Assembly: GCA_039033415.1 (NCBI GenBank)
Contig: JBCCCR010000012.1
Location: 62,001-126,000, forward strand
Reading direction: 5' to 3'
Source of the DNA: Pseudomonadota bacterium
GTDB lineage: Bacteria > Pseudomonadota > Gammaproteobacteria > Xanthomonadales > SZUA-38
Length of the DNA: 64,000 bases
Of the stretch, positions 1-64,000 are shown piece after piece (position 1 is the stretch's first letter; each line of letters begins with the position of its first letter). The notes under the pieces were generated by a model that was not told the origin of the DNA, made no database searches, and saw only the letters and a list, made by a program, of their open reading frames with translations. The position numbers and the translations under genes were made by a program.

Positions 1-1155
1 CGGCAAGCTCACGCTATAGATAGACGCATTGATCATTGGAACACATCGCTTACTAAGCTCGAGAATCTCGTCAAAGTCACTGGCCCTTTCCACGATTGCA
101 ACCGGTCCGAATATCTCTGTATTAAGAATTGGATGGTTAGCCGGAACAGATGACAGGAGAGTCGGTTGTACGTATCTACCTTCTCCGGAGCCACCATGAA
201 GAATTTGCGCCCCGCAGCTAAGTGCGCTTGCAATTTGCGAATACACCATCTTGGCGTGTTCGATTGTGGTTAGTGGTCCAACGTCGGTTTCTTCGAGTGT
301 TTGATCCCCAACTCTGAGTTCTTCCAGTTCGAGCACTAACGCCGCAACGATCGCGTCATAACGATGGCCGTGAATAATGATCCGTTGGGTGTGAATGCAG
401 TTTTGACCCGCGGCATACGCAATCCCGGATGCAATCTGCTTCGCTATCAATTTCACGTCTAGCTCAAGCGAGCGATCTACAACAGTTGTGTTAACTCCCC
501 CCAACTCCATCAGGATCCTTTTGCCGGCTGCAGCATGAGCGATGTCGGTGCCACCTGCTTTGCCGCCAGTGAAAGAAACCACGGCCACTTCTGGCATGGC
601 AACTAATTGTGTAGTTTCCGTTGCCGTGCAGTTGGCCAACTGCACAGAATTTCCAGGAACTCCTGCGCTCACAACCTTGCTGAGAAGCAAGTCTGCAACC
701 GCTAGTGTTCGCGGATGAGGCTTCACAATCACTGCAGCTCCAACAGCCAGGGCGGGGGCGATTTTGTGAGCAACGAGATTTAGAGGGTCGTTGTAGGGTG
801 TGATCCCAACGATAATGCCAATCGGTTTTCGTACCCACATGCCAAAGCGATCATGTCCCGCCGGCGATTGATCAAAGGGACACTCCTTGCCGGCAAGAGC
901 CAAGGCTTCCATCGACGCGAGGTGGAAGGTTTCAGCGCAGCGAGATACTTCAGCTCTTGCTTGTCGAATGGTCTTGCTACCGAAGCGCACGATTAGGTCT
1001 ACGAATTGCTCGGCGTCCTGCTCTACCGCTTGTCCAATGTTTGCTAGCCAGGTCGATCTTGTTTTCCGAGAGCAAACGGAAATCTCTTGATTGGCATCCG
1101 TTGCGTTGGCAATCATCCTTGCAATGATGGCTTGGAATCCCAGTCTTTCCGGCAT
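1..1155 (-). CDS. Aldehyde dehydrogenase family protein (C-terminus beyond window edge)
   Basis: NAD(P)-dependent oxidation of an aldehyde to its acid; soluble enzyme. The frame is open from an ATG at 1155-1153 to base 1, giving 385 residues of a family that usually has 480-500, so the C-terminal part lies outside. Seen directly: TPYNDPLN at about 119-126 (the TPWNFP-like motif), FTGG at 195-198, the general-base Glu217 in ELGG, the nucleophile Cys253 in GQNCIHTQR, and NTEIFGPV near 345-352. All catalytic positions in the visible part are intact. An in-frame TAA lies upstream of the ATG, which fixes the start region. Substrate is unknown; the GQNC segment is not diagnostic to me. No obvious operon partner: the next gene on this strand starts 1.3 kb upstream. 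Confidence 0.9.
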   Translation of the reverse strand, partial: MPERLGFQAIIARMIANATDANQEISVCSRKTRSTWLANIGQAVEQDAEQFVDLIVRFGSKTIRQARAEVSRCAETFHLASMEALALAGKECPFDQSPAGHDRFGMWVRKPIGIIVGITPYNDPLNLVAHKIAPALAVGAAVIVKPHPRTLAVADLLLSKVVSAGVPGNSVQLANCTATETTQLVAMPEVAVVSFTGGKAGGTDIAHAAAGKRILMELGGVNTTVVDRSLELDVKLIAKQIASGIAYAAGQNCIHTQRIIIHGHRYDAIVAALVLELEELRVGDQTLEETDVGPLTTIEHAKMVYSQIASALSCGAQILHGGSGEGRYVQPTLLSSVPANHPILNTEIFGPVAIVERASDFDEILELSKRCVPMINASIYSVSLP

Positions 1156-1368
1156 GATATGCCTGCACCATTAGCGGTCATTAGCCACGATCGTAGTGCG
1201 AATCAATCAGTCGACTAAGGGCCGCAACCCAGATGTACTTTTGGTCCACCTGCACAGTGAACAAAAGTCTAAGAAAGAGGCGGCAACCGACTGCGCCTCC
1301 CCCTGGCCTCTGTCGAATAGGGCCAATGGGTAGCGTTCGAAGAGACGGCCAGTGCCAGGCCGCCAAGC

Positions 1369-2511
1369 CTACTCGATTCGATCGACAACCTGCAGGAGTG
1401 CAGTCAGAACAGCTTCGCCCAAGCGCCCGCAACGGGAAGGGGACCATCCAAATTCCGAGTCAGGCATATTCGCATTGTCCTTGAACGGCATCTCGAGGGT
1501 CATTGCGAGCGCGCCAAAATGATCGGCAAGCCAATTTGTCGCAATGGACATGTCGGCCTCTCCCATCTTAACTGGTGGGTAACCGAATTCTGTCTGAAAG
1601 TCAGGATTCGCCGCCTTCAGTTCGGATTCGAATTCGGCCTGCAATGCCCGATGGTGCTCGGTAACTGATTCAACCCCTTCCGGCCCCGCTATGAAGTTGT
1701 AGGGCAACCCTTCGTCACCATGCACATCCAGCGCGAAATCTAGGCCGGTGGCATTCATTTTTCGTCGAACCTGGTAGACCTCCGGACTGCGCTCCATTGT
1801 CGGTTCTTGCCACTCTCTGTTTAGGTCCGTGCCGACCGCGTTCGTTCTGAGATGGCCGCGTCGGCTCCCATCAGGATTCATGTTTGGCACGATCCAAAGA
1901 TCACATTTCTTGAGTAGCAGCCGTGAAACGGGCTCAGACGATTTGACTAGCCGGTCAATCAATCCATCGATCAGATGCTCCGCCATACTTTCACCGGGGT
2001 GTTGACGTGCAAAGATCCAGCATTGCTTTTTGCATTCGGTGGGTGCGCTACCGGCTTCTGTGACTCGTAACAGATCAATATCCTGCCCATCGAGAGTGCG
2101 GCCGATTACCTCATGCCGTACAAGTGGGGAACGCAAAGAGCGAGAGATGAGGTCATAATGCTGCTCCATTGAATAGGGCGCGAAGTAGGCGTACCAGACG
2201 ACATCAAGTTTTGGCGTACTCTCAATCGTGAGTACACCATCGTTGTAGCAGGTTGATCTCGCTCGATGCCATATCCTGCGATCATAGCTCACGCAGGCTT
2301 GGTAGTTTTCCCACCCTTGCGCATAACTGGCGCCGGCGGCGTTAACAATCTTCATTTTTAAGTCAATACCGCGTGCCCCGGTTACGCGGAAATAGAACCA
2401 CTGATAATGGCTCCCCCCTTCATCGGGACGAATATGAAGCTCAATCGATTTTGGGTCTTCGAGGCTAAGGACTTGAATATTGCCGGCGTCAAAGCTGTCG
2501 CTGATTTCCAT
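1369..2511 (-). CDS. M14-family zinc carboxypeptidase (cytosolic carboxypeptidase-like)
   Basis: Predicted zinc exopeptidase of the M14 group that includes cytosolic carboxypeptidases. With the start at 2511 it has 380 residues. It shows the N-terminal beta domain typical of this group (SDSFDAGNI at the start, WFYFRVTG near 38-45), zinc ligands His171 and Glu174 in RQHPGES, Asn231-Arg232 in TDLNREW, the third zinc ligand His264 in DVHGDEG, and the catalytic Glu340 in TLEMPF. The frame extends upstream to 2598, but the ATG at 2511 matches the usual family N-terminus and is preceded by purine-rich GAGAAG. No signal peptide is seen with this start. It stands alone between the aldehyde dehydrogenase and a divergent pair of Sel1-like genes. 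The natural peptide substrate is not indicated. Confidence 0.88.
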   Translation of the reverse strand: MEISDSFDAGNIQVLSLEDPKSIELHIRPDEGGSHYQWFYFRVTGARGIDLKMKIVNAAGASYAQGWENYQACVSYDRRIWHRARSTCYNDGVLTIESTPKLDVVWYAYFAPYSMEQHYDLISRSLRSPLVRHEVIGRTLDGQDIDLLRVTEAGSAPTECKKQCWIFARQHPGESMAEHLIDGLIDRLVKSSEPVSRLLLKKCDLWIVPNMNPDGSRRGHLRTNAVGTDLNREWQEPTMERSPEVYQVRRKMNATGLDFALDVHGDEGLPYNFIAGPEGVESVTEHHRALQAEFESELKAANPDFQTEFGYPPVKMGEADMSIATNWLADHFGALAMTLEMPFKDNANMPDSEFGWSPSRCGRLGEAVLTALLQVVDRIE

Positions 2512-2742
2512 ATTCACTTCTCGTATCCTTTTGATGATTCCAAGGGCGCAAACGACCCAGAGGGCAAAGGAGAGTCGTATCAATCTTTGCTGGGTCAATA
2601 CTATACGAAGTCATAAGAAAAGCAGGCAGAACCAGACTTCGCTAAAATACTCAGGCCACTTCTAAGTTTGTAGCAACTGCTCATGACGATGCGCTTGGCG
2701 CATTTGAAGTTGCACTTGGGTGGAGGGGGCCGAGATTTGTAA

Positions 2743-3750
2743 ATGATCCGATGGGTTTCAGCACTGTTGTTAGCTACGGTTCTTGCCGTTCTGTTCCTAG
2801 TATTTCCCCGCCCGCAAATGCCTCTCGTTTCTGGCGAAAGCGGGTTCATTCGCGACAATTCCCATGTACTCCCTGAGCCGTGGCTGGGCACCGCTGCCAA
2901 AGAACCTGAAACTATTTCAAAGCGGGCTGGAAAAACTAATTGGAAGAGACAAGGTGCCGTTGGCCCGATCGATACCTCAACCGTGAATCAAGCGTACCTT
3001 GGGCCGTTTGCGCCGGGAGTCAGGCTCGACGGTTGGCTAGAGGAATATTTCTTTACTATCCAGGATCAGTCAGCGAACGACATGGAAGTCCAACGTAATT
3101 TGGCCGGTAAGGGTGACGCCAACGCTGCCTTCTGGATGTACGTCTATTGCGTTCATTGTTTGGCCGGTCCAAGGACCGATTGCCAGCTCGAACGCAAGCT
3201 GGCCGAATACGAAGGTATGCTAAATGAACCCAATATCTCCGACGAACAGGCGAGTCAGGTAACTCAAGGGATCGAAAACCTTTACGCGATTCTAGAGCTC
3301 TGTTCGGATACCGTGGACAACAACAATCTGCGGTCCGAGGCACTCCAATGGCTGCATACCGCGGCGGACCTTGGCCATATGGGTGCGCGGCGGCTTTATC
3401 ACTATTACGCTCGGTGGCTAATTTTGGGTAATGGCTCCGGGCTGGCGTTCGAGTACCCCGGTTTAGTCCAAGAGTTTCAGGAGCGAGCGAAGACGTACGC
3501 GAACTCCATCCTCGCTCTTGGGCACGTGCAAGCCTATGTGCTGTTGTCCGAGATGTATTTCGCGGGCGACGTTTATCCCCGTGATTTTATGCAATCGTAC
3601 GCATACGCCTTAGCCGCGGAGGAAATTGAAGGTGATCAGCTAGAGAACACAACGAGAATGCGGCTGCGCCGTGTTGAGTATCGACTTTCGCCTAGAGAAA
3701 AGGCTGAGGCGAGAAAGTTGGCTTCGACACTTGTTGCCCAATTGCCATGA
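2743..3750 (+). CDS. Membrane-anchored or exported Sel1-repeat-like protein, first of a tandem pair
   Basis: I do not recognise a named family. The 335-residue product starts with a hydrophobic segment (about 4-22) that would be a signal peptide or single anchor, leaving the rest in the periplasm. Helical repeat character is visible in the second half: ALQWLHTAADLGHMGA at about 200-215 and SYAYALAAEEI near 285 resemble Sel1/TPR-like units. A cysteine-containing helix (WMYVYCVHCLAGPRTDC) lies near 131-147. It overlaps the next gene by 4 bases (ATGA), so the two are very likely co-translated. The two products share layout and several blocks, indicating a local duplication. Function is unknown. 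Confidence 0.75.
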   Translation: MIRWVSALLLATVLAVLFLVFPRPQMPLVSGESGFIRDNSHVLPEPWLGTAAKEPETISKRAGKTNWKRQGAVGPIDTSTVNQAYLGPFAPGVRLDGWLEEYFFTIQDQSANDMEVQRNLAGKGDANAAFWMYVYCVHCLAGPRTDCQLERKLAEYEGMLNEPNISDEQASQVTQGIENLYAILELCSDTVDNNNLRSEALQWLHTAADLGHMGARRLYHYYARWLILGNGSGLAFEYPGLVQEFQERAKTYANSILALGHVQAYVLLSEMYFAGDVYPRDFMQSYAYALAAEEIEGDQLENTTRMRLRRVEYRLSPREKAEARKLASTLVAQLP

Positions 3751-4745
3751 TTTGGCGCGTATTGCTATTCACCTTATTGTTCGTTGTCGCGATTCTCCTT
3801 ATCGACGCTCCAGCGAGCTGGGTCGCGAGAGTTTCTGAGCCCATGGCAACCGAAGGATTAGAAAAGACAACTCTCTCCGACCATGTCGCATTACCTGTAA
3901 TGCCGACCTTTGACGCTAATAGGAAGCTATCCGCTGACTGGGCTGAGCGCCAACCAGTACAGGAACGCCAGGACGCCGAGGCGATCGCTGGATACAACGT
4001 GATTCTTGATGAAACTATCGGAATCAATACCTGGGTCACGGCACAAGTTGAGGCGATCAAACGCGCCAAACCGTCTGAGTTTCCTAGGCAACGGAGGCAC
4101 GCAGAAGCCGGAGATCCTGAAGCGGCAATGTGGCTCTATTTTTTCTTCGACTATTGTCGCAAAGCCCCGCGAACGGATTGGGGTGTTCAGAATCGACTCG
4201 CGCAAATCGAAGCCTTTGTTCAACGAAGAGAGGAACAAGCAAAGGTAATTGATGTTGATCAGTACGAAGCGTCCCTAGAATCCCTGATGCATTCGTATCG
4301 TCTTTGTAGCCAGCTAGGTGCAGATGTTAAGGCAGATCTAGCGGCGCTTGAATGGATCACAAAAGCGGCTGATCTTGGGCACATGGGCGCGCAACGCCTC
4401 TACCACTTTCGGGCACGCGATCTGATAGCCGGCTACGATGCTGACCTTGTTTTTAGACATCCACAATTGATCGCGGTATTTCAACAGAATGCCGCAAACT
4501 ATGCGAAACAGCTTCTAAACTCTCATCACCCTCAAGGGTTGTTGCTCATGTCTCGGATGCTGCACACAGGCGATGTTTACCGCAAAGACGCGTTAAAAGC
4601 CTACGCTTACGCAAAAGCAGCGGAAATCGCTGGGGTCGATGGAATCCCAGAAGACGCGAGAGGAAGAATGCGCTGGATCGCCTGGGATCTATCTGCTGAA
4701 GAGGTCGAAGAGGCCACGAGTTTGGCGTACAGAATTCTGGACTAA
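3747..4745 (+). CDS. Sel1-repeat-like exported protein, second of a tandem pair
   Basis: A 332-residue paralogue of the upstream gene, joined to it by a 4-base overlap. It has the same plan: an N-terminal hydrophobic segment (about 3-20), a middle helix with a cysteine (YFFFDYCRKAPRTDW, 131-145), then AADLGHMGAQRLYH at 207-220, identical in position to the block in its neighbour, and a C-terminal ALKAYAYAKAAEIAG unit. Sequence outside these blocks has diverged widely, so the duplication is old. The pairing and the shared anchor suggest that both act together at the inner membrane or in the periplasm, but this is inference. No enzyme motif is visible. Confidence 0.75.
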   Translation: MIWRVLLFTLLFVVAILLIDAPASWVARVSEPMATEGLEKTTLSDHVALPVMPTFDANRKLSADWAERQPVQERQDAEAIAGYNVILDETIGINTWVTAQVEAIKRAKPSEFPRQRRHAEAGDPEAAMWLYFFFDYCRKAPRTDWGVQNRLAQIEAFVQRREEQAKVIDVDQYEASLESLMHSYRLCSQLGADVKADLAALEWITKAADLGHMGAQRLYHFRARDLIAGYDADLVFRHPQLIAVFQQNAANYAKQLLNSHHPQGLLLMSRMLHTGDVYRKDALKAYAYAKAAEIAGVDGIPEDARGRMRWIAWDLSAEEVEEATSLAYRILD

Positions 4746-4969
4746 CGGGACTAGTTCGGGGCGTTGAAAAGGATTCCTGAAGCAAGGGCGGGATCAGGTG
4801 CTATGGCCAACTACTGGTTCCGCAAACAGCTTCGATGCCCGTCGTATGGAGCAGACCAGTCACCTTAGCTCACCCTATTCAGTCCTTTGGTGACGATCGT
4901 TGTTGATTTGCCCTTTCGAGACCAGGTTACCAACAGCAGATTGTCATTTGTCACGCATCTAATGAGGTG

Positions 4970-5593
4970 ATGACGATAACCGCCTTCCAAACCCTTCTCC
5001 GCATAGCAACCGATCTCGAAGCCGGTCGCAAGAGCAAATTGACTGTCCAATTCGCTTGGCAGCTTGTGTGTCTCGTCCTGGTATCGGAGATTGCCGCGGC
5101 CCAGGACGCGGAATTGGAAGTAAGAAGGGTATTCGGCGAATGCACACCCATATACGCCTCAGCACAAGATGATCTGAATCTGTTTCGCCGGCCCGACCTG
5201 AGATCCAAACAACTCCGGTTGCAATACCAAAAGGGATGGCGAATTCCCACGGACAAGCAACAGGGCATAACGCGGGTCATTGAGATCGGAAAGCTGCGTG
5301 TTTTGAAGGATGATGAGCGGCTGGACTGCCCGCAGCCGCCCGCCGTCGGGCCGCCAACACTCGTTGTTGGCGAGACGGTTGAGTATTTGTTTTATCTTGG
5401 TGAGGGAATGGGCAGAGTGCGGTTTCGGGGAGCTGAGTGCTCATCACAGGTGGTAGAAGACTTTGCGGTTTACGAGACCCTGCAGTGGCCGGAGGTTCAA
5501 GTATGGTTTCGCGTCTTTTTTGCGGATGGATCGTCACCCGGCTGGCTGCTGCTCGATGGCCAGCAGATTGTTGTCTCGGACGTGTTGTGCTGA
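4970..5593 (+). CDS. Hypothetical exported protein
   Basis: No family recognised. The frame opens with GTG at 4967 and ATG at 4970; GAGG lies directly before the ATG, which is too close for ideal spacing, so the true start may be internal. A typical signal peptide appears only from about residue 24 (LTVQFAWQLVCLVLVSEIAAAQ), which also argues for an internal start. The mature part has four cysteines that could form disulfides (ECTPIY, DCPQPP, ECSSQ and the terminal Cys) and is rich in beta-type sequence. The stop is 11 bases before the next gene, so the two may form an operon. Confidence 0.55.
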   Translation: MTITAFQTLLRIATDLEAGRKSKLTVQFAWQLVCLVLVSEIAAAQDAELEVRRVFGECTPIYASAQDDLNLFRRPDLRSKQLRLQYQKGWRIPTDKQQGITRVIEIGKLRVLKDDERLDCPQPPAVGPPTLVVGETVEYLFYLGEGMGRVRFRGAECSSQVVEDFAVYETLQWPEVQVWFRVFFADGSSPGWLLLDGQQIVVSDVLC

Positions 5594-5604
5594 CGCGTCC
5601 GAAG

Positions 5605-6912
5605 ATGAGAAAACGATGGCCGACGCTGTCGGTACTGACCGTTCTTGCTGTCGCTCCCGTCTATGTGGCGGCATGCTCTTGTACGCCACATTCCGCTGAT
5701 CCCAATGAGATTGAGGTTCGCCTCGGCTCGGCCGATGCCGTGTTTGTTGGTACGTCGGTGGGAGACCGGCTCATCAGTACTGAGCGTTGCAGCGGCAGCG
5801 GTCGTTGTTGGCTGGACGAGCGCCGCGTTCACTCGGTCATCGTCGACACCGCCATTGCCGGAGTCGAAGGAAATTCATCAGTAGAGATAGAAGCCAACGT
5901 TGACGGTGCGACCTGCGGCACTCGGCTGTTGGCCGGAGTGCCCTATCTGGTTTACGCCAGTCGAAGCGACTCGACCCGCCTTCAAACTGGTCTGTGTTCT
6001 GCTTGGCCAGCAAATGGTGATATCACAGCGGCCGAAATCAACTACCTCAATGAAATCCAAGAGCGCGTGGCACGTCGCTGGACACATAGCGCAAAGCAGC
6101 TTAGAGAATTTCTCGACGATTTTTTAAATGAGCAGGTTGCCGGCTACGAAATTGAACCTCAGGTCATCAATTTCTCGTGGCATGACCTCGACGCGGATGG
6201 GGACGATGAACTCGCTGTTTACTTTTCGACCCGTTTTCAGTCTCCCCCAAAGAAAGCGGGTCCGTGGGTAGATACTCATCGCCCTGGTATAACCGTTTTT
6301 GATCAGGCGGACGATGATTTGATCGACTTCCCTCCGATTTGGATTCGCTGGTGCGACGACAAGCCGCAAATTCATGGCCAGCTATCTGCCGAAGGTGGCG
6401 CCCTCATTTTAAAAGCGTGTAATGATCAGACACTGCGCCTCACGCTTCTCGGCCATCAGTTAATAGGTGACGGATGGAAAAGAGACCAGCGTCAAGCCTA
6501 CTTTTATGCGCCGTTGAGGGTCTACGGCCGAAGCATTGCGGAGTGGGAGTCAGCGCTGGGTCATCCTTTGGACCGGAGCTCAGTCGATCACGGGTTCAAT
6601 CGAATTACCGGCGAGCCGGTGGAGCTGGTGACACTTCGGTACTCCAGCCACGAGGGTGTGTTCTGGCAAAACGTCGATAGCGGCGAATCGGTCCTCGTGG
6701 GCGCGACGGCGAAATCGCCAGCTGTGTTCAAGGATTTGGGGCTACCGTTGGCCACTGGCGTTATCGACCCTGCCGATATTTTCGGCTCAGGCAAGCAGGA
6801 CACTGATACGTCGAAGTCATTCCGGTACTGCGATGTCTATTGCGCCGACGTAAGAGTCTCGTTCGACCACGACGTCATCACGCAGATCACCTGGCAGTGG
6901 GAGATCGATTAG
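5605..6912 (+). CDS. Secreted protein with N-terminal TIMP/netrin-like domain
   Basis: The product has 435 residues from the ATG at 5605; the frame is open further upstream but overlaps the previous gene. A signal peptide ends before CSCTPHS. A Cys-x-Cys right after cleavage, followed by ADAVFVGTSV about 20-25 residues later, and further on TCGTRLLAGVPYLVYAS and a later CSAW, is the layout of bacterial TIMP-like (netrin-module) domains. This domain family is known from metalloprotease inhibitors in animals; its bacterial role is largely unknown. The remaining 270 residues (from about 165) are not recognised; DLDADGDDELAVYF near residue 195 is an Asp-rich, calcium-loop-like segment of the FG-GAP kind. 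A second TIMP-like gene lies at 19.7-20.1 kb. Confidence 0.65.
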   Translation: MRKRWPTLSVLTVLAVAPVYVAACSCTPHSADPNEIEVRLGSADAVFVGTSVGDRLISTERCSGSGRCWLDERRVHSVIVDTAIAGVEGNSSVEIEANVDGATCGTRLLAGVPYLVYASRSDSTRLQTGLCSAWPANGDITAAEINYLNEIQERVARRWTHSAKQLREFLDDFLNEQVAGYEIEPQVINFSWHDLDADGDDELAVYFSTRFQSPPKKAGPWVDTHRPGITVFDQADDDLIDFPPIWIRWCDDKPQIHGQLSAEGGALILKACNDQTLRLTLLGHQLIGDGWKRDQRQAYFYAPLRVYGRSIAEWESALGHPLDRSSVDHGFNRITGEPVELVTLRYSSHEGVFWQNVDSGESVLVGATAKSPAVFKDLGLPLATGVIDPADIFGSGKQDTDTSKSFRYCDVYCADVRVSFDHDVITQITWQWEID

Positions 6913-6975
6913 GAATTTCTCAATGCCGTTCGGATTCAGTTTTACTCCTTTGTCAGCATCAATAGTGGAGCGGTT

Positions 6976-7671
6976 TTACTCGAATCCGTCGGCAAAGATA
7001 GTGAGTCCAGTGTCGACCGTCACTGCCCAGTTGTCGGCGCTAACGCCACCGAGATAATCGCCGGGCGCATTATTCGGAGTGGACAATCGCCCGCCAAGCT
7101 GAAGTCCGAACGCCATGGGGCGCGCCGTGGGCGAAAAATCTGGACGACCGCCTGAGCCATCATCAAAGTCGTCCGCAATCAGGTTCGTAACCGAGAAGGC
7201 CTGGATCGGACCTGGCGTTAGCACAATGGCCTGGCGAAACTGGGTGTAGGCTCGCACCGCTCCGTTTTCCAGCTGCTGGTAGATGATGAGCTGCGCAAAC
7301 AGGCGCGTCACGTTGTCGCCGGCAGTGCCAGGGAGTCCTGCTTCCAGGCTGAAGTCAATTGCTGCAATGCCGTCGTTGTCGGCTGGGGAAAAATCTAATT
7401 CGGACGTGTCCGCCAGCAGAGGACGATAGATTCCCAGGGCGGTTTCTGCCCCACCCGGTGCCAGAGTCCAGGTCCCGCGGAAAACGAGGCCGAGGGAGCC
7501 CGCGACATCGTCGACGGTCAACGAAGACGTTGCCGCATCGCTGCTGAATTCGACCAGGTCAATATTGCTGGGCAGGGTGCTGAAGTCCGTGTCGACGGCA
7601 GTTACGGTGCCCGCCGTGGCCGCGGAAAAGGAAAGGGCTGCAAACAGGGCTGCGAGGAAGTGGTTGCGCAT
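6976..7671 (-). CDS. Secreted protein with C-terminal FADGFE tail
   Basis: The 231-residue product starts at an ATG (7671) with CGGAG well placed before it. Signal peptide: MRNHFLAALFAALSFSAATAG. The mature part is of beta type and aspartate-rich, without a catalytic motif I can name (VEFSSDAATSSLTVDDV, LDFSPADNDGIAAIDFSL). It ends in TIFADGFE, the same tail as the large secreted protein at 8841-11756. The tail has a hydrophobic residue, an acidic loop and a terminal Phe-Glu, and looks like a conserved C-terminal signal rather than part of the fold. It is transcribed convergently with the TIMP-like gene. Confidence 0.7.
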   Translation of the reverse strand: MRNHFLAALFAALSFSAATAGTVTAVDTDFSTLPSNIDLVEFSSDAATSSLTVDDVAGSLGLVFRGTWTLAPGGAETALGIYRPLLADTSELDFSPADNDGIAAIDFSLEAGLPGTAGDNVTRLFAQLIIYQQLENGAVRAYTQFRQAIVLTPGPIQAFSVTNLIADDFDDGSGGRPDFSPTARPMAFGLQLGGRLSTPNNAPGDYLGGVSADNWAVTVDTGLTIFADGFE

Positions 7672-7795
7672 AACGACTCCGGTCTTTTCTTGAGTTCCAA
7701 AGCTGGAAGCGGAATCGGTAGTCAAACGGGGTCAAACCACTGATTAGTGATTTTCTTTGGCTACCGACCAGTACTCCAAATCCCCGCAACTAGGT

Positions 7796-7845
7796 CCAGG
7801 ATGCAGGGTGCGGCCTGAGTCATTGAATGAATGGTGGCCAGGGGC
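7796..7845. repeat. Eroded att copy (third copy of the tRNA-Phe-flanking repeat)
   Basis: These 50 bases match the segment that joins the integrase 3' end to the tRNA-Phe 3' end at 22917-22966 and at 12237-12286, with scattered changes. The match includes the last bases of the tRNA (TGGTGGCCAGGGGC) and then stops abruptly where a REP-like inverted repeat begins. It is best explained as the left att scar of an older island inserted at the same tRNA gene. Confidence 0.6.
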
Positions 7846-7848
7846 TGT

Positions 7849-7916
7849 AAATAGGTCAGGTTTACTTTCCTATGCAGTGCAGGAAGACTCTCTAAAAAAG
7901 TTAACCTGACCCATTT
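7849..7916. repeat. REP-like inverted repeat (RAYT-type palindrome)
   Basis: About 68 bases with imperfect inverted ends: AGGTCAGGTTTACTTT on the left and AAAGTTAACCTGACCCA on the right, with a small inner CCTATGCAGTGCAGG hairpin. Short palindromes with GTCAGGTTAACTTT ends are familiar in gammaproteobacteria as REP elements moved by IS200-like (RAYT) transposases; the assignment is by resemblance. It abuts the truncated att copy, so its insertion or associated recombination probably removed the rest of that copy. Confidence 0.6.
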
Positions 7917-7959
7917 CGCTCCCGTGCGTCGTCCTGACAGGATTGAAGCAAAGGTGTTG

Positions 7960-8676
7960 ATGAGAAATTCCGAATTGAACCGAGATCGCGGTTTTCGTTT
8001 GTTGCCCAAGATGGTGGCGTCGCTCATGGCGATCTGCGCGACTGCGTGCAATAGCACCCGGGTTCACCTATACGCCACGTCGCTAACCCCTGCCGAAACC
8101 TCGGAGTTCACAGAGGTCTTGAGGGAGGCGGGGTTTCGAGTCCAGGTCAACAATCAAGAGATACCCAAGGGGATTACGGGCCCGTTGATTGTTTACTCTC
8201 CTGCACATGAGGATCTGGACGTCGTCACCCATATCGGGCGAATCATGAAATCTCTCGGTTATTCTACAGTGGGGTACCAGGCTTACGACGTAGAGAACCA
8301 TGTCTACTCGGGAAACAACATCGGTGTGTATCCGCGCCCCCAATCGAAAGATCCTCACAAGATGCCTGACGATATGCCGGGCTACTTTCGAGGGCGTTGT
8401 CCCGAAGGCGAGGGCACACTGGAATTCCCCCGAGGGCAAGAATTCATTTTCGAATACAGGCCGAATGGCACCGAAGACACGGCGTTTTTGAAGGGCCTAG
8501 CAACCTGGAGCCCTGGAAGCCTGACCCTCGGCCTCGCAGATGGCCAGACGGCGGATTTCATCATTGAGCAGGTTGACTCAAAGGACCGATACGGCATCAC
8601 GCGAAGAGTCACGTTGAAGCCAACGGCCGAGTCCGCCTTGTTTGGCTGCGAATTCTGGATTGTGTTTGTGCGCTAA
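7960..8676 (+). CDS. Hypothetical lipoprotein
   Basis: The start is taken at the ATG at 7960, preceded by AAAGG at proper distance; the frame is open to 7924. The 238-residue product has a lipoprotein-type signal (MVASLMAICATAC at about 18-30) giving a lipid-modified cysteine followed by NST. The first mature part (VHLYATSLTPAETSEF followed by LREAGFRV) resembles small periplasmic domains with a beta-alpha-beta core, but I cannot name the family. A later Cys pair (RGRCPEGEG, FGCEFW) could form a disulfide. It follows the REP element and is convergent with the big Asp-box gene. Confidence 0.6.
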   Translation: MRNSELNRDRGFRLLPKMVASLMAICATACNSTRVHLYATSLTPAETSEFTEVLREAGFRVQVNNQEIPKGITGPLIVYSPAHEDLDVVTHIGRIMKSLGYSTVGYQAYDVENHVYSGNNIGVYPRPQSKDPHKMPDDMPGYFRGRCPEGEGTLEFPRGQEFIFEYRPNGTEDTAFLKGLATWSPGSLTLGLADGQTADFIIEQVDSKDRYGITRRVTLKPTAESALFGCEFWIVFVR

Positions 8677-8840
8677 CGAAACAACAAGGGGCCAATAACC
8701 AATCGCGTTACTAGCAGGGCCTTGTGTAGTGTGCGGTCCACCAACGTCGCAGTTGCAGGGCCTCAAAGTCTCTGTACGCCACTACAACCGCAAGACCAGG
8801 CCGATTAAGCTGGTTCGATAAGCTTATTTTGTGACAACAC

Positions 8841-11756
8841 TTACTCAAAGCCATCGGCGAAAACAATTTCAGGGACTTCATTGTCCTCGTTAATGATGTA
8901 GGCGACGCCGGATTCTTCAAACCGATCGTAGTCAGCTCCGGCGCTGGCGACATCAAATGTCATTGCGACAGTGCGGTTGCCGTCGAGCACAGTGTCGTCC
9001 AGCCCAGTCACAGTGACGGGCTGAACCTGTTTGAAGTTCTCCGGCGTAAAGAAGAGGCTCGATGGCTCGAACGCAACTTCGTTTTCGTTGTCGACGCTGA
9101 TGTCGATTGTGACATTCTGGCTGGGCCTCGACCAAAGCGCTACGCCAAATGTGACGCTCTCCCCGTTTTCACTGGTGCGCACTGCGCCGTCCACCTCTAT
9201 ATCTACGGCGGTGGGCAGACCAACCTGCAAGTCGTCATCCGCGATAGTGATCTCATAGCTCCAACTCGTGACAAGATCGCCTGAAATATCTAATGATGCT
9301 CTAAACGATATGCCGAAATTCTCATCCCCCTCATTGTTAAACGGGTCATCGATTGTATCGATAGTGATCTGCTGTGGATCGGTATCACCGTCCGCCCACG
9401 TGAGTTCCCCTGAGGCCGGTACGAAGTCTGTATCTGCAAGGGCTGTCCCGGATACCAGCTCATAGACCAAAGTGACATCACCCTCGATCGAAGGCCTGTC
9501 GACATCAATGGTCAGTGACTCCGACTCCCGAACTTGAAACCCTCCGGCAACAGACAGCTCTGGCTCAGAAATGTAGACCGCGCCGTTTGAGCCTGTGATG
9601 ACTAGCCGCCCTTCGGCTCCTACAGCTCCGCTAAAGAATCTAACGCGGTCTTCGTTGGTGGGGATCAATACAGGACGCCAGGAGTCGCCATCGTCTTCGC
9701 TGATGAAGGCGAAGTTGACCTGAAACGCGCTGGATACCGGCGAGTCACGAGACGCGATCGCGATGAGGCGCCCTTCAGACTCAAGCACAGAGGAGATTCC
9801 CCAATCTAAGAACGCCTCTTCCTGGGTCTCCAAATTGAGCTTCAAGTCCCAGGTGAGGCCAAGATCCCGGCTAAGCAGCAGCTCGCCTTGATCGCCTCGG
9901 ATGACCATCACGCCGCTCTCGAATTGGTAGATCTCCCTGATTCGGATCCCGTCCTGCAGCCCTTTTTCGCCGCTGCCGCTTACGTTCTCAGGTTCAAACG
10001 GGCTTTCGGTCTGCCAGGTCACACCATTGTCGTTGCTTGTGACAAGACGCGGACCGGACGAGCCAATACCTGTGTTGACTGCGTAGACGATGCGCCCACC
10101 ACCCACATGCAGTCCTCCCTTAGTAATATCCTCAAAAGCCAACGGAGTCGGTCGAGACACCCACGTTTCACCACCGTCATCACTCAAGTAGGCGTTGACC
10201 TCCACGCTGCCGTGCAAAACGACCAGCCGGCCTCCACTGCCAAGCAGGACTGAGCGCATTCCGCCTGGGCCTGTTGTCGGTACCAAGACCTCATCCCAAG
10301 TAAAGCCGGTATCTTCGCTCACGATGAAGCGGTCAGCGCCGCCTGGTGCATAGAGTTTGCCGTCTTGCACGTCAGAGATACCCGGAAGAAACCCCTGCTG
10401 GCTTGGCGAGACCGCGGTCATCTCCAGCCATGTAACTCCGTTGTCTACACTGCGGTACAAGACATCCCGCGCGGTCATCGAGCCCTCGCCAACACCCAGC
10501 AGCACGTCATCAACCTGGCTCAAAATCCGAATGTCTTCGCCCGGGTCTTCATCGAGCACTTTGTCCCAAGTTTGACCAGCATCACTACTGGTCCAGACTT
10601 CCTCAGCGTTACCAATTGCAACGACACCTTCCGCGCCGACGCGGCCGTAACTGAGCGCCAACGGCATCACCGAGGAATCAACGTTGGTCCAGTCTTTTCC
10701 GTTTAGCGAAGACCATGCACCGTCTACCAAACTCAGCAGGCGCGGGCCCATATTGAGCCAGCGAGGCCAGACACGACTGACCTCCGTCCCAGTCCAGTCT
10801 CGAGTCGGCGCGAAAGGATCATCGCTCTCGAAGACAACCGAGCGCTGATTCGACGCGACGACCTGAAACCCACTATTAGTTGAGAACCGAAATTGCTGCG
10901 TTTGCATCACATACTTTCCATTGACGTAGGTGATGTCGCTTCCGTTCAGCAGGTCCTTTTCATCGAAGCGTAGTGGCTGCCCCCCCAAACTGAAATTTGC
11001 CATGCTCATGGGATACCCGTTCCACAAGCTGCCGTTCTCGCTTTGGAGAAGACTGCTAAACCCGGAGGCGATCAACTCCCCATCACGCCCCAGACTCATC
11101 GACTGGAGCACACCCAGTTCGAAAGCCACCTGGGTCCAGATACTGCCCTGCTTCTTAAAAATCAAACCGCCAAGAAACCGCGCATACGCGCCGGTAGACT
11201 GCGCGGTCGTGCCGTAGGCCAACAACTCGCCGCCCGGCGAAACAAACAGATGGGGCAGCCATATTCCCTGAACCGGTGCGGTTTCAAGGGTTCCCGTGAT
11301 GACAGCGGCAGGCACGGGGAACCTCGTCAGCGTCCAGGTTTCTCCATTGTTATCGCTGGTCAGAATTCTTGTGACGCCAATAAACGGTAGCGGCGGCCCG
11401 CCAAGTCCGGTTTCGCCCCGTGACTGCTCGAATCTGACCAGCGTGGCGACGAGCTGCCCGTCATGAACGACTATGTCGCTGATGTTGCCGAAAATGGGTC
11501 GACCGGTATCATCCGTGATCACGTTGTATTCCCAGTCCATGCCCTGGTTGTCGCTATACATCAGCGCGCCTCCAGGACCGATTGCGAGCCACCGGCCGCT
11601 GGGGGTTTCCACGAATGCGGAATAGGCAAACCCGGGACTGTTGTCACCACGGACCACCCCCCAAACATCACCGCCACGCAGCTGGGCGTGCGTGACCGAA
11701 CTAAACAGCATTATGAGCAGGCACAGGCGCACTGCTGCGTTAGCGAATATCGGCAT
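8841..11756 (-). CDS. Large secreted Asp-box (BNR) beta-propeller protein with Calx-beta-like domain and FADGFE tail
   Basis: The 971-residue product has a signal peptide (MPIFANAAVRLCLLIMLFSSVTHA) and AAGGA at good spacing before its ATG. The mature part carries many Asp-box motifs of the form S-x-D-x-G-x-T-W: SDNQGMDW, SDNNGETW, SSDAGQTW, SVDNGVTW, SEDTGFTW, SDDGGETW, SNDNGVTW, SRDLGLTW, SEDDGDSW. These mark one or two sialidase-type propellers. After about residue 740 a Calx-beta-like stretch follows (TDFVPASGELTWADGD, DEDNFG-like calcium loops), then a second related domain, and the protein ends in IVFADGFE. It is probably exported and calcium-bound, a surface or extracellular structural protein. 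No catalytic residues of true sialidases are claimed. It sits in the left-hand island and is alone in its transcription unit. Confidence 0.8.
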   Translation of the reverse strand: MPIFANAAVRLCLLIMLFSSVTHAQLRGGDVWGVVRGDNSPGFAYSAFVETPSGRWLAIGPGGALMYSDNQGMDWEYNVITDDTGRPIFGNISDIVVHDGQLVATLVRFEQSRGETGLGGPPLPFIGVTRILTSDNNGETWTLTRFPVPAAVITGTLETAPVQGIWLPHLFVSPGGELLAYGTTAQSTGAYARFLGGLIFKKQGSIWTQVAFELGVLQSMSLGRDGELIASGFSSLLQSENGSLWNGYPMSMANFSLGGQPLRFDEKDLLNGSDITYVNGKYVMQTQQFRFSTNSGFQVVASNQRSVVFESDDPFAPTRDWTGTEVSRVWPRWLNMGPRLLSLVDGAWSSLNGKDWTNVDSSVMPLALSYGRVGAEGVVAIGNAEEVWTSSDAGQTWDKVLDEDPGEDIRILSQVDDVLLGVGEGSMTARDVLYRSVDNGVTWLEMTAVSPSQQGFLPGISDVQDGKLYAPGGADRFIVSEDTGFTWDEVLVPTTGPGGMRSVLLGSGGRLVVLHGSVEVNAYLSDDGGETWVSRPTPLAFEDITKGGLHVGGGRIVYAVNTGIGSSGPRLVTSNDNGVTWQTESPFEPENVSGSGEKGLQDGIRIREIYQFESGVMVIRGDQGELLLSRDLGLTWDLKLNLETQEEAFLDWGISSVLESEGRLIAIASRDSPVSSAFQVNFAFISEDDGDSWRPVLIPTNEDRVRFFSGAVGAEGRLVITGSNGAVYISEPELSVAGGFQVRESESLTIDVDRPSIEGDVTLVYELVSGTALADTDFVPASGELTWADGDTDPQQITIDTIDDPFNNEGDENFGISFRASLDISGDLVTSWSYEITIADDDLQVGLPTAVDIEVDGAVRTSENGESVTFGVALWSRPSQNVTIDISVDNENEVAFEPSSLFFTPENFKQVQPVTVTGLDDTVLDGNRTVAMTFDVASAGADYDRFEESGVAYIINEDNEVPEIVFADGFE

Positions 11757-11878
11757 GAAGATTCCTTTAGCTCTCTGGGTCCACGGCGTAGCGCCGTCTA
11801 GGGTTTGGTCCTCTAACAGAGAAGCGTCAAATCATGAAAACTCGGATCAGCTGAAGGTGCCAAATCACAACAACGTTA

Positions 11879-12217
11879 GTGAATTCACGACGGGGCGAAC
11901 GCCCAGCCAATGTCTTCACCCATCGGGGCAAGCCGGTTCAAAGAATACTCATTGGCTCCTGTCGCCGGGTTCGAAAGGCATTTGGCCTCCCGCAGGCCCG
12001 GGTCCATGATTTGAAGCACACTTTCGGCCGCCGATTGAGGACCGCTGGAGTGAGTTTCAAAGTTCAGCAGGATCTACTGGGTCACCGTTCGGGTCGGATG
12101 ACCACACACTATTCGGCGGCGGAGCTTACGAGGCTCATTTGGGCTGCCAACACGGTGTGCGAACGGAAAGGAAACCGCCCCGAATTGGTCGTTTTGAGAC
12201 GAATTAGCGTGTCCTGA
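11879..12217 (+). pseudogene. 3' remnant of a tyrosine integrase
   Basis: These bases match the last part of the intact integrase (22560-22898) without any gap, at about nine identical bases in ten. The encoded 112 residues keep the C-terminal catalytic half: VHDLKHTFGRR (His-x-x-Arg), LLGHRS and the active-site Tyr in TTHYSAAEL, but the N-terminal core-binding half and the first Arg are missing. Homology fades upstream of 11879. It is the decayed integrase of an older island, still followed by its att/tRNA segment. Confidence 0.85.
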
Positions 12218-12236
12218 CTCACGCAAGAAAAAATCC

Positions 12237-12316
<80 letters not shown>

Positions 12317-12466
12317 AACGACTGAAGATTCGTAAATGGTCAATTTTTCAATAGGTTACCGGTTCGCCCGTTGCATGATTAGCAGTACGATTCACAACGC
12401 TGCATAGCTGATCCACGCAAAATTAACGCAAGAGTCATTCGCCAGATTTTTTTGTCTTTGGTGGCG

Positions 12467-14878
12467 CTACGTGTCGTTGGCAACGGTGTAGCCAATTGAC
12501 CGATATCCCCGAAGTCTTCGCTCGTACATCTTGCGGAGAATCGGTGAGTGCAGGTCCACGTAGTCGTAAACACGGACTTCTTCTTTACCGCGATATTGTC
12601 GATGAAGGCGGCCGACGTACTGTTGCAGAGTCCCCTTCCAGGAGATGGGCATAGTCAGGAACAGAGTGTCGAGCCTTGCATCATCAAACCCTTCTCCAAT
12701 GTAGCGGCCCGTTGCAATAATCAGGCGCTCTTGGTTGTCTGGAACTGCGCCGAGCTGATTGAGTGCATCCGCGGCCTGCTTCCGACTTCGACCGCCGCGA
12801 AGAATTACAACGTTCTTGGCGAAACGCCCAAGCTTCTCAGCTAACAACTCCGCGTGGCGCACCCGTTCTGTCAGCACAAGCGGCGTCCGTCCCGCGTCGA
12901 GCGCCTGGAGGATGTCGTCGAAAATCTGGCCATTCCTTTGGTCATCTTGGGCCAGTTTCCCGTAGAGAGCCTGAATGCCGATCTCGCTAGCGTTGCCGGG
13001 TACGACAAAATCGGTGTATCGGGGGATCAGCCGATACTCGAGCTTTGCCAATTGCCGCTGTTTCTGTTGGGGAACCCGGTGTCGTATCGGGCCGCACTGC
13101 ATCAGGATGATGGGATGGTGTCCGTCCTTTCGCGTAGGCGTCGCCGTGAGACCAAGAACGTACTTCGCACGGACCTGCTTGAGAATCGATTCAAAGCTGA
13201 ATGCGGAAACGTGGTGTGCCTCGTCAACGATAACCTGACCGTATTGTGTGACCATCGGGTCGACCTTTCCTTGCCGGTTGAGGCTTTGTATGACAGCGAT
13301 ATCGATCTTTAAAGTTTGGATGCGCTTCCCTCCGCCGATTTGTCCGATCTTGCCCGCCGGCTGGTCCAGAAATGTGGTCAGGCGTTCGCGCCACTGGTCC
13401 ATCAATTGGCGTCGATGCACGAGGATCAAGGTGTTTCGCTGTCTTTCTCCGATTAAGGCGGCGGCGACCACGGTCTTGCCAAAAGCGGTGGGTGCGCATA
13501 GAAGCCCCGTTTCCTCAGCCAGCAAGTCACGAACTGCCGCATCTTGCTCAGGGCGCAGGCAGCCCTGAAACTTTGCGTCAATGGGAGTGCCCGCGTTTCG
13601 CTGATCTTTGAGAACGACTTCGATCTTAATATCTTCCAGTATTGACACTGCGGCATCCAAACAACCCCGGGGCAATACGATTGTCCGGTCAAGGTCTTCG
13701 GCACAGGAGATAATTCTGGGCTTCCCGTACGTTGACATACGCATTGCCTGCGCCCGGTAGAACTCCGGGTTTTGAAACGCCGCTTTACGGATGAGTGCGT
13801 TCTGAAGGCTAGGGGGAATTCCTTGCTTCGGGATATGAAGACCATTCGCCAGGACCAGATTTACCGTTTTGGGAACGGCCCCTGTCGTTTGGAGGTCGGG
13901 CTCTTCTTGAGAATTCGGCCCAGCTCCTGGGTCTTCGAGTTCGTCACTCCATACTGAGGCCCCGCGAACACCGAGCAGACTGTCACCAACGTCATATTGC
14001 TGAATCAGGCGTTCAACCTCATTTGATGAAACGCGTTTCATACGATCCAAATAGGCCCATTGGTCGTCGACGGTTTCAAGCTGACTAGACAGGAATTCGC
14101 TGTTGCCGACCTCTCTCGGACGTTTTTGCAGCGGCAAAGCGATCAGGTTGCCGAATCCTCCTTTTGGCAGCGTGTCCTGGCTCGGGAAAAAGCGGTCGTA
14201 GGACTCGAGGCCGATTCCAGGCCGTTGAGCTGTGGCGCGTGTCAGGATGAGTGAGCCTATTTTTCTGGCCAGAGACGCCTGCACCGCGTGGGTGAAGAAG
14301 ATCCATACGTGTGCGCCATCACCAGAGCGCGATCGCTCCACGTATGCCGGTACCTTGAAGTGCTCGCAACTCTCGAGGAAAGCAACCACGTCATCTCGCC
14401 AAGATGTCTTATCGAAGTCGATCGCCAGGAACCAAGAGGAACCGTCTGCCAGAATCGGATACACACCGAGCGTTTTTTTTCCAATCAAATGGTCGCGAAT
14501 CACCCGATCGGTAATAGAGAGAAATTGGCTGTTAGGGCAGGTCCCGCACTTTATCCTGGGTTTGTTGCACAGGGTCTTGTGCCATTCGTTGCCGCATGCT
14601 GGCGAGTAACCAGCTCGACCTTTCTGGTTCTCCCACCGAACCGCATACACGTCCTCACGACCTCGAAATAGACTTCGAAATAAGCGTATCTTCTCCTCCA
14701 CGCCCGATTGGTTGGTAACGCCAGTGGCGCAGGTGGGTTCGCTCTCAGGCGGCGCCGAGGGAGGTCCGGGCGGCCCCAGTTCCTTCCGGAGTTCCCGGAT
14801 CTCTTTCTTAAGCCGATGGTTTTCAGCCCGTATGCGATTTAGCTCAGCTTCAAGCGTCTCTCGTGACTGCTCAGGCAT
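12467..14878 (-). CDS. TOTE conflict-system protein: archaeo-eukaryotic primase domain fused to SF2 helicase
   Basis: Predicted nucleic-acid defence protein of 803 residues (ATG at 14878; a GTG at 14905 is also possible). Order: coiled coil with Leu/Glu heptads (about 5-35); Pro-rich linker; AEP-primase domain (about 60-290) with a Cys cluster at 95/104/111/114, the metal-binding Asp pair in AIDFDKTSW (154, 156) and His190 in SGDGAHVW; linker; SF2 helicase with Walker A APTAFGKT (about 462-469), DEAHH (552), LTATPTRKD, ATGRYIGEGF and QYVGRLHRQ. All core motifs are intact. TOTE-type primase-helicases are known from predicted conflict systems; no nuclease domain is seen here. It begins 7 bases after the AbiEii stop, so it is the third gene of an AbiEi-AbiEii-TOTE operon. 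Confidence 0.88.
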   Translation of the reverse strand: MPEQSRETLEAELNRIRAENHRLKKEIRELRKELGPPGPPSAPPESEPTCATGVTNQSGVEEKIRLFRSLFRGREDVYAVRWENQKGRAGYSPACGNEWHKTLCNKPRIKCGTCPNSQFLSITDRVIRDHLIGKKTLGVYPILADGSSWFLAIDFDKTSWRDDVVAFLESCEHFKVPAYVERSRSGDGAHVWIFFTHAVQASLARKIGSLILTRATAQRPGIGLESYDRFFPSQDTLPKGGFGNLIALPLQKRPREVGNSEFLSSQLETVDDQWAYLDRMKRVSSNEVERLIQQYDVGDSLLGVRGASVWSDELEDPGAGPNSQEEPDLQTTGAVPKTVNLVLANGLHIPKQGIPPSLQNALIRKAAFQNPEFYRAQAMRMSTYGKPRIISCAEDLDRTIVLPRGCLDAAVSILEDIKIEVVLKDQRNAGTPIDAKFQGCLRPEQDAAVRDLLAEETGLLCAPTAFGKTVVAAALIGERQRNTLILVHRRQLMDQWRERLTTFLDQPAGKIGQIGGGKRIQTLKIDIAVIQSLNRQGKVDPMVTQYGQVIVDEAHHVSAFSFESILKQVRAKYVLGLTATPTRKDGHHPIILMQCGPIRHRVPQQKQRQLAKLEYRLIPRYTDFVVPGNASEIGIQALYGKLAQDDQRNGQIFDDILQALDAGRTPLVLTERVRHAELLAEKLGRFAKNVVILRGGRSRKQAADALNQLGAVPDNQERLIIATGRYIGEGFDDARLDTLFLTMPISWKGTLQQYVGRLHRQYRGKEEVRVYDYVDLHSPILRKMYERRLRGYRSIGYTVANDT

Positions 14879-14885
14879 GTCCCAA

Positions 14886-15746
14886 TCACCGGTGTAGAAG
14901 CTCACAAGCTGGAGCTAAACGACTCCAGACCAGATCTGTCGCGTTCTCGAGAGATAGCCCCTCCAGGCCGATCGAAGCAGCATAGGCGGCCCACTGCTGG
15001 GCCTTTTGCGGATCCGTGGAAAATTGATCCGACAAACCGATTGGTTGTGCCCTCGGGACCTCGGTCTTCCGCCGATTAAAGGTCGCTGCTATGGCGTCGG
15101 CCAACTCGTGTTGAGAAACGGACTGAGAACTCAGTATGGCCCAAAGATCGTAGTAATCCTTCATGCGACTGTTGACGAGCCCAAGTGTAATCATCGCGTG
15201 GAACTTTTCTGCTACTACACTGGCTGGAGGGTAGGCTCGTATTGTGACAGCGGGCATGTCGAGGAGTGTCGGATATTCAATCGTGAAATCTGGAGCCACG
15301 GTCGCATCGCCGAATCCGACATCAAGCACTATGGGGATGCGAGTCTTCCCCAGGTTCGCGACCGTCTTGAGGCGGATACCCCCGTATTCCTGTTCCTCAC
15401 GGATTGTCCTGGCGGTCAGGTTCTCAATGTCATAAACCAGTCCATCTTCCACCTGCTGGCTCATCACCTCAGAGAATACAGATAGCAGGTGCCCCTCGGA
15501 CGGATCGCCGAAACATAGGAAGTCAGCATCCCGAGTTACACGATTCTGATCTCCAATCCAGAGTGTAACCAACATGCCACCCTTCAGAACGAATGCATCG
15601 CGGTGCTCCGATATGGACATTCGATAAAGCAGGCGCTCCAGGCCGTAACCTACAAGAACGACATCAAATATCTGGCCTTTCTTTCGTGCAAGGTTTAGAA
15701 GTCGCTGTCTGATAGACGCAGGCGAGTTGTTTTGGCTCTTAGCCAC
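14886..15746 (-). CDS. abiEii: AbiEii-type nucleotidyltransferase toxin
   Basis: Toxin of a type IV toxin-antitoxin pair; the family is a DNA polymerase beta-like nucleotidyltransferase that modifies tRNA or other targets using NTPs. The 286 residues contain the expected motifs: LKGGMLV followed about 18 residues later by RDADFL (motif I with the metal-binding Asp pair), VAEKFHAM with its Lys (motif II), and SRMKDYYDLWAI (motif III). Length fits the family. It overlaps AbiEi by 8 bases and is followed closely by the TOTE gene. In known systems the antitoxin does not bind the toxin but represses the operon and counteracts its effect; whether this holds here is inference. Confidence 0.9.
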   Translation of the reverse strand: MAKSQNNSPASIRQRLLNLARKKGQIFDVVLVGYGLERLLYRMSISEHRDAFVLKGGMLVTLWIGDQNRVTRDADFLCFGDPSEGHLLSVFSEVMSQQVEDGLVYDIENLTARTIREEQEYGGIRLKTVANLGKTRIPIVLDVGFGDATVAPDFTIEYPTLLDMPAVTIRAYPPASVVAEKFHAMITLGLVNSRMKDYYDLWAILSSQSVSQHELADAIAATFNRRKTEVPRAQPIGLSDQFSTDPQKAQQWAAYAASIGLEGLSLENATDLVWSRLAPACELLHR

Positions 15747-16353
15747 CGGCAGTCAACGCTTCCAGATATGGCTGCATTTGTTTCCAAGCGCCGCACTCTT
15801 TGGCTGTTAGTGCGATCACGGCAGGAGTTGCTTTTCGCTCTTTAAGCGCGTTTCGCAGACACTCTATGGCAACAGAACGGTCGACAAATCGTCGGCTGCG
15901 AAATGCGTCGGCCAGTGATTTAGCAATCGAATAGATCGGAACATCAACACCGGAAATAAGGTGATGCTCAACGCCGTACTCGAGATACGGTGAACGAAAA
16001 CGGACAATCCGAATTGGCGGGTAATCTACTGACGGTTCCCAGTCCTTCGCACCGATGGCCAGCCAGACTTTGCGCGGCATCTGGTCGGTCAGGCGATGGT
16101 AGGCGAGTGCGGAGGTCATGCAGATGATGCCTCTAGGCACCCGCATTGAGGCCTCCGCTAGCGCTGATTCCAGGTCCAGTTCACTGTTGGGCAGCTGATA
16201 AAGGCCTCTCGCAGCGCGAACGATCGTGCCGGCCCTTGTGGCCCGGGCAATCGTAGATGCAGCAATACCCGCAGCCCGAAGATCGCGGGCGCGCAGAAGC
16301 GGGTTATCCTCGAGTAGCTGAATCATGCGGTCTTGTTGCGTTGCAATTGTCAT
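15739..16353 (-). CDS. abiEi: AbiEi-family antitoxin / transcriptional autorepressor
   Basis: The 204-residue product has the AbiEi layout: an N-terminal winged helix (ARDLRAAGIAASTIARATRAG, with GLYQLP at its end, about 20-55), then a C-terminal domain with ICMTSALAYHRL, IRIVRFRSP and IYSIAKSLADAF. Characterised AbiEi proteins bind inverted repeats before their own operon and also neutralise the toxin through the C-terminal domain. A strong inverted repeat lies 6 bases before the start codon here. No good Shine-Dalgarno is seen for the ATG at 16353; GAGG is inside the inverted repeat. First gene of the three-gene operon. Confidence 0.88.
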   Translation of the reverse strand: MTIATQQDRMIQLLEDNPLLRARDLRAAGIAASTIARATRAGTIVRAARGLYQLPNSELDLESALAEASMRVPRGIICMTSALAYHRLTDQMPRKVWLAIGAKDWEPSVDYPPIRIVRFRSPYLEYGVEHHLISGVDVPIYSIAKSLADAFRSRRFVDRSVAIECLRNALKERKATPAVIALTAKECGAWKQMQPYLEALTAGG

Positions 16354-16359
16354 TGGCTT

Positions 16360-16406
16360 GTTGCAAAGCCTCGGAGTATTTTCAGTTTTGTCCGAGGCTT
16401 TGTAAC
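16360..16406. promoter_or_regulatory. Inverted repeat, probable AbiEi operator
   Basis: Two 16-base arms (16360-16375 and 16391-16406) match in 15 of 16 positions around a 15-base spacer. The arm sequence is GTTGCAAAGCCTCGGA. It begins 6 bases before the AbiEi start. On the minus strand a weak -10 candidate (TTAAAT at 16414-16409) with TTCAGA 16 bases before it lies just upstream, so a protein on the repeat would block the start region. AbiEi proteins are known to autoregulate through inverted repeats, which makes this the natural operator; in RNA it could also fold into a hairpin. Confidence 0.65.
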
Positions 16407-16702
16407 ATATTTAACTCTAGCCTGCTACGTTCTGAAGACCCCATCGCGCCTCAGATAGTAGGTTTGAATTTCTGCAACCGAGTTCACGCCGGCAAGTCGC
16501 GCAAGTTCCAATACGTCTGCTTCCTGGTGCGCTGTCAGTTCGCCACCAAGAACATATTTGCGTTCAAACCCTTCTGTAGAAACAGCGAGCATAAGCGCCA
16601 GGCAAAATGTGCGAATGGGCGATCTCCGTTCGGTATCTGGGTCTTGGACATCGAATATTCCTTAAAAATTCGTGGGTCAGAGAAGTAGAAAAGACATTTA
16701 TA

Positions 16703-16736
16703 TTGACAGACGTAGAGTTTAATCTACACTTGTAGA
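16703..16736 (+). promoter_or_regulatory. Promoter with BlaI/MecI-type operator
   Basis: TTGACA (16703-16708), a 16-base spacer and TACACT (16725-16730) form a good sigma-70 promoter for the BlaI gene. The -10 lies inside TCTACA-CT-TGTAGA (16723-16736), a palindrome with TACA-N2-TGTA core as in the mec/bla operators. Repressor binding would therefore cover the -10 directly. GGGGG at 16741-16745 serves as ribosome site for the ATG at 16751. Confidence 0.8.
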
Positions 16737-16750
16737 GAAAGGGGGCCGGT

Positions 16751-17128
16751 ATGACGCTTTCGGAGTTTGAGCTTGAGGTACTGCAGATCTTTTGGGAATT
16801 CGGAGAGCTTTCGGTTCCGAAGGTTCATGAACAGGTTCGTAGTACTCGCGACGTTACCTACTCTACCGTCAAGACGATCGTCGACCGACTGGAGGGTAAG
16901 GGCGCGCTCTCTCGGGTGGAGCAGCATGGGCGGACCATCATTTATGCCGCGGCTGTGGATCAGGATAGCGTTCGGCGTCCGATGCTGAAGAGCTTTGTTG
17001 AACGGGTTTTTGGTGCTGATAGGTCGACGCTTTTTTCCTATCTCATGGAGGACAATGAACTATCGCGGGAAGAAATCGCCGCGATCCAGAAGATGGTTAG
17101 CGAAGCCCAAGAGAGGCGAAGCAAATGA
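16751..17128 (+). CDS. BlaI/MecI/CopY-family repressor
   Basis: A 125-residue winged-helix repressor. The N-terminal part (LSEFELEVLQIFWEFGELSVPKV) and the recognition helix region (TYSTVKTIVDRLEGKG, about 36-51) are typical, followed by the dimerisation tail with FVERVFGADRSTLFSYL and LSREEIAAIQKMV. In characterised systems the repressor is cut between its domains when the partner metalloprotease senses a signal. The operator palindrome over its own -10 box supports autorepression. The stop overlaps the start of the M56 gene by 4 bases (ATGA), so the two are one unit. Confidence 0.92.
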   Translation: MTLSEFELEVLQIFWEFGELSVPKVHEQVRSTRDVTYSTVKTIVDRLEGKGALSRVEQHGRTIIYAAAVDQDSVRRPMLKSFVERVFGADRSTLFSYLMEDNELSREEIAAIQKMVSEAQERRSK

Positions 17129-18702
17129 TTACCTGGCTCTCGTTGAACTGCTCGATCAGCGTAATCACCCTGCTGGTAGTCAGGCTGCTGAAAAACGCAC
17201 CGGCGCAGATTGGATTTTTCGCTGCTTGTGTGGCTCTTGCTTGCTGGTGTCTCCCGCTACAGCCAATTGTTGTGACTGAGGCGCCACAGATGGTCACAGA
17301 CTACGACATCGTGCCCATCGGTCCAGCGCTACTAGAATCCACGGTGCCAGTGCAAGCGACTAGTGAAGTCGACTTCTGGCCTATCGCGCTGCTGTCGTCA
17401 GCCTTCATTGGACTTCTGGTTCTGTGCTTTAGAGGTTGGCAGAGCATGATTCTGGTGCGGCGTCTGCATATGCAAAGTCGGCCAGTAGCCGCCGAGGGTT
17501 TGCCACCGCCATTCGCGGTGTCCGCCAGTCGTATCAGGGTCGTACCTGGCCGGACTGCGATGACGTCAGGGCTCTTTCGGCCAACTGTCTGGATTGGCGA
17601 GGAGCTCCTAGCGAGACCCGAAGTTGAATCAGTCCTGGCCCATGAACTTACCCATGCAAAGCGGCTGGATAATATTTGGGTTCTCGCGATAGAAATGGTC
17701 CGTCATGCTCTGTGGTGGAACCCGCTAGTTTGGGTTCTGGCCGACCTGGCCAGGACGCGACTCGAAATGTCATGCGATGAGGCGAGCGCTACCAAGCTGG
17801 CGGCGGGCCACTACCTGCGACAGGTGACCCAGCTCGCACAGTTTTTGCCGACCCAAAACGCGTTCGGTGCGTCTGCCATTGCCGGTCGGAAAGCCATTGT
17901 GGACCGAATCGAACACCTTGCGTCCCACCCCAGACTCACGGCCCGACATCTTGCGGTGATCGGAGCGGCGCTGGCCCTACTAATCTCCGTGGTTTTGCAG
18001 GCTGAGGAAAGGCAACCGTCGCCGTTGGGGAAATCAGCGAGCACTTCGCTTTCAATCGCGGATGACGGTAGTTACGAGCTTAATCTTGATAACGCTCACT
18101 ATGGTGCTGCGATTCAGATGCTGGCAAGTCTTGGGCGGCTCCACGTGCTCGCCCATCCTGAGATTAATCACCATAGAATCACCGTAACGATTGTCGGTAC
18201 AACGGAGAATTGGATGGACGGTGTTAATGCGCTTCTTAACGCCAACCCTGATTTTAGTGACCGATTTGGTGTTGCCAGAGAAGGTGAAAACCTTTTGCTA
18301 GCCGCCAAAGAGTTACTTGAGCCCGAGAACCGGACATGGCTGGGCGTCGCCTTAATTATGGGACATATGAAACCAGCTCCCGATGATCTGTCGCTGCCGA
18401 GAGTTTCAGCGGATCTCTTGGTAAGAATCGACGATATCGAAATGCAGCGACCTGATTTACTGCTCGTCAATAAGAACTGGTTCGGAGTCCGCCAGGCTGG
18501 TTTCGAAGTCAACGTCAAACCCACGATCCTGGAAGGTGACCAGATCCTCATCGAATTTCGAATTAGCGAGATCGATTCAGGAAAACTCGTCGCCACGCCT
18601 TCTTTACTCACGCTTCCGGAGAAAGATGCGATTGTGGAGATTGGTACGGATGAGACAGTAATCCGTGTCGAAGTGACGCCCCGGCTTCTTACCTCGGCGT
18701 AA
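17125..18702 (+). CDS. M56-family (BlaR1/MecR1-like) membrane metalloprotease with secretin-N-like C-terminal domain
   Basis: Signal-transducing membrane protease paired with the BlaI repressor. In 525 residues: hydrophobic segments near 10-50 and 86-103; zinc site HELTH (173-177) with a likely third ligand in CDEAS (217-221); a further membrane span at about 277-293; then a C-terminal part that is not a penicillin-binding domain. It starts with a segment (about 315-375: LNLDNAHYGAAIQMLASLG and ITVTIVGTTENWMDGVNALL) like the STN/secretin N-terminal fold, and ends with beta-rich VKPTILEGDQILIEF, VATPSLLTLPEKDAIVEIG and IRVEVTPRL, like the end of secretin-type modules. The sensed ligand is thus unlikely to be a beta-lactam. 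Confidence 0.85.
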   Translation: MITWLSLNCSISVITLLVVRLLKNAPAQIGFFAACVALACWCLPLQPIVVTEAPQMVTDYDIVPIGPALLESTVPVQATSEVDFWPIALLSSAFIGLLVLCFRGWQSMILVRRLHMQSRPVAAEGLPPPFAVSASRIRVVPGRTAMTSGLFRPTVWIGEELLARPEVESVLAHELTHAKRLDNIWVLAIEMVRHALWWNPLVWVLADLARTRLEMSCDEASATKLAAGHYLRQVTQLAQFLPTQNAFGASAIAGRKAIVDRIEHLASHPRLTARHLAVIGAALALLISVVLQAEERQPSPLGKSASTSLSIADDGSYELNLDNAHYGAAIQMLASLGRLHVLAHPEINHHRITVTIVGTTENWMDGVNALLNANPDFSDRFGVAREGENLLLAAKELLEPENRTWLGVALIMGHMKPAPDDLSLPRVSADLLVRIDDIEMQRPDLLLVNKNWFGVRQAGFEVNVKPTILEGDQILIEFRISEIDSGKLVATPSLLTLPEKDAIVEIGTDETVIRVEVTPRLLTSA

Positions 18703-18892
18703 ACGCCGGAATGCATCGAATTCCGCGGTGATAATCTCATGCAACCGAAGCGCCTTTAGAGAATTTAGACATCACGTATTCCCAGTATCAGTAGACAGCG
18801 CTAAGTTCTCTTGCTGGATGGGTTGGCCAATGAAATCTTCCGAAGCCACTCGCTCGTGCTTCGAGCTCTATAAGACGTTTGGTGATTGATTC

Positions 18893-19531
18893 GTGACATT
18901 CAGCTCGGAACGCCGGTCGTTTGAAAAAGACCTTCTGAAGGTCCTCCCTACCAAACTAAGGGGGTCTCGATGGAAGAAGAAGCAAAATGCGATCTTTTGC
19001 GAGTTATGTGGGTTCTACTTCGATGTATTTGTCAGTGTATTTGTCAACGACCGAAAAACGACTTTCTCGATGTCGGCAAAGCCGATGACGTTAGACACGC
19101 ACTATTGGAACATCACTGGTCTGGAATCCAACAATTCCGAACCTCTGTCATTTCGAAGTTGGGGTGCGTTTACTTGTCCCGGGCTGCCATTGCGCGAGGA
19201 ATCAATCTTCGATGAAGGAATGGGCACGGATGTGCTGGCGAGAAAGCTTTTGGAGTGGGCCGACTCTCAAGTTGAAACGGCGTTGCACAGACTGACGGCT
19301 GAGAGCTTTTCCAGTGCAGTTGCAAGACATCCCAATCACGTTGAACGAGGGACATACGCTATCTCCTATGTCACCTCCCTAATTGCGGAAGGCAATTTCA
19401 AGGCCGCGAGACAAGCGGCAGTTGCTTATGCAGACGGATCGGTGGAATCAGCTCACAAGCATAGGCATCTCGGCCGTGACTTCCATGAAATCGCTGTCGA
19501 TTGGATAGATTCAATGGAGGAAAACAACTGA
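18893..19531 (+). CDS. Hypothetical protein
   Basis: A 212-residue product from a GTG start; not recognised with confidence. There is no signal peptide, so it is cytoplasmic. The first 90 residues (SFEKDLLKVLPTKLRGSRWK, CELCGFYFDVFVSVF, THYWNITGLE) faintly resemble the DUF4304-type proteins found near toxins and immunity genes: a basic helix followed by strand-type repeats. The C-terminal third is helical (ISYVTSLIAEGNFKAARQAA). It stands alone after the BlaI/M56 pair in the island. An immunity or defence role is only a guess from context. Confidence 0.55.
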   Translation: MTFSSERRSFEKDLLKVLPTKLRGSRWKKKQNAIFCELCGFYFDVFVSVFVNDRKTTFSMSAKPMTLDTHYWNITGLESNNSEPLSFRSWGAFTCPGLPLREESIFDEGMGTDVLARKLLEWADSQVETALHRLTAESFSSAVARHPNHVERGTYAISYVTSLIAEGNFKAARQAAVAYADGSVESAHKHRHLGRDFHEIAVDWIDSMEENN

Positions 19532-19706
19532 TGAATGCCTCTTCCTGACCGGACTCAGATTGTTAAATTGAAATTCCCACGGAGCACCAGACGGGTTCCG
19601 CCCGTGGTTCTGGCTGATCCACCTTCAGTCGATCGGATCATGGGTGTTTCGCAAGGACACATGGCGGAAACCCAATTTGGATCTGAGCCCGGTCTCGCCG
19701 CTAAAA

Positions 19707-20141
19707 CTACTGTCCCCGCGGACGCATGTCGCGCAACAGTTGTCGCTCTACGGTCGCTTTTTCAGCCGCCACAATTTGCCCACAGGCATTGATACCACCG
19801 ATCCCTGGGGGAGGCGACAGAAAAACAAGATATTCGTAACCCTCGAACACTTTGTAGGACCCGTATGAGTCTAACCAAGTGCCTACTTCGACCACCTCGC
19901 TTTCATTCGTACCCTTAAATGCTTCGGTTACGCGAAGTCTTGCGATTTGCCTTTTCTCGATCTTGACGCCCGGCGCCCGCTCTTCGTATTCAATCGTTTG
20001 GTCCACCACTTTACCCACAAATATTCGCGCGGAGCGTTCCAAATAGAACTCTACGCGTTCGTGGGGATCGGATATTTCCGGACTGCACGAGCTGCCGAAC
20101 AAACTGGCTAGCAAGACTCCGGCTTGGCCTAATTGGTCCAT
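19707..20141 (-). CDS. Small TIMP/netrin-like exported protein
   Basis: The 144 residues show the TIMP-like pattern: a Cys near the end of a short hydrophobic start (LLASLFGSSCSPEI), then ARIFVGKVVD about 25 residues later, a long strand pair (KIEKRQIARLRVTEAFKGT), VFEGYEYLVFLSPP and INACGQI. The N-terminal signal is short and lacks positive charge, so the true start may differ or the signal may be eroded. It may be a lipoprotein. It is the second gene of this domain type in the accessory region (compare 5605-6912). Confidence 0.65.
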   Translation of the reverse strand: MDQLGQAGVLLASLFGSSCSPEISDPHERVEFYLERSARIFVGKVVDQTIEYEERAPGVKIEKRQIARLRVTEAFKGTNESEVVEVGTWLDSYGSYKVFEGYEYLVFLSPPPGIGGINACGQIVAAEKATVERQLLRDMRPRGQ

Positions 20142-20162
20142 ACCATCACAACTTCTTTTTGC

Positions 20163-20365
20163 TGAGGCGATTTAGCATTTCGCTAAATAATTGTTTTCTA
20201 TAGGTATTGAAGCCAAACAGGCTTCGATGTACTGTATAGCGGTCGTGGTCGTTCGACCGCGTTTCCTTTTCCCATTTCACGACCCTACATCGGGGGAATA
20301 GGGACCCGGTCTCATTGAGACCGCTAAGTCCGGTAAGCTGTATTCGGAGTTTTTCCTACCCAAGA
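20163..20365. repeat. Structured tandem element, copy 1
   Basis: One of two diverged copies about 292-296 bases apart. Shared parts in order: palindrome TTTAGC-N5-GCTAAA (20171-20187); a hairpin-forming CCC-TACATC-GGG segment (about 20283); a stem-loop CGGTCTC-ATT-GAGACCG (20307-20323); and GGAGTTTTTCCT near 20346. Copy 1 also has GAAGCC-AAACA-GGCTTC (20209-20225) and CGGTCG...CGACCG hairpins. No reading frame is conserved between the copies. Function unknown; it may be a small RNA, a regulator site or a recombination site of the island. Confidence 0.5.
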
Positions 20366-20461
20366 TGGCCCGCAAGCTTTATAGAAATCCTGCGGTGGCG
20401 CCGCCGATTTTTTTCATGCCGACGACCCATAGGACAACGGCATCTTGAACGCCGGAAGAGT

Positions 20462-20660
20462 TTTTAGCATTCTGCTAAATAACTGATTTAATTGAACATA
20501 TTGACTCCAGGTCGGTTTCAATATAACCTCGAAGCCAATTAGTCGTCCGACCACTCGCCTCCCCTTTTCTGATCCCGATCCCACGACGGGAGGATATACA
20601 CCTGTTCTCAATGAGAACAGTAACGCCGTAAAAGCCGTACCTGAGTTTTTTCTCGCCTAA
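20462..20660. repeat. Structured tandem element, copy 2
   Basis: Matches copy 1 in layout: palindrome TTTAGCA-TTC-TGCTAAA (20463-20479), TCCC-ACGAC-GGGA (about 20579-20591), stem-loop CTGTTCTC-AAT-GAGAACAG (20602-20620), then TGAGTTTTTTCT near 20642. Against copy 1 the main stem differs by paired changes (G-C to T-A and C-G to T-A) that keep it closed, while flanking sequence has drifted. That pattern points to selection on structure. Confidence 0.5.
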
Positions 20661-21020
20661 AAGTTCTCAAAATAAACTCAATCGCATTGGCACCGGGCTT
20701 TTTGTCGCCGTTTTCGCAACACAGAAACAATAACTCGGACTTTAGGCACCAAAAGCCTCCGCATGCTACTTTTTCGGCTACTGCGCGTTGCGCGGCCGAA
20801 GTGTGCTCTACCCCCCCCTTTTGATCGAGCCACCCAGGTTGGGTCGCGTTAGCCGAGGTCCCCGATTCCTGTTCGATTCGCAAATCCAAACGAATCACCT
20901 CTGGTTTGGCCGCTCCCAAGCCTCTTAGTTTTCAACTGCTCATTCATGGTGTTCAAGCAATCGACGATTGCCACGTACCCAAAGATCCGATGATTGTCGC
21001 GGTGTACCAACTAGACGCTT

Positions 21021-21059
21021 GCCCGCGTCACTACCAGCGAAGCCTGTAGTGACGCGGGC
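21021..21059. repeat. Perfect 14-bp hairpin
   Basis: GCCCGCGTCACTAC (21021-21034) and its exact complement (21046-21059) flank an 11-base loop. No T-run follows on either strand, so it is not an ordinary terminator. It could be an RNA stem or a protein site of the integrative element. Confidence 0.6.
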
Positions 21060-21275
21060 CGCAAACCCAATAACTGCGGGGTATTCGGCCCGGAATTTTC
21101 CGGTACGGGCGAGTGATCTGGTCGTATAGTTAATCCCACAACCGGCTCCTCAGCGGCTCTGAGGAACTCTTCGGGCTAACGCCCTACACAACTTCGGTTG
21201 TATTCGAGCCGCGCCAATAACGCGTACTCACTATCAATTCGACTTCGGTCCTAAAGGTTAAGGAGGTGATCAAAC

Positions 21276-21362
21276 TTGATACCACATTCAATTCATTCGT
21301 CCGTATGGACGTTAGATTTTGCGCCGGAACCATCCTCAACGAGGAGAACCGGCGTTGCCTGA
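21276..21362 (+). CDS. Possible 28-codon leader peptide after an unusually strong ribosome site
   Basis: TAAGGAGGTGATC at 21259-21271 is complementary to 13 bases of the usual 16S rRNA 3' end, far beyond a normal site. A TTG codon follows at 21276 with suitable spacing and opens a 28-residue frame (begins MIPHSIHSSVWTLDF, ends GVA) that stops with TGA at 21360-21362. The hairpins just upstream could control access to the site. The peptide matches nothing I know; a leader or regulatory peptide is possible, and the match could also be chance. Confidence 0.3.
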   Translation: MIPHSIHSSVWTLDFAPEPSSTRRTGVA

Positions 21363-21591
21363 TGCTCAGGCGCTTTCAGATGAATGGGGAGTGGTGTCCC
21401 CGGACCTGTGCCTAAATGGTTTCGTTTGCTACGGCGACGGATAGGTCAGAAACACTAACCAACATGCCAACACCATTGAGAAATCTGAAAAACCAATCAA
21501 ACGCGCGATGCCGTTTCCTACGACCGCGGAATCGCAGCGATTCATATCGTTCAATCAACCTTAGGCGAAACACTGGCGGCACGAACAAACT

Positions 21592-21945
21592 ATGAACCGG
21601 CGTGCCGTGATTACACCCAGGCTTTTGCGTCTTCGCGACGCGCCGGCCTACCTCGGAATGGATCGAAACCGATTTAATCGGGAGGTGCGGCCGTTCCTGA
21701 CGAGGGTGCCCATCGGCCGACATGGAATTGCTTTTGACCGACTTGAACTCGACCAGTGGGTGGACGACTATATCTCCCGCAACGGGCGTCCCGGTCGATT
21801 GCAAGGAGAATCACTATGGGACGCAAAAAGACACCCGGTCTTGTCAAGAGATCGGGGATTTGGCACATCGACAAACGGATCGAAGGGCTCAGAGTTTGCC
21901 AAAGCACTGGCTCAGCTGAACTCGCCGAAGCGCAGCGATACTTAG
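21592..21945 (+). CDS. AlpA/excisionase-like helix-turn-helix protein
   Basis: A 117-residue protein whose N-terminal half has the AlpA/excisionase-type winged helix: RLLRLRDAPAYLGMDRNRF (about 10-28) with the wing VPIGRHGIAFDRLELDQWVDDYI. Small proteins of this kind regularly precede a tyrosine integrase in proteobacterial islands and act as excision directionality factor or integrase regulator. The C-terminal third is encoded over the start of the integrase gene in another frame (overlap 21816-21945), which fits coupled expression of the two. Confidence 0.75.
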   Translation: MNRRAVITPRLLRLRDAPAYLGMDRNRFNREVRPFLTRVPIGRHGIAFDRLELDQWVDDYISRNGRPGRLQGESLWDAKRHPVLSRDRGFGTSTNGSKGSEFAKALAQLNSPKRSDT

Positions 21946-22898
21946 CCAGGCTATCCGAGACGATTCGCAGCGCCAAGGTCTACGGCGTCAGGCCGGATAG
22001 AACGTTCGAGCAGGCGGCGATCAAATTTGTTCGTGAGAACCAGCACAAGCGGTCACTCAACCGAGACATCTGTTGTCTCAAGCAACTGATGCCGTTCATC
22101 GGGGATCTGCCAATCAACCGCATTCATCGCGGCACACTCGATCCATGGATCGATCATCGACGAGAGGAGGGTAGGGCAACCGGAACAATAAACCACGGTT
22201 TGAAAGTGGTTCGGCGTATCTTGAATCTCGCCGAATACGAATGGTTCGACGAACAGGGTCTAACCTGGTTGGACCGCGCGCCACGAATCAAGCTGCTTCC
22301 CGATACCAACAAGCGACAGCCGTATCCGCTGAACTGGGACGAGCAACAACAGCTGTTTTCACAGCTTCCGTCACATCTCGCGGAGATGGCGCTATTTGCG
22401 GTCAATACTGGCTGCCGAGACAGCGAGATTTGTCGTTTGCGCTGGGATTGGGAAGTGAAGGTTCCACAGCTGGATACCTTTGTGTTCATTGTTCCAGGAA
22501 GTTTCGTAAAAAACGGCGACGAACGGCTGATTGTCTTGAACAACATTGCCCGCTCGGTGGTGAATTCACGACGGGGCAAACACCCCTACAATGTCTTCAC
22601 CCATCGAGGCAAGCCGGTACAAAGGATGCTCAATAGCTCCTGGTGCAGGGTTCGAAAAGCCGTTGGACTCCCGCAGGTTCGGGTCCATGATTTGAAGCAC
22701 ACTTTCGGCCGCCGATTGAGGGCCGCTGGAGTGAGTTTCGAAGATCGGCAGGATCTACTGGGTCACCGTTCGGATCGCATGACCACACACTACTCGGCGG
22801 CGGAGCTTACGAGGCTCATTGAGGCTGCCAATACGGTGTGCGAACGGAAAGGAAACCGCCCCGAATTGGTCGTTTTGAGACGAATTAGCGTGTCCTGA
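21816..22898 (+). CDS. Tyrosine recombinase / phage-type integrase (intact)
   Basis: A 360-residue integrase from the ATG at 21816, which has AAGGAGA just before it; the frame is open further upstream but that part overlaps the HTH gene. Order: an N-terminal Arm-type strand region (VKRSGIWHIDKRI), a core-binding SAM-like domain (about 60-150), and the catalytic domain with Arg in NTGCRDSEICRLRW, His-x-x-Arg in VHDLKHTFGRR, His in LLGHRS and the nucleophile Tyr in TTHYSAAEL. All catalytic residues are present. The gene ends 55 bases before the tRNA-Phe 3' end, the expected place for an integrase that targets this tRNA. A decayed relative lies at 11.9 kb. Confidence 0.93.
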   Translation: MGRKKTPGLVKRSGIWHIDKRIEGLRVCQSTGSAELAEAQRYLARLSETIRSAKVYGVRPDRTFEQAAIKFVRENQHKRSLNRDICCLKQLMPFIGDLPINRIHRGTLDPWIDHRREEGRATGTINHGLKVVRRILNLAEYEWFDEQGLTWLDRAPRIKLLPDTNKRQPYPLNWDEQQQLFSQLPSHLAEMALFAVNTGCRDSEICRLRWDWEVKVPQLDTFVFIVPGSFVKNGDERLIVLNNIARSVVNSRRGKHPYNVFTHRGKPVQRMLNSSWCRVRKAVGLPQVRVHDLKHTFGRRLRAAGVSFEDRQDLLGHRSDRMTTHYSAAELTRLIEAANTVCERKGNRPELVVLRRISVS

Positions 22899-22917
22899 CT
22901 CACGCAAGAAAAAATCC

Positions 22918-23028
<111 letters not shown>

Positions 23029-23184
23029 ATCGGTGTTGGAGGGTGTCGCGAGGGGCGCTATTAGACCTTTTGCGCGGCAGGGCGTCAAGGTTGTGCTGGC
23101 TGGCTCGCCGGCCGGGCTGTCGGTTGATTCCTGATCGTTTCCATGGTGAGGTCAAGCCCTCACCCTGACACGGCCGAGATGCTC

Positions 23185-23892
23185 ATGAGAATCCGTTGCC
23201 TGCTCGCCATTGGCGCCTGCGTTTGCGTCCTTTTGCCCCTTTCTGCGACCGCTGCCACGATCGCTGTTATCGGAACCGGTGATGTGGCGGGAGCCCTTGG
23301 CCCTCGCTTTGCTGAACTCGGCCACACCATCGTTTATGGGTCCCGCGATCCGGCGGCCGAAAAGGCTCAGCAGCTGGTTTCACGAACTGCGGCTGCTTCC
23401 GTGAGCGCGCCCGCGGACGCGGTCAAGGGCGCCGAGATTGTGGTGTTGGCGGTTCCCGCTGGTGTGGTAGTTTCGGTGGCGCAGTCTCTCGGAGACCTCG
23501 CAGGCAAGGTCATCATCGACCCGACCAATGCTTTTAGCTTTACCGAAAACCGGCTGGTGGTTGCAAAATCGCTCGAGCCGGTCGCCGTTTCTTTACAAAA
23601 CGCAATTCCCGGCGCGCGCGTTGTTAAGGCATTTCATGTATTGAACTGGCGGGTCATGGTCGAGCCGGAGCTGGCCGGCGGCCCAATGACCATTCCGATG
23701 GTGGGGGACGACAATGCCGCCAAAGCGACCGTCGCTGAGCTGGCCCATGGCATGGGGTTTCACACGATCGACCTGGGGCCGGTCCGCTATGCGCGTGAAC
23801 TGGAAGGACTGCTGGTGCTGTGGTTTAACGCTCGGCTCAACGGACAACCGTTCAACTACTATTTCCGTCCCGAGCCCGCGCGCTCTAACTGA
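23185..23892 (+). CDS. F420-dependent NADP reductase-like protein with signal peptide
   Basis: A Rossmann-fold protein of the NADP-oxidoreductase (F420-dependent) group, 235 residues from the ATG at 23185. Seen: TIAVIGTGDVAGALGPRF (dinucleotide loop GTGDVAG), VYGSRDP at the end of the second strand (NADP-type), ADAVKGAEIVVLAVPAG, and IIDPTNAF. A clear signal peptide (about 1-24, MRIRCLLAIGACVCVLLP then SATAA) precedes it. Cofactor binding in the periplasm would be unusual, so the partner and reaction are open; members of this family in proteobacteria often have no F420. First gene on the core side of the tRNA. Confidence 0.8.
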   Translation: MRIRCLLAIGACVCVLLPLSATAATIAVIGTGDVAGALGPRFAELGHTIVYGSRDPAAEKAQQLVSRTAAASVSAPADAVKGAEIVVLAVPAGVVVSVAQSLGDLAGKVIIDPTNAFSFTENRLVVAKSLEPVAVSLQNAIPGARVVKAFHVLNWRVMVEPELAGGPMTIPMVGDDNAAKATVAELAHGMGFHTIDLGPVRYARELEGLLVLWFNARLNGQPFNYYFRPEPARSN

Positions 23893-23895
23893 GAA

Positions 23896-24165
23896 TCACT
23901 CGGGGGGAACGTAGCCGGCAGGCCTGGCGCCGCCTGAACCGAAGAAAAAGTCCTCCATCTCCCGTTCCAGCAGCTTGCGGTGATCAGGATTGATTGGCGT
24001 CCAGCGGTTTTCGTTGATCAGCATCGTTTGATGGGCGAGCCACTGGCTCCAGGCTTGTTTACACACCTGGTCGTAGATTCGCTGGCCGAGCTCGCCGGGG
24101 TAGGGCACCCGATCAAGCCCTTCACCCTCTTCACCCATCAACACACAATTTACCGTTCTTGCCAT
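23896..24165 (-). CDS. yggX: Probable Fe(2+)-trafficking protein YggX
   Basis: A small cytoplasmic protein thought to protect iron-sulfur enzymes from oxidative damage by handling Fe(II). The 89 residues match the family in length and motif: [18 protein letters not shown] at the start with its conserved Cys7, [19 protein letters not shown], and [19 protein letters not shown] near the end. It overlaps the end of mutY by 16 bases, the usual gammaproteobacterial mutY-yggX arrangement, so it is translated from the same message. Confidence 0.96.
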
Positions 24166-25175
24166 GTCACCATGCCGCTGAAAAATTCATCCAGAAAGGA
24201 TTGTACAGGCCGAGGCAGGCCAAGTTGCGCAACTTCTTCCGCACCACACCAGCGGGTTTGCCTGTCCGACACGGCGTCGTGGCGGGCTGGCTCAACCAGT
24301 ACCGGCGTCATCGCGAGCTTAAAGTGCGTGAAGGTGTGATGGATCACGGGCGCGTCAGCGGTCACGTCAGCCGGTTCGCTGTCGTTCATCGGAAGGCTCC
24401 ACAAACCGCCCCAGATGCCCGACGGTGGTCGTTTCTCGAGCAGGACGGAGCCCTCGTCGGAAATGCACACGCTGAGCAACGCGCTGCGTTGGGGGATCTT
24501 GCGTTTAGGTTTTTTACCGGGGTAACCGGCCGGATTTCCATCGGCACGAGCCTGACATCCGGAAGACAGCGGGCAGGCGCCGCAGTCCGGCTGACGCCCC
24601 CGGCACAGGCTCGCCCCCAGGTCCATGATGGCCTGGGTATAGTCGGTGACCTGCTCCGTCGGTGTGTGCAGCTCCGCCAGGCTCCAAAGCGTTTTCAGCA
24701 CGTCGGACTTCCCAGGCCAGCCAGCCACGGCGTGATAGCGTGCAAGCACCCGCTTGGCATTGCCGTCCAAAATTGGATAGGGCATGCCGTGGGCCTGCGC
24801 GAGAATCGCCCCGGCCGTTGAGCGCCCGATCCCCGGGAGCTTGATGAGCTCGTCGATGTCCGTCGGCAGGTCACCGTTGTGTTCGGCCACGCAGCGCCGC
24901 GCGGTTTTGTGCAGATTGCGGGCGCGGCTGTAGTAGCCGAGGCCGGCCCACAGTGCCATGACCTCGTCGTCAGTTGCGGCTGCCAGGTGGGGCAGGGTGG
25001 GAAAACGCTCGATGAAGCGCTCGAAGTAACCGATTACGGTAGCCACCTGCGTCTGCTGCAGCATGACCTCCGATAGCCATACCCGGTAAGCCGTTCTGGG
25101 GTGCTGCCACGGCAGATCGTGCCGACCGTGCACCTTGTGCCAGGCCAGCAGCTTCTGAGCAAACGAGTCCATCAC
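24150..25175 (-). CDS. mutY: A/G-specific adenine DNA glycosylase MutY
   Basis: Removes adenine paired with 8-oxoguanine or guanine. The 341 residues carry [10 protein letters not shown] (catalytic Glu), the helix-hairpin-helix [12 protein letters not shown], catalytic Asp in [13 protein letters not shown], the 4Fe-4S cluster Cys-x6-Cys-x2-Cys-x5-Cys ([17 protein letters not shown]), and a C-terminal NUDIX-like domain for recognition of the oxidised base ([23 protein letters not shown]). Length is normal. It is followed by overlapping yggX. Confidence 0.97.
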
Positions 25176-25211
25176 CGCCGCGCCTTTAACAAGAATCAGT
25201 GCGGAACAGGC

Positions 25212-26168
25212 CTAGAGGAGGGCGTCGACAAACGCCTCCGGCTCGAAAACGCGAAGGTCGGCTGCACGCTCGCCGACCCCGATAAACCGGATCGGCACGC
25301 CGAGCTTCTGCGCAAGGGCGAAGACCATCCCGCCTTTGGCGGTGCCGTCGAGCTTGGTGACAACCAGGCCAGTGACGCCCACAGCTTCGCCGAAGTCGGC
25401 GGCCTGATTGAGGGCGTTCTGGCCAGCGGTGCCGTCGAGCACCAGCAGGACCTCGTGGGGGGCACTTGGATCCAGCTTGCCCATGACGCGCTTAATTTTC
25501 TTGAGCTCTTCCATCAGGTTGGACTGCGTATGCAGCCGACCCGCGGTGTCGGCGATCATGACATCCACACCTCTCGCCTTAGCCGCCTGCAGGCCGTCGA
25601 AACAGACCGAGGCCGAGTCGGAGCCTGTGCTCTGCGCGATCACGGGCACGCTGATGCGCTCGCCCCAGGTCTTGAGCTGTTCCACGGCGGCCGCCCGAAA
25701 GGTGTCGCCGGCAGCGAGCAGCACGCTTTTGCCCTCGCCCCCTAGCCGCTGAGCCAGTTTGCCGATGGTGGTGGTTTTGCCGGCGCCGTTGACCCCGACC
25801 ACCATGATCACAAAAGGGCTGTCCGTGGTGGCCGGTTCGAGCGGCTTGGCGACGGGTGTCAGGCGCTGAATCAGGAGCTCTCGAAGCGCGGTCATCAGCC
25901 GCTCGGAATCGTCCAGCTCCTTACGCTTAACTCGTCCGGTGAGGTCGTCGATGATGGCAGTGGTCGTCTCCGCGCCGACGTCGGCGGTCAGTAGGAGTGT
26001 TTCCAGCTCCTCCAGCAGCTCGTCGTCGATCTTGCGACCAAAAGAGAACATCTGCCGCAGGCGCTTGCCAAAACCTGCCCGCGGCTTTTCCAGCTGCTTT
26101 TCCAAGGGCGTGGCGCCGGCGGGTGCGGAGCCCTCTTGTGCTTTGTCTTTTTTACCGAATCCAAACAT
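25212..26168 (-). CDS. ftsY: Signal recognition particle receptor FtsY
   Basis: GTPase that docks SRP-ribosome complexes at the inner membrane. The 318 residues show a short acidic/charged A domain (about 1-30), the N domain ([20 protein letters not shown]), and the G domain with [15 protein letters not shown] (G1), [20 protein letters not shown] (G3) and [10 protein letters not shown] (G4). The A domain is short compared with E. coli, as in many other species. Separated from rsmD on the other strand by an FkbM-type gene. Confidence 0.97.
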
Positions 26169-26270
26169 TACGCGCGAGACAGGATGAGCGATTTCACCGG
26201 GTTACATGGGGACAGGGCACGTACAATACCACCATGAACCCACGTCTGTTTCAGCTCCTGTGGCCAGGTC

Positions 26271-26987
26271 ATGGCTAACGCCAGCGTTAAGCGTCTGTTG
26301 CCTGAAGCGTTTAAGCGCCGGCTTCGTGAAATGGCTGGTGTTCCGACGATGGCTGGCCGGATGCAAAACCTTAAGCGAGCAGGCTTTTCGTGCAGCGGCG
26401 CGGTAGATGGAGGCGCATTCGACGGCGATTGGGCTAGGCTGTGCCGAACAATTTTTCAGTGTCCGGTCTGGGCGCTTGAACCCTTGCCCAGGGACGGGTT
26501 GAGAAAGCTTGTCGCGGCAGATGCTCAGCTTCACCTTGTTGAGGCAGCGCTCTGTGAGGAGCAGCAGGACTCAGTGGAGTTCCTCGAGCAAGGGTCGAAC
26601 AGCCGGATGCCCGACCACGAAAGTCGACAGCTTGCTGGCGACGATCTGGTCCGGGTGCCCGCAACAACTCTCGATGCGCTACTCGACGGAATTCAACCGA
26701 CACCGAATCTGCTCAAGTTGGACCTTCAGGGGGCAGAATTGAAGGCGCTTCGCGGCGGTCAAAAGTATCTCAATGCCTTTGAGGTGGTGATTTGTGAGGT
26801 TTCGGTGATCCCCATCGGAAAGGTTCCGGACGTCCACGAGATGATCGATTTTTTTCGGGCCCAAGGGTATCGGCTCTATGACTTCTTGCCCGCCTACTTT
26901 CGACCCTTAGACGGTGCGCTGTGGCAGGCTGATGCGTTCTTTGTAAGCTCGACATCTCCTCTGGTGGCGTCAACGCGCTGGGATTGA
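26271..26987 (+). CDS. FkbM-family methyltransferase
   Basis: SAM-dependent O-methyltransferase of the FkbM group, 238 residues. The visible signs are VDGGAFDGDWARL (motif I), LKLDLQGAELKALRGG (the family's KxDxxGxE block) and VVICEVSVIPIGK. A basic N-terminus precedes the fold. The target is unknown; relatives methylate sugars of surface polysaccharides or small molecules. It stands between ftsY and rsmD, where these two are usually direct neighbours, so it is probably an insertion. It is followed by rsmD after 10 bases. Confidence 0.85.
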   Translation: MANASVKRLLPEAFKRRLREMAGVPTMAGRMQNLKRAGFSCSGAVDGGAFDGDWARLCRTIFQCPVWALEPLPRDGLRKLVAADAQLHLVEAALCEEQQDSVEFLEQGSNSRMPDHESRQLAGDDLVRVPATTLDALLDGIQPTPNLLKLDLQGAELKALRGGQKYLNAFEVVICEVSVIPIGKVPDVHEMIDFFRAQGYRLYDFLPAYFRPLDGALWQADAFFVSSTSPLVASTRWD

Positions 26988-26997
26988 TGTGTTTTAG

Positions 26998-27579
26998 ATG
27001 TCGAAGAGACTCCGAAAGAAACCTGGCGGACAGATCCGGATCACGGGCGGTCGCTGGCGCAGTCGACGCCTTACCGTGCCGGACGTCGCCTCGCTGCGGC
27101 CATCGAGTGACCGCACCCGCGAGACGCTGTTCAACTGGCTGGGCCACGATCTCACGAGTCTTGATTGCGCAGACCTTTACGCCGGTACCGGCGCGCTTGG
27201 CCTGGAAGCGCTCTCCCGGGGTGCTGCGAGCTGTGTTTTTGTCGAGAGTAGCGCCATCGCGGTTGCGGCGCTGCGCAATTCGGTGAGCCAGCTAGTCGAA
27301 AATCCCGGCCAAATTCAGGTGCTGCAGCAGTCCGTGGATGATTGGCTCGCGGGTCAAGAGCCGTCGTTTGACCTTGTTTTGGCTGACCCGCCGTTTGCCG
27401 ACGGCAACTGGGCGGCGCTTCTCGCAGGCCTGTCGAGCCGGCTTCGACCAGGCGCTCGGGTTTACCTGGAGTCGCCAATCGATCAGCAGTGGGTCTGGCC
27501 TGATTCGTTTTCGCTGCAGAAGGAAAGCCGGGTTGGGGAGGCAAGATTGCGGCTTCTTGGGTGGGCAGGGTCCGCTTAA
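26998..27579 (+). CDS. rsmD: 16S rRNA (guanine-966 N2)-methyltransferase RsmD
   Basis: Methylates G966 of 16S rRNA. The 193 residues show IRITGGRWRSRRLTVPD at the start, RPSSDRTRETLFNWL, the SAM-binding motif DLYAGTGALGLEALSRGA and the catalytic LADPPF. Length is normal. It is followed closely by coaD, the standard order in this part of the bacterial tree. Confidence 0.96.
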   Translation: MSKRLRKKPGGQIRITGGRWRSRRLTVPDVASLRPSSDRTRETLFNWLGHDLTSLDCADLYAGTGALGLEALSRGAASCVFVESSAIAVAALRNSVSQLVENPGQIQVLQQSVDDWLAGQEPSFDLVLADPPFADGNWAALLAGLSSRLRPGARVYLESPIDQQWVWPDSFSLQKESRVGEARLRLLGWAGSA

Positions 27580-27587
27580 GCCTTTAG

Positions 27588-30104
<2,517 letters not shown>

Positions 30105-30204
30105 GTTCCAACCGGCCCAGGCAATCGCGCGCTTGGCACTGATCTGAGTAGGGCGAATTGCGAGAAAAGCGGTATGCTAATCCGGTGGAAATCGGAGCGT
30201 GCTC

Positions 30205-30753
30205 ATGGGCAAAGAATTCTCGGAGATCGACGAAAAAATCCAGCGTTGGCTTGGTCGGCAGAAAATGTTTTTTGTGGCCACCGCGCCGCTGGATGCTGGT
30301 GGGATGGTCAACTGCTCGCCCAAGGGTGGCGACACCTTCATCGTGCTGGGCCCAAAGCAGATTGCCTACCTTGACTACGGTGGCAGCGGCATTGAAACCG
30401 TCGCCCACATCAAGGAAAACGGCCGGATTGTTGTCATGTTCTGCGCGTTTGACGGCCCGCCAAAAATCTTTCGCTTTTACGGTGTCGGCGAGGTGATCGA
30501 ACCTGGCGACGAAGAGTTCGACGGGCTCAAGGCGAAGTTTCCGCCGCACTGCACCTGCCGCAATATCATCCGCGTCAACGTGACTCGAATCGCGGACTCC
30601 TGCGGTTACGCGGTCCCGTTGTATGAGCATACCGGCGAACGCACCGCCATGGAGACCTGGGTCGAGAGTAAGACCGAAGAGGAGATGCAGGCCTATCGGG
30701 CTAAAAACAACGCGGAGAGTCTCGACGGTCTCCCCGGTCTCAAAGCGCGTTAA
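30205..30753 (+). CDS. Pyridoxamine 5'-phosphate oxidase-family FMN-binding protein
   Basis: A split-barrel flavoprotein of 182 residues, with start at the ATG at 30205 (GGAG upstream; a GTG at 30199 is also in frame). Motifs: QKMFFVATAPL, VNCSPKGGDTFIVLG, IAYLDYGGSGIETVAHI and GRIVVMFCAF. These are usual in the general-stress/PPOX group, where the FMN site lies in the barrel. The cysteines in HCTCRN are notable but not a known site. Reaction unknown; many members reduce small molecules rather than act on vitamin B6. Confidence 0.85.
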   Translation: MGKEFSEIDEKIQRWLGRQKMFFVATAPLDAGGMVNCSPKGGDTFIVLGPKQIAYLDYGGSGIETVAHIKENGRIVVMFCAFDGPPKIFRFYGVGEVIEPGDEEFDGLKAKFPPHCTCRNIIRVNVTRIADSCGYAVPLYEHTGERTAMETWVESKTEEEMQAYRAKNNAESLDGLPGLKAR

Positions 30754-30812
30754 CGCGTCTGGCGCTGCGTTAACTTCGACCCAAAGCCCGTTTTAAGATG
30801 GTGCGATAAACG

Positions 30813-32861
30813 CTAGTTCGCGCGAGGCACGGACGTTCCGAGGCCGAAGGTTACCTGGTCTATCGCGCGAAGCAGCTCAATCTGCGTGACCGGCTTAATC
30901 AGTACGGAGATGTCCGAAGCTCGCTGGAGGTCGCCTTCCGCCGCTTCGTAGGCATAGCCGGAAATCATGATCACCGGCATCGCCGGCTTCAGTTTCCTGA
31001 TCTCTTCAACCACCTCATAACCCTGCAGGGTTCCGGGCATCATGAGATCCGTAATCAGCAGATCAAACCGCTGCGATAACCGAAAAATTTCCAGCGCCCG
31101 GTCCCCGTTGGCCGCCTGGCGAACGCTGTGCCCGACCTTTTCGAGCATCCGCGTCATCGTGGTCATGACAGCCTCGTCGTCTTCGACCAGCAGGATTCGG
31201 AGGCTGCGTCTCGATGAGGTTCCGAAGCTGTGTGAGCCGTCTCCGCTTACCCGCTTGATCTCCTCAGCATAGACCGGCAGCACAATCTTGAATGTTGTTC
31301 CGATTCCCACGTCAGAGTGCACGGTGACAGTCCCTCCGGTCTGCTCGACAAATCCCTGGACCATCGAGAGTCCGAGGCCAGTGCCTTTACCCGCGGGCTT
31401 CGTCGAATAGAACGGTTCAAACACATTCTCCAGCTTTTCTGGCGCTATGCCTTCGCCCGAGTCGGCAACTGAGATGGCGATATAGCCGGTGAGGTTCCCA
31501 TTCTTGCGGATCGGCTCGAAAGCCAGGCCGTCGAGTGGCACGGACTCCGCCGAAATTGTCAGCTTTCCCCCTTTCGGCATCGCGTCGCGGGCATTCAGGA
31601 TCAGATTGACGAGGGCGTTTTGCAGGGAGCTTCGATCGGCTAGGACCTTCGGCAGGTCGCTTTCCAAGAGCGACTCGATCTCGATGTTGCTCTCAATGGT
31701 TCGCTTCATCCAGTTTTCGGTTTCCTGGATGAGGCTCGTCACGTCGATCGAGGTGGGCTCAAGTTTGGCTCGCCGCGCATAGGCCAGCATATTCGCCGCG
31801 AGCTCAGCCCCTCGCGTTGTCGCCGTCATCGCGGAATCGACGCAGTCAAACGGCTCACGATCGTCGGTCATCTGCGCGATGTAGTCGCGGAGAAGCTCAA
31901 GGTTGCCCTGGATGACGGCCAGCAGGTTGTTGAAATCGTGGGCGACGCCGCCGGTCAGATTCCCGATGGTCTCCGCCTTCTGAGCGCGAAGCGCAATTTC
32001 CTTCGCTTCAACCAGGGCCGCCTCCTTGCGACGGGTTTCGGTGAGATCGATGTTGGTGCCGACCGCCTTAAGCGGTTTGCCAGACGGATCTCTTAGGATC
32101 ACAGCATTTCCCTGAATGATCCGTTCGCCGCCCCCCGGCAGAAAGATGCGATATTCGCCCTGATACTCGGCCTGGGTTTCCATCGCTTCCCTGAAACGGT
32201 CGGCCATTTTGCGGCGCTCAGCCGGGTCCATATTCTTGAGCCAATCCTCTGGTCGTACGGGGAGCTCCTCCCGCGTCATGCCATGAAGCTCACACGACCG
32301 GTCGTCCCAATAAAGCTCGTGTTTCTCCAGGTCCCACGTCCAGATTCCAAAGCCCGCGGCCCGCTGGGCCAGCTCGAGGTTGGCGTGAAGATCCTCTAGC
32401 TGACGACGGGCCTGCCGCTCCGTCGAAATATCCACCATGAAACCAACGATCGCCGTTGGCTTTGCGTTGGTGTCCATGACCGCCGCCGCCTCGACGCGGC
32501 AATAACACTCGTCACCGTTCAGTTTCTGCAGCCTTACAACCGACCGGTAGGGCGCGCCATCGTTAAGAACCGCATTGATTTTGGTTTTTTCGCGAGCCCG
32601 GTCGTCTGGATGGATGAGGCCGAGGTAACCGTCGGGAGGCGGCGAAAAAGTGGCTCGATCGGTGCTGATCAGTTGGAGCAGCCGCTCGCTGCAGGTGAAT
32701 GACGGCTGCTCAAAATCCCAGCACCAGGTGCCGAGCTGCCCGTCGAGCAAGGTGACATCCCGCTCAAGGATGCTCGTCCAGAAAGCTGGCGGTGCATTGC
32801 TAGCTCGCTTATCGGCCAACGGTTTGCGCCCACAGGCATTGACGCGGAATTCCGTCGACAA
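30813..32861 (-). CDS. Hybrid sensor histidine kinase with two PAS domains and C-terminal receiver
   Basis: A soluble signalling kinase of 682 residues; no membrane spans are seen. Order: PAS 1 (about 36-150, LLDGQLGTWCWDFEQP), PAS 2 with PAC (about 160-280, FGIWTWDLEKHELYWDD), dimerisation/phosphoacceptor part with His308 in GGVAHDFNNLLAVI, ATP-binding domain (N box NLILNARDAMP, VADSGEGI, GKGTGLGLSMVQGF, 410-530), and a receiver with Asp605 in LLITDLMMPG and Lys656. HDFNN-type kinases of this form often receive or remove phosphate through their own receiver. The signal may be redox, light or a small ligand; cofactor cannot be judged. No separate output gene is next to it. Confidence 0.93.
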   Translation of the reverse strand: MSTEFRVNACGRKPLADKRASNAPPAFWTSILERDVTLLDGQLGTWCWDFEQPSFTCSERLLQLISTDRATFSPPPDGYLGLIHPDDRAREKTKINAVLNDGAPYRSVVRLQKLNGDECYCRVEAAAVMDTNAKPTAIVGFMVDISTERQARRQLEDLHANLELAQRAAGFGIWTWDLEKHELYWDDRSCELHGMTREELPVRPEDWLKNMDPAERRKMADRFREAMETQAEYQGEYRIFLPGGGERIIQGNAVILRDPSGKPLKAVGTNIDLTETRRKEAALVEAKEIALRAQKAETIGNLTGGVAHDFNNLLAVIQGNLELLRDYIAQMTDDREPFDCVDSAMTATTRGAELAANMLAYARRAKLEPTSIDVTSLIQETENWMKRTIESNIEIESLLESDLPKVLADRSSLQNALVNLILNARDAMPKGGKLTISAESVPLDGLAFEPIRKNGNLTGYIAISVADSGEGIAPEKLENVFEPFYSTKPAGKGTGLGLSMVQGFVEQTGGTVTVHSDVGIGTTFKIVLPVYAEEIKRVSGDGSHSFGTSSRRSLRILLVEDDEAVMTTMTRMLEKVGHSVRQAANGDRALEIFRLSQRFDLLITDLMMPGTLQGYEVVEEIRKLKPAMPVIMISGYAYEAAEGDLQRASDISVLIKPVTQIELLRAIDQVTFGLGTSVPRAN

Positions 32862-33108
32862 CGTCCCCCGTCATTCGACGCCGATCGAACGCTTTGTCAG
32901 CGTGAGTAAGGATCGGGCAGTCGCGCGCTGCAAAAGCGCGGCTTGCCCGCTGCCGCTCGCTGAATCCTGACTGTCGCGTCTGCGTCTTCGTGTTCTTAAC
33001 GATCCTGCGTTGTATGTTGTCCCCGCAGCCCGGACGGGACCCGACTGCCGCTCCAGCATAGCCTGCCCATCCCGACGGTAAAAGCGTCAACCTGTGTCGC
33101 GGCTTTTC

Positions 33109-33663
33109 TCAATCGAGAGCTCGACGCAGAAACAAGCGCGCAAATTTCCATTTGCGCGTGACCGTTGCGCGGGAGACCTCCAGCACATCCGCTGTCTCCG
33201 ATTCACTCAGGCCAGAGAAAAACCGCAGCTCCGTAACGTCAGCCGCGAGAGGGTCTCGCAGGGCCAGTTTGCCGATCGCCTGGTCGAGGTCCAGCAGGTC
33301 GAGAGGCGCGTCGCCCGCGGGTCCCGCCAGGCTGAGACTCACCTGTTGACCGCGGCGCTTGGCGGCGCCGCGTTCACGGGCCAGGTCAACGCAGGTGGCG
33401 CGAATCATCTTGGCAACAAGCCGGACCAGATGCGGCTGGGAGTCCGGTCGGTTCATCAGCTTCAGCAGGCGGATACTGGCTTCGTTTGCCAGGTCGCGTG
33501 ATTCCAGCGATAGCTGCCTGCCACTGCGGTTGAGCTGCTGGCGTGCCAGGCTCATCATCAGGGGCGCCAGCGATTGGAAGAGGGCGTCGCGAACCGATTC
33601 GTCGCCGGAAGCCCAGCGCGAGATCAGGTCAACGAGTTGTTTGGGGTCATCGGATGCGGTCAC
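33109..33663 (-). CDS. ECF-like RNA polymerase sigma factor paired with a Ser/Thr kinase
   Basis: A 184-residue sigma-70 family factor: region 2 (SLESRDLANEASIRLLKLM, LVRLVAKMIRATCVDLARE, about 50-100) and region 4 (VTELRFFSGLSESETADVL, VSRATVTRKWKFARLFL, 140-180). It resembles the group called TIGR02999/ECF43, which is found beside PknB-type kinases in xanthomonads and is thought to be activated by kinase phosphorylation instead of by release from an anti-sigma. No anti-sigma gene is present. The start codon lies only 17 bases from the divergent kinase start, so the promoters must overlap coding sequence or each other. Confidence 0.9.
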   Translation of the reverse strand: MTASDDPKQLVDLISRWASGDESVRDALFQSLAPLMMSLARQQLNRSGRQLSLESRDLANEASIRLLKLMNRPDSQPHLVRLVAKMIRATCVDLARERGAAKRRGQQVSLSLAGPAGDAPLDLLDLDQAIGKLALRDPLAADVTELRFFSGLSESETADVLEVSRATVTRKWKFARLFLRRALD

Positions 33664-33680
33664 GGTACTATGAAGATTCC

Positions 33681-36146
33681 ATGTCTGACGATCGCCAACA
33701 ATCCGTTGCCAGCGGCACCGACAGCATAGCGCATCACGTTTCGGAGCTGCTCCCCCTGCCGGTTGATCAGCGGGACCGGTATCTTGGCGCGCTCGATGAC
33801 GCTACGGCCGAAGAATTGCGGGAACTGCTGGCGTTTGAGTCCAGTGCGGTTGACCTCAGCGAGCTCGCGGGCATCACGGTTGCACAGGAGCTGATGCGTC
33901 GGGAGGTGCCGCCGCAGCTCGGCCGTTGGCGGGTCCAGCGGCCGTTGGGACAGGGCGGCATGGGTTCGGTGTATCTCGTGACTCGTGAGGAGCTCGGCAT
34001 CGTCCACGAGGGTGCCGCCAAGCTGGGTCACAGCCAGATCCAGTCGGCGGCTGCGCTGGCTGCAATTCAGCGGGAGGCAGGAGCGCTGAGTGTCCTGCAG
34101 CATGGCAATATTGCCCGGCTGCTCGACTTCGGTGCTGACGAGCGTGGCCTGCCGTTTGTGGTGTCAGAGTATGTAGAGGGCACAGCCCTGCTGACCTATC
34201 TCAACGGCCATCGGCTCGACAGAAATCGGCGGATCGAGCTTTTCGACCAGCTGCTAGATGCCGTGATCGCTGCGCACGCTAACCTCGTGCTGCATCTCGA
34301 TCTAAAGCCCGACAATGTGCTGGTGACCGCTTCCGGCCAGGTGAAACTCATTGACTTTGGCCTGTCGGGGCTCGGCGGTGAGAAACCGGCCGGCTTCACC
34401 CAGGCTTTTGCCAGCCCGGAGCAGCTCGCTGGCCAGCCGGTCACCGTGGCGGCGGATATCTTCGCCCTGGGCAAAATTCTTGAGCTGATCGTCAGCTCCG
34501 AGCCGTCGGTGGGCGGCGCTGAGCTTGCGGCCATCGTGAAGATGGCAACACACGACGACCCTGCGGAACGCTACCCTTCCGCGCTTGCCCTGAAGCTCGA
34601 CATTCAGGCGCTTCAGTCTCGGCGCCCGGTAACGCCGCTGGCGCAGCGCCGGCTCTATCGATGGTCCCGGTTTCTCCGCCGGCAGTGGCTGCCGACAAGT
34701 CTGTCTGTGCTCGTAGTTGCTGTTCTGGTCACCGGCCTGCTGAGCGTTTACCGCCAAAATCAGGCGATCGAACAGGAGCGTGATCGGGCGCTCGAGCTGC
34801 TCGCCAGCGAGCGGGCAACCTCGAGCTTCGTGACCCAAAGCCTGCGCGAGGCGAGCGTGTTTGCCGGTGGGGATGGACAAATGACGGTCGCTGAGCTGAT
34901 GCACAGCATGCTGAAAAACCTTCCGGCGGAGGAGGACATGTCGCCGCGATCCAAGTCCTGGCTGGCCAGCGATCTGGCCGCCGTTTTTACCGGCCTCGGC
35001 GAGATGGATGCAGCGCTAGCGGCCAGCGAGATGGCCGTCGCGGCGGCGGAACGCAGCGAAGAGTTGGAAGACGATATCGCCCACTGGACACAGCGAGCCC
35101 TGACCGCTGGGGTCGCCCATCGTTACGAGCTGGCGCTGGAGGCTGCGGAAACCGCCCGCTCGCTGGCGCTCTCGGTGAATCATTGGCGACTGCCCTGGAC
35201 CTATCTCGCCACCATGCAGACGCTGGTGGCCATGAAACGCTGGTCAGAAGTGGTCGAGCTGTTCGATGTGATTCAAGCGCTCCCCACCGACCGACAAAGC
35301 GTCCGGGGAAACATTCACTACATGCGCGGAATTGCGCTGACCGGGCTCGAGCGGTTCGACGAGGCAGCAGCGGATTTTGCCGCTGCCGGGGACATCTACG
35401 GAGAAGTATTCGGGGCAGACTCAGCGCCGATTGCTGACGTCCAGTTCCGTGATTACCAGCGGCTGATTCAGCAGGGGGAGTTGGAGCAGGCCAGCCGGCG
35501 AACCGCGGCGCTGGTCAAGTTTTTCGCCGATTCTTACGGTCCGGCGCATTACCGAAGCGTGCTGCTCGCCGCTGAGCAATCCTGGCTGGCTCACCTCAGC
35601 GAGGATGACGCAGCCGCGAGTGCGCTCGCCGAGCAGGTCACTCAGCTGCGCTCGCTCCTGGGAGACACTTCCCCGGTGCTGGCCATTCACCTGATCCGTC
35701 TGACCCAATTGAGGACACGGGGCAGCGCGCGGGACCAGCGGACGGCGACAAATTTGCTGGACGAGGCTGACCGGCGCCTTGCCGTACTGCCTCCGGACAA
35801 CATCGACCGCCTGAACAGCCTGCTGACCCGGGCTGAGCTCGAGCTGATCGGGGTCAGCAAAGGCCAGGCGGCGGAGCCGCCCGCTGCTCTCGACAGTCTG
35901 CTCAGTCATGCAGCTGGCCTCAGCACCTTGCGCCTTCGCTATCTGCTGTTTCAGGCTCAGCTGCTCGAAGACAGTGACTACCTTGCTGAAGGCCATCAGC
36001 TCTGCCGATCGGCCCAGGCGATTCTGGCTCAGGCTGATGGCCGGTGGCAGCCGCTGCGAGCGCTGAGTCCGGCCGCCGGGCGGGCGCTGACCGATTGGGT
36101 CGAGGCCTGCTCCCCAAAAAAGGTGACGCAAACGCCGACGTTTTAA
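33681..36146 (+). CDS. Transmembrane Ser/Thr protein kinase with periplasmic repeat domain
   Basis: The 821-residue product starts at the ATG at 33681. Order: N-terminal extension (1-80) with LLPLPVDQRDRYL, typical of this kinase group; kinase domain (about 82-310) with GQGGMGSVYLV, Lys114, HLDLKPDN (catalytic Asp207; Leu instead of the usual Arg, so not an RD kinase), DFG (225-227) and ASPEQ; a transmembrane helix (about 337-355); and a large helical TPR-like periplasmic part to the end. It probably senses the envelope outside and phosphorylates the divergent sigma factor inside; that is inference from the known EcfK/PknS-type pairs. Confidence 0.9.
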   Translation: MSDDRQQSVASGTDSIAHHVSELLPLPVDQRDRYLGALDDATAEELRELLAFESSAVDLSELAGITVAQELMRREVPPQLGRWRVQRPLGQGGMGSVYLVTREELGIVHEGAAKLGHSQIQSAAALAAIQREAGALSVLQHGNIARLLDFGADERGLPFVVSEYVEGTALLTYLNGHRLDRNRRIELFDQLLDAVIAAHANLVLHLDLKPDNVLVTASGQVKLIDFGLSGLGGEKPAGFTQAFASPEQLAGQPVTVAADIFALGKILELIVSSEPSVGGAELAAIVKMATHDDPAERYPSALALKLDIQALQSRRPVTPLAQRRLYRWSRFLRRQWLPTSLSVLVVAVLVTGLLSVYRQNQAIEQERDRALELLASERATSSFVTQSLREASVFAGGDGQMTVAELMHSMLKNLPAEEDMSPRSKSWLASDLAAVFTGLGEMDAALAASEMAVAAAERSEELEDDIAHWTQRALTAGVAHRYELALEAAETARSLALSVNHWRLPWTYLATMQTLVAMKRWSEVVELFDVIQALPTDRQSVRGNIHYMRGIALTGLERFDEAAADFAAAGDIYGEVFGADSAPIADVQFRDYQRLIQQGELEQASRRTAALVKFFADSYGPAHYRSVLLAAEQSWLAHLSEDDAAASALAEQVTQLRSLLGDTSPVLAIHLIRLTQLRTRGSARDQRTATNLLDEADRRLAVLPPDNIDRLNSLLTRAELELIGVSKGQAAEPPAALDSLLSHAAGLSTLRLRYLLFQAQLLEDSDYLAEGHQLCRSAQAILAQADGRWQPLRALSPAAGRALTDWVEACSPKKVTQTPTF

Positions 36147-36184
36147 CGATAGTAAGGAAAACAGCATCATCCGGGAGAGGCAGT

Positions 36185-37714
36185 TTGCTAGTTAGAAACC
36201 TGATGTCAGTTTGGATAGCGCTATCGCTCAGCGTGGGTTTGAACCCCTCAATCGCTGGAGATTCGCCGCAGTTCTCCGTGGTCACCGAAGTCATCGTTAG
36301 CTCCGGCGACCCGTCTCCCGACGGTAACGGCGTATTCGGAGATCAGTTTACGCCGCCGGTGCTGAACAACAGTGGTCAGGCTCTGTTTGTTGCCAGCTTG
36401 CTCGCGACCACCAACCCAGATCCGATCGATGATCTTGGCCTCTTCCGCGCCAGCTCGGGCGCGGTGAACGCCATGGCCCGCGGTGGCGATCCCTCGGCCG
36501 CTGGCAATCTTCTGGATCTGGATGTCCTGCGGGTGGCGGGCCAGCTTACGCGTCGTCAGCTGCTGGGGATTGACCAGGCTGGGGAGGTGGCTTTTCTCGC
36601 TTCCGACAGCGACAACCAGGACGCCATCTACCGTAGCGACGGACAAGCTGTCAGTACGGTAGTGCAGCAAGGTGAGGACCTGCCCTTCGGCGACAATCTG
36701 CGGATCGGCGCTGCGGTGCTGGGCTTTTTGATGAATGATGTCGGCCAGCTTGCCTACCTGCTGGACAGCGACACGCAGAACCTTTTGGTGCGCAGCGACG
36801 GTCTGGTCACCGAGGCCGTGTTCGGAACGGGACAGGCGCTGCCTGGGGCCAATACGCTGGTCGCACTGCGGGCTTTCGGTATGAACAACGGCGGCGAGGT
36901 GATTGCGCGGCTCAATGTGGCGAATGATGCCTTCGGCCATTTTGTCGGTGACCCGTCAAATATCCGATTGATTAACCAGACCGGCGCGGCAGCCCCGGAC
37001 GGTCTCGGTACCTTTATCGTGGATCCGCGTCTTCCCGCGGCGATCAACGACAGCTCTGCGGTAGCGCTGGTCGGGGGCGTCGACGACGTCACGACCGATT
37101 ATGTTGGTGTCTATCTGGATGAAGGTACCGGGCTGACGGAGCTAACCCGAACAGGCACCGGCACCGTAGGGGGCACTCTGCTGGCTGTGGCGTCAGGCCT
37201 CCAGCTCAACGACCGCGGCGACTTGCTCTATGCGATTCTGTCCTCCGACAACAACCGAATTCAGCGCCTGGTCATGCGTCGAGACGGCGCTGTGCTGTCG
37301 GTTGCCAGTGAAGGCGATCTGGTTATCCCGGCGGAAGGCGGGCTGATCAATAGCTTTAACGGCTATAGCCTGAATGACGCCGGCCAGGTGCTGATCTCTG
37401 CCACGGTGGTCCGGCCCGGGCTGCCGCAGGCTCTCGGCCTCTATCTTTTTGACCCGCAGGCTGGACTGACCGAAGTGGTCAGAGTCGGTCAGTCGCTGGC
37501 AGGGGGCACCATCACCGCGCTGGGCGCCGCACTGCCGCTTTGGCCACTGGAGGCGAACACGATCGGCAATGCACAAAACGGTCTCAATGATGCTGGACAG
37601 GTGGCATTCTCGTATACGCTGGACAGCGGCGAAAACGGGGTGGCGTTGTCAACGGTCAGCATCGAGCTGCTCGATATGCTGTTCAAAGACAGTTTTGAGG
37701 CGCTGATGCCCTAG
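36185..37714 (+). CDS. Secreted beta-repeat protein with FKDSFE tail
   Basis: The start is uncertain: TTG at 36185 has GGGAGAGG in front, ATG at 36203 is also possible. A signal peptide (SVWIALSLSVGLNPSIAG) precedes about 480 residues built of repeats that alternate 'GEVAFLAS', 'GQLAYLL', 'GEVIARL', 'GQVLISA' and 'GQVAFSY' with 'LFR/IYRSDG ... G.LPFGD' units; such repeats are frequent in exported proteins with sorting tails. It ends LLDMLFKDSFEALMP, a variant of the FADGFE tail with five extra residues. It follows the kinase by 38 bases and may be part of its unit, as an output or surface protein. Confidence 0.75.
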   Translation: MLVRNLMSVWIALSLSVGLNPSIAGDSPQFSVVTEVIVSSGDPSPDGNGVFGDQFTPPVLNNSGQALFVASLLATTNPDPIDDLGLFRASSGAVNAMARGGDPSAAGNLLDLDVLRVAGQLTRRQLLGIDQAGEVAFLASDSDNQDAIYRSDGQAVSTVVQQGEDLPFGDNLRIGAAVLGFLMNDVGQLAYLLDSDTQNLLVRSDGLVTEAVFGTGQALPGANTLVALRAFGMNNGGEVIARLNVANDAFGHFVGDPSNIRLINQTGAAAPDGLGTFIVDPRLPAAINDSSAVALVGGVDDVTTDYVGVYLDEGTGLTELTRTGTGTVGGTLLAVASGLQLNDRGDLLYAILSSDNNRIQRLVMRRDGAVLSVASEGDLVIPAEGGLINSFNGYSLNDAGQVLISATVVRPGLPQALGLYLFDPQAGLTEVVRVGQSLAGGTITALGAALPLWPLEANTIGNAQNGLNDAGQVAFSYTLDSGENGVALSTVSIELLDMLFKDSFEALMP

Positions 37715-37727
37715 TGGGCCGCGCGGC

Positions 37728-39086
37728 TCACTGACTCCACACGGCTCTTGCGCAGCGCGTGATGGCAGCGATGCTCAGCTCAACGTCTTGGTCCGCAGTG
37801 GCCCAGCAGCAAACGCTGATCCGCATCGCGGTCTGACCCTGCCAAACGGTGCTGCCGCACCAGCACGTCCCGTCCTGCTGCACGGCTTTCACGACCGTCA
37901 GCGTTTGCTCGCTGCTGCCGAAGCTCACCAGCACCTGGTTGAACTCAACTTCATTTAGAATCTCGAAACCGGCGTCTGTAAGTCCCGTGGCGAAACGACT
38001 GGCGTGACGGCACATGTCCTCGACCATCTGCACAAGTCCAGATCGACCTAGCGATCTTAGCGCCGCCCACACCTCAACGCCGCGGGCCCGGCGCGACAGC
38101 TCGGGCGTGAAGTCAGAGGGGTTTCTTTCCGTTGATGTTGTCGGCAGGTAGTCAGCCGTGATGGCCATCGCCCGCTGCAGCGGCTTCGGATCACGAACCA
38201 GGGCCAGCCCACAATCATAGGGAACGTTGAGCATCTTGTGACAGTCGGTGGCCCAGGAATCGGCGTCGGCAAGCCCAGGGCACAGGCCCTGGAGCGACGG
38301 CACTGCGCCGACCCAAAGTCCAAAGGCTGCGTCGACATGCACCCAGGCGCCGGCCGGCTGAACGGCGGCGCAGATGTCGCCGATCGGGTCGAACGCGCCG
38401 GTGTTGACGTTCCCGGCCTGCGTGCAGACGATCGTCGGGCCGGTGATTTTCGGTAGGCGGTCAGCTCGCATCCGGCCTTGGTCATCAACCGCCACACGAA
38501 CCACCCGATTGCGACCCAGGCCAAGCATGCCCAGCGATTTCAGCATCGACGGATGAGCTTCTTCTCCGGCAAGCACCGTGATCTCTGGCGCGCCGCAGAG
38601 GCCGTCAGCTTCAACATCCCAGCCCGCTTGGGTCAGCACCTGGTTTCGGGCTGCGGCCAAGGCCGTGAAGTTTGCCACCGTCGCACCCGTCACCAGCGCG
38701 CCACCGCAGTCCGGAGCAAAGTCGAGCAGCTCCAACACCCAGTTCAGCGCAACCTGCTCAAGAATCGCGGGACCCGGCGTCACGTTGTGAAGGGCGGCGT
38801 TCTGATCCCAAGCTGTCGCAAGCCAGCTGGCGGCCACCGTCGCCGGTAGAGCACCGCCGATCACAAACCCAAAAAACCGTGGTCCGGTCATGCATACCGT
38901 CGCCGGCGAGACAATGTCGTCCAGCAGGGCGAGCACCGTCTCTGGCTCAGCAGGCTCCTCCGGCAGCGCCTCGTCCAGGGCCGCCAAGGCGTGGACCGCC
39001 TCCGGCGATGGGGCGACGGAGCGATCACGGTTGTCTTTTAGGTAGTCAGCAGCCCGATGTGCCGTCTCCTGCAGCAGTTTTTCCAT
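37728..39086 (-). CDS. PLP-dependent group II decarboxylase-like enzyme
   Basis: A pyridoxal-phosphate enzyme of the glutamate/aromatic-amino-acid decarboxylase family, 452 residues. Seen: FFGFVIGGALPATVAASW near 72-89, GALVTGATVANFTALAAAR (phosphate-binding part), HPSMLKSLGMLGLG, WVHVDAAFG (Asp that holds the pyridine nitrogen), and the PLP-binding Lys in DCHKMLNVPYDCG. The active-site set is intact. Substrate is unclear; bacterial members near this type act on L-Dopa, tryptophan or other amino acids. No signal peptide. It converges with the preceding secreted gene, with only 13 bases between stops. Confidence 0.9.
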   Translation of the reverse strand: MEKLLQETAHRAADYLKDNRDRSVAPSPEAVHALAALDEALPEEPAEPETVLALLDDIVSPATVCMTGPRFFGFVIGGALPATVAASWLATAWDQNAALHNVTPGPAILEQVALNWVLELLDFAPDCGGALVTGATVANFTALAAARNQVLTQAGWDVEADGLCGAPEITVLAGEEAHPSMLKSLGMLGLGRNRVVRVAVDDQGRMRADRLPKITGPTIVCTQAGNVNTGAFDPIGDICAAVQPAGAWVHVDAAFGLWVGAVPSLQGLCPGLADADSWATDCHKMLNVPYDCGLALVRDPKPLQRAMAITADYLPTTSTERNPSDFTPELSRRARGVEVWAALRSLGRSGLVQMVEDMCRHASRFATGLTDAGFEILNEVEFNQVLVSFGSSEQTLTVVKAVQQDGTCWCGSTVWQGQTAMRISVCCWATADQDVELSIAAITRCARAVWSQ

Positions 39087-39255
39087 CTCGGTGCACTCCT
39101 GAATCAGCGCCAGTTTAGCGCTGACGGCCGGCGAGAACAGGCCCAGAGATTGGTAGCAACACGCGAAAACTGATCAGCTGAGGACGGAGTCCCCAGCTGC
39201 GGAAGTACGCGACATAGGATGCTGTAGCGCGCCTTAGGGTGGCCTGCCTAACGTT

Positions 39256-41502
<2,247 letters not shown>

Positions 41503-41597
41503 AGCGTGTCTCCGCGAGGCGGAAGCGGTGTTTGTAAGTAGGGTGAGAGCGGTGCGGTGGCATGAATAACCAGACAGCACTGAGCGGCAGAGGCCGC

Positions 41598-41630
41598 CAA
41601 AGAACGGGCCGCTGCGAAGGCGGCGGCCCG
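41598..41630 (-). terminator. Rho-independent terminator after the cytochrome c gene
   Basis: CGGGCCGC (minus strand, 41630-41623) pairs with GCGGCCCG around a short loop, then TTCTTTG follows at 41604-41598. It lies 7 bases after the cytochrome stop. Confidence 0.65.
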
Positions 41631-41636
41631 GTAGAA

Positions 41637-41963
41637 TTAGTCGTTCAGCGTTTGGATGTACGCGTAGACGTCTTTCATGGCCTGATCGTCGGGAAGGGTC
41701 ATAGACATCGGTCGCATCTGGGCCCCATAGATGTCCTGGGGATTGGTGCCACGGATGCCGGCCTTGAAGTTGTTCAGCTGGCGAACGAAATACCACTCCT
41801 GCAGGCCGGTCAGGTTGGGCGCGCTCAGCGCATCCATACCCTTACCGTTGGGGCCGTGACAAGCCACGCAGGTGGCGTACAGGGCTTTACCCTTCTCGGC
41901 GTCACCAGCGGCAATCGCGGTGGAGCTGAGCAGCGTGGCGGCAACTAAAATCAGTGTTTTCAT
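41637..41963 (-). CDS. Periplasmic c-type cytochrome (class I)
   Basis: A small electron carrier, 108 residues with signal peptide MKTLILVAATLLSSTAIAAG. The heme-binding CVACHGPNGKG is near 32-42, and the axial Met is probably in AQMRPMSMTLPDDQAM (about 82-97). Layout matches the c553/c5-like cytochromes that feed terminal oxidases. Alone in its unit; terminator follows. Confidence 0.93.
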   Translation of the reverse strand: MKTLILVAATLLSSTAIAAGDAEKGKALYATCVACHGPNGKGMDALSAPNLTGLQEWYFVRQLNNFKAGIRGTNPQDIYGAQMRPMSMTLPDDQAMKDVYAYIQTLND

Positions 41964-42070
41964 GGATTTGTCTCGAGAAACCGTTTTTTGACGTCAGCGT
42001 AACTTACCAAATTTGGATGAAAAATTCGTGATTTGTCGAAGAAAACGCCACCCGCCCGAAGCCTTGGGGG

Positions 42071-42814
42071 CTAGGAGTTGGAAAACCGGCCGACGATGAC
42101 CGAAATATTGTCCGTGCCGCCGTCGCTGTTGGCCTGGGAGATCAGTTCACGACAGGCTTCTTTCGCCGTTTTTGCCGCGGCGATGGTGGTCGTGATTGCT
42201 GCATCGCTGACGTGTTTGGTCAGCCCATCGCTGCACAGCAGGATCGCATCGCCGGCCGTCAGCTGAATTTCCACCCGTTCTGGTCGGATGTCCCGGCTGC
42301 TCGTGATCACGTTCCACAGCTGATGGGCCATCGGCGAGTTTTCGGCCTCGTCCTTCGACATCACGCCTTCGTCGACGAAGCGCTGGGCTACAGTGTGATC
42401 ATTGGTCAGCCTCGTGAGCTCGCCGTTGTGCAGGCGGTAGCAGCGGCTGTCGCCGACGTGCACCACAAAGAGCCGCGGCCAGTCGCAGCAGGCCATCGTA
42501 AGCGTAGTCCCCATGGTCGTCAGCTCGGGCTGGGCCTCCACCGCCTCCCGGACAGCCTCGTGAGCCGCCTCCACCATCGCATCGAGTTGATCAAAATAGT
42601 GACTCGGCTTAAGCCCACCGCCCAACGCGTTGGCAATGGCGCCGACAACCAGCTCCGCTGCGCGGTCGCCAGCCGCCTCTCCGCCCATGCCGTCGGCCAC
42701 GGCGAGCAGCGCAACATCACTGGCCTTCGCCTGGCGCACCAGAATTCGGTCCTGATTGACCGAACGTTTCTGGCCCTGGTGGGTGGCACCAAAAAAATCG
42801 ATTTGGGTGGTCAT
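42071..42814 (-). CDS. PP2C-type Ser/Thr protein phosphatase
   Basis: Mn/Mg-dependent phosphatase of 247 residues with the PP2C motifs: RSVNQDRILV, LLAVADGMGGEAAGDRAAEL (metal-binding Asp), GTTLTMAC, VVHVGDSRCYRL, LCSDGLTKHVSDA and GGTDNISVIVGRF. All metal ligands appear intact. Bacterial members of this size reverse the action of PknB-like kinases; the only such kinase in the window is 6 kb away at 33.7-36.1 kb, so a functional link is possible but not shown by adjacency. Confidence 0.93.
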   Translation of the reverse strand: MTTQIDFFGATHQGQKRSVNQDRILVRQAKASDVALLAVADGMGGEAAGDRAAELVVGAIANALGGGLKPSHYFDQLDAMVEAAHEAVREAVEAQPELTTMGTTLTMACCDWPRLFVVHVGDSRCYRLHNGELTRLTNDHTVAQRFVDEGVMSKDEAENSPMAHQLWNVITSSRDIRPERVEIQLTAGDAILLCSDGLTKHVSDAAITTTIAAAKTAKEACRELISQANSDGGTDNISVIVGRFSNS

Positions 42815-43094
42815 GCGGTGGTGTCGGAGTCTTATGAGCTACCGTCCAAGGATACCAGTAAGTGCCCCGGGGAAAAACGCAGTTTTGCCAGGCGCTGGAG
42901 AGACTTTTGACACGGCGACGGGGTTTTGTGTGCCCGCTGTCAGGCACCAGGCACTTAGACTCGTGATTTGGGCGCTGCTCACGGGCTTTTGGTCGTGCGT
43001 CCGGGAGCCTAGCGGGCAGGTACCGGTCGACGATAAAAATGCAGTAAAGTGACGTACGCAGTCCGCGCGCACCCACCCCTGAATCGGAATCTCA

Positions 43095-44390
43095 TTGGCT
43101 ACAGTTAATACCGAAAACGGTTTTGCAGGACACGCCGGCAAGGCACTCAGATGGTCCATGGGTCTCCTGTTTCTGGTGTCGTTTTTCAACTACATGGACC
43201 GCTACATGCTGGCGGTGCTGCTCCCGTCGATCAAAGAAGAGCTGTCGCTGAGTGATGCACAGCTCGGGATCATCTCCGGTTTTGCCTTCACGCTGTTTTA
43301 CGCCACGCTTGGCGTTCCCATCGCGCGGCTGGCCGACCGCTTTTCGCGGCGCAACATTATCTCGATTGCGCTGGCCGTCTGGAGCGTGATGACCGCGATC
43401 TGCGGACTGGCGCAGAGCTTTATTCAGCTGGCGCTGGCTCGCGTGCTTGTCGGCGTTGGTGAGGCGGGCGCGACGCCGCCCTCCCATTCGCTGATCGCCG
43501 ACTATTATCCGGTTGCCAAGCGAGGCAAGGGTATTGCCATCTACAGCCTGGGTGCGCCGGTCGGTATTCTCGTGGGCTTCATTGCCGGGAGCTGGCTGGC
43601 GGAGAACTACAGCTGGCGAATCGCCCTGTACGGCGTGGGTATTCCGGGACTGCTGCTGGCGTTTATGGTCTGGCGGTTTCTCTTTGAGGCTCCGCGGGGA
43701 GCGTCTGAGCAGGTTTCGAGCACAGAAAAGACGCAGATCAGCCTCAAAGAGGCGAGCGCGATTCTGCTTCGTTCCAAATCATTTGTGATGTTCTCGGTGG
43801 GTACCGGGCTATATACCGTGGTCTGGCTCGGCGCGGTGCAGTGGCTGCCCTCTTACTTCACGCGTTCGTTTGACATGAGCCTGACGCAGGTAGGATTCTG
43901 GCTGGCGCTGGTACTGGGTTTCTCGCAGATCTTTGGCATGCTTGCCAGCGGCTGGGTGACCGATTCGCTGGTGACCCGCAGCGTCCGTTTCTACGCGCTG
44001 ATTCCGGCGATTGCCATCGGTATTTCCATTCCGATTTTCGCCGCCGTATTCATGACCAAAAATCCCTGGCTTGGCCTTGCGCTCCTTTTTCCGACCTTCA
44101 TGATCAGTGTCATGCAGGGGCCCGCCACGTTCGCCGGGATCCAGGGGCTGGTACCGCCCTCCATGCGCGCCATGGCGGCGGCGGTACTGCTGCTGATCAC
44201 CAACCTGATCGGCGGGGGCCTGGGCCCGCCGCTGGTGGGCCTGGTCAGCGACCGGCTCACCGAACAGTATGGTGACGAGGGTCTGAGGCTGTCGCTGCTG
44301 GTCATTGCCTGTGGCTTCAGTGCCCTTTCTGCCATCGTGTATTTTATCGGCAGCTTCTATGTCAAAAAGGAGTTTCGCTCCGCCACCTGA
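43095..44390 (+). CDS. MFS transporter (spinster-like)
   Basis: A 12-span major facilitator of 431 residues, start TTG at 43095 with GGA before it. Typical: FNYMDRYMLAVLLPSIKEEL in the first span, LADRFSRRNIISIALAVWS (motif A between spans 2 and 3), ARVLVGVGEAGATPPSHSLI, and SYFTRSFDMSLTQVGFWLA. Proteobacterial members move organic acids or aromatic compounds. Its stop is 1 base before the ATG of a Rieske oxygenase, so it probably imports that enzyme's substrate. Confidence 0.92.
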   Translation: MATVNTENGFAGHAGKALRWSMGLLFLVSFFNYMDRYMLAVLLPSIKEELSLSDAQLGIISGFAFTLFYATLGVPIARLADRFSRRNIISIALAVWSVMTAICGLAQSFIQLALARVLVGVGEAGATPPSHSLIADYYPVAKRGKGIAIYSLGAPVGILVGFIAGSWLAENYSWRIALYGVGIPGLLLAFMVWRFLFEAPRGASEQVSSTEKTQISLKEASAILLRSKSFVMFSVGTGLYTVVWLGAVQWLPSYFTRSFDMSLTQVGFWLALVLGFSQIFGMLASGWVTDSLVTRSVRFYALIPAIAIGISIPIFAAVFMTKNPWLGLALLFPTFMISVMQGPATFAGIQGLVPPSMRAMAAAVLLLITNLIGGGLGPPLVGLVSDRLTEQYGDEGLRLSLLVIACGFSALSAIVYFIGSFYVKKEFRSAT

Positions 44391-44391
44391 T

Positions 44392-45555
44392 ATGCATGGA
44401 GAGTCAGGTAATTCCAGCGACACGTTTCACCTGACGTCGACCCAGCGGGCCCAGCTGCGGGCGACCGGTGAGGCTTTCTCCAGTGCACGGACGCTTCCGT
44501 CCTGGGCGTTCACCGACGATTCCCTGTTTACGCTGGAGCTTCGTGACCTCCTCTCCCAGGGTTGGTTTTGTGTTGGTCATCAGAGCGACTTTGCGCCAGG
44601 GGAAGTGAGGCGCGTGGACCTTGGCGATCACTCGGTGCTGCTGAGCCGCGCCCGCGACGGAGCGCTGCGCGCCTTCCGGAACGTTTGTCGTCACCGCGGC
44701 ACCCGCTTGCTAAGCGAGTCGAGTAGCTGTGGCCATCTGCTGGTGTGCCCCTACCACGGCTGGTCTTACGAGCTGGACGGCACGCTGCGGGCGGCGCCCG
44801 GGATGGAGGCGGTGAGTGGCTTTGATCGTAGCGACCACCCACTGACCGCCGTTGAGCTGGATTGCTGGAACGGGCTGGTGTTTATCAAGCTCGGCGGGAC
44901 CGCGTTGAGCCTCGATGAGACATTCGGCGACTTCCCGGCGCTGGGCCCAGACATCGCCAGCCTCAGCATCGCAGGCCGGGAGCAGTACCAGGTCAGCGCC
45001 AACTGGAAACTGCTGGGCGACAACTTTAACGAGTGCTATCACTGCGCCGGCGTCCATCGCCGGCTGCATCAGCTGACCGGGCCGGCGTCGGGCACCAGTC
45101 GGCAGGCTCGCGGCGCAGCCTTTACGGGCGGGCCGATGATGCTGCGTCCCGGCCACAACACGATGTGCAGCAGCGGGAGTACGGCGCGTCCGCCGCTGGC
45201 CGGCTGGCCCCCTAACGATACTGGGCTGGTGCACTACTATCATCTGTTTCCCAACGCGTTTCTGAGCCTGGTCCCGGACTATGTGATGCTGCACCTGCTG
45301 TCGCCCCTCAGCGTCGATCGAGTGGCCGTTGAGACCCTGTGGCTGTTTCAGGCTGACGAGATGCAATCCGCGGGCTTCGACGCGTCCGAAGTCATCAGCT
45401 TCTGGGACGAGACCAATCGGCAGGACTGGGCGCTGTGTGAGACGGCACAGCTGGGACACCGGGACGGCAGTTTCGACGGCGGCTGTTACCACCCGGCGGA
45501 GAAATGTGTGCACGATTTTGATCGCTGGTACGCCGGCTGGCTGGCCTCGCGGTAG
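44392..45555 (+). CDS. Rieske ring-hydroxylating oxygenase, alpha subunit
   Basis: A 387-residue oxygenase component. Rieske [2Fe-2S] site: CRHRGTRL (Cys, His) and CPYHGW (Cys, His) at about 83-123; mononuclear iron site: GDNFNECYHCAGVH with the bridging Asp and two His, and a later acidic ligand in FWDETNRQD. It fits the family of alpha subunits for aromatic or quaternary-ammonium substrates, but the substrate is not clear. Start at 44392 follows the MFS stop directly; upstream in-frame codons lie inside that gene. No ferredoxin or reductase gene follows, so electrons must come from elsewhere. Confidence 0.9.
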   Translation: MHGESGNSSDTFHLTSTQRAQLRATGEAFSSARTLPSWAFTDDSLFTLELRDLLSQGWFCVGHQSDFAPGEVRRVDLGDHSVLLSRARDGALRAFRNVCRHRGTRLLSESSSCGHLLVCPYHGWSYELDGTLRAAPGMEAVSGFDRSDHPLTAVELDCWNGLVFIKLGGTALSLDETFGDFPALGPDIASLSIAGREQYQVSANWKLLGDNFNECYHCAGVHRRLHQLTGPASGTSRQARGAAFTGGPMMLRPGHNTMCSSGSTARPPLAGWPPNDTGLVHYYHLFPNAFLSLVPDYVMLHLLSPLSVDRVAVETLWLFQADEMQSAGFDASEVISFWDETNRQDWALCETAQLGHRDGSFDGGCYHPAEKCVHDFDRWYAGWLASR

Positions 45556-45641
45556 TCGCTCAATCTTGTTTCATGTTGTTTCGCTCTCGATGGCTTCGGG
45601 AAAATATTCGTTTTATCCTTAAGTTCTGACGTTCCTCGTCG

Positions 45642-47456
45642 ATGTTTAGGGCTGGAATGAGATCGCCGGAAAACGACTTGTCACAGCCCAAGCCCACCTC
45701 GCGCCAACCCGTTGAGCCCGGAACGGTTCACGTGCTGCTGGTCGATGACAGCGAGGATGACTATCGACTGACCCGCGAGTGGCTGGCCGCTGTGCCGGGC
45801 ACCCAGTATCGGATTCATTGGGCTCGAGAGTTCAACGAGGGCCTGACGGCCTATGCTACCGGCGCTCACGATGTCTGCCTGGTCAACGATCGCCTGGACG
45901 AAGCGGAGGGGCTTGACTGGATTACCCAGCGGGACCTGAGCGCGTGCGACATCCCGGTTCTCATGCTGGCTGATAGCGGCACTCGCGCGACCGATCTCAA
46001 GGCGATGCAAAGCGGCGTTTCGGACTATCTTGAAAAGGATCTGCTCAGCGGGCCCCTGCTCGAGCGCGCCATCCGCTACAGCCTGGAAAAGCACCGGCTG
46101 GTGAAGCGGCTCAACAGCCTGTCAAAAACCGACACGCTGACGGGCATAGCCAATCGTCTGAGTTTTCAGGAGATGCTGGCGGCGGGCATATCCAGCGCTG
46201 CCAGACACAACCGGAAGCTTGCGCTGCTGTACATCGACCTGGACAAATTCAAAGAGGTAAACGACTCGCTCGGCCACGGGTTTGGTGATCAGGTGCTGTA
46301 TCAGGTTGCGCGGCGCCTCGCTGAAGTGATTCGCACCGAGGATCTGGTGGCGCGCCTGGGTGGTGACGAGTTTGCACTGCTGCTGAACGACATCGTGGAC
46401 CCGATGTCGGCGTCCGCTGTGGCGGAGAAGGTCTTGCGGGCGCTGAGCGCGCCTTTCGAGTACCAGGGCAATCAGGTGACCGTGAGCGCGTCGCTGGGCA
46501 TCGCCATCGGTGACGGCCGCATGTCGGCCAGCCGGACGTTCGAAGCCGCTGATATGGCCATGTATGAAGCCAAGAAGCGTGGGCGCAATCAGTACTGCTA
46601 CTTCGACGGCAACATGCAGGCGGAGGCGGCCCGGCGCGCGCAGATCGAATCGGATCTGCGTCTGGCCATCAGCCGCGGTCAGCTGCGGCTCCATTACCAG
46701 CCGCAGGTGGACGCCGCCAACGGTACGGTGCAGGCCATCGAGGCGCTGGTGCGCTGGAACCATCCGGCTCTGGGCTTCCTGCCCCCGGCCGAATTTATTC
46801 CGCTGGCCGAATCGACCCAGATGATCTGCCGTATCGGGGACTGGGTGCTGGCCGAAGGCTGTCGACAGCTCGCCCAGTGGCAGAAGGTCAGACCCGGGCT
46901 GCGGCTGGCCGTGAACATCTCGCCTCGCCACCTGGAAAACAAATGGTTCCTGGATGGCGTCAAGCAGATTATCACCGACAGCGGCGTGGATCCGTCCAGC
47001 ATCGAGCTCGAAATCACCGAGACCACCGTGATGGAAAATCCTGAGGAGGTGGTTCGCAAGCTCCAGGAGCTCAACCGGTTCGGCGTCCGGTTTGCCATCG
47101 ACGATTTTGGGACCGGCTATTCGTCGCTGGCCAATCTGCGCCAGCTGCCGGTCAGGGTTCTCAAACTTGACCGATCATTTATCTGGGGAATCGGCGTCAA
47201 CCCTGACGACGAGACGATTATCGTGGCCACGATTGGCATCGCGGCGAGCATGGGTCTGGAGCTCGTGGCTGAGGGCGTGGAAACCGAGCAGCAGGCCAAG
47301 TTCCTGCGCGACAACCACTGTGTCAATCACCAGGGGTATCTCTACTTCAAGCCGCTGGACGCGGGCCAGATTCAAAAAGGCCTGCTGGCGATCAGTCCTG
47401 CGGCCAACCAGGATCGGTGGCCAGCGCTCAAGGCCGGATCCAGCTTTACCTGCTGA
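45642..47456 (+). CDS. REC-GGDEF-EAL protein for cyclic-di-GMP turnover, receiver lacks its Asp
   Basis: A cytosolic three-domain protein of up to 604 residues. Order: receiver (about 29-150) with acidic DDSEDD at the start of strand 1; GGDEF domain (about 160-320) with intact RLGGDEFALLL (240-244); EAL domain (about 335-590) with intact EALVRW (367), ETTVMENPEEV, DDFGTGYSSL and AEGVET. In the receiver the normal phosphorylation site reads LVNDRLDEAEGLD: where relatives have L-V-D-Y-R-L the Asp is Asn82 and the next residue is Asp. A second start at 45657 has AGGG before it and is equally likely. Both enzyme halves look active, so it may make and break c-di-GMP. Confidence 0.93.
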   Translation: MFRAGMRSPENDLSQPKPTSRQPVEPGTVHVLLVDDSEDDYRLTREWLAAVPGTQYRIHWAREFNEGLTAYATGAHDVCLVNDRLDEAEGLDWITQRDLSACDIPVLMLADSGTRATDLKAMQSGVSDYLEKDLLSGPLLERAIRYSLEKHRLVKRLNSLSKTDTLTGIANRLSFQEMLAAGISSAARHNRKLALLYIDLDKFKEVNDSLGHGFGDQVLYQVARRLAEVIRTEDLVARLGGDEFALLLNDIVDPMSASAVAEKVLRALSAPFEYQGNQVTVSASLGIAIGDGRMSASRTFEAADMAMYEAKKRGRNQYCYFDGNMQAEAARRAQIESDLRLAISRGQLRLHYQPQVDAANGTVQAIEALVRWNHPALGFLPPAEFIPLAESTQMICRIGDWVLAEGCRQLAQWQKVRPGLRLAVNISPRHLENKWFLDGVKQIITDSGVDPSSIELEITETTVMENPEEVVRKLQELNRFGVRFAIDDFGTGYSSLANLRQLPVRVLKLDRSFIWGIGVNPDDETIIVATIGIAASMGLELVAEGVETEQQAKFLRDNHCVNHQGYLYFKPLDAGQIQKGLLAISPAANQDRWPALKAGSSFTC

Positions 47457-47583
47457 GCTCACCACCCTCAGGGTCCACCGGTCTCAGGCCGCCGCAGCAG
47501 CTCAACCACTGGGCGCAATCGCCTGCCAATTCATTACCCGACACCTCAGGATAAGGCTCGACTTCGTATGCGAGGATGGTGCT

Positions 47584-50500
47584 GTGTCATTGATTCGATG
47601 GTCGAGCGCTAATCCAGCGGCGCTCGCGGCGGCTGGCGTGCTGGCCCTGCTGTTTGGCGCGCTGGCGGTCTGGTCTCTGCCCATCCAGATGCTGCCCAAT
47701 CTGGAATACCCTCAGATCAACATCAACACGGGCTGGCGCTCGGCGGCGCCGCAGGAGGTGGAGGCCAGCATCATCCAGCCTCAGGAAACCGCCCTGCGCA
47801 ACGTGCCTGGTGTGGTAGCGATGACCAGCAACGTGCGGGCCGGCAGTGGCAATATCCAGCTGCAGTTCGATCTGAACGTCGACCTGCAGCAGGCCATGGT
47901 CGACGTGCTCGGCGCGCTGAACAACGCCGACACGCTGCCCATCGACGCGCAGGAACCCTCGATTCAGGTGGGAGGCTGGACAAACCCGCTGGCGACGCTG
48001 CTGCTGCATCCGAAAGATCCTTCGCCCGGTATCGACGTCACGCGCTACCAAGATCTGGTGGACTCGGTTGTGGCACCGGCGCTGCGCAACATCGAGGGGA
48101 TCGCACGAGTCGATCTGACCAGCGAGCGCGAGCCGATGCTGCTGGTCACGTTCGACCCCTACCGAACGGCCTCACAGGGTCTTGCGGTCGGCGAAATCGC
48201 CGACACCCTGAGTCGCGCGGTCAACAGCACCGGCGGCCTGGCGAGCGTCGGGCGCCGTCAGTACACGGTGCGGTTCCTGGGCAGTTTCGATCGTGACCAG
48301 TGGGGTGAGCTGGTGGTTGCCCGACGGGCCGGCAATCCGGTTTATCTGCGGGACATCGCCGAGGTAAGGGAGGTGTTATACCCCCGCACCGGGTTTATGT
48401 ACCGCACGGGCTACCCCGCGTACTACGTCCGTCTGCAGGGCCGCTATGGCGCCAACTCGGTTGCTGTTCTCGATCGGATTAACGAGACGATCGATGAACT
48501 CAACGCGGGGCCACTGGCAGAGCGCGACTTAACGTTGGTGTTGAGCTTCGACGCGTCGGTTCATATCCGTCGGGCGCTGTCGCTGGTAAACACAAACCTG
48601 CTGCTCGGTGTGCTGCTCGCGCTCGGAGTGCTTTGGCTGTTTCTTCGCCATTTCGGCGCCACCGCGCTCATCGCACTGACCATACCCTTTTCGCTGGCGG
48701 CGGCGTTTATTGCGCTTAAGCTGCTGGGGCGCAGCATCAACGTGATCTCCCTGGCGGGACTTGCGTTCGCCGTGGGGCTCGTCCTGGACGCGGCCATCAT
48801 CGTGCAGGAAAACATTGTCCGCCTCCGTCAGGGTGGCATGTCGCTGCCCGAGGCAAGCCGCCGGGGTCCGTCCCAGGTGGTCGGCGCGTTGTTTACCTCA
48901 ACCGTTACTTCAGTGGCGATCTTTCTGCCGATCGTTTTTATGCAGGGCATCGAGGGTCAGCTGTTCACCGATCTTGCGGTGACGCTTTCGGTGGCGGTTG
49001 CGGCTTCGGCAGTGGCCGCCGTCACGCTGCTGCCGGCGGCCGGGCGACGGCTGCTGGCTGAGGACACGACCGAGGATCCCATGGCGAACGTCTGGGATCA
49101 GATCAGCCGACGGGTAATGAGCATGACCGCCACCCCGATCCGCCGCACCGTCTGGATTGCAGCGCTGATCATCACGCCGGTGGCCGGCACCTGGCTGCTG
49201 CTGCCACGGCTGGATTTTCTACCCCAGGCGGATTCTGACGGCGTCGAGGTGTCGTTTTCCATGCCTGAGGGAATTCCGCTCAGCACGATCGAAAACGAAC
49301 TCGTTCAGGAAGTGATCGCGCGGCTACAGCCCCACGTTGACGGTGACGCAAGCCCGGGTATCCGCGGGTACAACCTCTATTCCTATGGTACGGATTCAAC
49401 CGGCCTCTATATCTACCCGAACGATCCGCGAGAGGCCCCCGCGTTGATCGATCTGTTGCGCGACGAGGTCCTCACCGGCCTGCCGGGCGTTAAACCCTTT
49501 GTCTCTCGAGCGTCCTTGCTCAACGTCGGCGTATCCGGCGGGCGCAATATCAATGTCGATCTGCAGGGCCCAGAGCTGGCGCCCCTGATGGCGGCGGCCG
49601 GTAGCGGTTTATCGCTGATCGAAGGGACGCTGCCGGGCTGGTCCGTGAGGGCGATGCCCGGCGTGGTGCTCTCCAAGCCTGAGCTCCAGCTGTCGCCCGA
49701 TGACCTGCGCATCAGCCAGGCGGGGCTGGACCGGAGCGACGTCGGCGATACGATCCGCGCCTTCACGGGCGGTCTTTATACCGGCCGTTACTTTGACGGC
49801 AATCAGGGGCTCGATGTCATCCTGTGGGGCGGCGGCTGGGAGACGCCGGAGGAGCTGGCCGCGCTCCCGATGTCCACCCCGACTTCCGGCGTGCAGGTGA
49901 TGGGGGAGCTGGCCCCCCTGACCCGGCGAGTCGGACCAACCCGGCTCCGGCGGGTTGATGGACAAAGAACCGTCACGCTGCAGGTGCTGCCGCCGGAAAC
50001 CATGACGCTCGAGGAGGCGCTCTCTATTCTGAAACGGGAACTGGAGCCGGTGCTGCGGGCGTCGCTGCCGGCCGATGCTGAACTCTATTTTCGGGGTACG
50101 GCGGACGACCTGAGTGCGGCGGTTGCCAAGATGGCAGGAAACTTTGTCGTCGCGCTGCTGATTTTGTCGCTGATCATGGCGGCTATGTTTCGTTCGATCA
50201 GAGACAGCCTGATGGTGCTGCTGATTATGCCGCTTGCCATGGCCGGCGGTATCGCCGGCTTACGCGTCCTCAACCTGTTTACGTACCAGGCGCTGGAGCT
50301 CCTGACGATGGTTGGCCTGATTATCGTGCTGGGTCTGGTGGTCAATAACGCCATTTTGCTGGTTCACCAGACTCGGGCGGGTCAACGAGGCGGTCAGCCG
50401 CTCGACGAGGCCGTGGCCCAAGCGGTGAGGATTCGTGCACGGCCGATTTTTATGAGCACGCTGACCTCGGTCTTCGGCATGCTGCCGCTGATGCTTATTC

Positions 50501-50679
50501 CCGGCGCTGGCAGTGAAATCTACCGCGGCCTGGCCACCGTAATTGTCGGGGGCATGTCGTTGAGCTCGGTATTTACGCTCATCCTCCTGCCCGCCATTTT
50601 GCGCGTCGGCGAAGCGAGCAAAACGGCTCGCCAACCCACCGTTGTTCTGTCCCAGACTGCCCTGAGGAGATTGTCATGA
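47584..50679 (+). CDS. RND-family efflux permease (AcrB-type inner-membrane pump)
   Basis: Proton-driven exporter, 1031 residues from the GTG at 47584 (GAGG before it). Visible: first span AALAAAGVLALLFGALAVW, porter domains with periplasmic loops, spans 2-6 with VLWLFLRHFGATALIAL, and the second half repeating the layout. In span 4 GLVLDAAIIV keeps only one of the two Asp residues of AcrB (Asp402; the second is Ala), and in span 10 GLVVNNAILLV has Asn where AcrB has the relay Lys. Such changes occur in several RND subgroups. It overlaps the adaptor gene by 4 bases; no outer-membrane channel gene is near. Confidence 0.92.
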   Translation: MSLIRWSSANPAALAAAGVLALLFGALAVWSLPIQMLPNLEYPQININTGWRSAAPQEVEASIIQPQETALRNVPGVVAMTSNVRAGSGNIQLQFDLNVDLQQAMVDVLGALNNADTLPIDAQEPSIQVGGWTNPLATLLLHPKDPSPGIDVTRYQDLVDSVVAPALRNIEGIARVDLTSEREPMLLVTFDPYRTASQGLAVGEIADTLSRAVNSTGGLASVGRRQYTVRFLGSFDRDQWGELVVARRAGNPVYLRDIAEVREVLYPRTGFMYRTGYPAYYVRLQGRYGANSVAVLDRINETIDELNAGPLAERDLTLVLSFDASVHIRRALSLVNTNLLLGVLLALGVLWLFLRHFGATALIALTIPFSLAAAFIALKLLGRSINVISLAGLAFAVGLVLDAAIIVQENIVRLRQGGMSLPEASRRGPSQVVGALFTSTVTSVAIFLPIVFMQGIEGQLFTDLAVTLSVAVAASAVAAVTLLPAAGRRLLAEDTTEDPMANVWDQISRRVMSMTATPIRRTVWIAALIITPVAGTWLLLPRLDFLPQADSDGVEVSFSMPEGIPLSTIENELVQEVIARLQPHVDGDASPGIRGYNLYSYGTDSTGLYIYPNDPREAPALIDLLRDEVLTGLPGVKPFVSRASLLNVGVSGGRNINVDLQGPELAPLMAAAGSGLSLIEGTLPGWSVRAMPGVVLSKPELQLSPDDLRISQAGLDRSDVGDTIRAFTGGLYTGRYFDGNQGLDVILWGGGWETPEELAALPMSTPTSGVQVMGELAPLTRRVGPTRLRRVDGQRTVTLQVLPPETMTLEEALSILKRELEPVLRASLPADAELYFRGTADDLSAAVAKMAGNFVVALLILSLIMAAMFRSIRDSLMVLLIMPLAMAGGIAGLRVLNLFTYQALELLTMVGLIIVLGLVVNNAILLVHQTRAGQRGGQPLDEAVAQAVRIRARPIFMSTLTSVFGMLPLMLIPGAGSEIYRGLATVIVGGMSLSSVFTLILLPAILRVGEASKTARQPTVVLSQTALRRLS

Positions 50680-51773
50680 CCCAAGCAACGATCGAAGCTC
50701 AACGCCGCCAGCCCGATCTGTGGCTTGTTCCAGGGCTGTTCGCCGCGGCGCTGACGCTGGGTGCAACCGAAAGTTTGGCCGTCGGTCAGCCGTCGGATGA
50801 GGCTCCGGTCCTGGTCACCAGCACCGAGGTGAGACATGAGGCGGTGCGACCGTCGGTGCCGAGTGCCGGAACGGTTTTCAATCGTTATGGGGGGCAGGTG
50901 ACCGCGGGAATTGCCGGTCGGTTGACCTTCATCGCCCAGCCGGGTGATCGGGTCAAACGCAACGGCGTGCTGGCGCGCTTCGACTGCAGCGCCATGGAGC
51001 TACGCCGCGAGGAGCAGGCTTTGGCAGCCCAGCGTGAGCAGATCAACTTCAGTGCGTTCAGCCAGGAGCTCGCCAGACTCGAAAAGATGCCGGGACTGAT
51101 TTCTGAGCTTCGCATCGATCAGGTTCGAGCCAGCCGCGATCTGGCGAAGAACGCTGAGGCCATGGCGATGGTGCGCGTGCAGCAAACCGATCAGGAGCTG
51201 ACCCGCTGCGTCGCCCGTGCTCCGGTAAGCGGGGTGGTGACCATGAATGGATTTCAGATCGGCGAGGACGTTCCGGTGGGCGCTGTGCTGGCGGCGGTGA
51301 CGGATACCGCCAATCTGGAGGTGCGGGCGGCGATGCCGGTGCGCTATCTGCCTCGGATGAGCGCCGGCGCGGCGGCGGAGGTTCGGCTCGACGGCAGCCT
51401 GCTGGCTGGGACCGTCCGCACCGTGGTTCCCGCGGCGGATCCGCTGTCGCAGACCTTCGAGGTCCGGATCGATCTGCCGCCGGAAGCCCCGGCACTGCTC
51501 GCTGCCGGGCAGCTGGTCAGCGTCAGGCTGGCGCTCGACGCCCAGGCCGCGCTGACCGTACCTCGCGATGCGGTGGTGCTGCGGGCAGACGGGGCTTACG
51601 TGATGCGTATTGATCCCTTCGAGAGAGTTGAAGAGATCGCTGTTGAGCTGGGGGACGCAGGTCAGCAGCGGGTGGTTGTGCGGGGTGCATTGGCAGCCGG
51701 AGATCGGCTGGCGCTGCGGGGCGCTGAGGCACTGCGGCAGGGTCAACAGGTCGAAGTGTTTACCGATTCGTGA
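50676..51773 (+). CDS. RND periplasmic adaptor (membrane fusion protein)
   Basis: Links the RND pump to an outer-membrane channel. The 365 residues begin with a hydrophobic segment (about 16-36, LWLVPGLFAAALTLG), then the lipoyl-type halves (GRLTFIAQPGDRVKRNGVLARFD and CVARAPVSGVVTMNGFQIGEDVPVG), a helical hairpin between them (about 109-175), and beta-barrel domains (RVVVRGALAAGDRLALRG). It follows the pump gene with a 4-base overlap, the reverse of the usual adaptor-then-pump order. A 230-base inverted-repeat element lies after the stop. Confidence 0.9.
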   Translation: MTQATIEAQRRQPDLWLVPGLFAAALTLGATESLAVGQPSDEAPVLVTSTEVRHEAVRPSVPSAGTVFNRYGGQVTAGIAGRLTFIAQPGDRVKRNGVLARFDCSAMELRREEQALAAQREQINFSAFSQELARLEKMPGLISELRIDQVRASRDLAKNAEAMAMVRVQQTDQELTRCVARAPVSGVVTMNGFQIGEDVPVGAVLAAVTDTANLEVRAAMPVRYLPRMSAGAAAEVRLDGSLLAGTVRTVVPAADPLSQTFEVRIDLPPEAPALLAAGQLVSVRLALDAQAALTVPRDAVVLRADGAYVMRIDPFERVEEIAVELGDAGQQRVVVRGALAAGDRLALRGAEALRQGQQVEVFTDS

Positions 51774-51792
51774 AATGCTTGGCCTCGGGCTA

Positions 51793-52022
51793 GTGTCCTG
51801 TTTTGAAAGTTCGTTGTATTTCAGCGCGTGTCCACAAGGCCCTGGGGCAAGGCTCGCAACGCCGCGCCAGGCCTTGTGGGACGCGCCCGGAGGGAGCCCC
51901 CTTGGGCAACCATAACCGTGTTGCATCGCTTGCCAAGGGCTACGGCCATGGTTGGCGCAATGCGCCTTGTTCTTGGCGCCCAAGGGGGCTCCGAAACGCA
52001 ACGAACTTTCCAAACAGGACAC
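51793..52022. mobile_element. MITE-like element with 24-bp inverted ends and inner hairpins
   Basis: The ends GTGTCCTGTTTTGAAAGTTC... (51793-51816) and its near-complement (51999-52022) match in 23 of 24 positions. Inside are two more inverted pairs: GTCCACAAGGCC...GGCCTTGTGGGAC and GGAGCCCCCTTGGG...CCCAAGGGGGCTCC, the latter perfect over 14 bases. No gene is inside. It lies between the pump genes and a sensor kinase whose first codons begin directly beyond its right end. No clear target duplication is visible. Confidence 0.7.
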
Positions 52023-52049
52023 ATGGGACCATTTTGGGACAATAAGAAA

Positions 52050-53126
52050 ATGACATTGACTGAGCTGCTGTTCGACCGGCGGCGTTTTTTTTGGGTGCTG
52101 AATATCGGCGGGTGGGGCGGCTACGTGCTCGCTGCCTACCTCGGCGCGCTGGTGCACGAAAAACCGGATTCCTATCTGGCGGTGATCACGCTGACCGCCG
52201 CCATGGGCTTTGCGCTGACTATTCCAATCCGCTTTGTGTTCCATCGACTCTGGAATCGCCCTCCGGCGCAGATTGCGCTGGTCTGTCTCGTGCTGTGTTA
52301 CGTGCTCGCGATGGGCTGGACCTCGCTGGAGAACCGTGCCTACTGGGCCTGGGTGAAAAACGGCTGGCAGCCGAGCGACTGGATGAACCAGTTTGGCGGC
52401 GTCATGGGGTCGTTCTATGTGCTGCTGTGCTGGAGCGGTCTGTACTTTGGCATTAAGTATTACCAGCAGTTGCAGCAGCAGACGCAGGCAACGCTGGCCG
52501 CCACGGCGGCGGCGCACCAGGCGCAGCTGAAGATGTTGCGATATCAGCTCAATCCGCATTTTCTCTTCAATACGCTTAACGCGATATCCACTCTGGTACT
52601 TGACAGGCAAAACGCTACTGCCAATCTGGCGGTAACGCGTTTGAGCGATTTTCTGCGCTACTCGCTGGACAACGATCCGATGAAGCGCGTGAACCTCGGC
52701 CAGGAGCTCGAGGCGCTCGACCTGTACCTGGAAATCGAGAAGGTTCGGTTCGGGGACCGGCTAGAGGTGAAGAAGGAGCTGGAGACCCGCGCGCTGCAGG
52801 CGCTTGTACCGAGTCTCATTCTGCAGCCGCTGATCGAAAATGCGATCAAGTATGCGGTCACGCCCGAAGAGGATGGCGGCACGATCTGGATCACCGCCCG
52901 CGCCCATGGGGAGCAGCTGATGATGACGGTTGCCGACAATGGACCGGGTCTTGGTAACGGTCACGCGCCGCCCAAAGCCTCCTGCGGTGTGGGTCTGTCG
53001 AACACCCGCGAGCGGCTGAAGCAGCTTTATGGCGACGAGCAGGCGCTCGCGTTGGCGCCCAACAGCCCACGCGGGCTGGTGGTGACGATCAACATACCTT
53101 TGGAATTTGCGAAGCAAGGAGCCTGA
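52050..53126 (+). CDS. LytS/HPK7-type membrane sensor histidine kinase
   Basis: Sensor partner of the next gene. The 358 residues have about four hydrophobic segments (12-35, 45-62, 76-92, 117-134), a short helix, then the kinase core: phosphoacceptor His170 in YQLNPHFLFNTLNAIS, LSDFLRYSLDN, the N box PLIENAIKYAV and VADNGPGLG with GVGLSNTRERLKQLYG. The ATG at 52050 is chosen; a second in-frame ATG at 52023 begins immediately beyond the right inverted repeat of the mobile element, and neither has a strong ribosome site. The response regulator starts 2 bases after the stop. Confidence 0.9.
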   Translation: MTLTELLFDRRRFFWVLNIGGWGGYVLAAYLGALVHEKPDSYLAVITLTAAMGFALTIPIRFVFHRLWNRPPAQIALVCLVLCYVLAMGWTSLENRAYWAWVKNGWQPSDWMNQFGGVMGSFYVLLCWSGLYFGIKYYQQLQQQTQATLAATAAAHQAQLKMLRYQLNPHFLFNTLNAISTLVLDRQNATANLAVTRLSDFLRYSLDNDPMKRVNLGQELEALDLYLEIEKVRFGDRLEVKKELETRALQALVPSLILQPLIENAIKYAVTPEEDGGTIWITARAHGEQLMMTVADNGPGLGNGHAPPKASCGVGLSNTRERLKQLYGDEQALALAPNSPRGLVVTINIPLEFAKQGA

Positions 53127-53128
53127 CG

Positions 53129-53953
53129 ATGATCCGGACTCTGATCGTGGACGACGAGGAGCTGGCCCGGCGCGGTCTGGAGCTTCGCCTCGCCGCCGAG
53201 AGCGACATTCAAATCTGCGGCCAGTGTGGCAACGGTCGTGAGGCGCTGATTGCGGTGCGTGAACAGCAGCCGGACCTGGTGTTCCTCGATATTCAGATGC
53301 CTGGGCTTGACGGGTTTGAGACGCTTCGGGCGATGGCGGGACGCCATATGCCTTTGGTGGTTTTTGTCACGGCTTTTGCCGACTACGCGGTCAAGGCTTT
53401 TGAGGCCAATGCGCTCGACTACCTGCTAAAGCCGATCGACGATCTGCGCCTGGCCCGCGCGCTCCGTCGCGTCCGGGCGACACTCGATCAGCAGCAGGCC
53501 CGCGACCACCGTAGCCGGCTGCTGAACCTGGTCTGTGACCTCAGCGGTGAGGCGCTGACCCTGGATGATGCGCTGAAACAAAGCGAGCCAAGCCAGCAGC
53601 CGGCGCACCTCAGCCCGGAGCGCCTGGCTATCCGGGAGGGCCGGGACGTGACCTACGTCGACATGAGCGACATCGTGTGTGTTGAGGCCGCGGGAGACTA
53701 TCTCTGTATCCACGCCGCCGGCCAGACGCACGTGCTGCGTGGCACCATGAAAAAGATCGAAAAGGTCTTGCCCGACCAACAGTTCGCAAGGGTTCACCGC
53801 TCAACGATTGTTAACGTCGATCGGGTGCGATCACTCCGCGCCCACACCAACGGCGAGTACTTCATCCGGTTGGAAAACGATCATGAGGTGAAGATGAGCC
53901 GCAGCCACCGTGATGTCGCAGGTCGGCTGCAGCAGCAGGCGGCGGTGCCCTAA
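53129..53953 (+). CDS. LytTR-family response regulator
   Basis: A 274-residue regulator: receiver (about 1-120) with Asp54 in LVFLDIQMPG and Lys in DYLLKPID, a linker, and a LytTR DNA-binding domain (about 165-265) with LAIREGRDVTYVDMSDIVCV, AAGDYLCIHA, HRSTIVNVDRV and MSRSHRD. It pairs with the sensor just before it, as in AlgR/LytR systems. Target genes could be the adjacent NatAB-type exporter on the other strand or the RND genes upstream; neither link is proven by sequence. Only 7 bases separate its stop from the convergent exporter gene. Confidence 0.93.
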   Translation: MIRTLIVDDEELARRGLELRLAAESDIQICGQCGNGREALIAVREQQPDLVFLDIQMPGLDGFETLRAMAGRHMPLVVFVTAFADYAVKAFEANALDYLLKPIDDLRLARALRRVRATLDQQQARDHRSRLLNLVCDLSGEALTLDDALKQSEPSQQPAHLSPERLAIREGRDVTYVDMSDIVCVEAAGDYLCIHAAGQTHVLRGTMKKIEKVLPDQQFARVHRSTIVNVDRVRSLRAHTNGEYFIRLENDHEVKMSRSHRDVAGRLQQQAAVP

Positions 53954-53960
53954 CTTGGGC

Positions 53961-55133
53961 TCAGCTGAGCTTAACGGCTTTCCACAGTTCGCTGAAACTC
54001 GGCTCCCGGCCGTACATCAGGATCGACAGCTTCAGGATGCGCCGTGCCGCCAGCCGCATCGCAGCGATGCTGACCACCATCAGGGCAACACTCAGCAGGA
54101 GCTGCCAGAAGGGTACGTCGCTCAACACCAGACGGATGGGCATGAAGGCGGTGCTGGTGACCGGCACAATCGACAGTACGGCCCCCCCCAGAGAATCCGG
54201 TAAATCCAGCGCCAGCACCGGGAGCAGCATAAACAGGCCTGGCAGCAGCATGATGCTGGACCGGCTCGAGCTGTTTGGGTCATTGATGGTGGTCGCGACT
54301 GCCGCCATGAAGGCACTCCAGAAGGCGACCGCCAGAAAGCTGTAGGCAAAGGCCCAGGCGCAGTTCAGCCAGTTGATGTAACCCGCATCGATATCTTTGC
54401 CGGTCAATTTTAGGTAGACGCTGATGCCGACAACCCCCAGCAGCGCCATGGTTAGCATCGATTTGATGCACAGCGCGGTCAGGCCAATCAGCTTTCCGTC
54501 CAGCCACTGGCTCTCACCCACCGCGGACAGCAGCTGCTCTCCGAGCCGATTCTGCTTTTCTGCGGTAATCGAAACAAAAAAGTAGCTGAACGCGGTAAAC
54601 ACGCCGATCATCGGCAGCGCGATAGCGGCGATGCCCAGCAGCTTTTGCAGCTTGCCACCAGGAGGCCTGGCGTCGGGATGGTAGCTGAGAACGGTTTCCG
54701 ACGGTGCCAGCAGCCGCCCCAGCTCCGCCTCATCAGCCGGTGACTCCGCCAGCCGCCCGGGCAGCGCCTGACCCGCCGCCGCGGCCTCAAATTCTGCTAG
54801 CCAGCCGGGCTCGCGCATCACCATAAGCTCCGTTTCCTGGCGCTGCGGATTCCAGCGGGCCAGCCCGTGGATCTCACCCGCCGCCAGGGCATCCACGCGT
54901 TCCTCGTAGCTCTTGTCGGCGAACGTCTCCACCGCTAGCGAGAGCTGGCCAAAGGCCTCGGGTGACGGCAGGTTATCGCTGATTTCGAGTACCTGACGAT
55001 CGGTGCTTCGGACCCATTCCATCAGCGGCTTGACCTGAAAGCCTGCGCTGAAAAGCAGCGCCGTAATCAGCAGGCCGATGAGCTCTGACTTCCATTTGAA
55101 GAACCGAAAGAACTCCCAGCGGGCGATGGTCAT
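53961..55133 (-). CDS. ABC-2 type transporter permease (NatB-like)
   Basis: Membrane subunit of an ABC exporter, 390 residues from the ATG at 55133. A first span (LIGLLITALLFSAGFQV, near 18-34) is followed by a large outer domain (about 35-190) and then five to six spans in the C-terminal half (AAIALPMIGVFTAFSYFFVS, MLTMALLGVVGISVYL, FAYSFLAVAFWSAFMAAV, IMLLPGLFMLLPVLAL). This is the NatB/YhaP shape. The upstream neighbour is the ATPase gene, 8 bases away. NatAB exports Na+ in Bacillus; the substrate here is unknown. Confidence 0.88.
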   Translation of the reverse strand: MTIARWEFFRFFKWKSELIGLLITALLFSAGFQVKPLMEWVRSTDRQVLEISDNLPSPEAFGQLSLAVETFADKSYEERVDALAAGEIHGLARWNPQRQETELMVMREPGWLAEFEAAAAGQALPGRLAESPADEAELGRLLAPSETVLSYHPDARPPGGKLQKLLGIAAIALPMIGVFTAFSYFFVSITAEKQNRLGEQLLSAVGESQWLDGKLIGLTALCIKSMLTMALLGVVGISVYLKLTGKDIDAGYINWLNCAWAFAYSFLAVAFWSAFMAAVATTINDPNSSSRSSIMLLPGLFMLLPVLALDLPDSLGGAVLSIVPVTSTAFMPIRLVLSDVPFWQLLLSVALMVVSIAAMRLAARRILKLSILMYGREPSFSELWKAVKLS

Positions 55134-55141
55134 GCGGCTGC

Positions 55142-56056
55142 TCAAGTTGTGGACTCCTTCAGCTGATCCAGATAGATGTCGTGCAGACTGGGCTCGCGGG
55201 TCGTCATAGCGGTGATGGTGCCGAGCGACGTGAGCCATCGCAAAGCGTCATTGATCGTTTGGCTGTCAGTCACCGTCAATTCGATCGTGTTGCCCTCCAG
55301 GCGGCAGCTGGACGGCGCTTGCTTGAGCTGCTCGGCTTCGGGTGGGGAGTCGAATTCGACCTCCACGGTCTGCGCATTGCCGCGGCCGGCGTGCTCGCGG
55401 ATTTCGCTGAGGCTGCCTTCGGCGACCAGCTGACCGCGCGACAACAGCAGAATGCGGTCGGCTAGCCGCTGCACCAGATCCATTTGATGAGCGCTGAAAA
55501 GAATGGCCGTACCGGCCTTCCGGAGCTCCTCGAGAAACTCCAGCATCCGTTCCTGATTGATGGGGTCAAAGCCCGAGAATGGCTCGTCGATAATGGCGAG
55601 CCGAGGCCGGTGAATCACGGCGGATATGAACTGGACTTTCTGCTGGTTGCCTTTGGAGAGGGTTTTCACCTCGTCAGCGCGGCGGTCCCACAGATCAAAA
55701 CGCTCCAGCCAATGCTGGGCGGACTCCAACGCCTCAGACTTGCTGCGGCCTCGCAGGCGGGCAAAGTAGACCAGGCCGTCGATCACCCGCCGATCGATGT
55801 ACAGCCCTCTTTCTTCCGGCAGGTAGCCGATTTCCGCGGGCGGTAGACCGTCGTGAGACCGGCCGCCGCCGTCGACGTACTCAATGCTGCCCGAATCTCG
55901 GGCGGCCAATCCGATGAGCATTCGCAGCGTCGTGGTTTTGCCGGCCCCGTTCGGGCCCAGCAGCGCCACAATCTCGCCGCTGTGGACGGCCAGCGACAGA
56001 TCGCTGACTGCCCGAAGGTTGCCAAACGACTTATTGAGTGAGGTTGCGGTCAGCAA
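55142..56056 (-). CDS. ABC transporter ATP-binding protein (NatA-like)
   Basis: Nucleotide-binding subunit for the adjacent permease, 304 residues. Walker A GPNGAGKTT (34-42), Q-loop region IGYLPEERGLY, signature LSKGNQQKVQ, Walker B LAIIDEPFSGFD and the H-loop SAHQMD are all intact. The C-terminal 80 residues form the extra domain seen in NatA/YhaQ-like ATPases. First gene of the two-gene unit. Confidence 0.93.
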   Translation of the reverse strand: MLTATSLNKSFGNLRAVSDLSLAVHSGEIVALLGPNGAGKTTTLRMLIGLAARDSGSIEYVDGGGRSHDGLPPAEIGYLPEERGLYIDRRVIDGLVYFARLRGRSKSEALESAQHWLERFDLWDRRADEVKTLSKGNQQKVQFISAVIHRPRLAIIDEPFSGFDPINQERMLEFLEELRKAGTAILFSAHQMDLVQRLADRILLLSRGQLVAEGSLSEIREHAGRGNAQTVEVEFDSPPEAEQLKQAPSSCRLEGNTIELTVTDSQTINDALRWLTSLGTITAMTTREPSLHDIYLDQLKESTT

Positions 56057-56304
56057 GGTTTGTGCTCCGAAAATGCTTGCTGGAAATTAATGCATATGCC
56101 GAGAAAAAAGAACCCAACCAACGATCTACGGGCTTCAGGCCAGCGGTTTGGATTGCTGTATCCCGGTGATTCCTGGTATCGCTTGCAGGCTTGCCGGCAG
56201 GTAAACAGCAGGTAAACGGCAGGCGGCAGGATTTACGGTCTCATGTCTGAACTTCGGTCGGCGAAGGCAACACACTGGGGTCACTGAAACCGTGGAGTAC
56301 TTCG

Positions 56305-57486
56305 ATGAAAAAACGTTTCTGCCTTTCGGCCCGAGCGGCCAACCGATTCCCCCGTGCTCTCCGGGGGTTTTTGCTTGCGGCCTGGCTGCTGGTCGGGACC
56401 GCCGCGCAGGCAACGTCTGCCGCTGCGCCCGAGACACATCCGACGACTAGATCCGTCGATCTGGTGATTGCTCTCGATGTCAGCGGTTCCATGAGCGGGC
56501 TGCTCAATTCAGCCCGCCAGCGGCTGTGGGATATCGTGAATGACCTCGGCAGTGCCTCGCCGCAGCCAGATCTGCGGGTGGCGGTCATCAGCTTCGGCAG
56601 CCCGAGCTACTCGGCGGAGGAGGGCTACGTCAGGCTCGATCAGCCTTTTACCCGCGATCTTGATCGGGTCAACCAGACGCTGTTTGCCTTTCAGACCAAC
56701 GGAGGAGACGAATACGTCGCGCGGGCGATCGACACGGCGGTCAAGCGCCTCGACTGGAGTCATGACGCAGACGCCCTGCGGATGCTGTTCGTGGCCGGCA
56801 ACGAGGGGGCGGAACAAGATCCGCTGATCAGCGTGGAGAGCGCCGTCAGGACGGCCCTGGATCGCGACATTGTGGTCAACACCATTTACTGCGGCGGACC
56901 GCTGGACAGTGATGCCCGCGGCTGGGCCGACGTGGCAACCCTCAGCGAGGGCGTCTTCGCCAGCATCGATCAAAGCGCGGCTGCGGTAGCCAATGTGGCA
57001 ACGCCGGTCGACGATACGCTGCTGTCGCTCAACGAGCAGCTCAACGATACCTACGTCGCTTTTGGGGCGGGCGGTGAGGAGGGGCGCAAGAACCAGCAGG
57101 CGCAGGACGCCAATGCGTACGGCATGAGCGCGCCCGCGGCAGCCAGCCGCGTGGCGGCAAAGGCCGGTTCCTTCTACCGCGCGGAAAACTGGGATCTGGT
57201 GGACGCGGTCGCTGGCGGCACCTCGCTGGAAGAGGTTGCAGAGGCTGAGTTGCCCGAGCCCATGCGAGAGATGAATCTGGAGCAGCGTGCTGATTACCTG
57301 AAAGAAAAGCAGGACAAACGTTTGCAGCTAAAGCAGGAAATCGCGGACCTCAATCGGGAGCGCCAGCAGTTCATCGCGGAGGAAAAAGCCAAGCGTGACG
57401 ATGCGGAAGGCCTGGACGATGCGATCAGATCTGGGCTGCGCGCAGCCGCTGAGAAAAAAGGATTTGCGTTCGAGGAAGAGGGTTAA
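56305..57486 (+). CDS. VWA-domain exported protein with C-terminal coiled coil
   Basis: An exported protein of 393 residues. A long, charged signal region (1-40, with GFLLAAWLLVGTAAQA) is followed by a von Willebrand A domain (about 50-230) with the metal site DVSGSM (58-63) and conserved later positions (TNGGDEYVARAI, FVAGNEGAEQDP). The C-terminal third (about 320-393) is a charged coiled coil (YLKEKQDKRLQLKQEI). Such VWA proteins bind partners through the metal site; the partner here is unknown. Alone on its strand. Confidence 0.88.
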   Translation: MKKRFCLSARAANRFPRALRGFLLAAWLLVGTAAQATSAAAPETHPTTRSVDLVIALDVSGSMSGLLNSARQRLWDIVNDLGSASPQPDLRVAVISFGSPSYSAEEGYVRLDQPFTRDLDRVNQTLFAFQTNGGDEYVARAIDTAVKRLDWSHDADALRMLFVAGNEGAEQDPLISVESAVRTALDRDIVVNTIYCGGPLDSDARGWADVATLSEGVFASIDQSAAAVANVATPVDDTLLSLNEQLNDTYVAFGAGGEEGRKNQQAQDANAYGMSAPAAASRVAAKAGSFYRAENWDLVDAVAGGTSLEEVAEAELPEPMREMNLEQRADYLKEKQDKRLQLKQEIADLNRERQQFIAEEKAKRDDAEGLDDAIRSGLRAAAEKKGFAFEEEG

Positions 57487-57532
57487 GCTTCAGCGGACCG
57501 GGCGAATGCCCGGTCCGCGAAGGTTGTGGTTT

Positions 57533-58123
57533 TCAGCCGGGAACGTGGTCGATAACTAGCGCAACGCGGCGGTTGGCTGAGCCTGAGTCGCCCCACTCAC
57601 CGGGTGCAATCTGACGGTTTGCGTCTTCACCATAGCTGACGGCGCGGACCCGGCTCGAGTTCAGGCCGCCTTCGGTGACCAGAAACTGGCGCGCAGCCTT
57701 GGCTCGCTCCATACCCAGCCACTGGTTGTACTCGGCAGAACCGGCGGAGTCGGTAAACCCTTCGACCGTCACCATCACGTCCGGATGATGGACTCGGATC
57801 ACCTCAGCAAATGCACCCAACGCTTCCTTATCCTGATCACGCAGAGTGGCATCGTCGTAGGCAAAGTTGGCCGTCATGTCGACTCGAAGTCGGCCCGACA
57901 GCTGTTGAATTCGGGCGTTGTAGTCTTCGAAACGGGCGGAAAGGTCTTCGGTGAGCTCGCCGAAGCGCGTGCTGAGAACCGCCAGCTCCTCCTGATTAGC
58001 CCGGTCAGCGGCCCGAAGATCGGCTACCGCAGCGTCGAATTCGTCCCGCTTAACGTACTGGCTGCAGGCGCCGAGCAGGAGGGAAAGCAGAACAACAGAA
58101 AATGTTTGACCCGTGGATTTCAT
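57533..58123 (-). CDS. OmpA-family lipoprotein (peptidoglycan-binding)
   Basis: A 196-residue lipoprotein: signal with lipobox LGAC (Cys20), a helical stalk (about 25-80), and the OmpA C-terminal domain (about 85-195) with NFAYDDATLRDQDKEAL, VEGFTDSAGSAEYNQWLG, ERAKAARQFL, and the peptidoglycan contact region GSANRRVALVIDHV. The key Asp and Arg of the pocket (GFTDSAGS, NRRV) are present. It anchors the outer membrane to the wall. A second envelope gene follows on the same strand upstream. Confidence 0.92.
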   Translation of the reverse strand: MKSTGQTFSVVLLSLLLGACSQYVKRDEFDAAVADLRAADRANQEELAVLSTRFGELTEDLSARFEDYNARIQQLSGRLRVDMTANFAYDDATLRDQDKEALGAFAEVIRVHHPDVMVTVEGFTDSAGSAEYNQWLGMERAKAARQFLVTEGGLNSSRVRAVSYGEDANRQIAPGEWGDSGSANRRVALVIDHVPG

Positions 58124-58217
58124 GTGGAATTACTCCTAAAGAGTGCCCTTATGGAGGAGCCGCGATGCTACCACGGATCGGCAGAACCGTCTTTTGACCG
58201 AGTTCACGCCATGGGGC

Positions 58218-58868
58218 TTAGGGCTCGTCTTCCAGGACCTTCAGCTCACCGATGGTGACCTCACCCATCTGCTGCCGAAAGGCGAGGATGTAGCTACCTT
58301 CCAGCAGCTCGAAATACTTCGGGCCGGCGACCTGCCACGTATAGCCGGTGGCGTCCGCGACCTGGATCTGTACCGCGGCGGTGCGCCCGGTGCGCGAACC
58401 GGTGACCTTGCGCCGCTCCTTGCGGATCCACGTTTCCCGCCGCTCCACCGCGGCAGCGTTGCCAAACTCCGGCGCCAGTTTCTCCGTCCACTGCTGAGCC
58501 TTGCGCACCTCCTCAGGCTTCAGCTGCTCCCGCACCTGCTTGTTGGCTTCGATGGCTTCAGGGTTTCCATGGCTGGCAGCCAGCTCGAGCCAGGCCGAGC
58601 CGTGGGCCCAATCCATCTCGACGCCCAAACCGCGGACATACATCATGCCCAGGGTGAACTGCGCGTCCTTATTGCCGTAACGGGCAGCCTGCTGAAAGTT
58701 TTTGACGGCGTCTTCCGGGAAACCTTTTTTCAGCGCGTGGGCTCCCCGACCCAGGCTTTTGCGGTCCGGCGTGTCAAAAACCGGCGGTCCGGCTGCTAGT
58801 CCGGTGCCAATTACTCCTGCCAAAAGCAAAGAAAACAATGACTTAACGAACTTAGGCGGATGATCCAT
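58218..58868 (-). CDS. Exported Sel1-repeat protein
   Basis: A 216-residue product from the ATG at 58868, with a signal peptide (FVKSLFSLLLAGVIGTGLAAG). It has two Sel1-like units: AVKNFQQAARYGNKDAQFTLG and GSAWLELAASHGNPEAIEA, then a C-terminal beta part (ATGYTWQVAGPKYFELLEG). Proteins with Sel1 repeats act in protein complexes. It is 94 bases upstream of the OmpA-like gene on the same strand and may form a unit with it. Confidence 0.8.
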   Translation of the reverse strand: MDHPPKFVKSLFSLLLAGVIGTGLAAGPPVFDTPDRKSLGRGAHALKKGFPEDAVKNFQQAARYGNKDAQFTLGMMYVRGLGVEMDWAHGSAWLELAASHGNPEAIEANKQVREQLKPEEVRKAQQWTEKLAPEFGNAAAVERRETWIRKERRKVTGSRTGRTAAVQIQVADATGYTWQVAGPKYFELLEGSYILAFRQQMGEVTIGELKVLEDEP

Positions 58869-59167
58869 CGCGCGCTCCCGTAACCTTCCCCGGAACATAT
58901 TCCCGGTGCCGAGGGAGTGCAAGCGCCGAAAGTCATCACCGTTTGTGTCAACAAACGTCAACTCAGGGGTGATCGCCGGGCTTGCGTGAGCTGCGTCACG
59001 TTTCTCCGGGGGCAATTGGAGGAACCTGCATTCGTCGGCGCACTAGCGCCACACGGCCGAACGGATTCGCCGCGACAACAGGGAAGTTTTTTTCACCTGC
59101 ACTGCGCGACTTTCGCGTTTTGCCGCTGAAACGCCGGGATTGCCTCCCCCGCGTTTCTTTATCTTAA

Positions 59168-59218
59168 GGCCTGCGCGGTCGGGGGCACCCCTCTCCGACG
59201 CGCAGGCCCTTTTTTTTT
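59168..59218 (+). terminator. Strong orphan rho-independent terminator; 58869-59329 otherwise gene-free
   Basis: GGCCTGCGCGGTCGG pairs with CCGACGCGCAGGCC (one bulged base) around a 12-base loop, followed by nine T (59210-59218) on the plus strand. The gene upstream on the plus strand ends 1.7 kb away, and the adjacent gene is on the minus strand, so no known plus-strand transcript ends here. It may mark the 3' end of a small RNA starting between 58.9 and 59.15 kb. I see no promoter that I would name. Confidence 0.75.
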
Positions 59219-59329
59219 GCCCCCGCAGAAGTCACTTCCTCACAGCGCAAGAAGCGAGATGATCGCCACCGTCGCAGCCTCTACGATAGTCCTCATTGTG
59301 TTGCGGCCCAGCCGGTGGAGAATACTCGG

Positions 59330-60202
59330 GTGTCAAAACCAAGTTCCGACCAAAAACCGCTGACCGATCGTCAGCAAAAGGCGATTGCCACCGTCTGCCG
59401 GCTGATCGAATCCGCGACCACCATGCCGGCTCTCGACGAGATGGCTGCGGCAGCGCATCTCAGTCCGTTCCACTTTCATCGGCTGTTCAAGCGAGCGCTC
59501 GGCATTTCCCCCAAAGCGTACTGGGAGGCTCAGCGCCAGCAGCGGCTACGCACGGGCTTAACCGAGTCACAAACCGTCACCGAAGCTGCGCTCGAGGCGG
59601 GCTACAACTCGGGTGCGCGTTTCTATGCCACCGCCGCCAAAACGTTGGGCATGAAGCCGACAGACTATCGCGCCGGCGGGAGCGGCCACGTCGTCTATTT
59701 TGCGCTCGGCCAGTGTTCTCTCGGCTGCCTGCTCGTGGCCGCTACGGATCGGGGCGTCTGTGCCATTGCGCTGGGTGACGAACCAGAAGTGATGCTCGCG
59801 GATCTTGAGCGCCGCTTTCCCCGGGCCGATCTGCGGGGCGGAGACGCAGGCTTCGACGCGCTGGTGGCGCAGGTTGCCGGGCTGATCGAGCAGGGTGACG
59901 GCAGCTCGGAGCTGCCGCTGGATATCCGGGGCACGGCATTTCAGCAGCGGGTATGGCAGGCGCTGACGGAAATCCCGCGCGGCGAGACCCGGAGCTACCG
60001 ACAGATCAGCGAAGCAATCGGCCAGCCTCGTGCGTCGCGCGCGGTGGCCGCCGCCTGCGGCGCTAATCCGCTGGCGGTCGCCATCCCCTGCCATCGGGTG
60101 GTCCGATCAGACGGTGGTCTGTCGGGCTATCGCTGGGGGGTTGAGCGAAAGGCGGAGCTTCTGCGACGGGAGAGCGCTGGAGCGGGCACTGACACTGCCT
60201 AA
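59330..60202 (+). CDS. AraC-type regulator fused to methylated-DNA-protein cysteine methyltransferase (Ada-like)
   Basis: Repair and probably regulatory protein, 290 residues from a GTG at 59330 with GGAG in front (a GTG at 59315 is also possible). Order: AraC HTH pair (about 15-110: LDEMAAAAHLSPFHFHRLF and VTEAALEAGYNSGARFYATAAKTLGM), then the methyltransferase domain with the acceptor Cys254 in AIPCHRVV and RGTAFQQRVWQAL. The N-terminal Ada zinc/phosphotriester domain is missing, as in a shortened Ada form; it can thus repair O6-alkylguanine but cannot sense phosphotriesters in the known way. Confidence 0.92.
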   Translation: MSKPSSDQKPLTDRQQKAIATVCRLIESATTMPALDEMAAAAHLSPFHFHRLFKRALGISPKAYWEAQRQQRLRTGLTESQTVTEAALEAGYNSGARFYATAAKTLGMKPTDYRAGGSGHVVYFALGQCSLGCLLVAATDRGVCAIALGDEPEVMLADLERRFPRADLRGGDAGFDALVAQVAGLIEQGDGSSELPLDIRGTAFQQRVWQALTEIPRGETRSYRQISEAIGQPRASRAVAAACGANPLAVAIPCHRVVRSDGGLSGYRWGVERKAELLRRESAGAGTDTA

Positions 60203-61170
60203 ATGAGCGCCGCAAACATCGACTGCGCTCGCCGGGCGCGGTCGCCCGGTGACTCGAGCAGTGCCGCTGGCGGGAGCTTATCTACCGCCGCGACCCGCGG
60301 CGCAAGTCCGCTGCCGTTGGCGATCTGGATCGCGAGCCCGGGGCGGGCATTCAGCTCCAGCAGCAGCGGACCGCGGTTGACGTCCAGCACCACATCGCAG
60401 CCCAGGTAGCCAAGCCCCGTTGCGTCAGCGCAGCGGGCCGACAGCTCCAGCATGTCATGCCAGTTGGGGATCTCGATCGACCTCAGATCGGCACCCGAGT
60501 CTGGGTGTGTTGCCACGAGATCGTTGAACTGAACCGCATTCACCGATCGACCGCTCTGGATACACAGTCCCACCCCTACGGCACCTTGATGCAGATTGGC
60601 TTTGCCGTCGGATGCCCGGGTGGAAAGCCTCATCATCGCCATGATGGGAATGCCGCGGTACACAATAATCCGGATGTCGGGCACACCCTCCACCGAGAGA
60701 TCGTCATAGATCGGGTCGGGTTCGATCAGCTCTTCGATCACGGCGGTATCCGGGCTGCCGCCCAGGCTGAACAGGCCTGACAAGACATTGCTCACATGGT
60801 GAGAGATGTCGCGCAGGCGAAGGCTCATGCCGCTGCTCTTGATGAATTCTCCGGGTTTGCGGCCGGTGATAACCAGAATTCCCTTGCCGCCGCTGCCCTT
60901 GGCCGGTTTTACGCAAAAGCCGCTCCGTCGCGCGAGCAGCCTGGGCAGCTCGCGGATATCGCGCTGTGTGTCGACGGCGTGAATCAGGCCAGGCACGGGG
61001 ATCCCGTACTGTTCGGCCAGCTGCTTGGTTTTGAGCTTATTGTCGACCAGCGGATAGAGGCGTCGCGGATTCAGCCGAGCGATCAGGTCGATGTTGCGTC
61101 CGTTCATGCCAACGATGCCCAGCTCGCGAAGGCGCGCCGGTCTTGCCAGAACACGGCTCAGAATACCCAT
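60199..61170 (-). CDS. RimK-like ATP-grasp ligase (alpha-L-glutamate ligase-related)
   Basis: ATP-grasp peptide ligase of 323 residues, the type called RimK-related alpha-L-glutamate ligase. Seen: GMNGRNIDLI at the start, KPAKGSGGKGI (ATP-binding loop), EELIEPDPIY, GVPDIRIIVYRG, KANLHQGAVGVG, and the metal site in DVVLDVNRGPLLLELNARPGLAIQ. It presumably adds an amino acid to a carboxyl group of a peptide or protein. It is the third gene of a minus-strand operon after a retropepsin-like lipoprotein and a 7TM inactive transglutaminase, 4 bases after the latter. This set is conserved in several gammaproteobacteria; its product is not known to me. Confidence 0.9.
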   Translation of the reverse strand: MGILSRVLARPARLRELGIVGMNGRNIDLIARLNPRRLYPLVDNKLKTKQLAEQYGIPVPGLIHAVDTQRDIRELPRLLARRSGFCVKPAKGSGGKGILVITGRKPGEFIKSSGMSLRLRDISHHVSNVLSGLFSLGGSPDTAVIEELIEPDPIYDDLSVEGVPDIRIIVYRGIPIMAMMRLSTRASDGKANLHQGAVGVGLCIQSGRSVNAVQFNDLVATHPDSGADLRSIEIPNWHDMLELSARCADATGLGYLGCDVVLDVNRGPLLLELNARPGLAIQIANGSGLAPRVAAVDKLPPAALLESPGDRARRAQSMFAALI

Positions 61171-61174
61171 CAGC

Positions 61175-62728
61175 TCAACCCGTGCCGGGCTTCGGGTTGA
61201 TCATGGCGCGGAAGCGGCGCAGCTCCAGCAGCCGATAGCCGCTGTAGTTGCCCAGCAGAATAATCAACGCCAGCACCACCAGCTGAAGGCCAATAAAGTT
61301 GAAGCTCAGGTGGCGGATCCAGGGGTTGGTCATGGCCAGATACGCGGCAATGGCGGTCAGCAGGCTACCCGAACCCTGAACCGCCACTTCTTTCCAACCC
61401 TCTTCCTCCCACAGGATCGACATCCGCTCGACGGTCCAGGAGAGAATAATCATCGGAAAAAAGGTGATCTTGAGCCCCTCGGTGAGCCCCACCTCGTAGC
61501 TGAAGACGCTGAAGAGCGCGATGATCGCAATCACGGTGATTATCACCGCGGAGATTCGGGCCACCAGCAGCAGGTTCAGGTGGGACATATAAGACCGGAT
61601 CATCAGGCCGACAGACACCACCAATAGAAAACCGATGAGGCCGGTGAGCAGGCTGGTTTCGATGAAGGCCAGCGCAATCAGCACGGGCATAAACGTCCCG
61701 GAGGTTCGCAGCCCAACGAGAATCCTCAGCAGGCAAACGACCAGCGCACCGACGGGCAGCAGCAGGATGGTTTTGAACATCGCTTGTTCTTCGATCGGGA
61801 GGTCGTGGATCGAAAACCCTAGCCAGTCGTTGGCCGTGCCCAGCGCGCGGGCAACCTGCCCGTAGTCGGTCCGCTCGGACCGGATCATGGAGAAATACAG
61901 CTCTGAGCTGCTGCCCCCCTCAACCTCCAGCGTGTAGCCACGAGTGGGTTGCCACAGCAGCAGCGGCCGACGCGCCTCCTCCGATGTCGAGTCCAGCCGA
62001 AACACCTGGCTCTGGTCTTCGGACCAGACCCTCAGCAGCGGACGCAGGCGCTGGCGCCGCCGGCCGTCTTCCAGCATCAATCCGTAAACCGTGGCCGCGG
62101 GGATGTCGCGGCTTTGGAGCATATCGGCCAGCAGCTCAGTCAGGTTGTCTTCGCCGACGCCGTTGATCAACAGCTGGACGTCCTGCGCTGGTTCTGCGGC
62201 CCGGAAGAGTCCGGTCAGCTGCCGGGCCATCGTAAACGGGTCGGAGGACTGCTGGTACGCCTGATCGAGAATCGCGTTGACAGCCGTGGCGTAGGGCTCC
62301 TCCCAGGATGGCGTCCGCAATGCTGGCGGCGGCGCTGCTTCGCCGTTGCCCCCAGCGCTGCGCTGCAGCACCTCCGCGCGGTAATAAAGCCGCTGAAGTC
62401 CGTTCGCTTCGCGCGTAGTCCACTGAGCTGCCGGCAGGTCATCATCGTCCAGGAACGCCAGGCCGTAGCCCGGGGAGGCGCCGCTTTCGCTCAGCACGGA
62501 AAAGCCCGGTTGATCGGTAGGGCGTCGAAGGGTGACCTTCGCTGGTCTGCCGCTGCCGACAAATTCGACGCTTGCCTCGATCGACCAGATAAGCTTCTCT
62601 TCCCCCGGTAGCCAAGGGACATCGGCCGTCAGGTGCCGGTGGACCGACATGCTGATTCCCACCAGCATCAGCACGCCGACAATCCCGATCAGGGAAATGC
62701 GTCGCCGCGTTCGGGAAGCAACCCGCAT
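61175..62728 (-). CDS. Inactive-transglutaminase protein with seven-transmembrane C-terminal part
   Basis: A 517-residue membrane protein: N-terminal span (about 10-28), an outer-face domain (about 40-290) of the transglutaminase-like type without a recognisable Cys-His-Asp triad, and then a membrane block of about seven spans (LLPVGALVVCLLRILVGL, LLTGLIGFLLVVSVGLMI, ISAVIITVIAIIALFSVFS, LLTAIAAYLAMT, LVVLALIILLGNYSG). It may hold a substrate peptide for the ATP-grasp ligase encoded next. The gap to the preceding gene is 2 bases. Confidence 0.88.
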   Translation of the reverse strand: MRVASRTRRRISLIGIVGVLMLVGISMSVHRHLTADVPWLPGEEKLIWSIEASVEFVGSGRPAKVTLRRPTDQPGFSVLSESGASPGYGLAFLDDDDLPAAQWTTREANGLQRLYYRAEVLQRSAGGNGEAAPPPALRTPSWEEPYATAVNAILDQAYQQSSDPFTMARQLTGLFRAAEPAQDVQLLINGVGEDNLTELLADMLQSRDIPAATVYGLMLEDGRRRQRLRPLLRVWSEDQSQVFRLDSTSEEARRPLLLWQPTRGYTLEVEGGSSSELYFSMIRSERTDYGQVARALGTANDWLGFSIHDLPIEEQAMFKTILLLPVGALVVCLLRILVGLRTSGTFMPVLIALAFIETSLLTGLIGFLLVVSVGLMIRSYMSHLNLLLVARISAVIITVIAIIALFSVFSYEVGLTEGLKITFFPMIILSWTVERMSILWEEEGWKEVAVQGSGSLLTAIAAYLAMTNPWIRHLSFNFIGLQLVVLALIILLGNYSGYRLLELRRFRAMINPKPGTG

Positions 62729-62730
62729 GA

Positions 62731-63501
62731 TCAGGGGCGCGCCGGCCGGTAGCGTTGCTGGGTGTAGGACCGTGAGACGTCCACGAGATACAGGTCCATG
62801 AGAAACGCGCGGCCCAGTAACACCGGGTAAGTCATTTCGCTGCGGTCAGCCAGGTTGAATTCGGTGGTCTGCAGCTGGTCGCCGAGCCGGATATCGATTT
62901 CGACGACAACCCGTCGCTCGGCGCCTTTGACCGAGGCCTGCCGAATCATCGCGGTGCGAACGACCGGCAGTTCGAACTGCACCGCCTCCTCCGGACTGTC
63001 GTGCTGAAACACGAATCGGACCCAGTCGTCGCCGTCGCGCTCAAATTCGGTGATCTCGCTGGCGCTGATCGATGAGGTGTCCGCGCCGCTGTCGACGCGC
63101 GCCCGGTAGTGGCGTCCTGGCGGCTCCATAAAGATCCATTCCAGTCCACCGATAAGCTGTTTGCCCTCGGGCAGAACGGCGGCGGGCTCGGGGCAATCCT
63201 GGGGTGCAGGGGCAGGCGCTGGCTGCAGCGTGGCTACAGTTGCTTCCACCTGCGCCGCATGACTATCCAGCCGGGAATTCAGGCGACTGACCAGCTGCTC
63301 CGACTGATCGAGCTGCTCCAGCAGCGCTTCGCACGCAGCGGCGGACCGCAGCGCCGGATCGATCGGCTTAGGTTCTGCGATCGGATTGTCGATAACCAAG
63401 GCAAGATCGCCGGCTTTGTTGGGGCTGCGAGGGTCTGAAGGCGCAACCGCGCAGCTTGCACCGAGCAAACCTGTCAGCAGTGCCGTTGCAAAGCGAAGCA
63501 T
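62731..63501 (-). CDS. Retropepsin-like aspartic protease family lipoprotein
   Basis: A 256-residue product of the family once named ATP-dependent zinc protease but now seen as retropepsin-fold: catalytic-type DSGADTSSIS (Asp137) in ARVDSGADTSS, LVDSGA-like context, RTAMIRQASVKGAERRVVVEI and YPVLLGRAFLMDLYLVDV. The N-terminus has a lipoprotein signal (lipobox GASC, Cys17) and a Pro-rich linker. First gene of the operon; it may trim the same substrate that the ligase and the 7TM protein handle. Inference from co-occurrence only. Confidence 0.88.
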   Translation of the reverse strand: MLRFATALLTGLLGASCAVAPSDPRSPNKAGDLALVIDNPIAEPKPIDPALRSAAACEALLEQLDQSEQLVSRLNSRLDSHAAQVEATVATLQPAPAPAPQDCPEPAAVLPEGKQLIGGLEWIFMEPPGRHYRARVDSGADTSSISASEITEFERDGDDWVRFVFQHDSPEEAVQFELPVVRTAMIRQASVKGAERRVVVEIDIRLGDQLQTTEFNLADRSEMTYPVLLGRAFLMDLYLVDVSRSYTQQRYRPARP

Positions 63502-63724
63502 GTTTTCTCCTTCTGGCGCGTTGGGAAAGTGGTGCTTTCGAATGCGTTGCGTTTAGCAACTGTGGCTCAAATTTGCTTGCGGGCCGCGGGCTTAGCGCAA
63601 CCGGGCTTTGCTCGTGCCGGCGGATTATGGCATAACCAAAGCCAGGAAAACGTTAGGCCCGAAGTCGGGGCATGGCTGCGCTTAGGCGCAACGTTTCAGT
63701 TAGAGCAGGGGGAAGACTGCCAGG

Positions 63725-64000
63725 ATGGCATCGCAAATGCAGCCCGCAGGGTTAGACCCGCGCGACGGTAAGGCGTCCGTCACCACCCGTTTGGGGTGGT
63801 CCGACACGCTGCGGATTCTTTACCCCTACTTCGCCGAAAACCTGATGGAGCAGGTGCGCAGCGTCTGGTTCATTGTGGTTTATCTGGTCGTATTCCAGAT
63901 TCTGGTGCTGGGACTGCCGATCGTTTACGCCACCATGATCGGTGTGGGCATCGTGATCGTGGCCGTTGGCCTGATGTTCTTCATGGAGGGCCTGCGCCTC
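63725..64000 (+). CDS. DUF1538-type integral membrane protein (N-terminal part)
   Basis: The frame opens at the ATG at 63725 and runs through the right window edge, giving 92 residues. After a polar start (MASQMQPAGLDPRDGKASVT) come EQVRSVWFIVVYLVVFQILV and PIVYATMIGVGIVIVAVGLMFFMEGLRL, a pattern typical of the DUF1538 permease-like family. The remainder lies outside. It is divergent from the retropepsin operon; function unknown. Confidence 0.75.
   Translation, partial: MASQMQPAGLDPRDGKASVTTRLGWSDTLRILYPYFAENLMEQVRSVWFIVVYLVVFQILVLGLPIVYATMIGVGIVIVAVGLMFFMEGLRL

Follow-up and report, generated by a model that had tools for sequence, protein, structure and literature searches.

Tandem structured units beside a probable origin of transfer in a tRNA-Phe island of the Lysobacterales

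The window, a 64,000-nucleotide stretch of DNA from a bacterium of the Lysobacterales, carries two similar noncoding elements near an integrase gene, which raises the questions of whether they are a selected structure, to which class they belong and what they do in the island that holds them. An earlier note, made from the letters only, described them as two copies 292-296 bases apart that share a palindrome, a CCC/GGG hairpin, a stem with a three-base loop and a T-rich block, and all these motifs lie where it had placed them.

Sequence, distribution and fold of the twin units

The elements and the block to which they belong are the following.

20171..20356, plus strand: structured unit 1, about 190 nt
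20171..20187, plus strand: TTTAGC-N5-GCTAAA palindrome of unit 1
20307..20323, plus strand: CGGTCTC-ATT-GAGACCG hairpin of unit 1
20392..20414, plus strand: terminator-like element between the units (GC stem, then T7), a consensus match only
20463..20652, plus strand: structured unit 2, a diverged tandem copy of unit 1, about 190 nt
20602..20620, plus strand: CTGTTCTC-AAT-GAGAACAG hairpin of unit 2
20653..21020, plus strand: remainder of the conserved noncoding block, from unit 2 to a hairpin described below

The palindrome starts at 20171 in unit 1 (TTTAGCATTTCGCTAAA) and at 20463 in unit 2 (TTTAGCATTCTGCTAAA), a spacing of 292, while the CGGTCTC-ATT-GAGACCG hairpin and its counterpart in unit 2 are 296 apart and GAGTTTTT is found at 20347 and 20643. 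A further palindrome, absent from the earlier note, is present as GGTCGTTCGACC at 20247 and as GTCGTCCGAC at 20542. From 5' to 3', unit 1 is built by the TTTAGC hairpin, a second hairpin, the GGTCGTTCGACC hairpin, a helix between C-rich and G-rich strands, the CGGTCTC/GAGACCG hairpin and the GAGTTTTT end. Unit 1 and unit 2 reach a local alignment score of 105, whereas dinucleotide shuffles (n=2000) average 22.0 and do not exceed 42, so the similarity of the two copies survives formal alignment and is beyond chance.

The pair is found in the same order at two further places of the window's own genome, C7 (90% identity) and C4 (89%), and a search of relatives adds one sister genome, G001 (86%), whose contig was identified by a pattern scan of GTDB as part of a Lysobacterales MAG, IP29b_bin.149. 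The conserved noncoding homology spans about 900 bp, from the first TTTAGC palindrome to just beyond the hairpin at 21021-21059. Similarity between the window and the other islands starts at that palindrome, and between the two islands at tRNA-Arg (C4 and G001) about 44 bp before it; on the other side it ends just past the hairpin in comparison with C4 and G001, and runs on through the leader in comparison with C7. The loci otherwise differ by 10-20%, and within the block conservation is highest in the stems; the T-run of the terminator-like element is kept in all four loci. No sigma-70 promoter was found in the block by scan.

A covariance model of the unit, a test that the earlier note had proposed, gave matches only within this genus of Lysobacterales, among 398 genomes of the order and 369 of the class that were scanned with stricter filters, under which weak matches may be lost. 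The GTDB-wide pattern scan gave the sister genome and eight matches that resemble only the palindrome, and nothing convincing was found in viral contigs, phages and plasmids. Rfam models matched the units, at gathering and at relaxed thresholds, only as tRNA or by chance. An integron-type attC/attI array or cassette site at the TTTAGC palindrome was considered because the homology starts there, and it was ruled out, since the palindrome has no further genomic copies with up to two mismatches besides those of the six units.

Two contig ends of the window's genome (G000 C43 and C15) fall inside the leader that precedes Integrase_1 genes, which suggests collapsed repeats, and further copies of the block are possibly missing from the assembly. 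A sequence of 59 bp immediately to the left of the C7 block (L030 9924-9982) recurs at contig ends of the sister genome (G001 C123:23-81 and C66:23-81) and is possibly the end of an insertion sequence.

The fold of the units, which was modelled as a nested fold only, is strongly supported. RNAalifold on the eight unit copies gives -35.9 kcal/mol on the plus strand (z = -9.3 against column shuffles) and -26.5 kcal/mol on the minus strand (z = -7.3), and 93.6% of the cells pair in the proposed fold, against 36-46% when the partners are slid by 1-3 columns. The units also contain a long-range closing helix, in which AANTG pairs with GAGTT. The z-scores of single copies lie between -1.4 and -3.9 for the plus strand and between -0.4 and -3.6 for the minus strand; the plus strand folds better in 8/8 copies (means of about -2.5 and -1.8). 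Counted by columns, about eight wobble-type departures allow G-U and about six A-C, which gives no clear strand bias.

Paired substitutions in the stem, which the earlier note put forward, are real, but as evidence they are thinner than it implied. Both sides change in seven pairs of the unit fold, where refolded column shuffles average 4.0 such pairs and reach up to 11. Most of these changes are one single split between copy 1 and copy 2, and the stem quoted in that note (CGGTCTC/GAGACCG in copy 1, CTGTTCTC/GAGAACAG in copy 2) also changed in a single split, because each form is invariant within its four orthologues. Compensating changes, taken alone, are thus weak evidence for the structure. 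The CCC/GGG hairpin is present too, but in copy 1 it is a weaker alternative to the helix TTCCTTTTCCC/GGGAATAGGGA, which is found in 4/4 orthologues, slightly shifted in G001; in copy 2, no more than two of the four sequences have the counterpart of this helix, CCTCCC/GGGAGG, as their best pairing. Selection on structure, as the note had proposed, is supported on other grounds, which are the conservation of the whole unit in four loci, the extreme folding scores and the lack of a coding explanation.

The hairpin, the Integrase_1 gene and the island

On the right, the block is followed by these features.

21021..21059, plus strand: hairpin GCCCGCGTCACTAC..GTAGTGACGCGGGC, the probable oriT core, judging by its placement
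21060..21475, plus strand: conserved structured leader before a relaxase-like gene, with AAGGAGGTGATC at 21260
21476..21513, plus strand: remnant of an Integrase_1 gene, about 12 codons, the rest being deleted
21592..21945, plus strand: small protein before the integrase, a possible DNA-binding factor by its position
21816..22898, plus strand: tyrosine integrase (PF00589) of the island
22953..23028, minus strand: tRNA-Phe, the integration target

The earlier note placed the units near the integrase, which is true, but it missed a more telling neighbour, the hairpin, which is followed in the other loci by the relaxase-like gene. In C4, G001 and C7 the block precedes an intact gene with PF12834 and PF12835 (Integrase_1), and in C4 and G001 this gene is followed by a small protein, a true integrase and tRNA-Arg. 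The small protein of the window (21592..21945) has no match in Pfam or NCBIfam. In 4/4 loci the hairpin separates the units from the relaxase-like gene or from what is left of it. Every unit locus thus has an Integrase_1 gene or remnant, but many Integrase_1 loci are without units, even in the same genome (C1), and therefore the units are not essential to the module. The unit model likewise gave no match upstream of other Integrase_1 hairpins.

Hairpins of the type GTCACT..AGTGAC are found upstream of Integrase_1 genes in 33/56 loci, a number that includes repeat entries for the home loci, so that the effective number is somewhat smaller, and downstream in 0/63; permuted motifs occur upstream at a mean of 0.47/56. 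Breakpoints between mosaic loci are often at the hairpin edges. C7 and C4 share the region from the hairpin leftward, while the region from the hairpin rightward is common to L044 and L129, and likewise to L116 and L120. The block travels with the hairpin, and the leader and gene to its right are exchangeable between loci.

Proteins of the Integrase_1 type have been called phage integrases (PMC9769806). Their relatives are encoded on small plasmids, of which some measure 4-9 kb, and adjoin a VirD4-like coupling protein on pSIO1, pA53P3 and a 35-kb Pleionea plasmid; some plasmids carry Integrase_1 plus an ordinary relaxase. The HxxRH motif and a C-terminal tyrosine are kept in these relatives and are present in C4, G001 and C7. 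No solved structure related to the Integrase_1 protein was found by sequence. MpsA of SGI1 and MobK of pIGRK are tyrosine-recombinase-like relaxases with oriT upstream (PMC6414798, PMC8152469). The hairpin at 21021-21059 is a probable oriT and the Integrase_1 gene a probable relaxase, because of the hairpin placement, the coupling-protein neighbours and the precedents of MpsA and MobK.

The tRNA-Phe and integrase ends (22880-23028) are repeated directly near 12199-12316 and 7796-7845, which shows that islands are stacked at tRNA-Phe. An integrase remnant is found at about 11879-12217. The cargo on the left side includes a protein (12467-14905) that joins a primase domain of the TOTE conflict systems to a helicase domain, which is likely an island defence gene, an AbiE-like pair, judged by eye, and a BlaI/BlaR-like pair.

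Possible roles of the units

The units are a real, lineage-specific structured pair in a mobilization region and belong to no described family. They are tentatively read, with a chance a little short of even, as structured elements that flank the oriT of an integrative mobilizable element at tRNA-Phe, in the form of a transcribed RNA that helps transfer. Transcription of the plus strand toward the hairpin would yield a structured RNA with the units in tandem, and this RNA, if SGI1 is a guide, would help to assemble or regulate the transfer complex, with the units as its repeated protein-binding modules. The island of the window would be movable only in trans, because its relaxase-like gene is deleted, and one of the genome's five intact Integrase_1 genes may serve for this.

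A role as transcribed RNA is favoured because of the positions of STAXI, PAGEV and RAGATH RNAs, the preference of the STAXI authors for RNA and the RNA requirement of SGI1. The better fold of the plus strand also speaks for this reading; against it stand the negative promoter scan, the minus-strand fold that is likewise far from random, the wobble-type departures, the Integrase_1 loci that have no units and the plasmids that pair Integrase_1 with an ordinary relaxase. STAXI in a Salmonella plasmid and PAGEV on pSIO1 both precede the hairpin and the Integrase_1 gene and are on the same strand. In two other genera, RAGATH-13 and RAGATH-32 RNAs are found between the GTCACT hairpin and the Integrase_1 gene (L102 561-656; L104 361-439 and 571-665). 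STAXI (RF01728) consists, like the window units, of tandem structured repeats near DNA-handling genes, with at least two repeats, in STAXI each with a pseudoknot, but its hairpins and unit length are different and its covariance model does not match the units even at E up to 10. PAGEV (RF03037), whose model does not match the units either, is a single copy in pSIO1 and is farther from the hairpin. The unknown class of the earlier note therefore stands as far as described families and Rfam are concerned, but STAXI and PAGEV share the position on plasmids with Integrase_1 relatives, and the units are a new lineage-specific family of a kind already known, with RNA as its preferred form.

The SGI1 module (oriT, MpsA, sgm-sRNA) has a tyrosine-recombinase-like protein downstream, an inverted-repeat oriT upstream and a conserved RNA-coding region around oriT (PMC6414798, PMC9299015), of which C4, G001 and C7 have the protein, a conserved hairpin as the putative oriT and, for the last, a conserved structure only. 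Mobilization of SGI1 needs RNA from a transcript that runs through oriT toward mpsA (PMC9299015). Integrase_1 is likened to MpsA by HxxRH, the C-terminal tyrosine and the gene layout, and in the window it is present only as a remnant. The functional core of sgm-sRNA is flanked by oriT and mpsA and has the position of the leader, whereas the tandem units are on the other side of the hairpin, and no MpsB-like domain was recognised here, unlike in the SGI1 module. MobK/oriT of pIGRK and TcpM of pCW3 are likewise tyrosine-recombinase-like relaxases with oriT upstream, for which the available part of the source (PMC8152469) describes no tandem structured units; these systems were compared by description only.

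Single-stranded DNA elements are an unlikely but serious alternative, in which the block would be part of the leading region, fold on entry into the recipient and act as priming (ssi-like) or early-expression sites. The block adjoins the probable oriT on the side opposite the relaxase-like gene, and its two diverged copies recall Frpo1/Frpo2 of F; the Frpo/ssi elements of F-type leading regions are also repeated folded noncoding elements beside oriT (PMC9849209, PMC11541004), which were compared by description. The minus-strand fold is significant too, and Weinberg et al. weighed single-stranded DNA against RNA for STAXI before they preferred RNA (PMC2864571). Yet the long promoter-bearing stem of Frpo is not seen in the units, where neither folds with RNA parameters nor a scan for double-stranded promoters shows a long stem that rebuilds -35/-10 boxes, and it is the plus strand that folds better, while the usual layout would make the minus strand the transferred one.

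Slightly less likely, but likewise a serious alternative, are protein-binding dyads in double-stranded DNA, which could be relaxosome accessory sites, integrase arm sites or the replication origin of the excised element. The TTTAGC palindrome is nearly invariant between the copies and has a conserved loop, CTCANTGAG, inside its stem, as expected of a dimer operator, and paired changes in a palindrome preserve symmetry as well as pairing; however, the long-range closing helix (AANTG with GAGTT) and the C-rich/G-rich helix are not simple dyads, and the four palindromes differ from one another in sequence. A decaying, functionless duplicate carried along with neighbouring recombination genes, to which the few loci and the deletion of the window's own relaxase-like gene would be suited, is highly improbable, since the stems are the best conserved part of the block and the two copies, although strongly diverged, have retained a common architecture.

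Integrase_1 modules in other genera

It is possible, although doubtful, that the Integrase_1 mobilization modules of many Proteobacteria rely on dedicated structured RNAs around oriT, namely the leader and lineage-specific elements such as the tandem units, STAXI or PAGEV. In that case conjugation assisted by RNA, which has so far been described for SGI1, would be widespread. The need of SGI1 for its own small RNA is unexplained and its module has been described as seemingly unique. Related modules with conserved folded elements around oriT would allow the part of RNA in conjugation to be studied in many systems. They would also suggest that many small plasmids typed as non-mobilizable can be mobilized, and would place STAXI and PAGEV in a context open to testing.

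The leader precedes Integrase_1 genes in many genera, including the loci L030, L084-L091 and L114, and it may be a larger find than the units. Over 11 loci its predicted fold has 76 pairs, of which 25 have both partners substituted, whereas shuffles average 4.25 such pairs and do not exceed 10; the leader has no match in Rfam at the gathering threshold. In most close relatives AGGAGGT, a Shine-Dalgarno-like sequence, is found some 206-217 nt upstream of the Integrase_1 gene, with no consistent reading frame after it. In another genus (L084), about 250-500 bp around the hairpin region seem to be tandemly duplicated upstream of the Integrase_1 gene.
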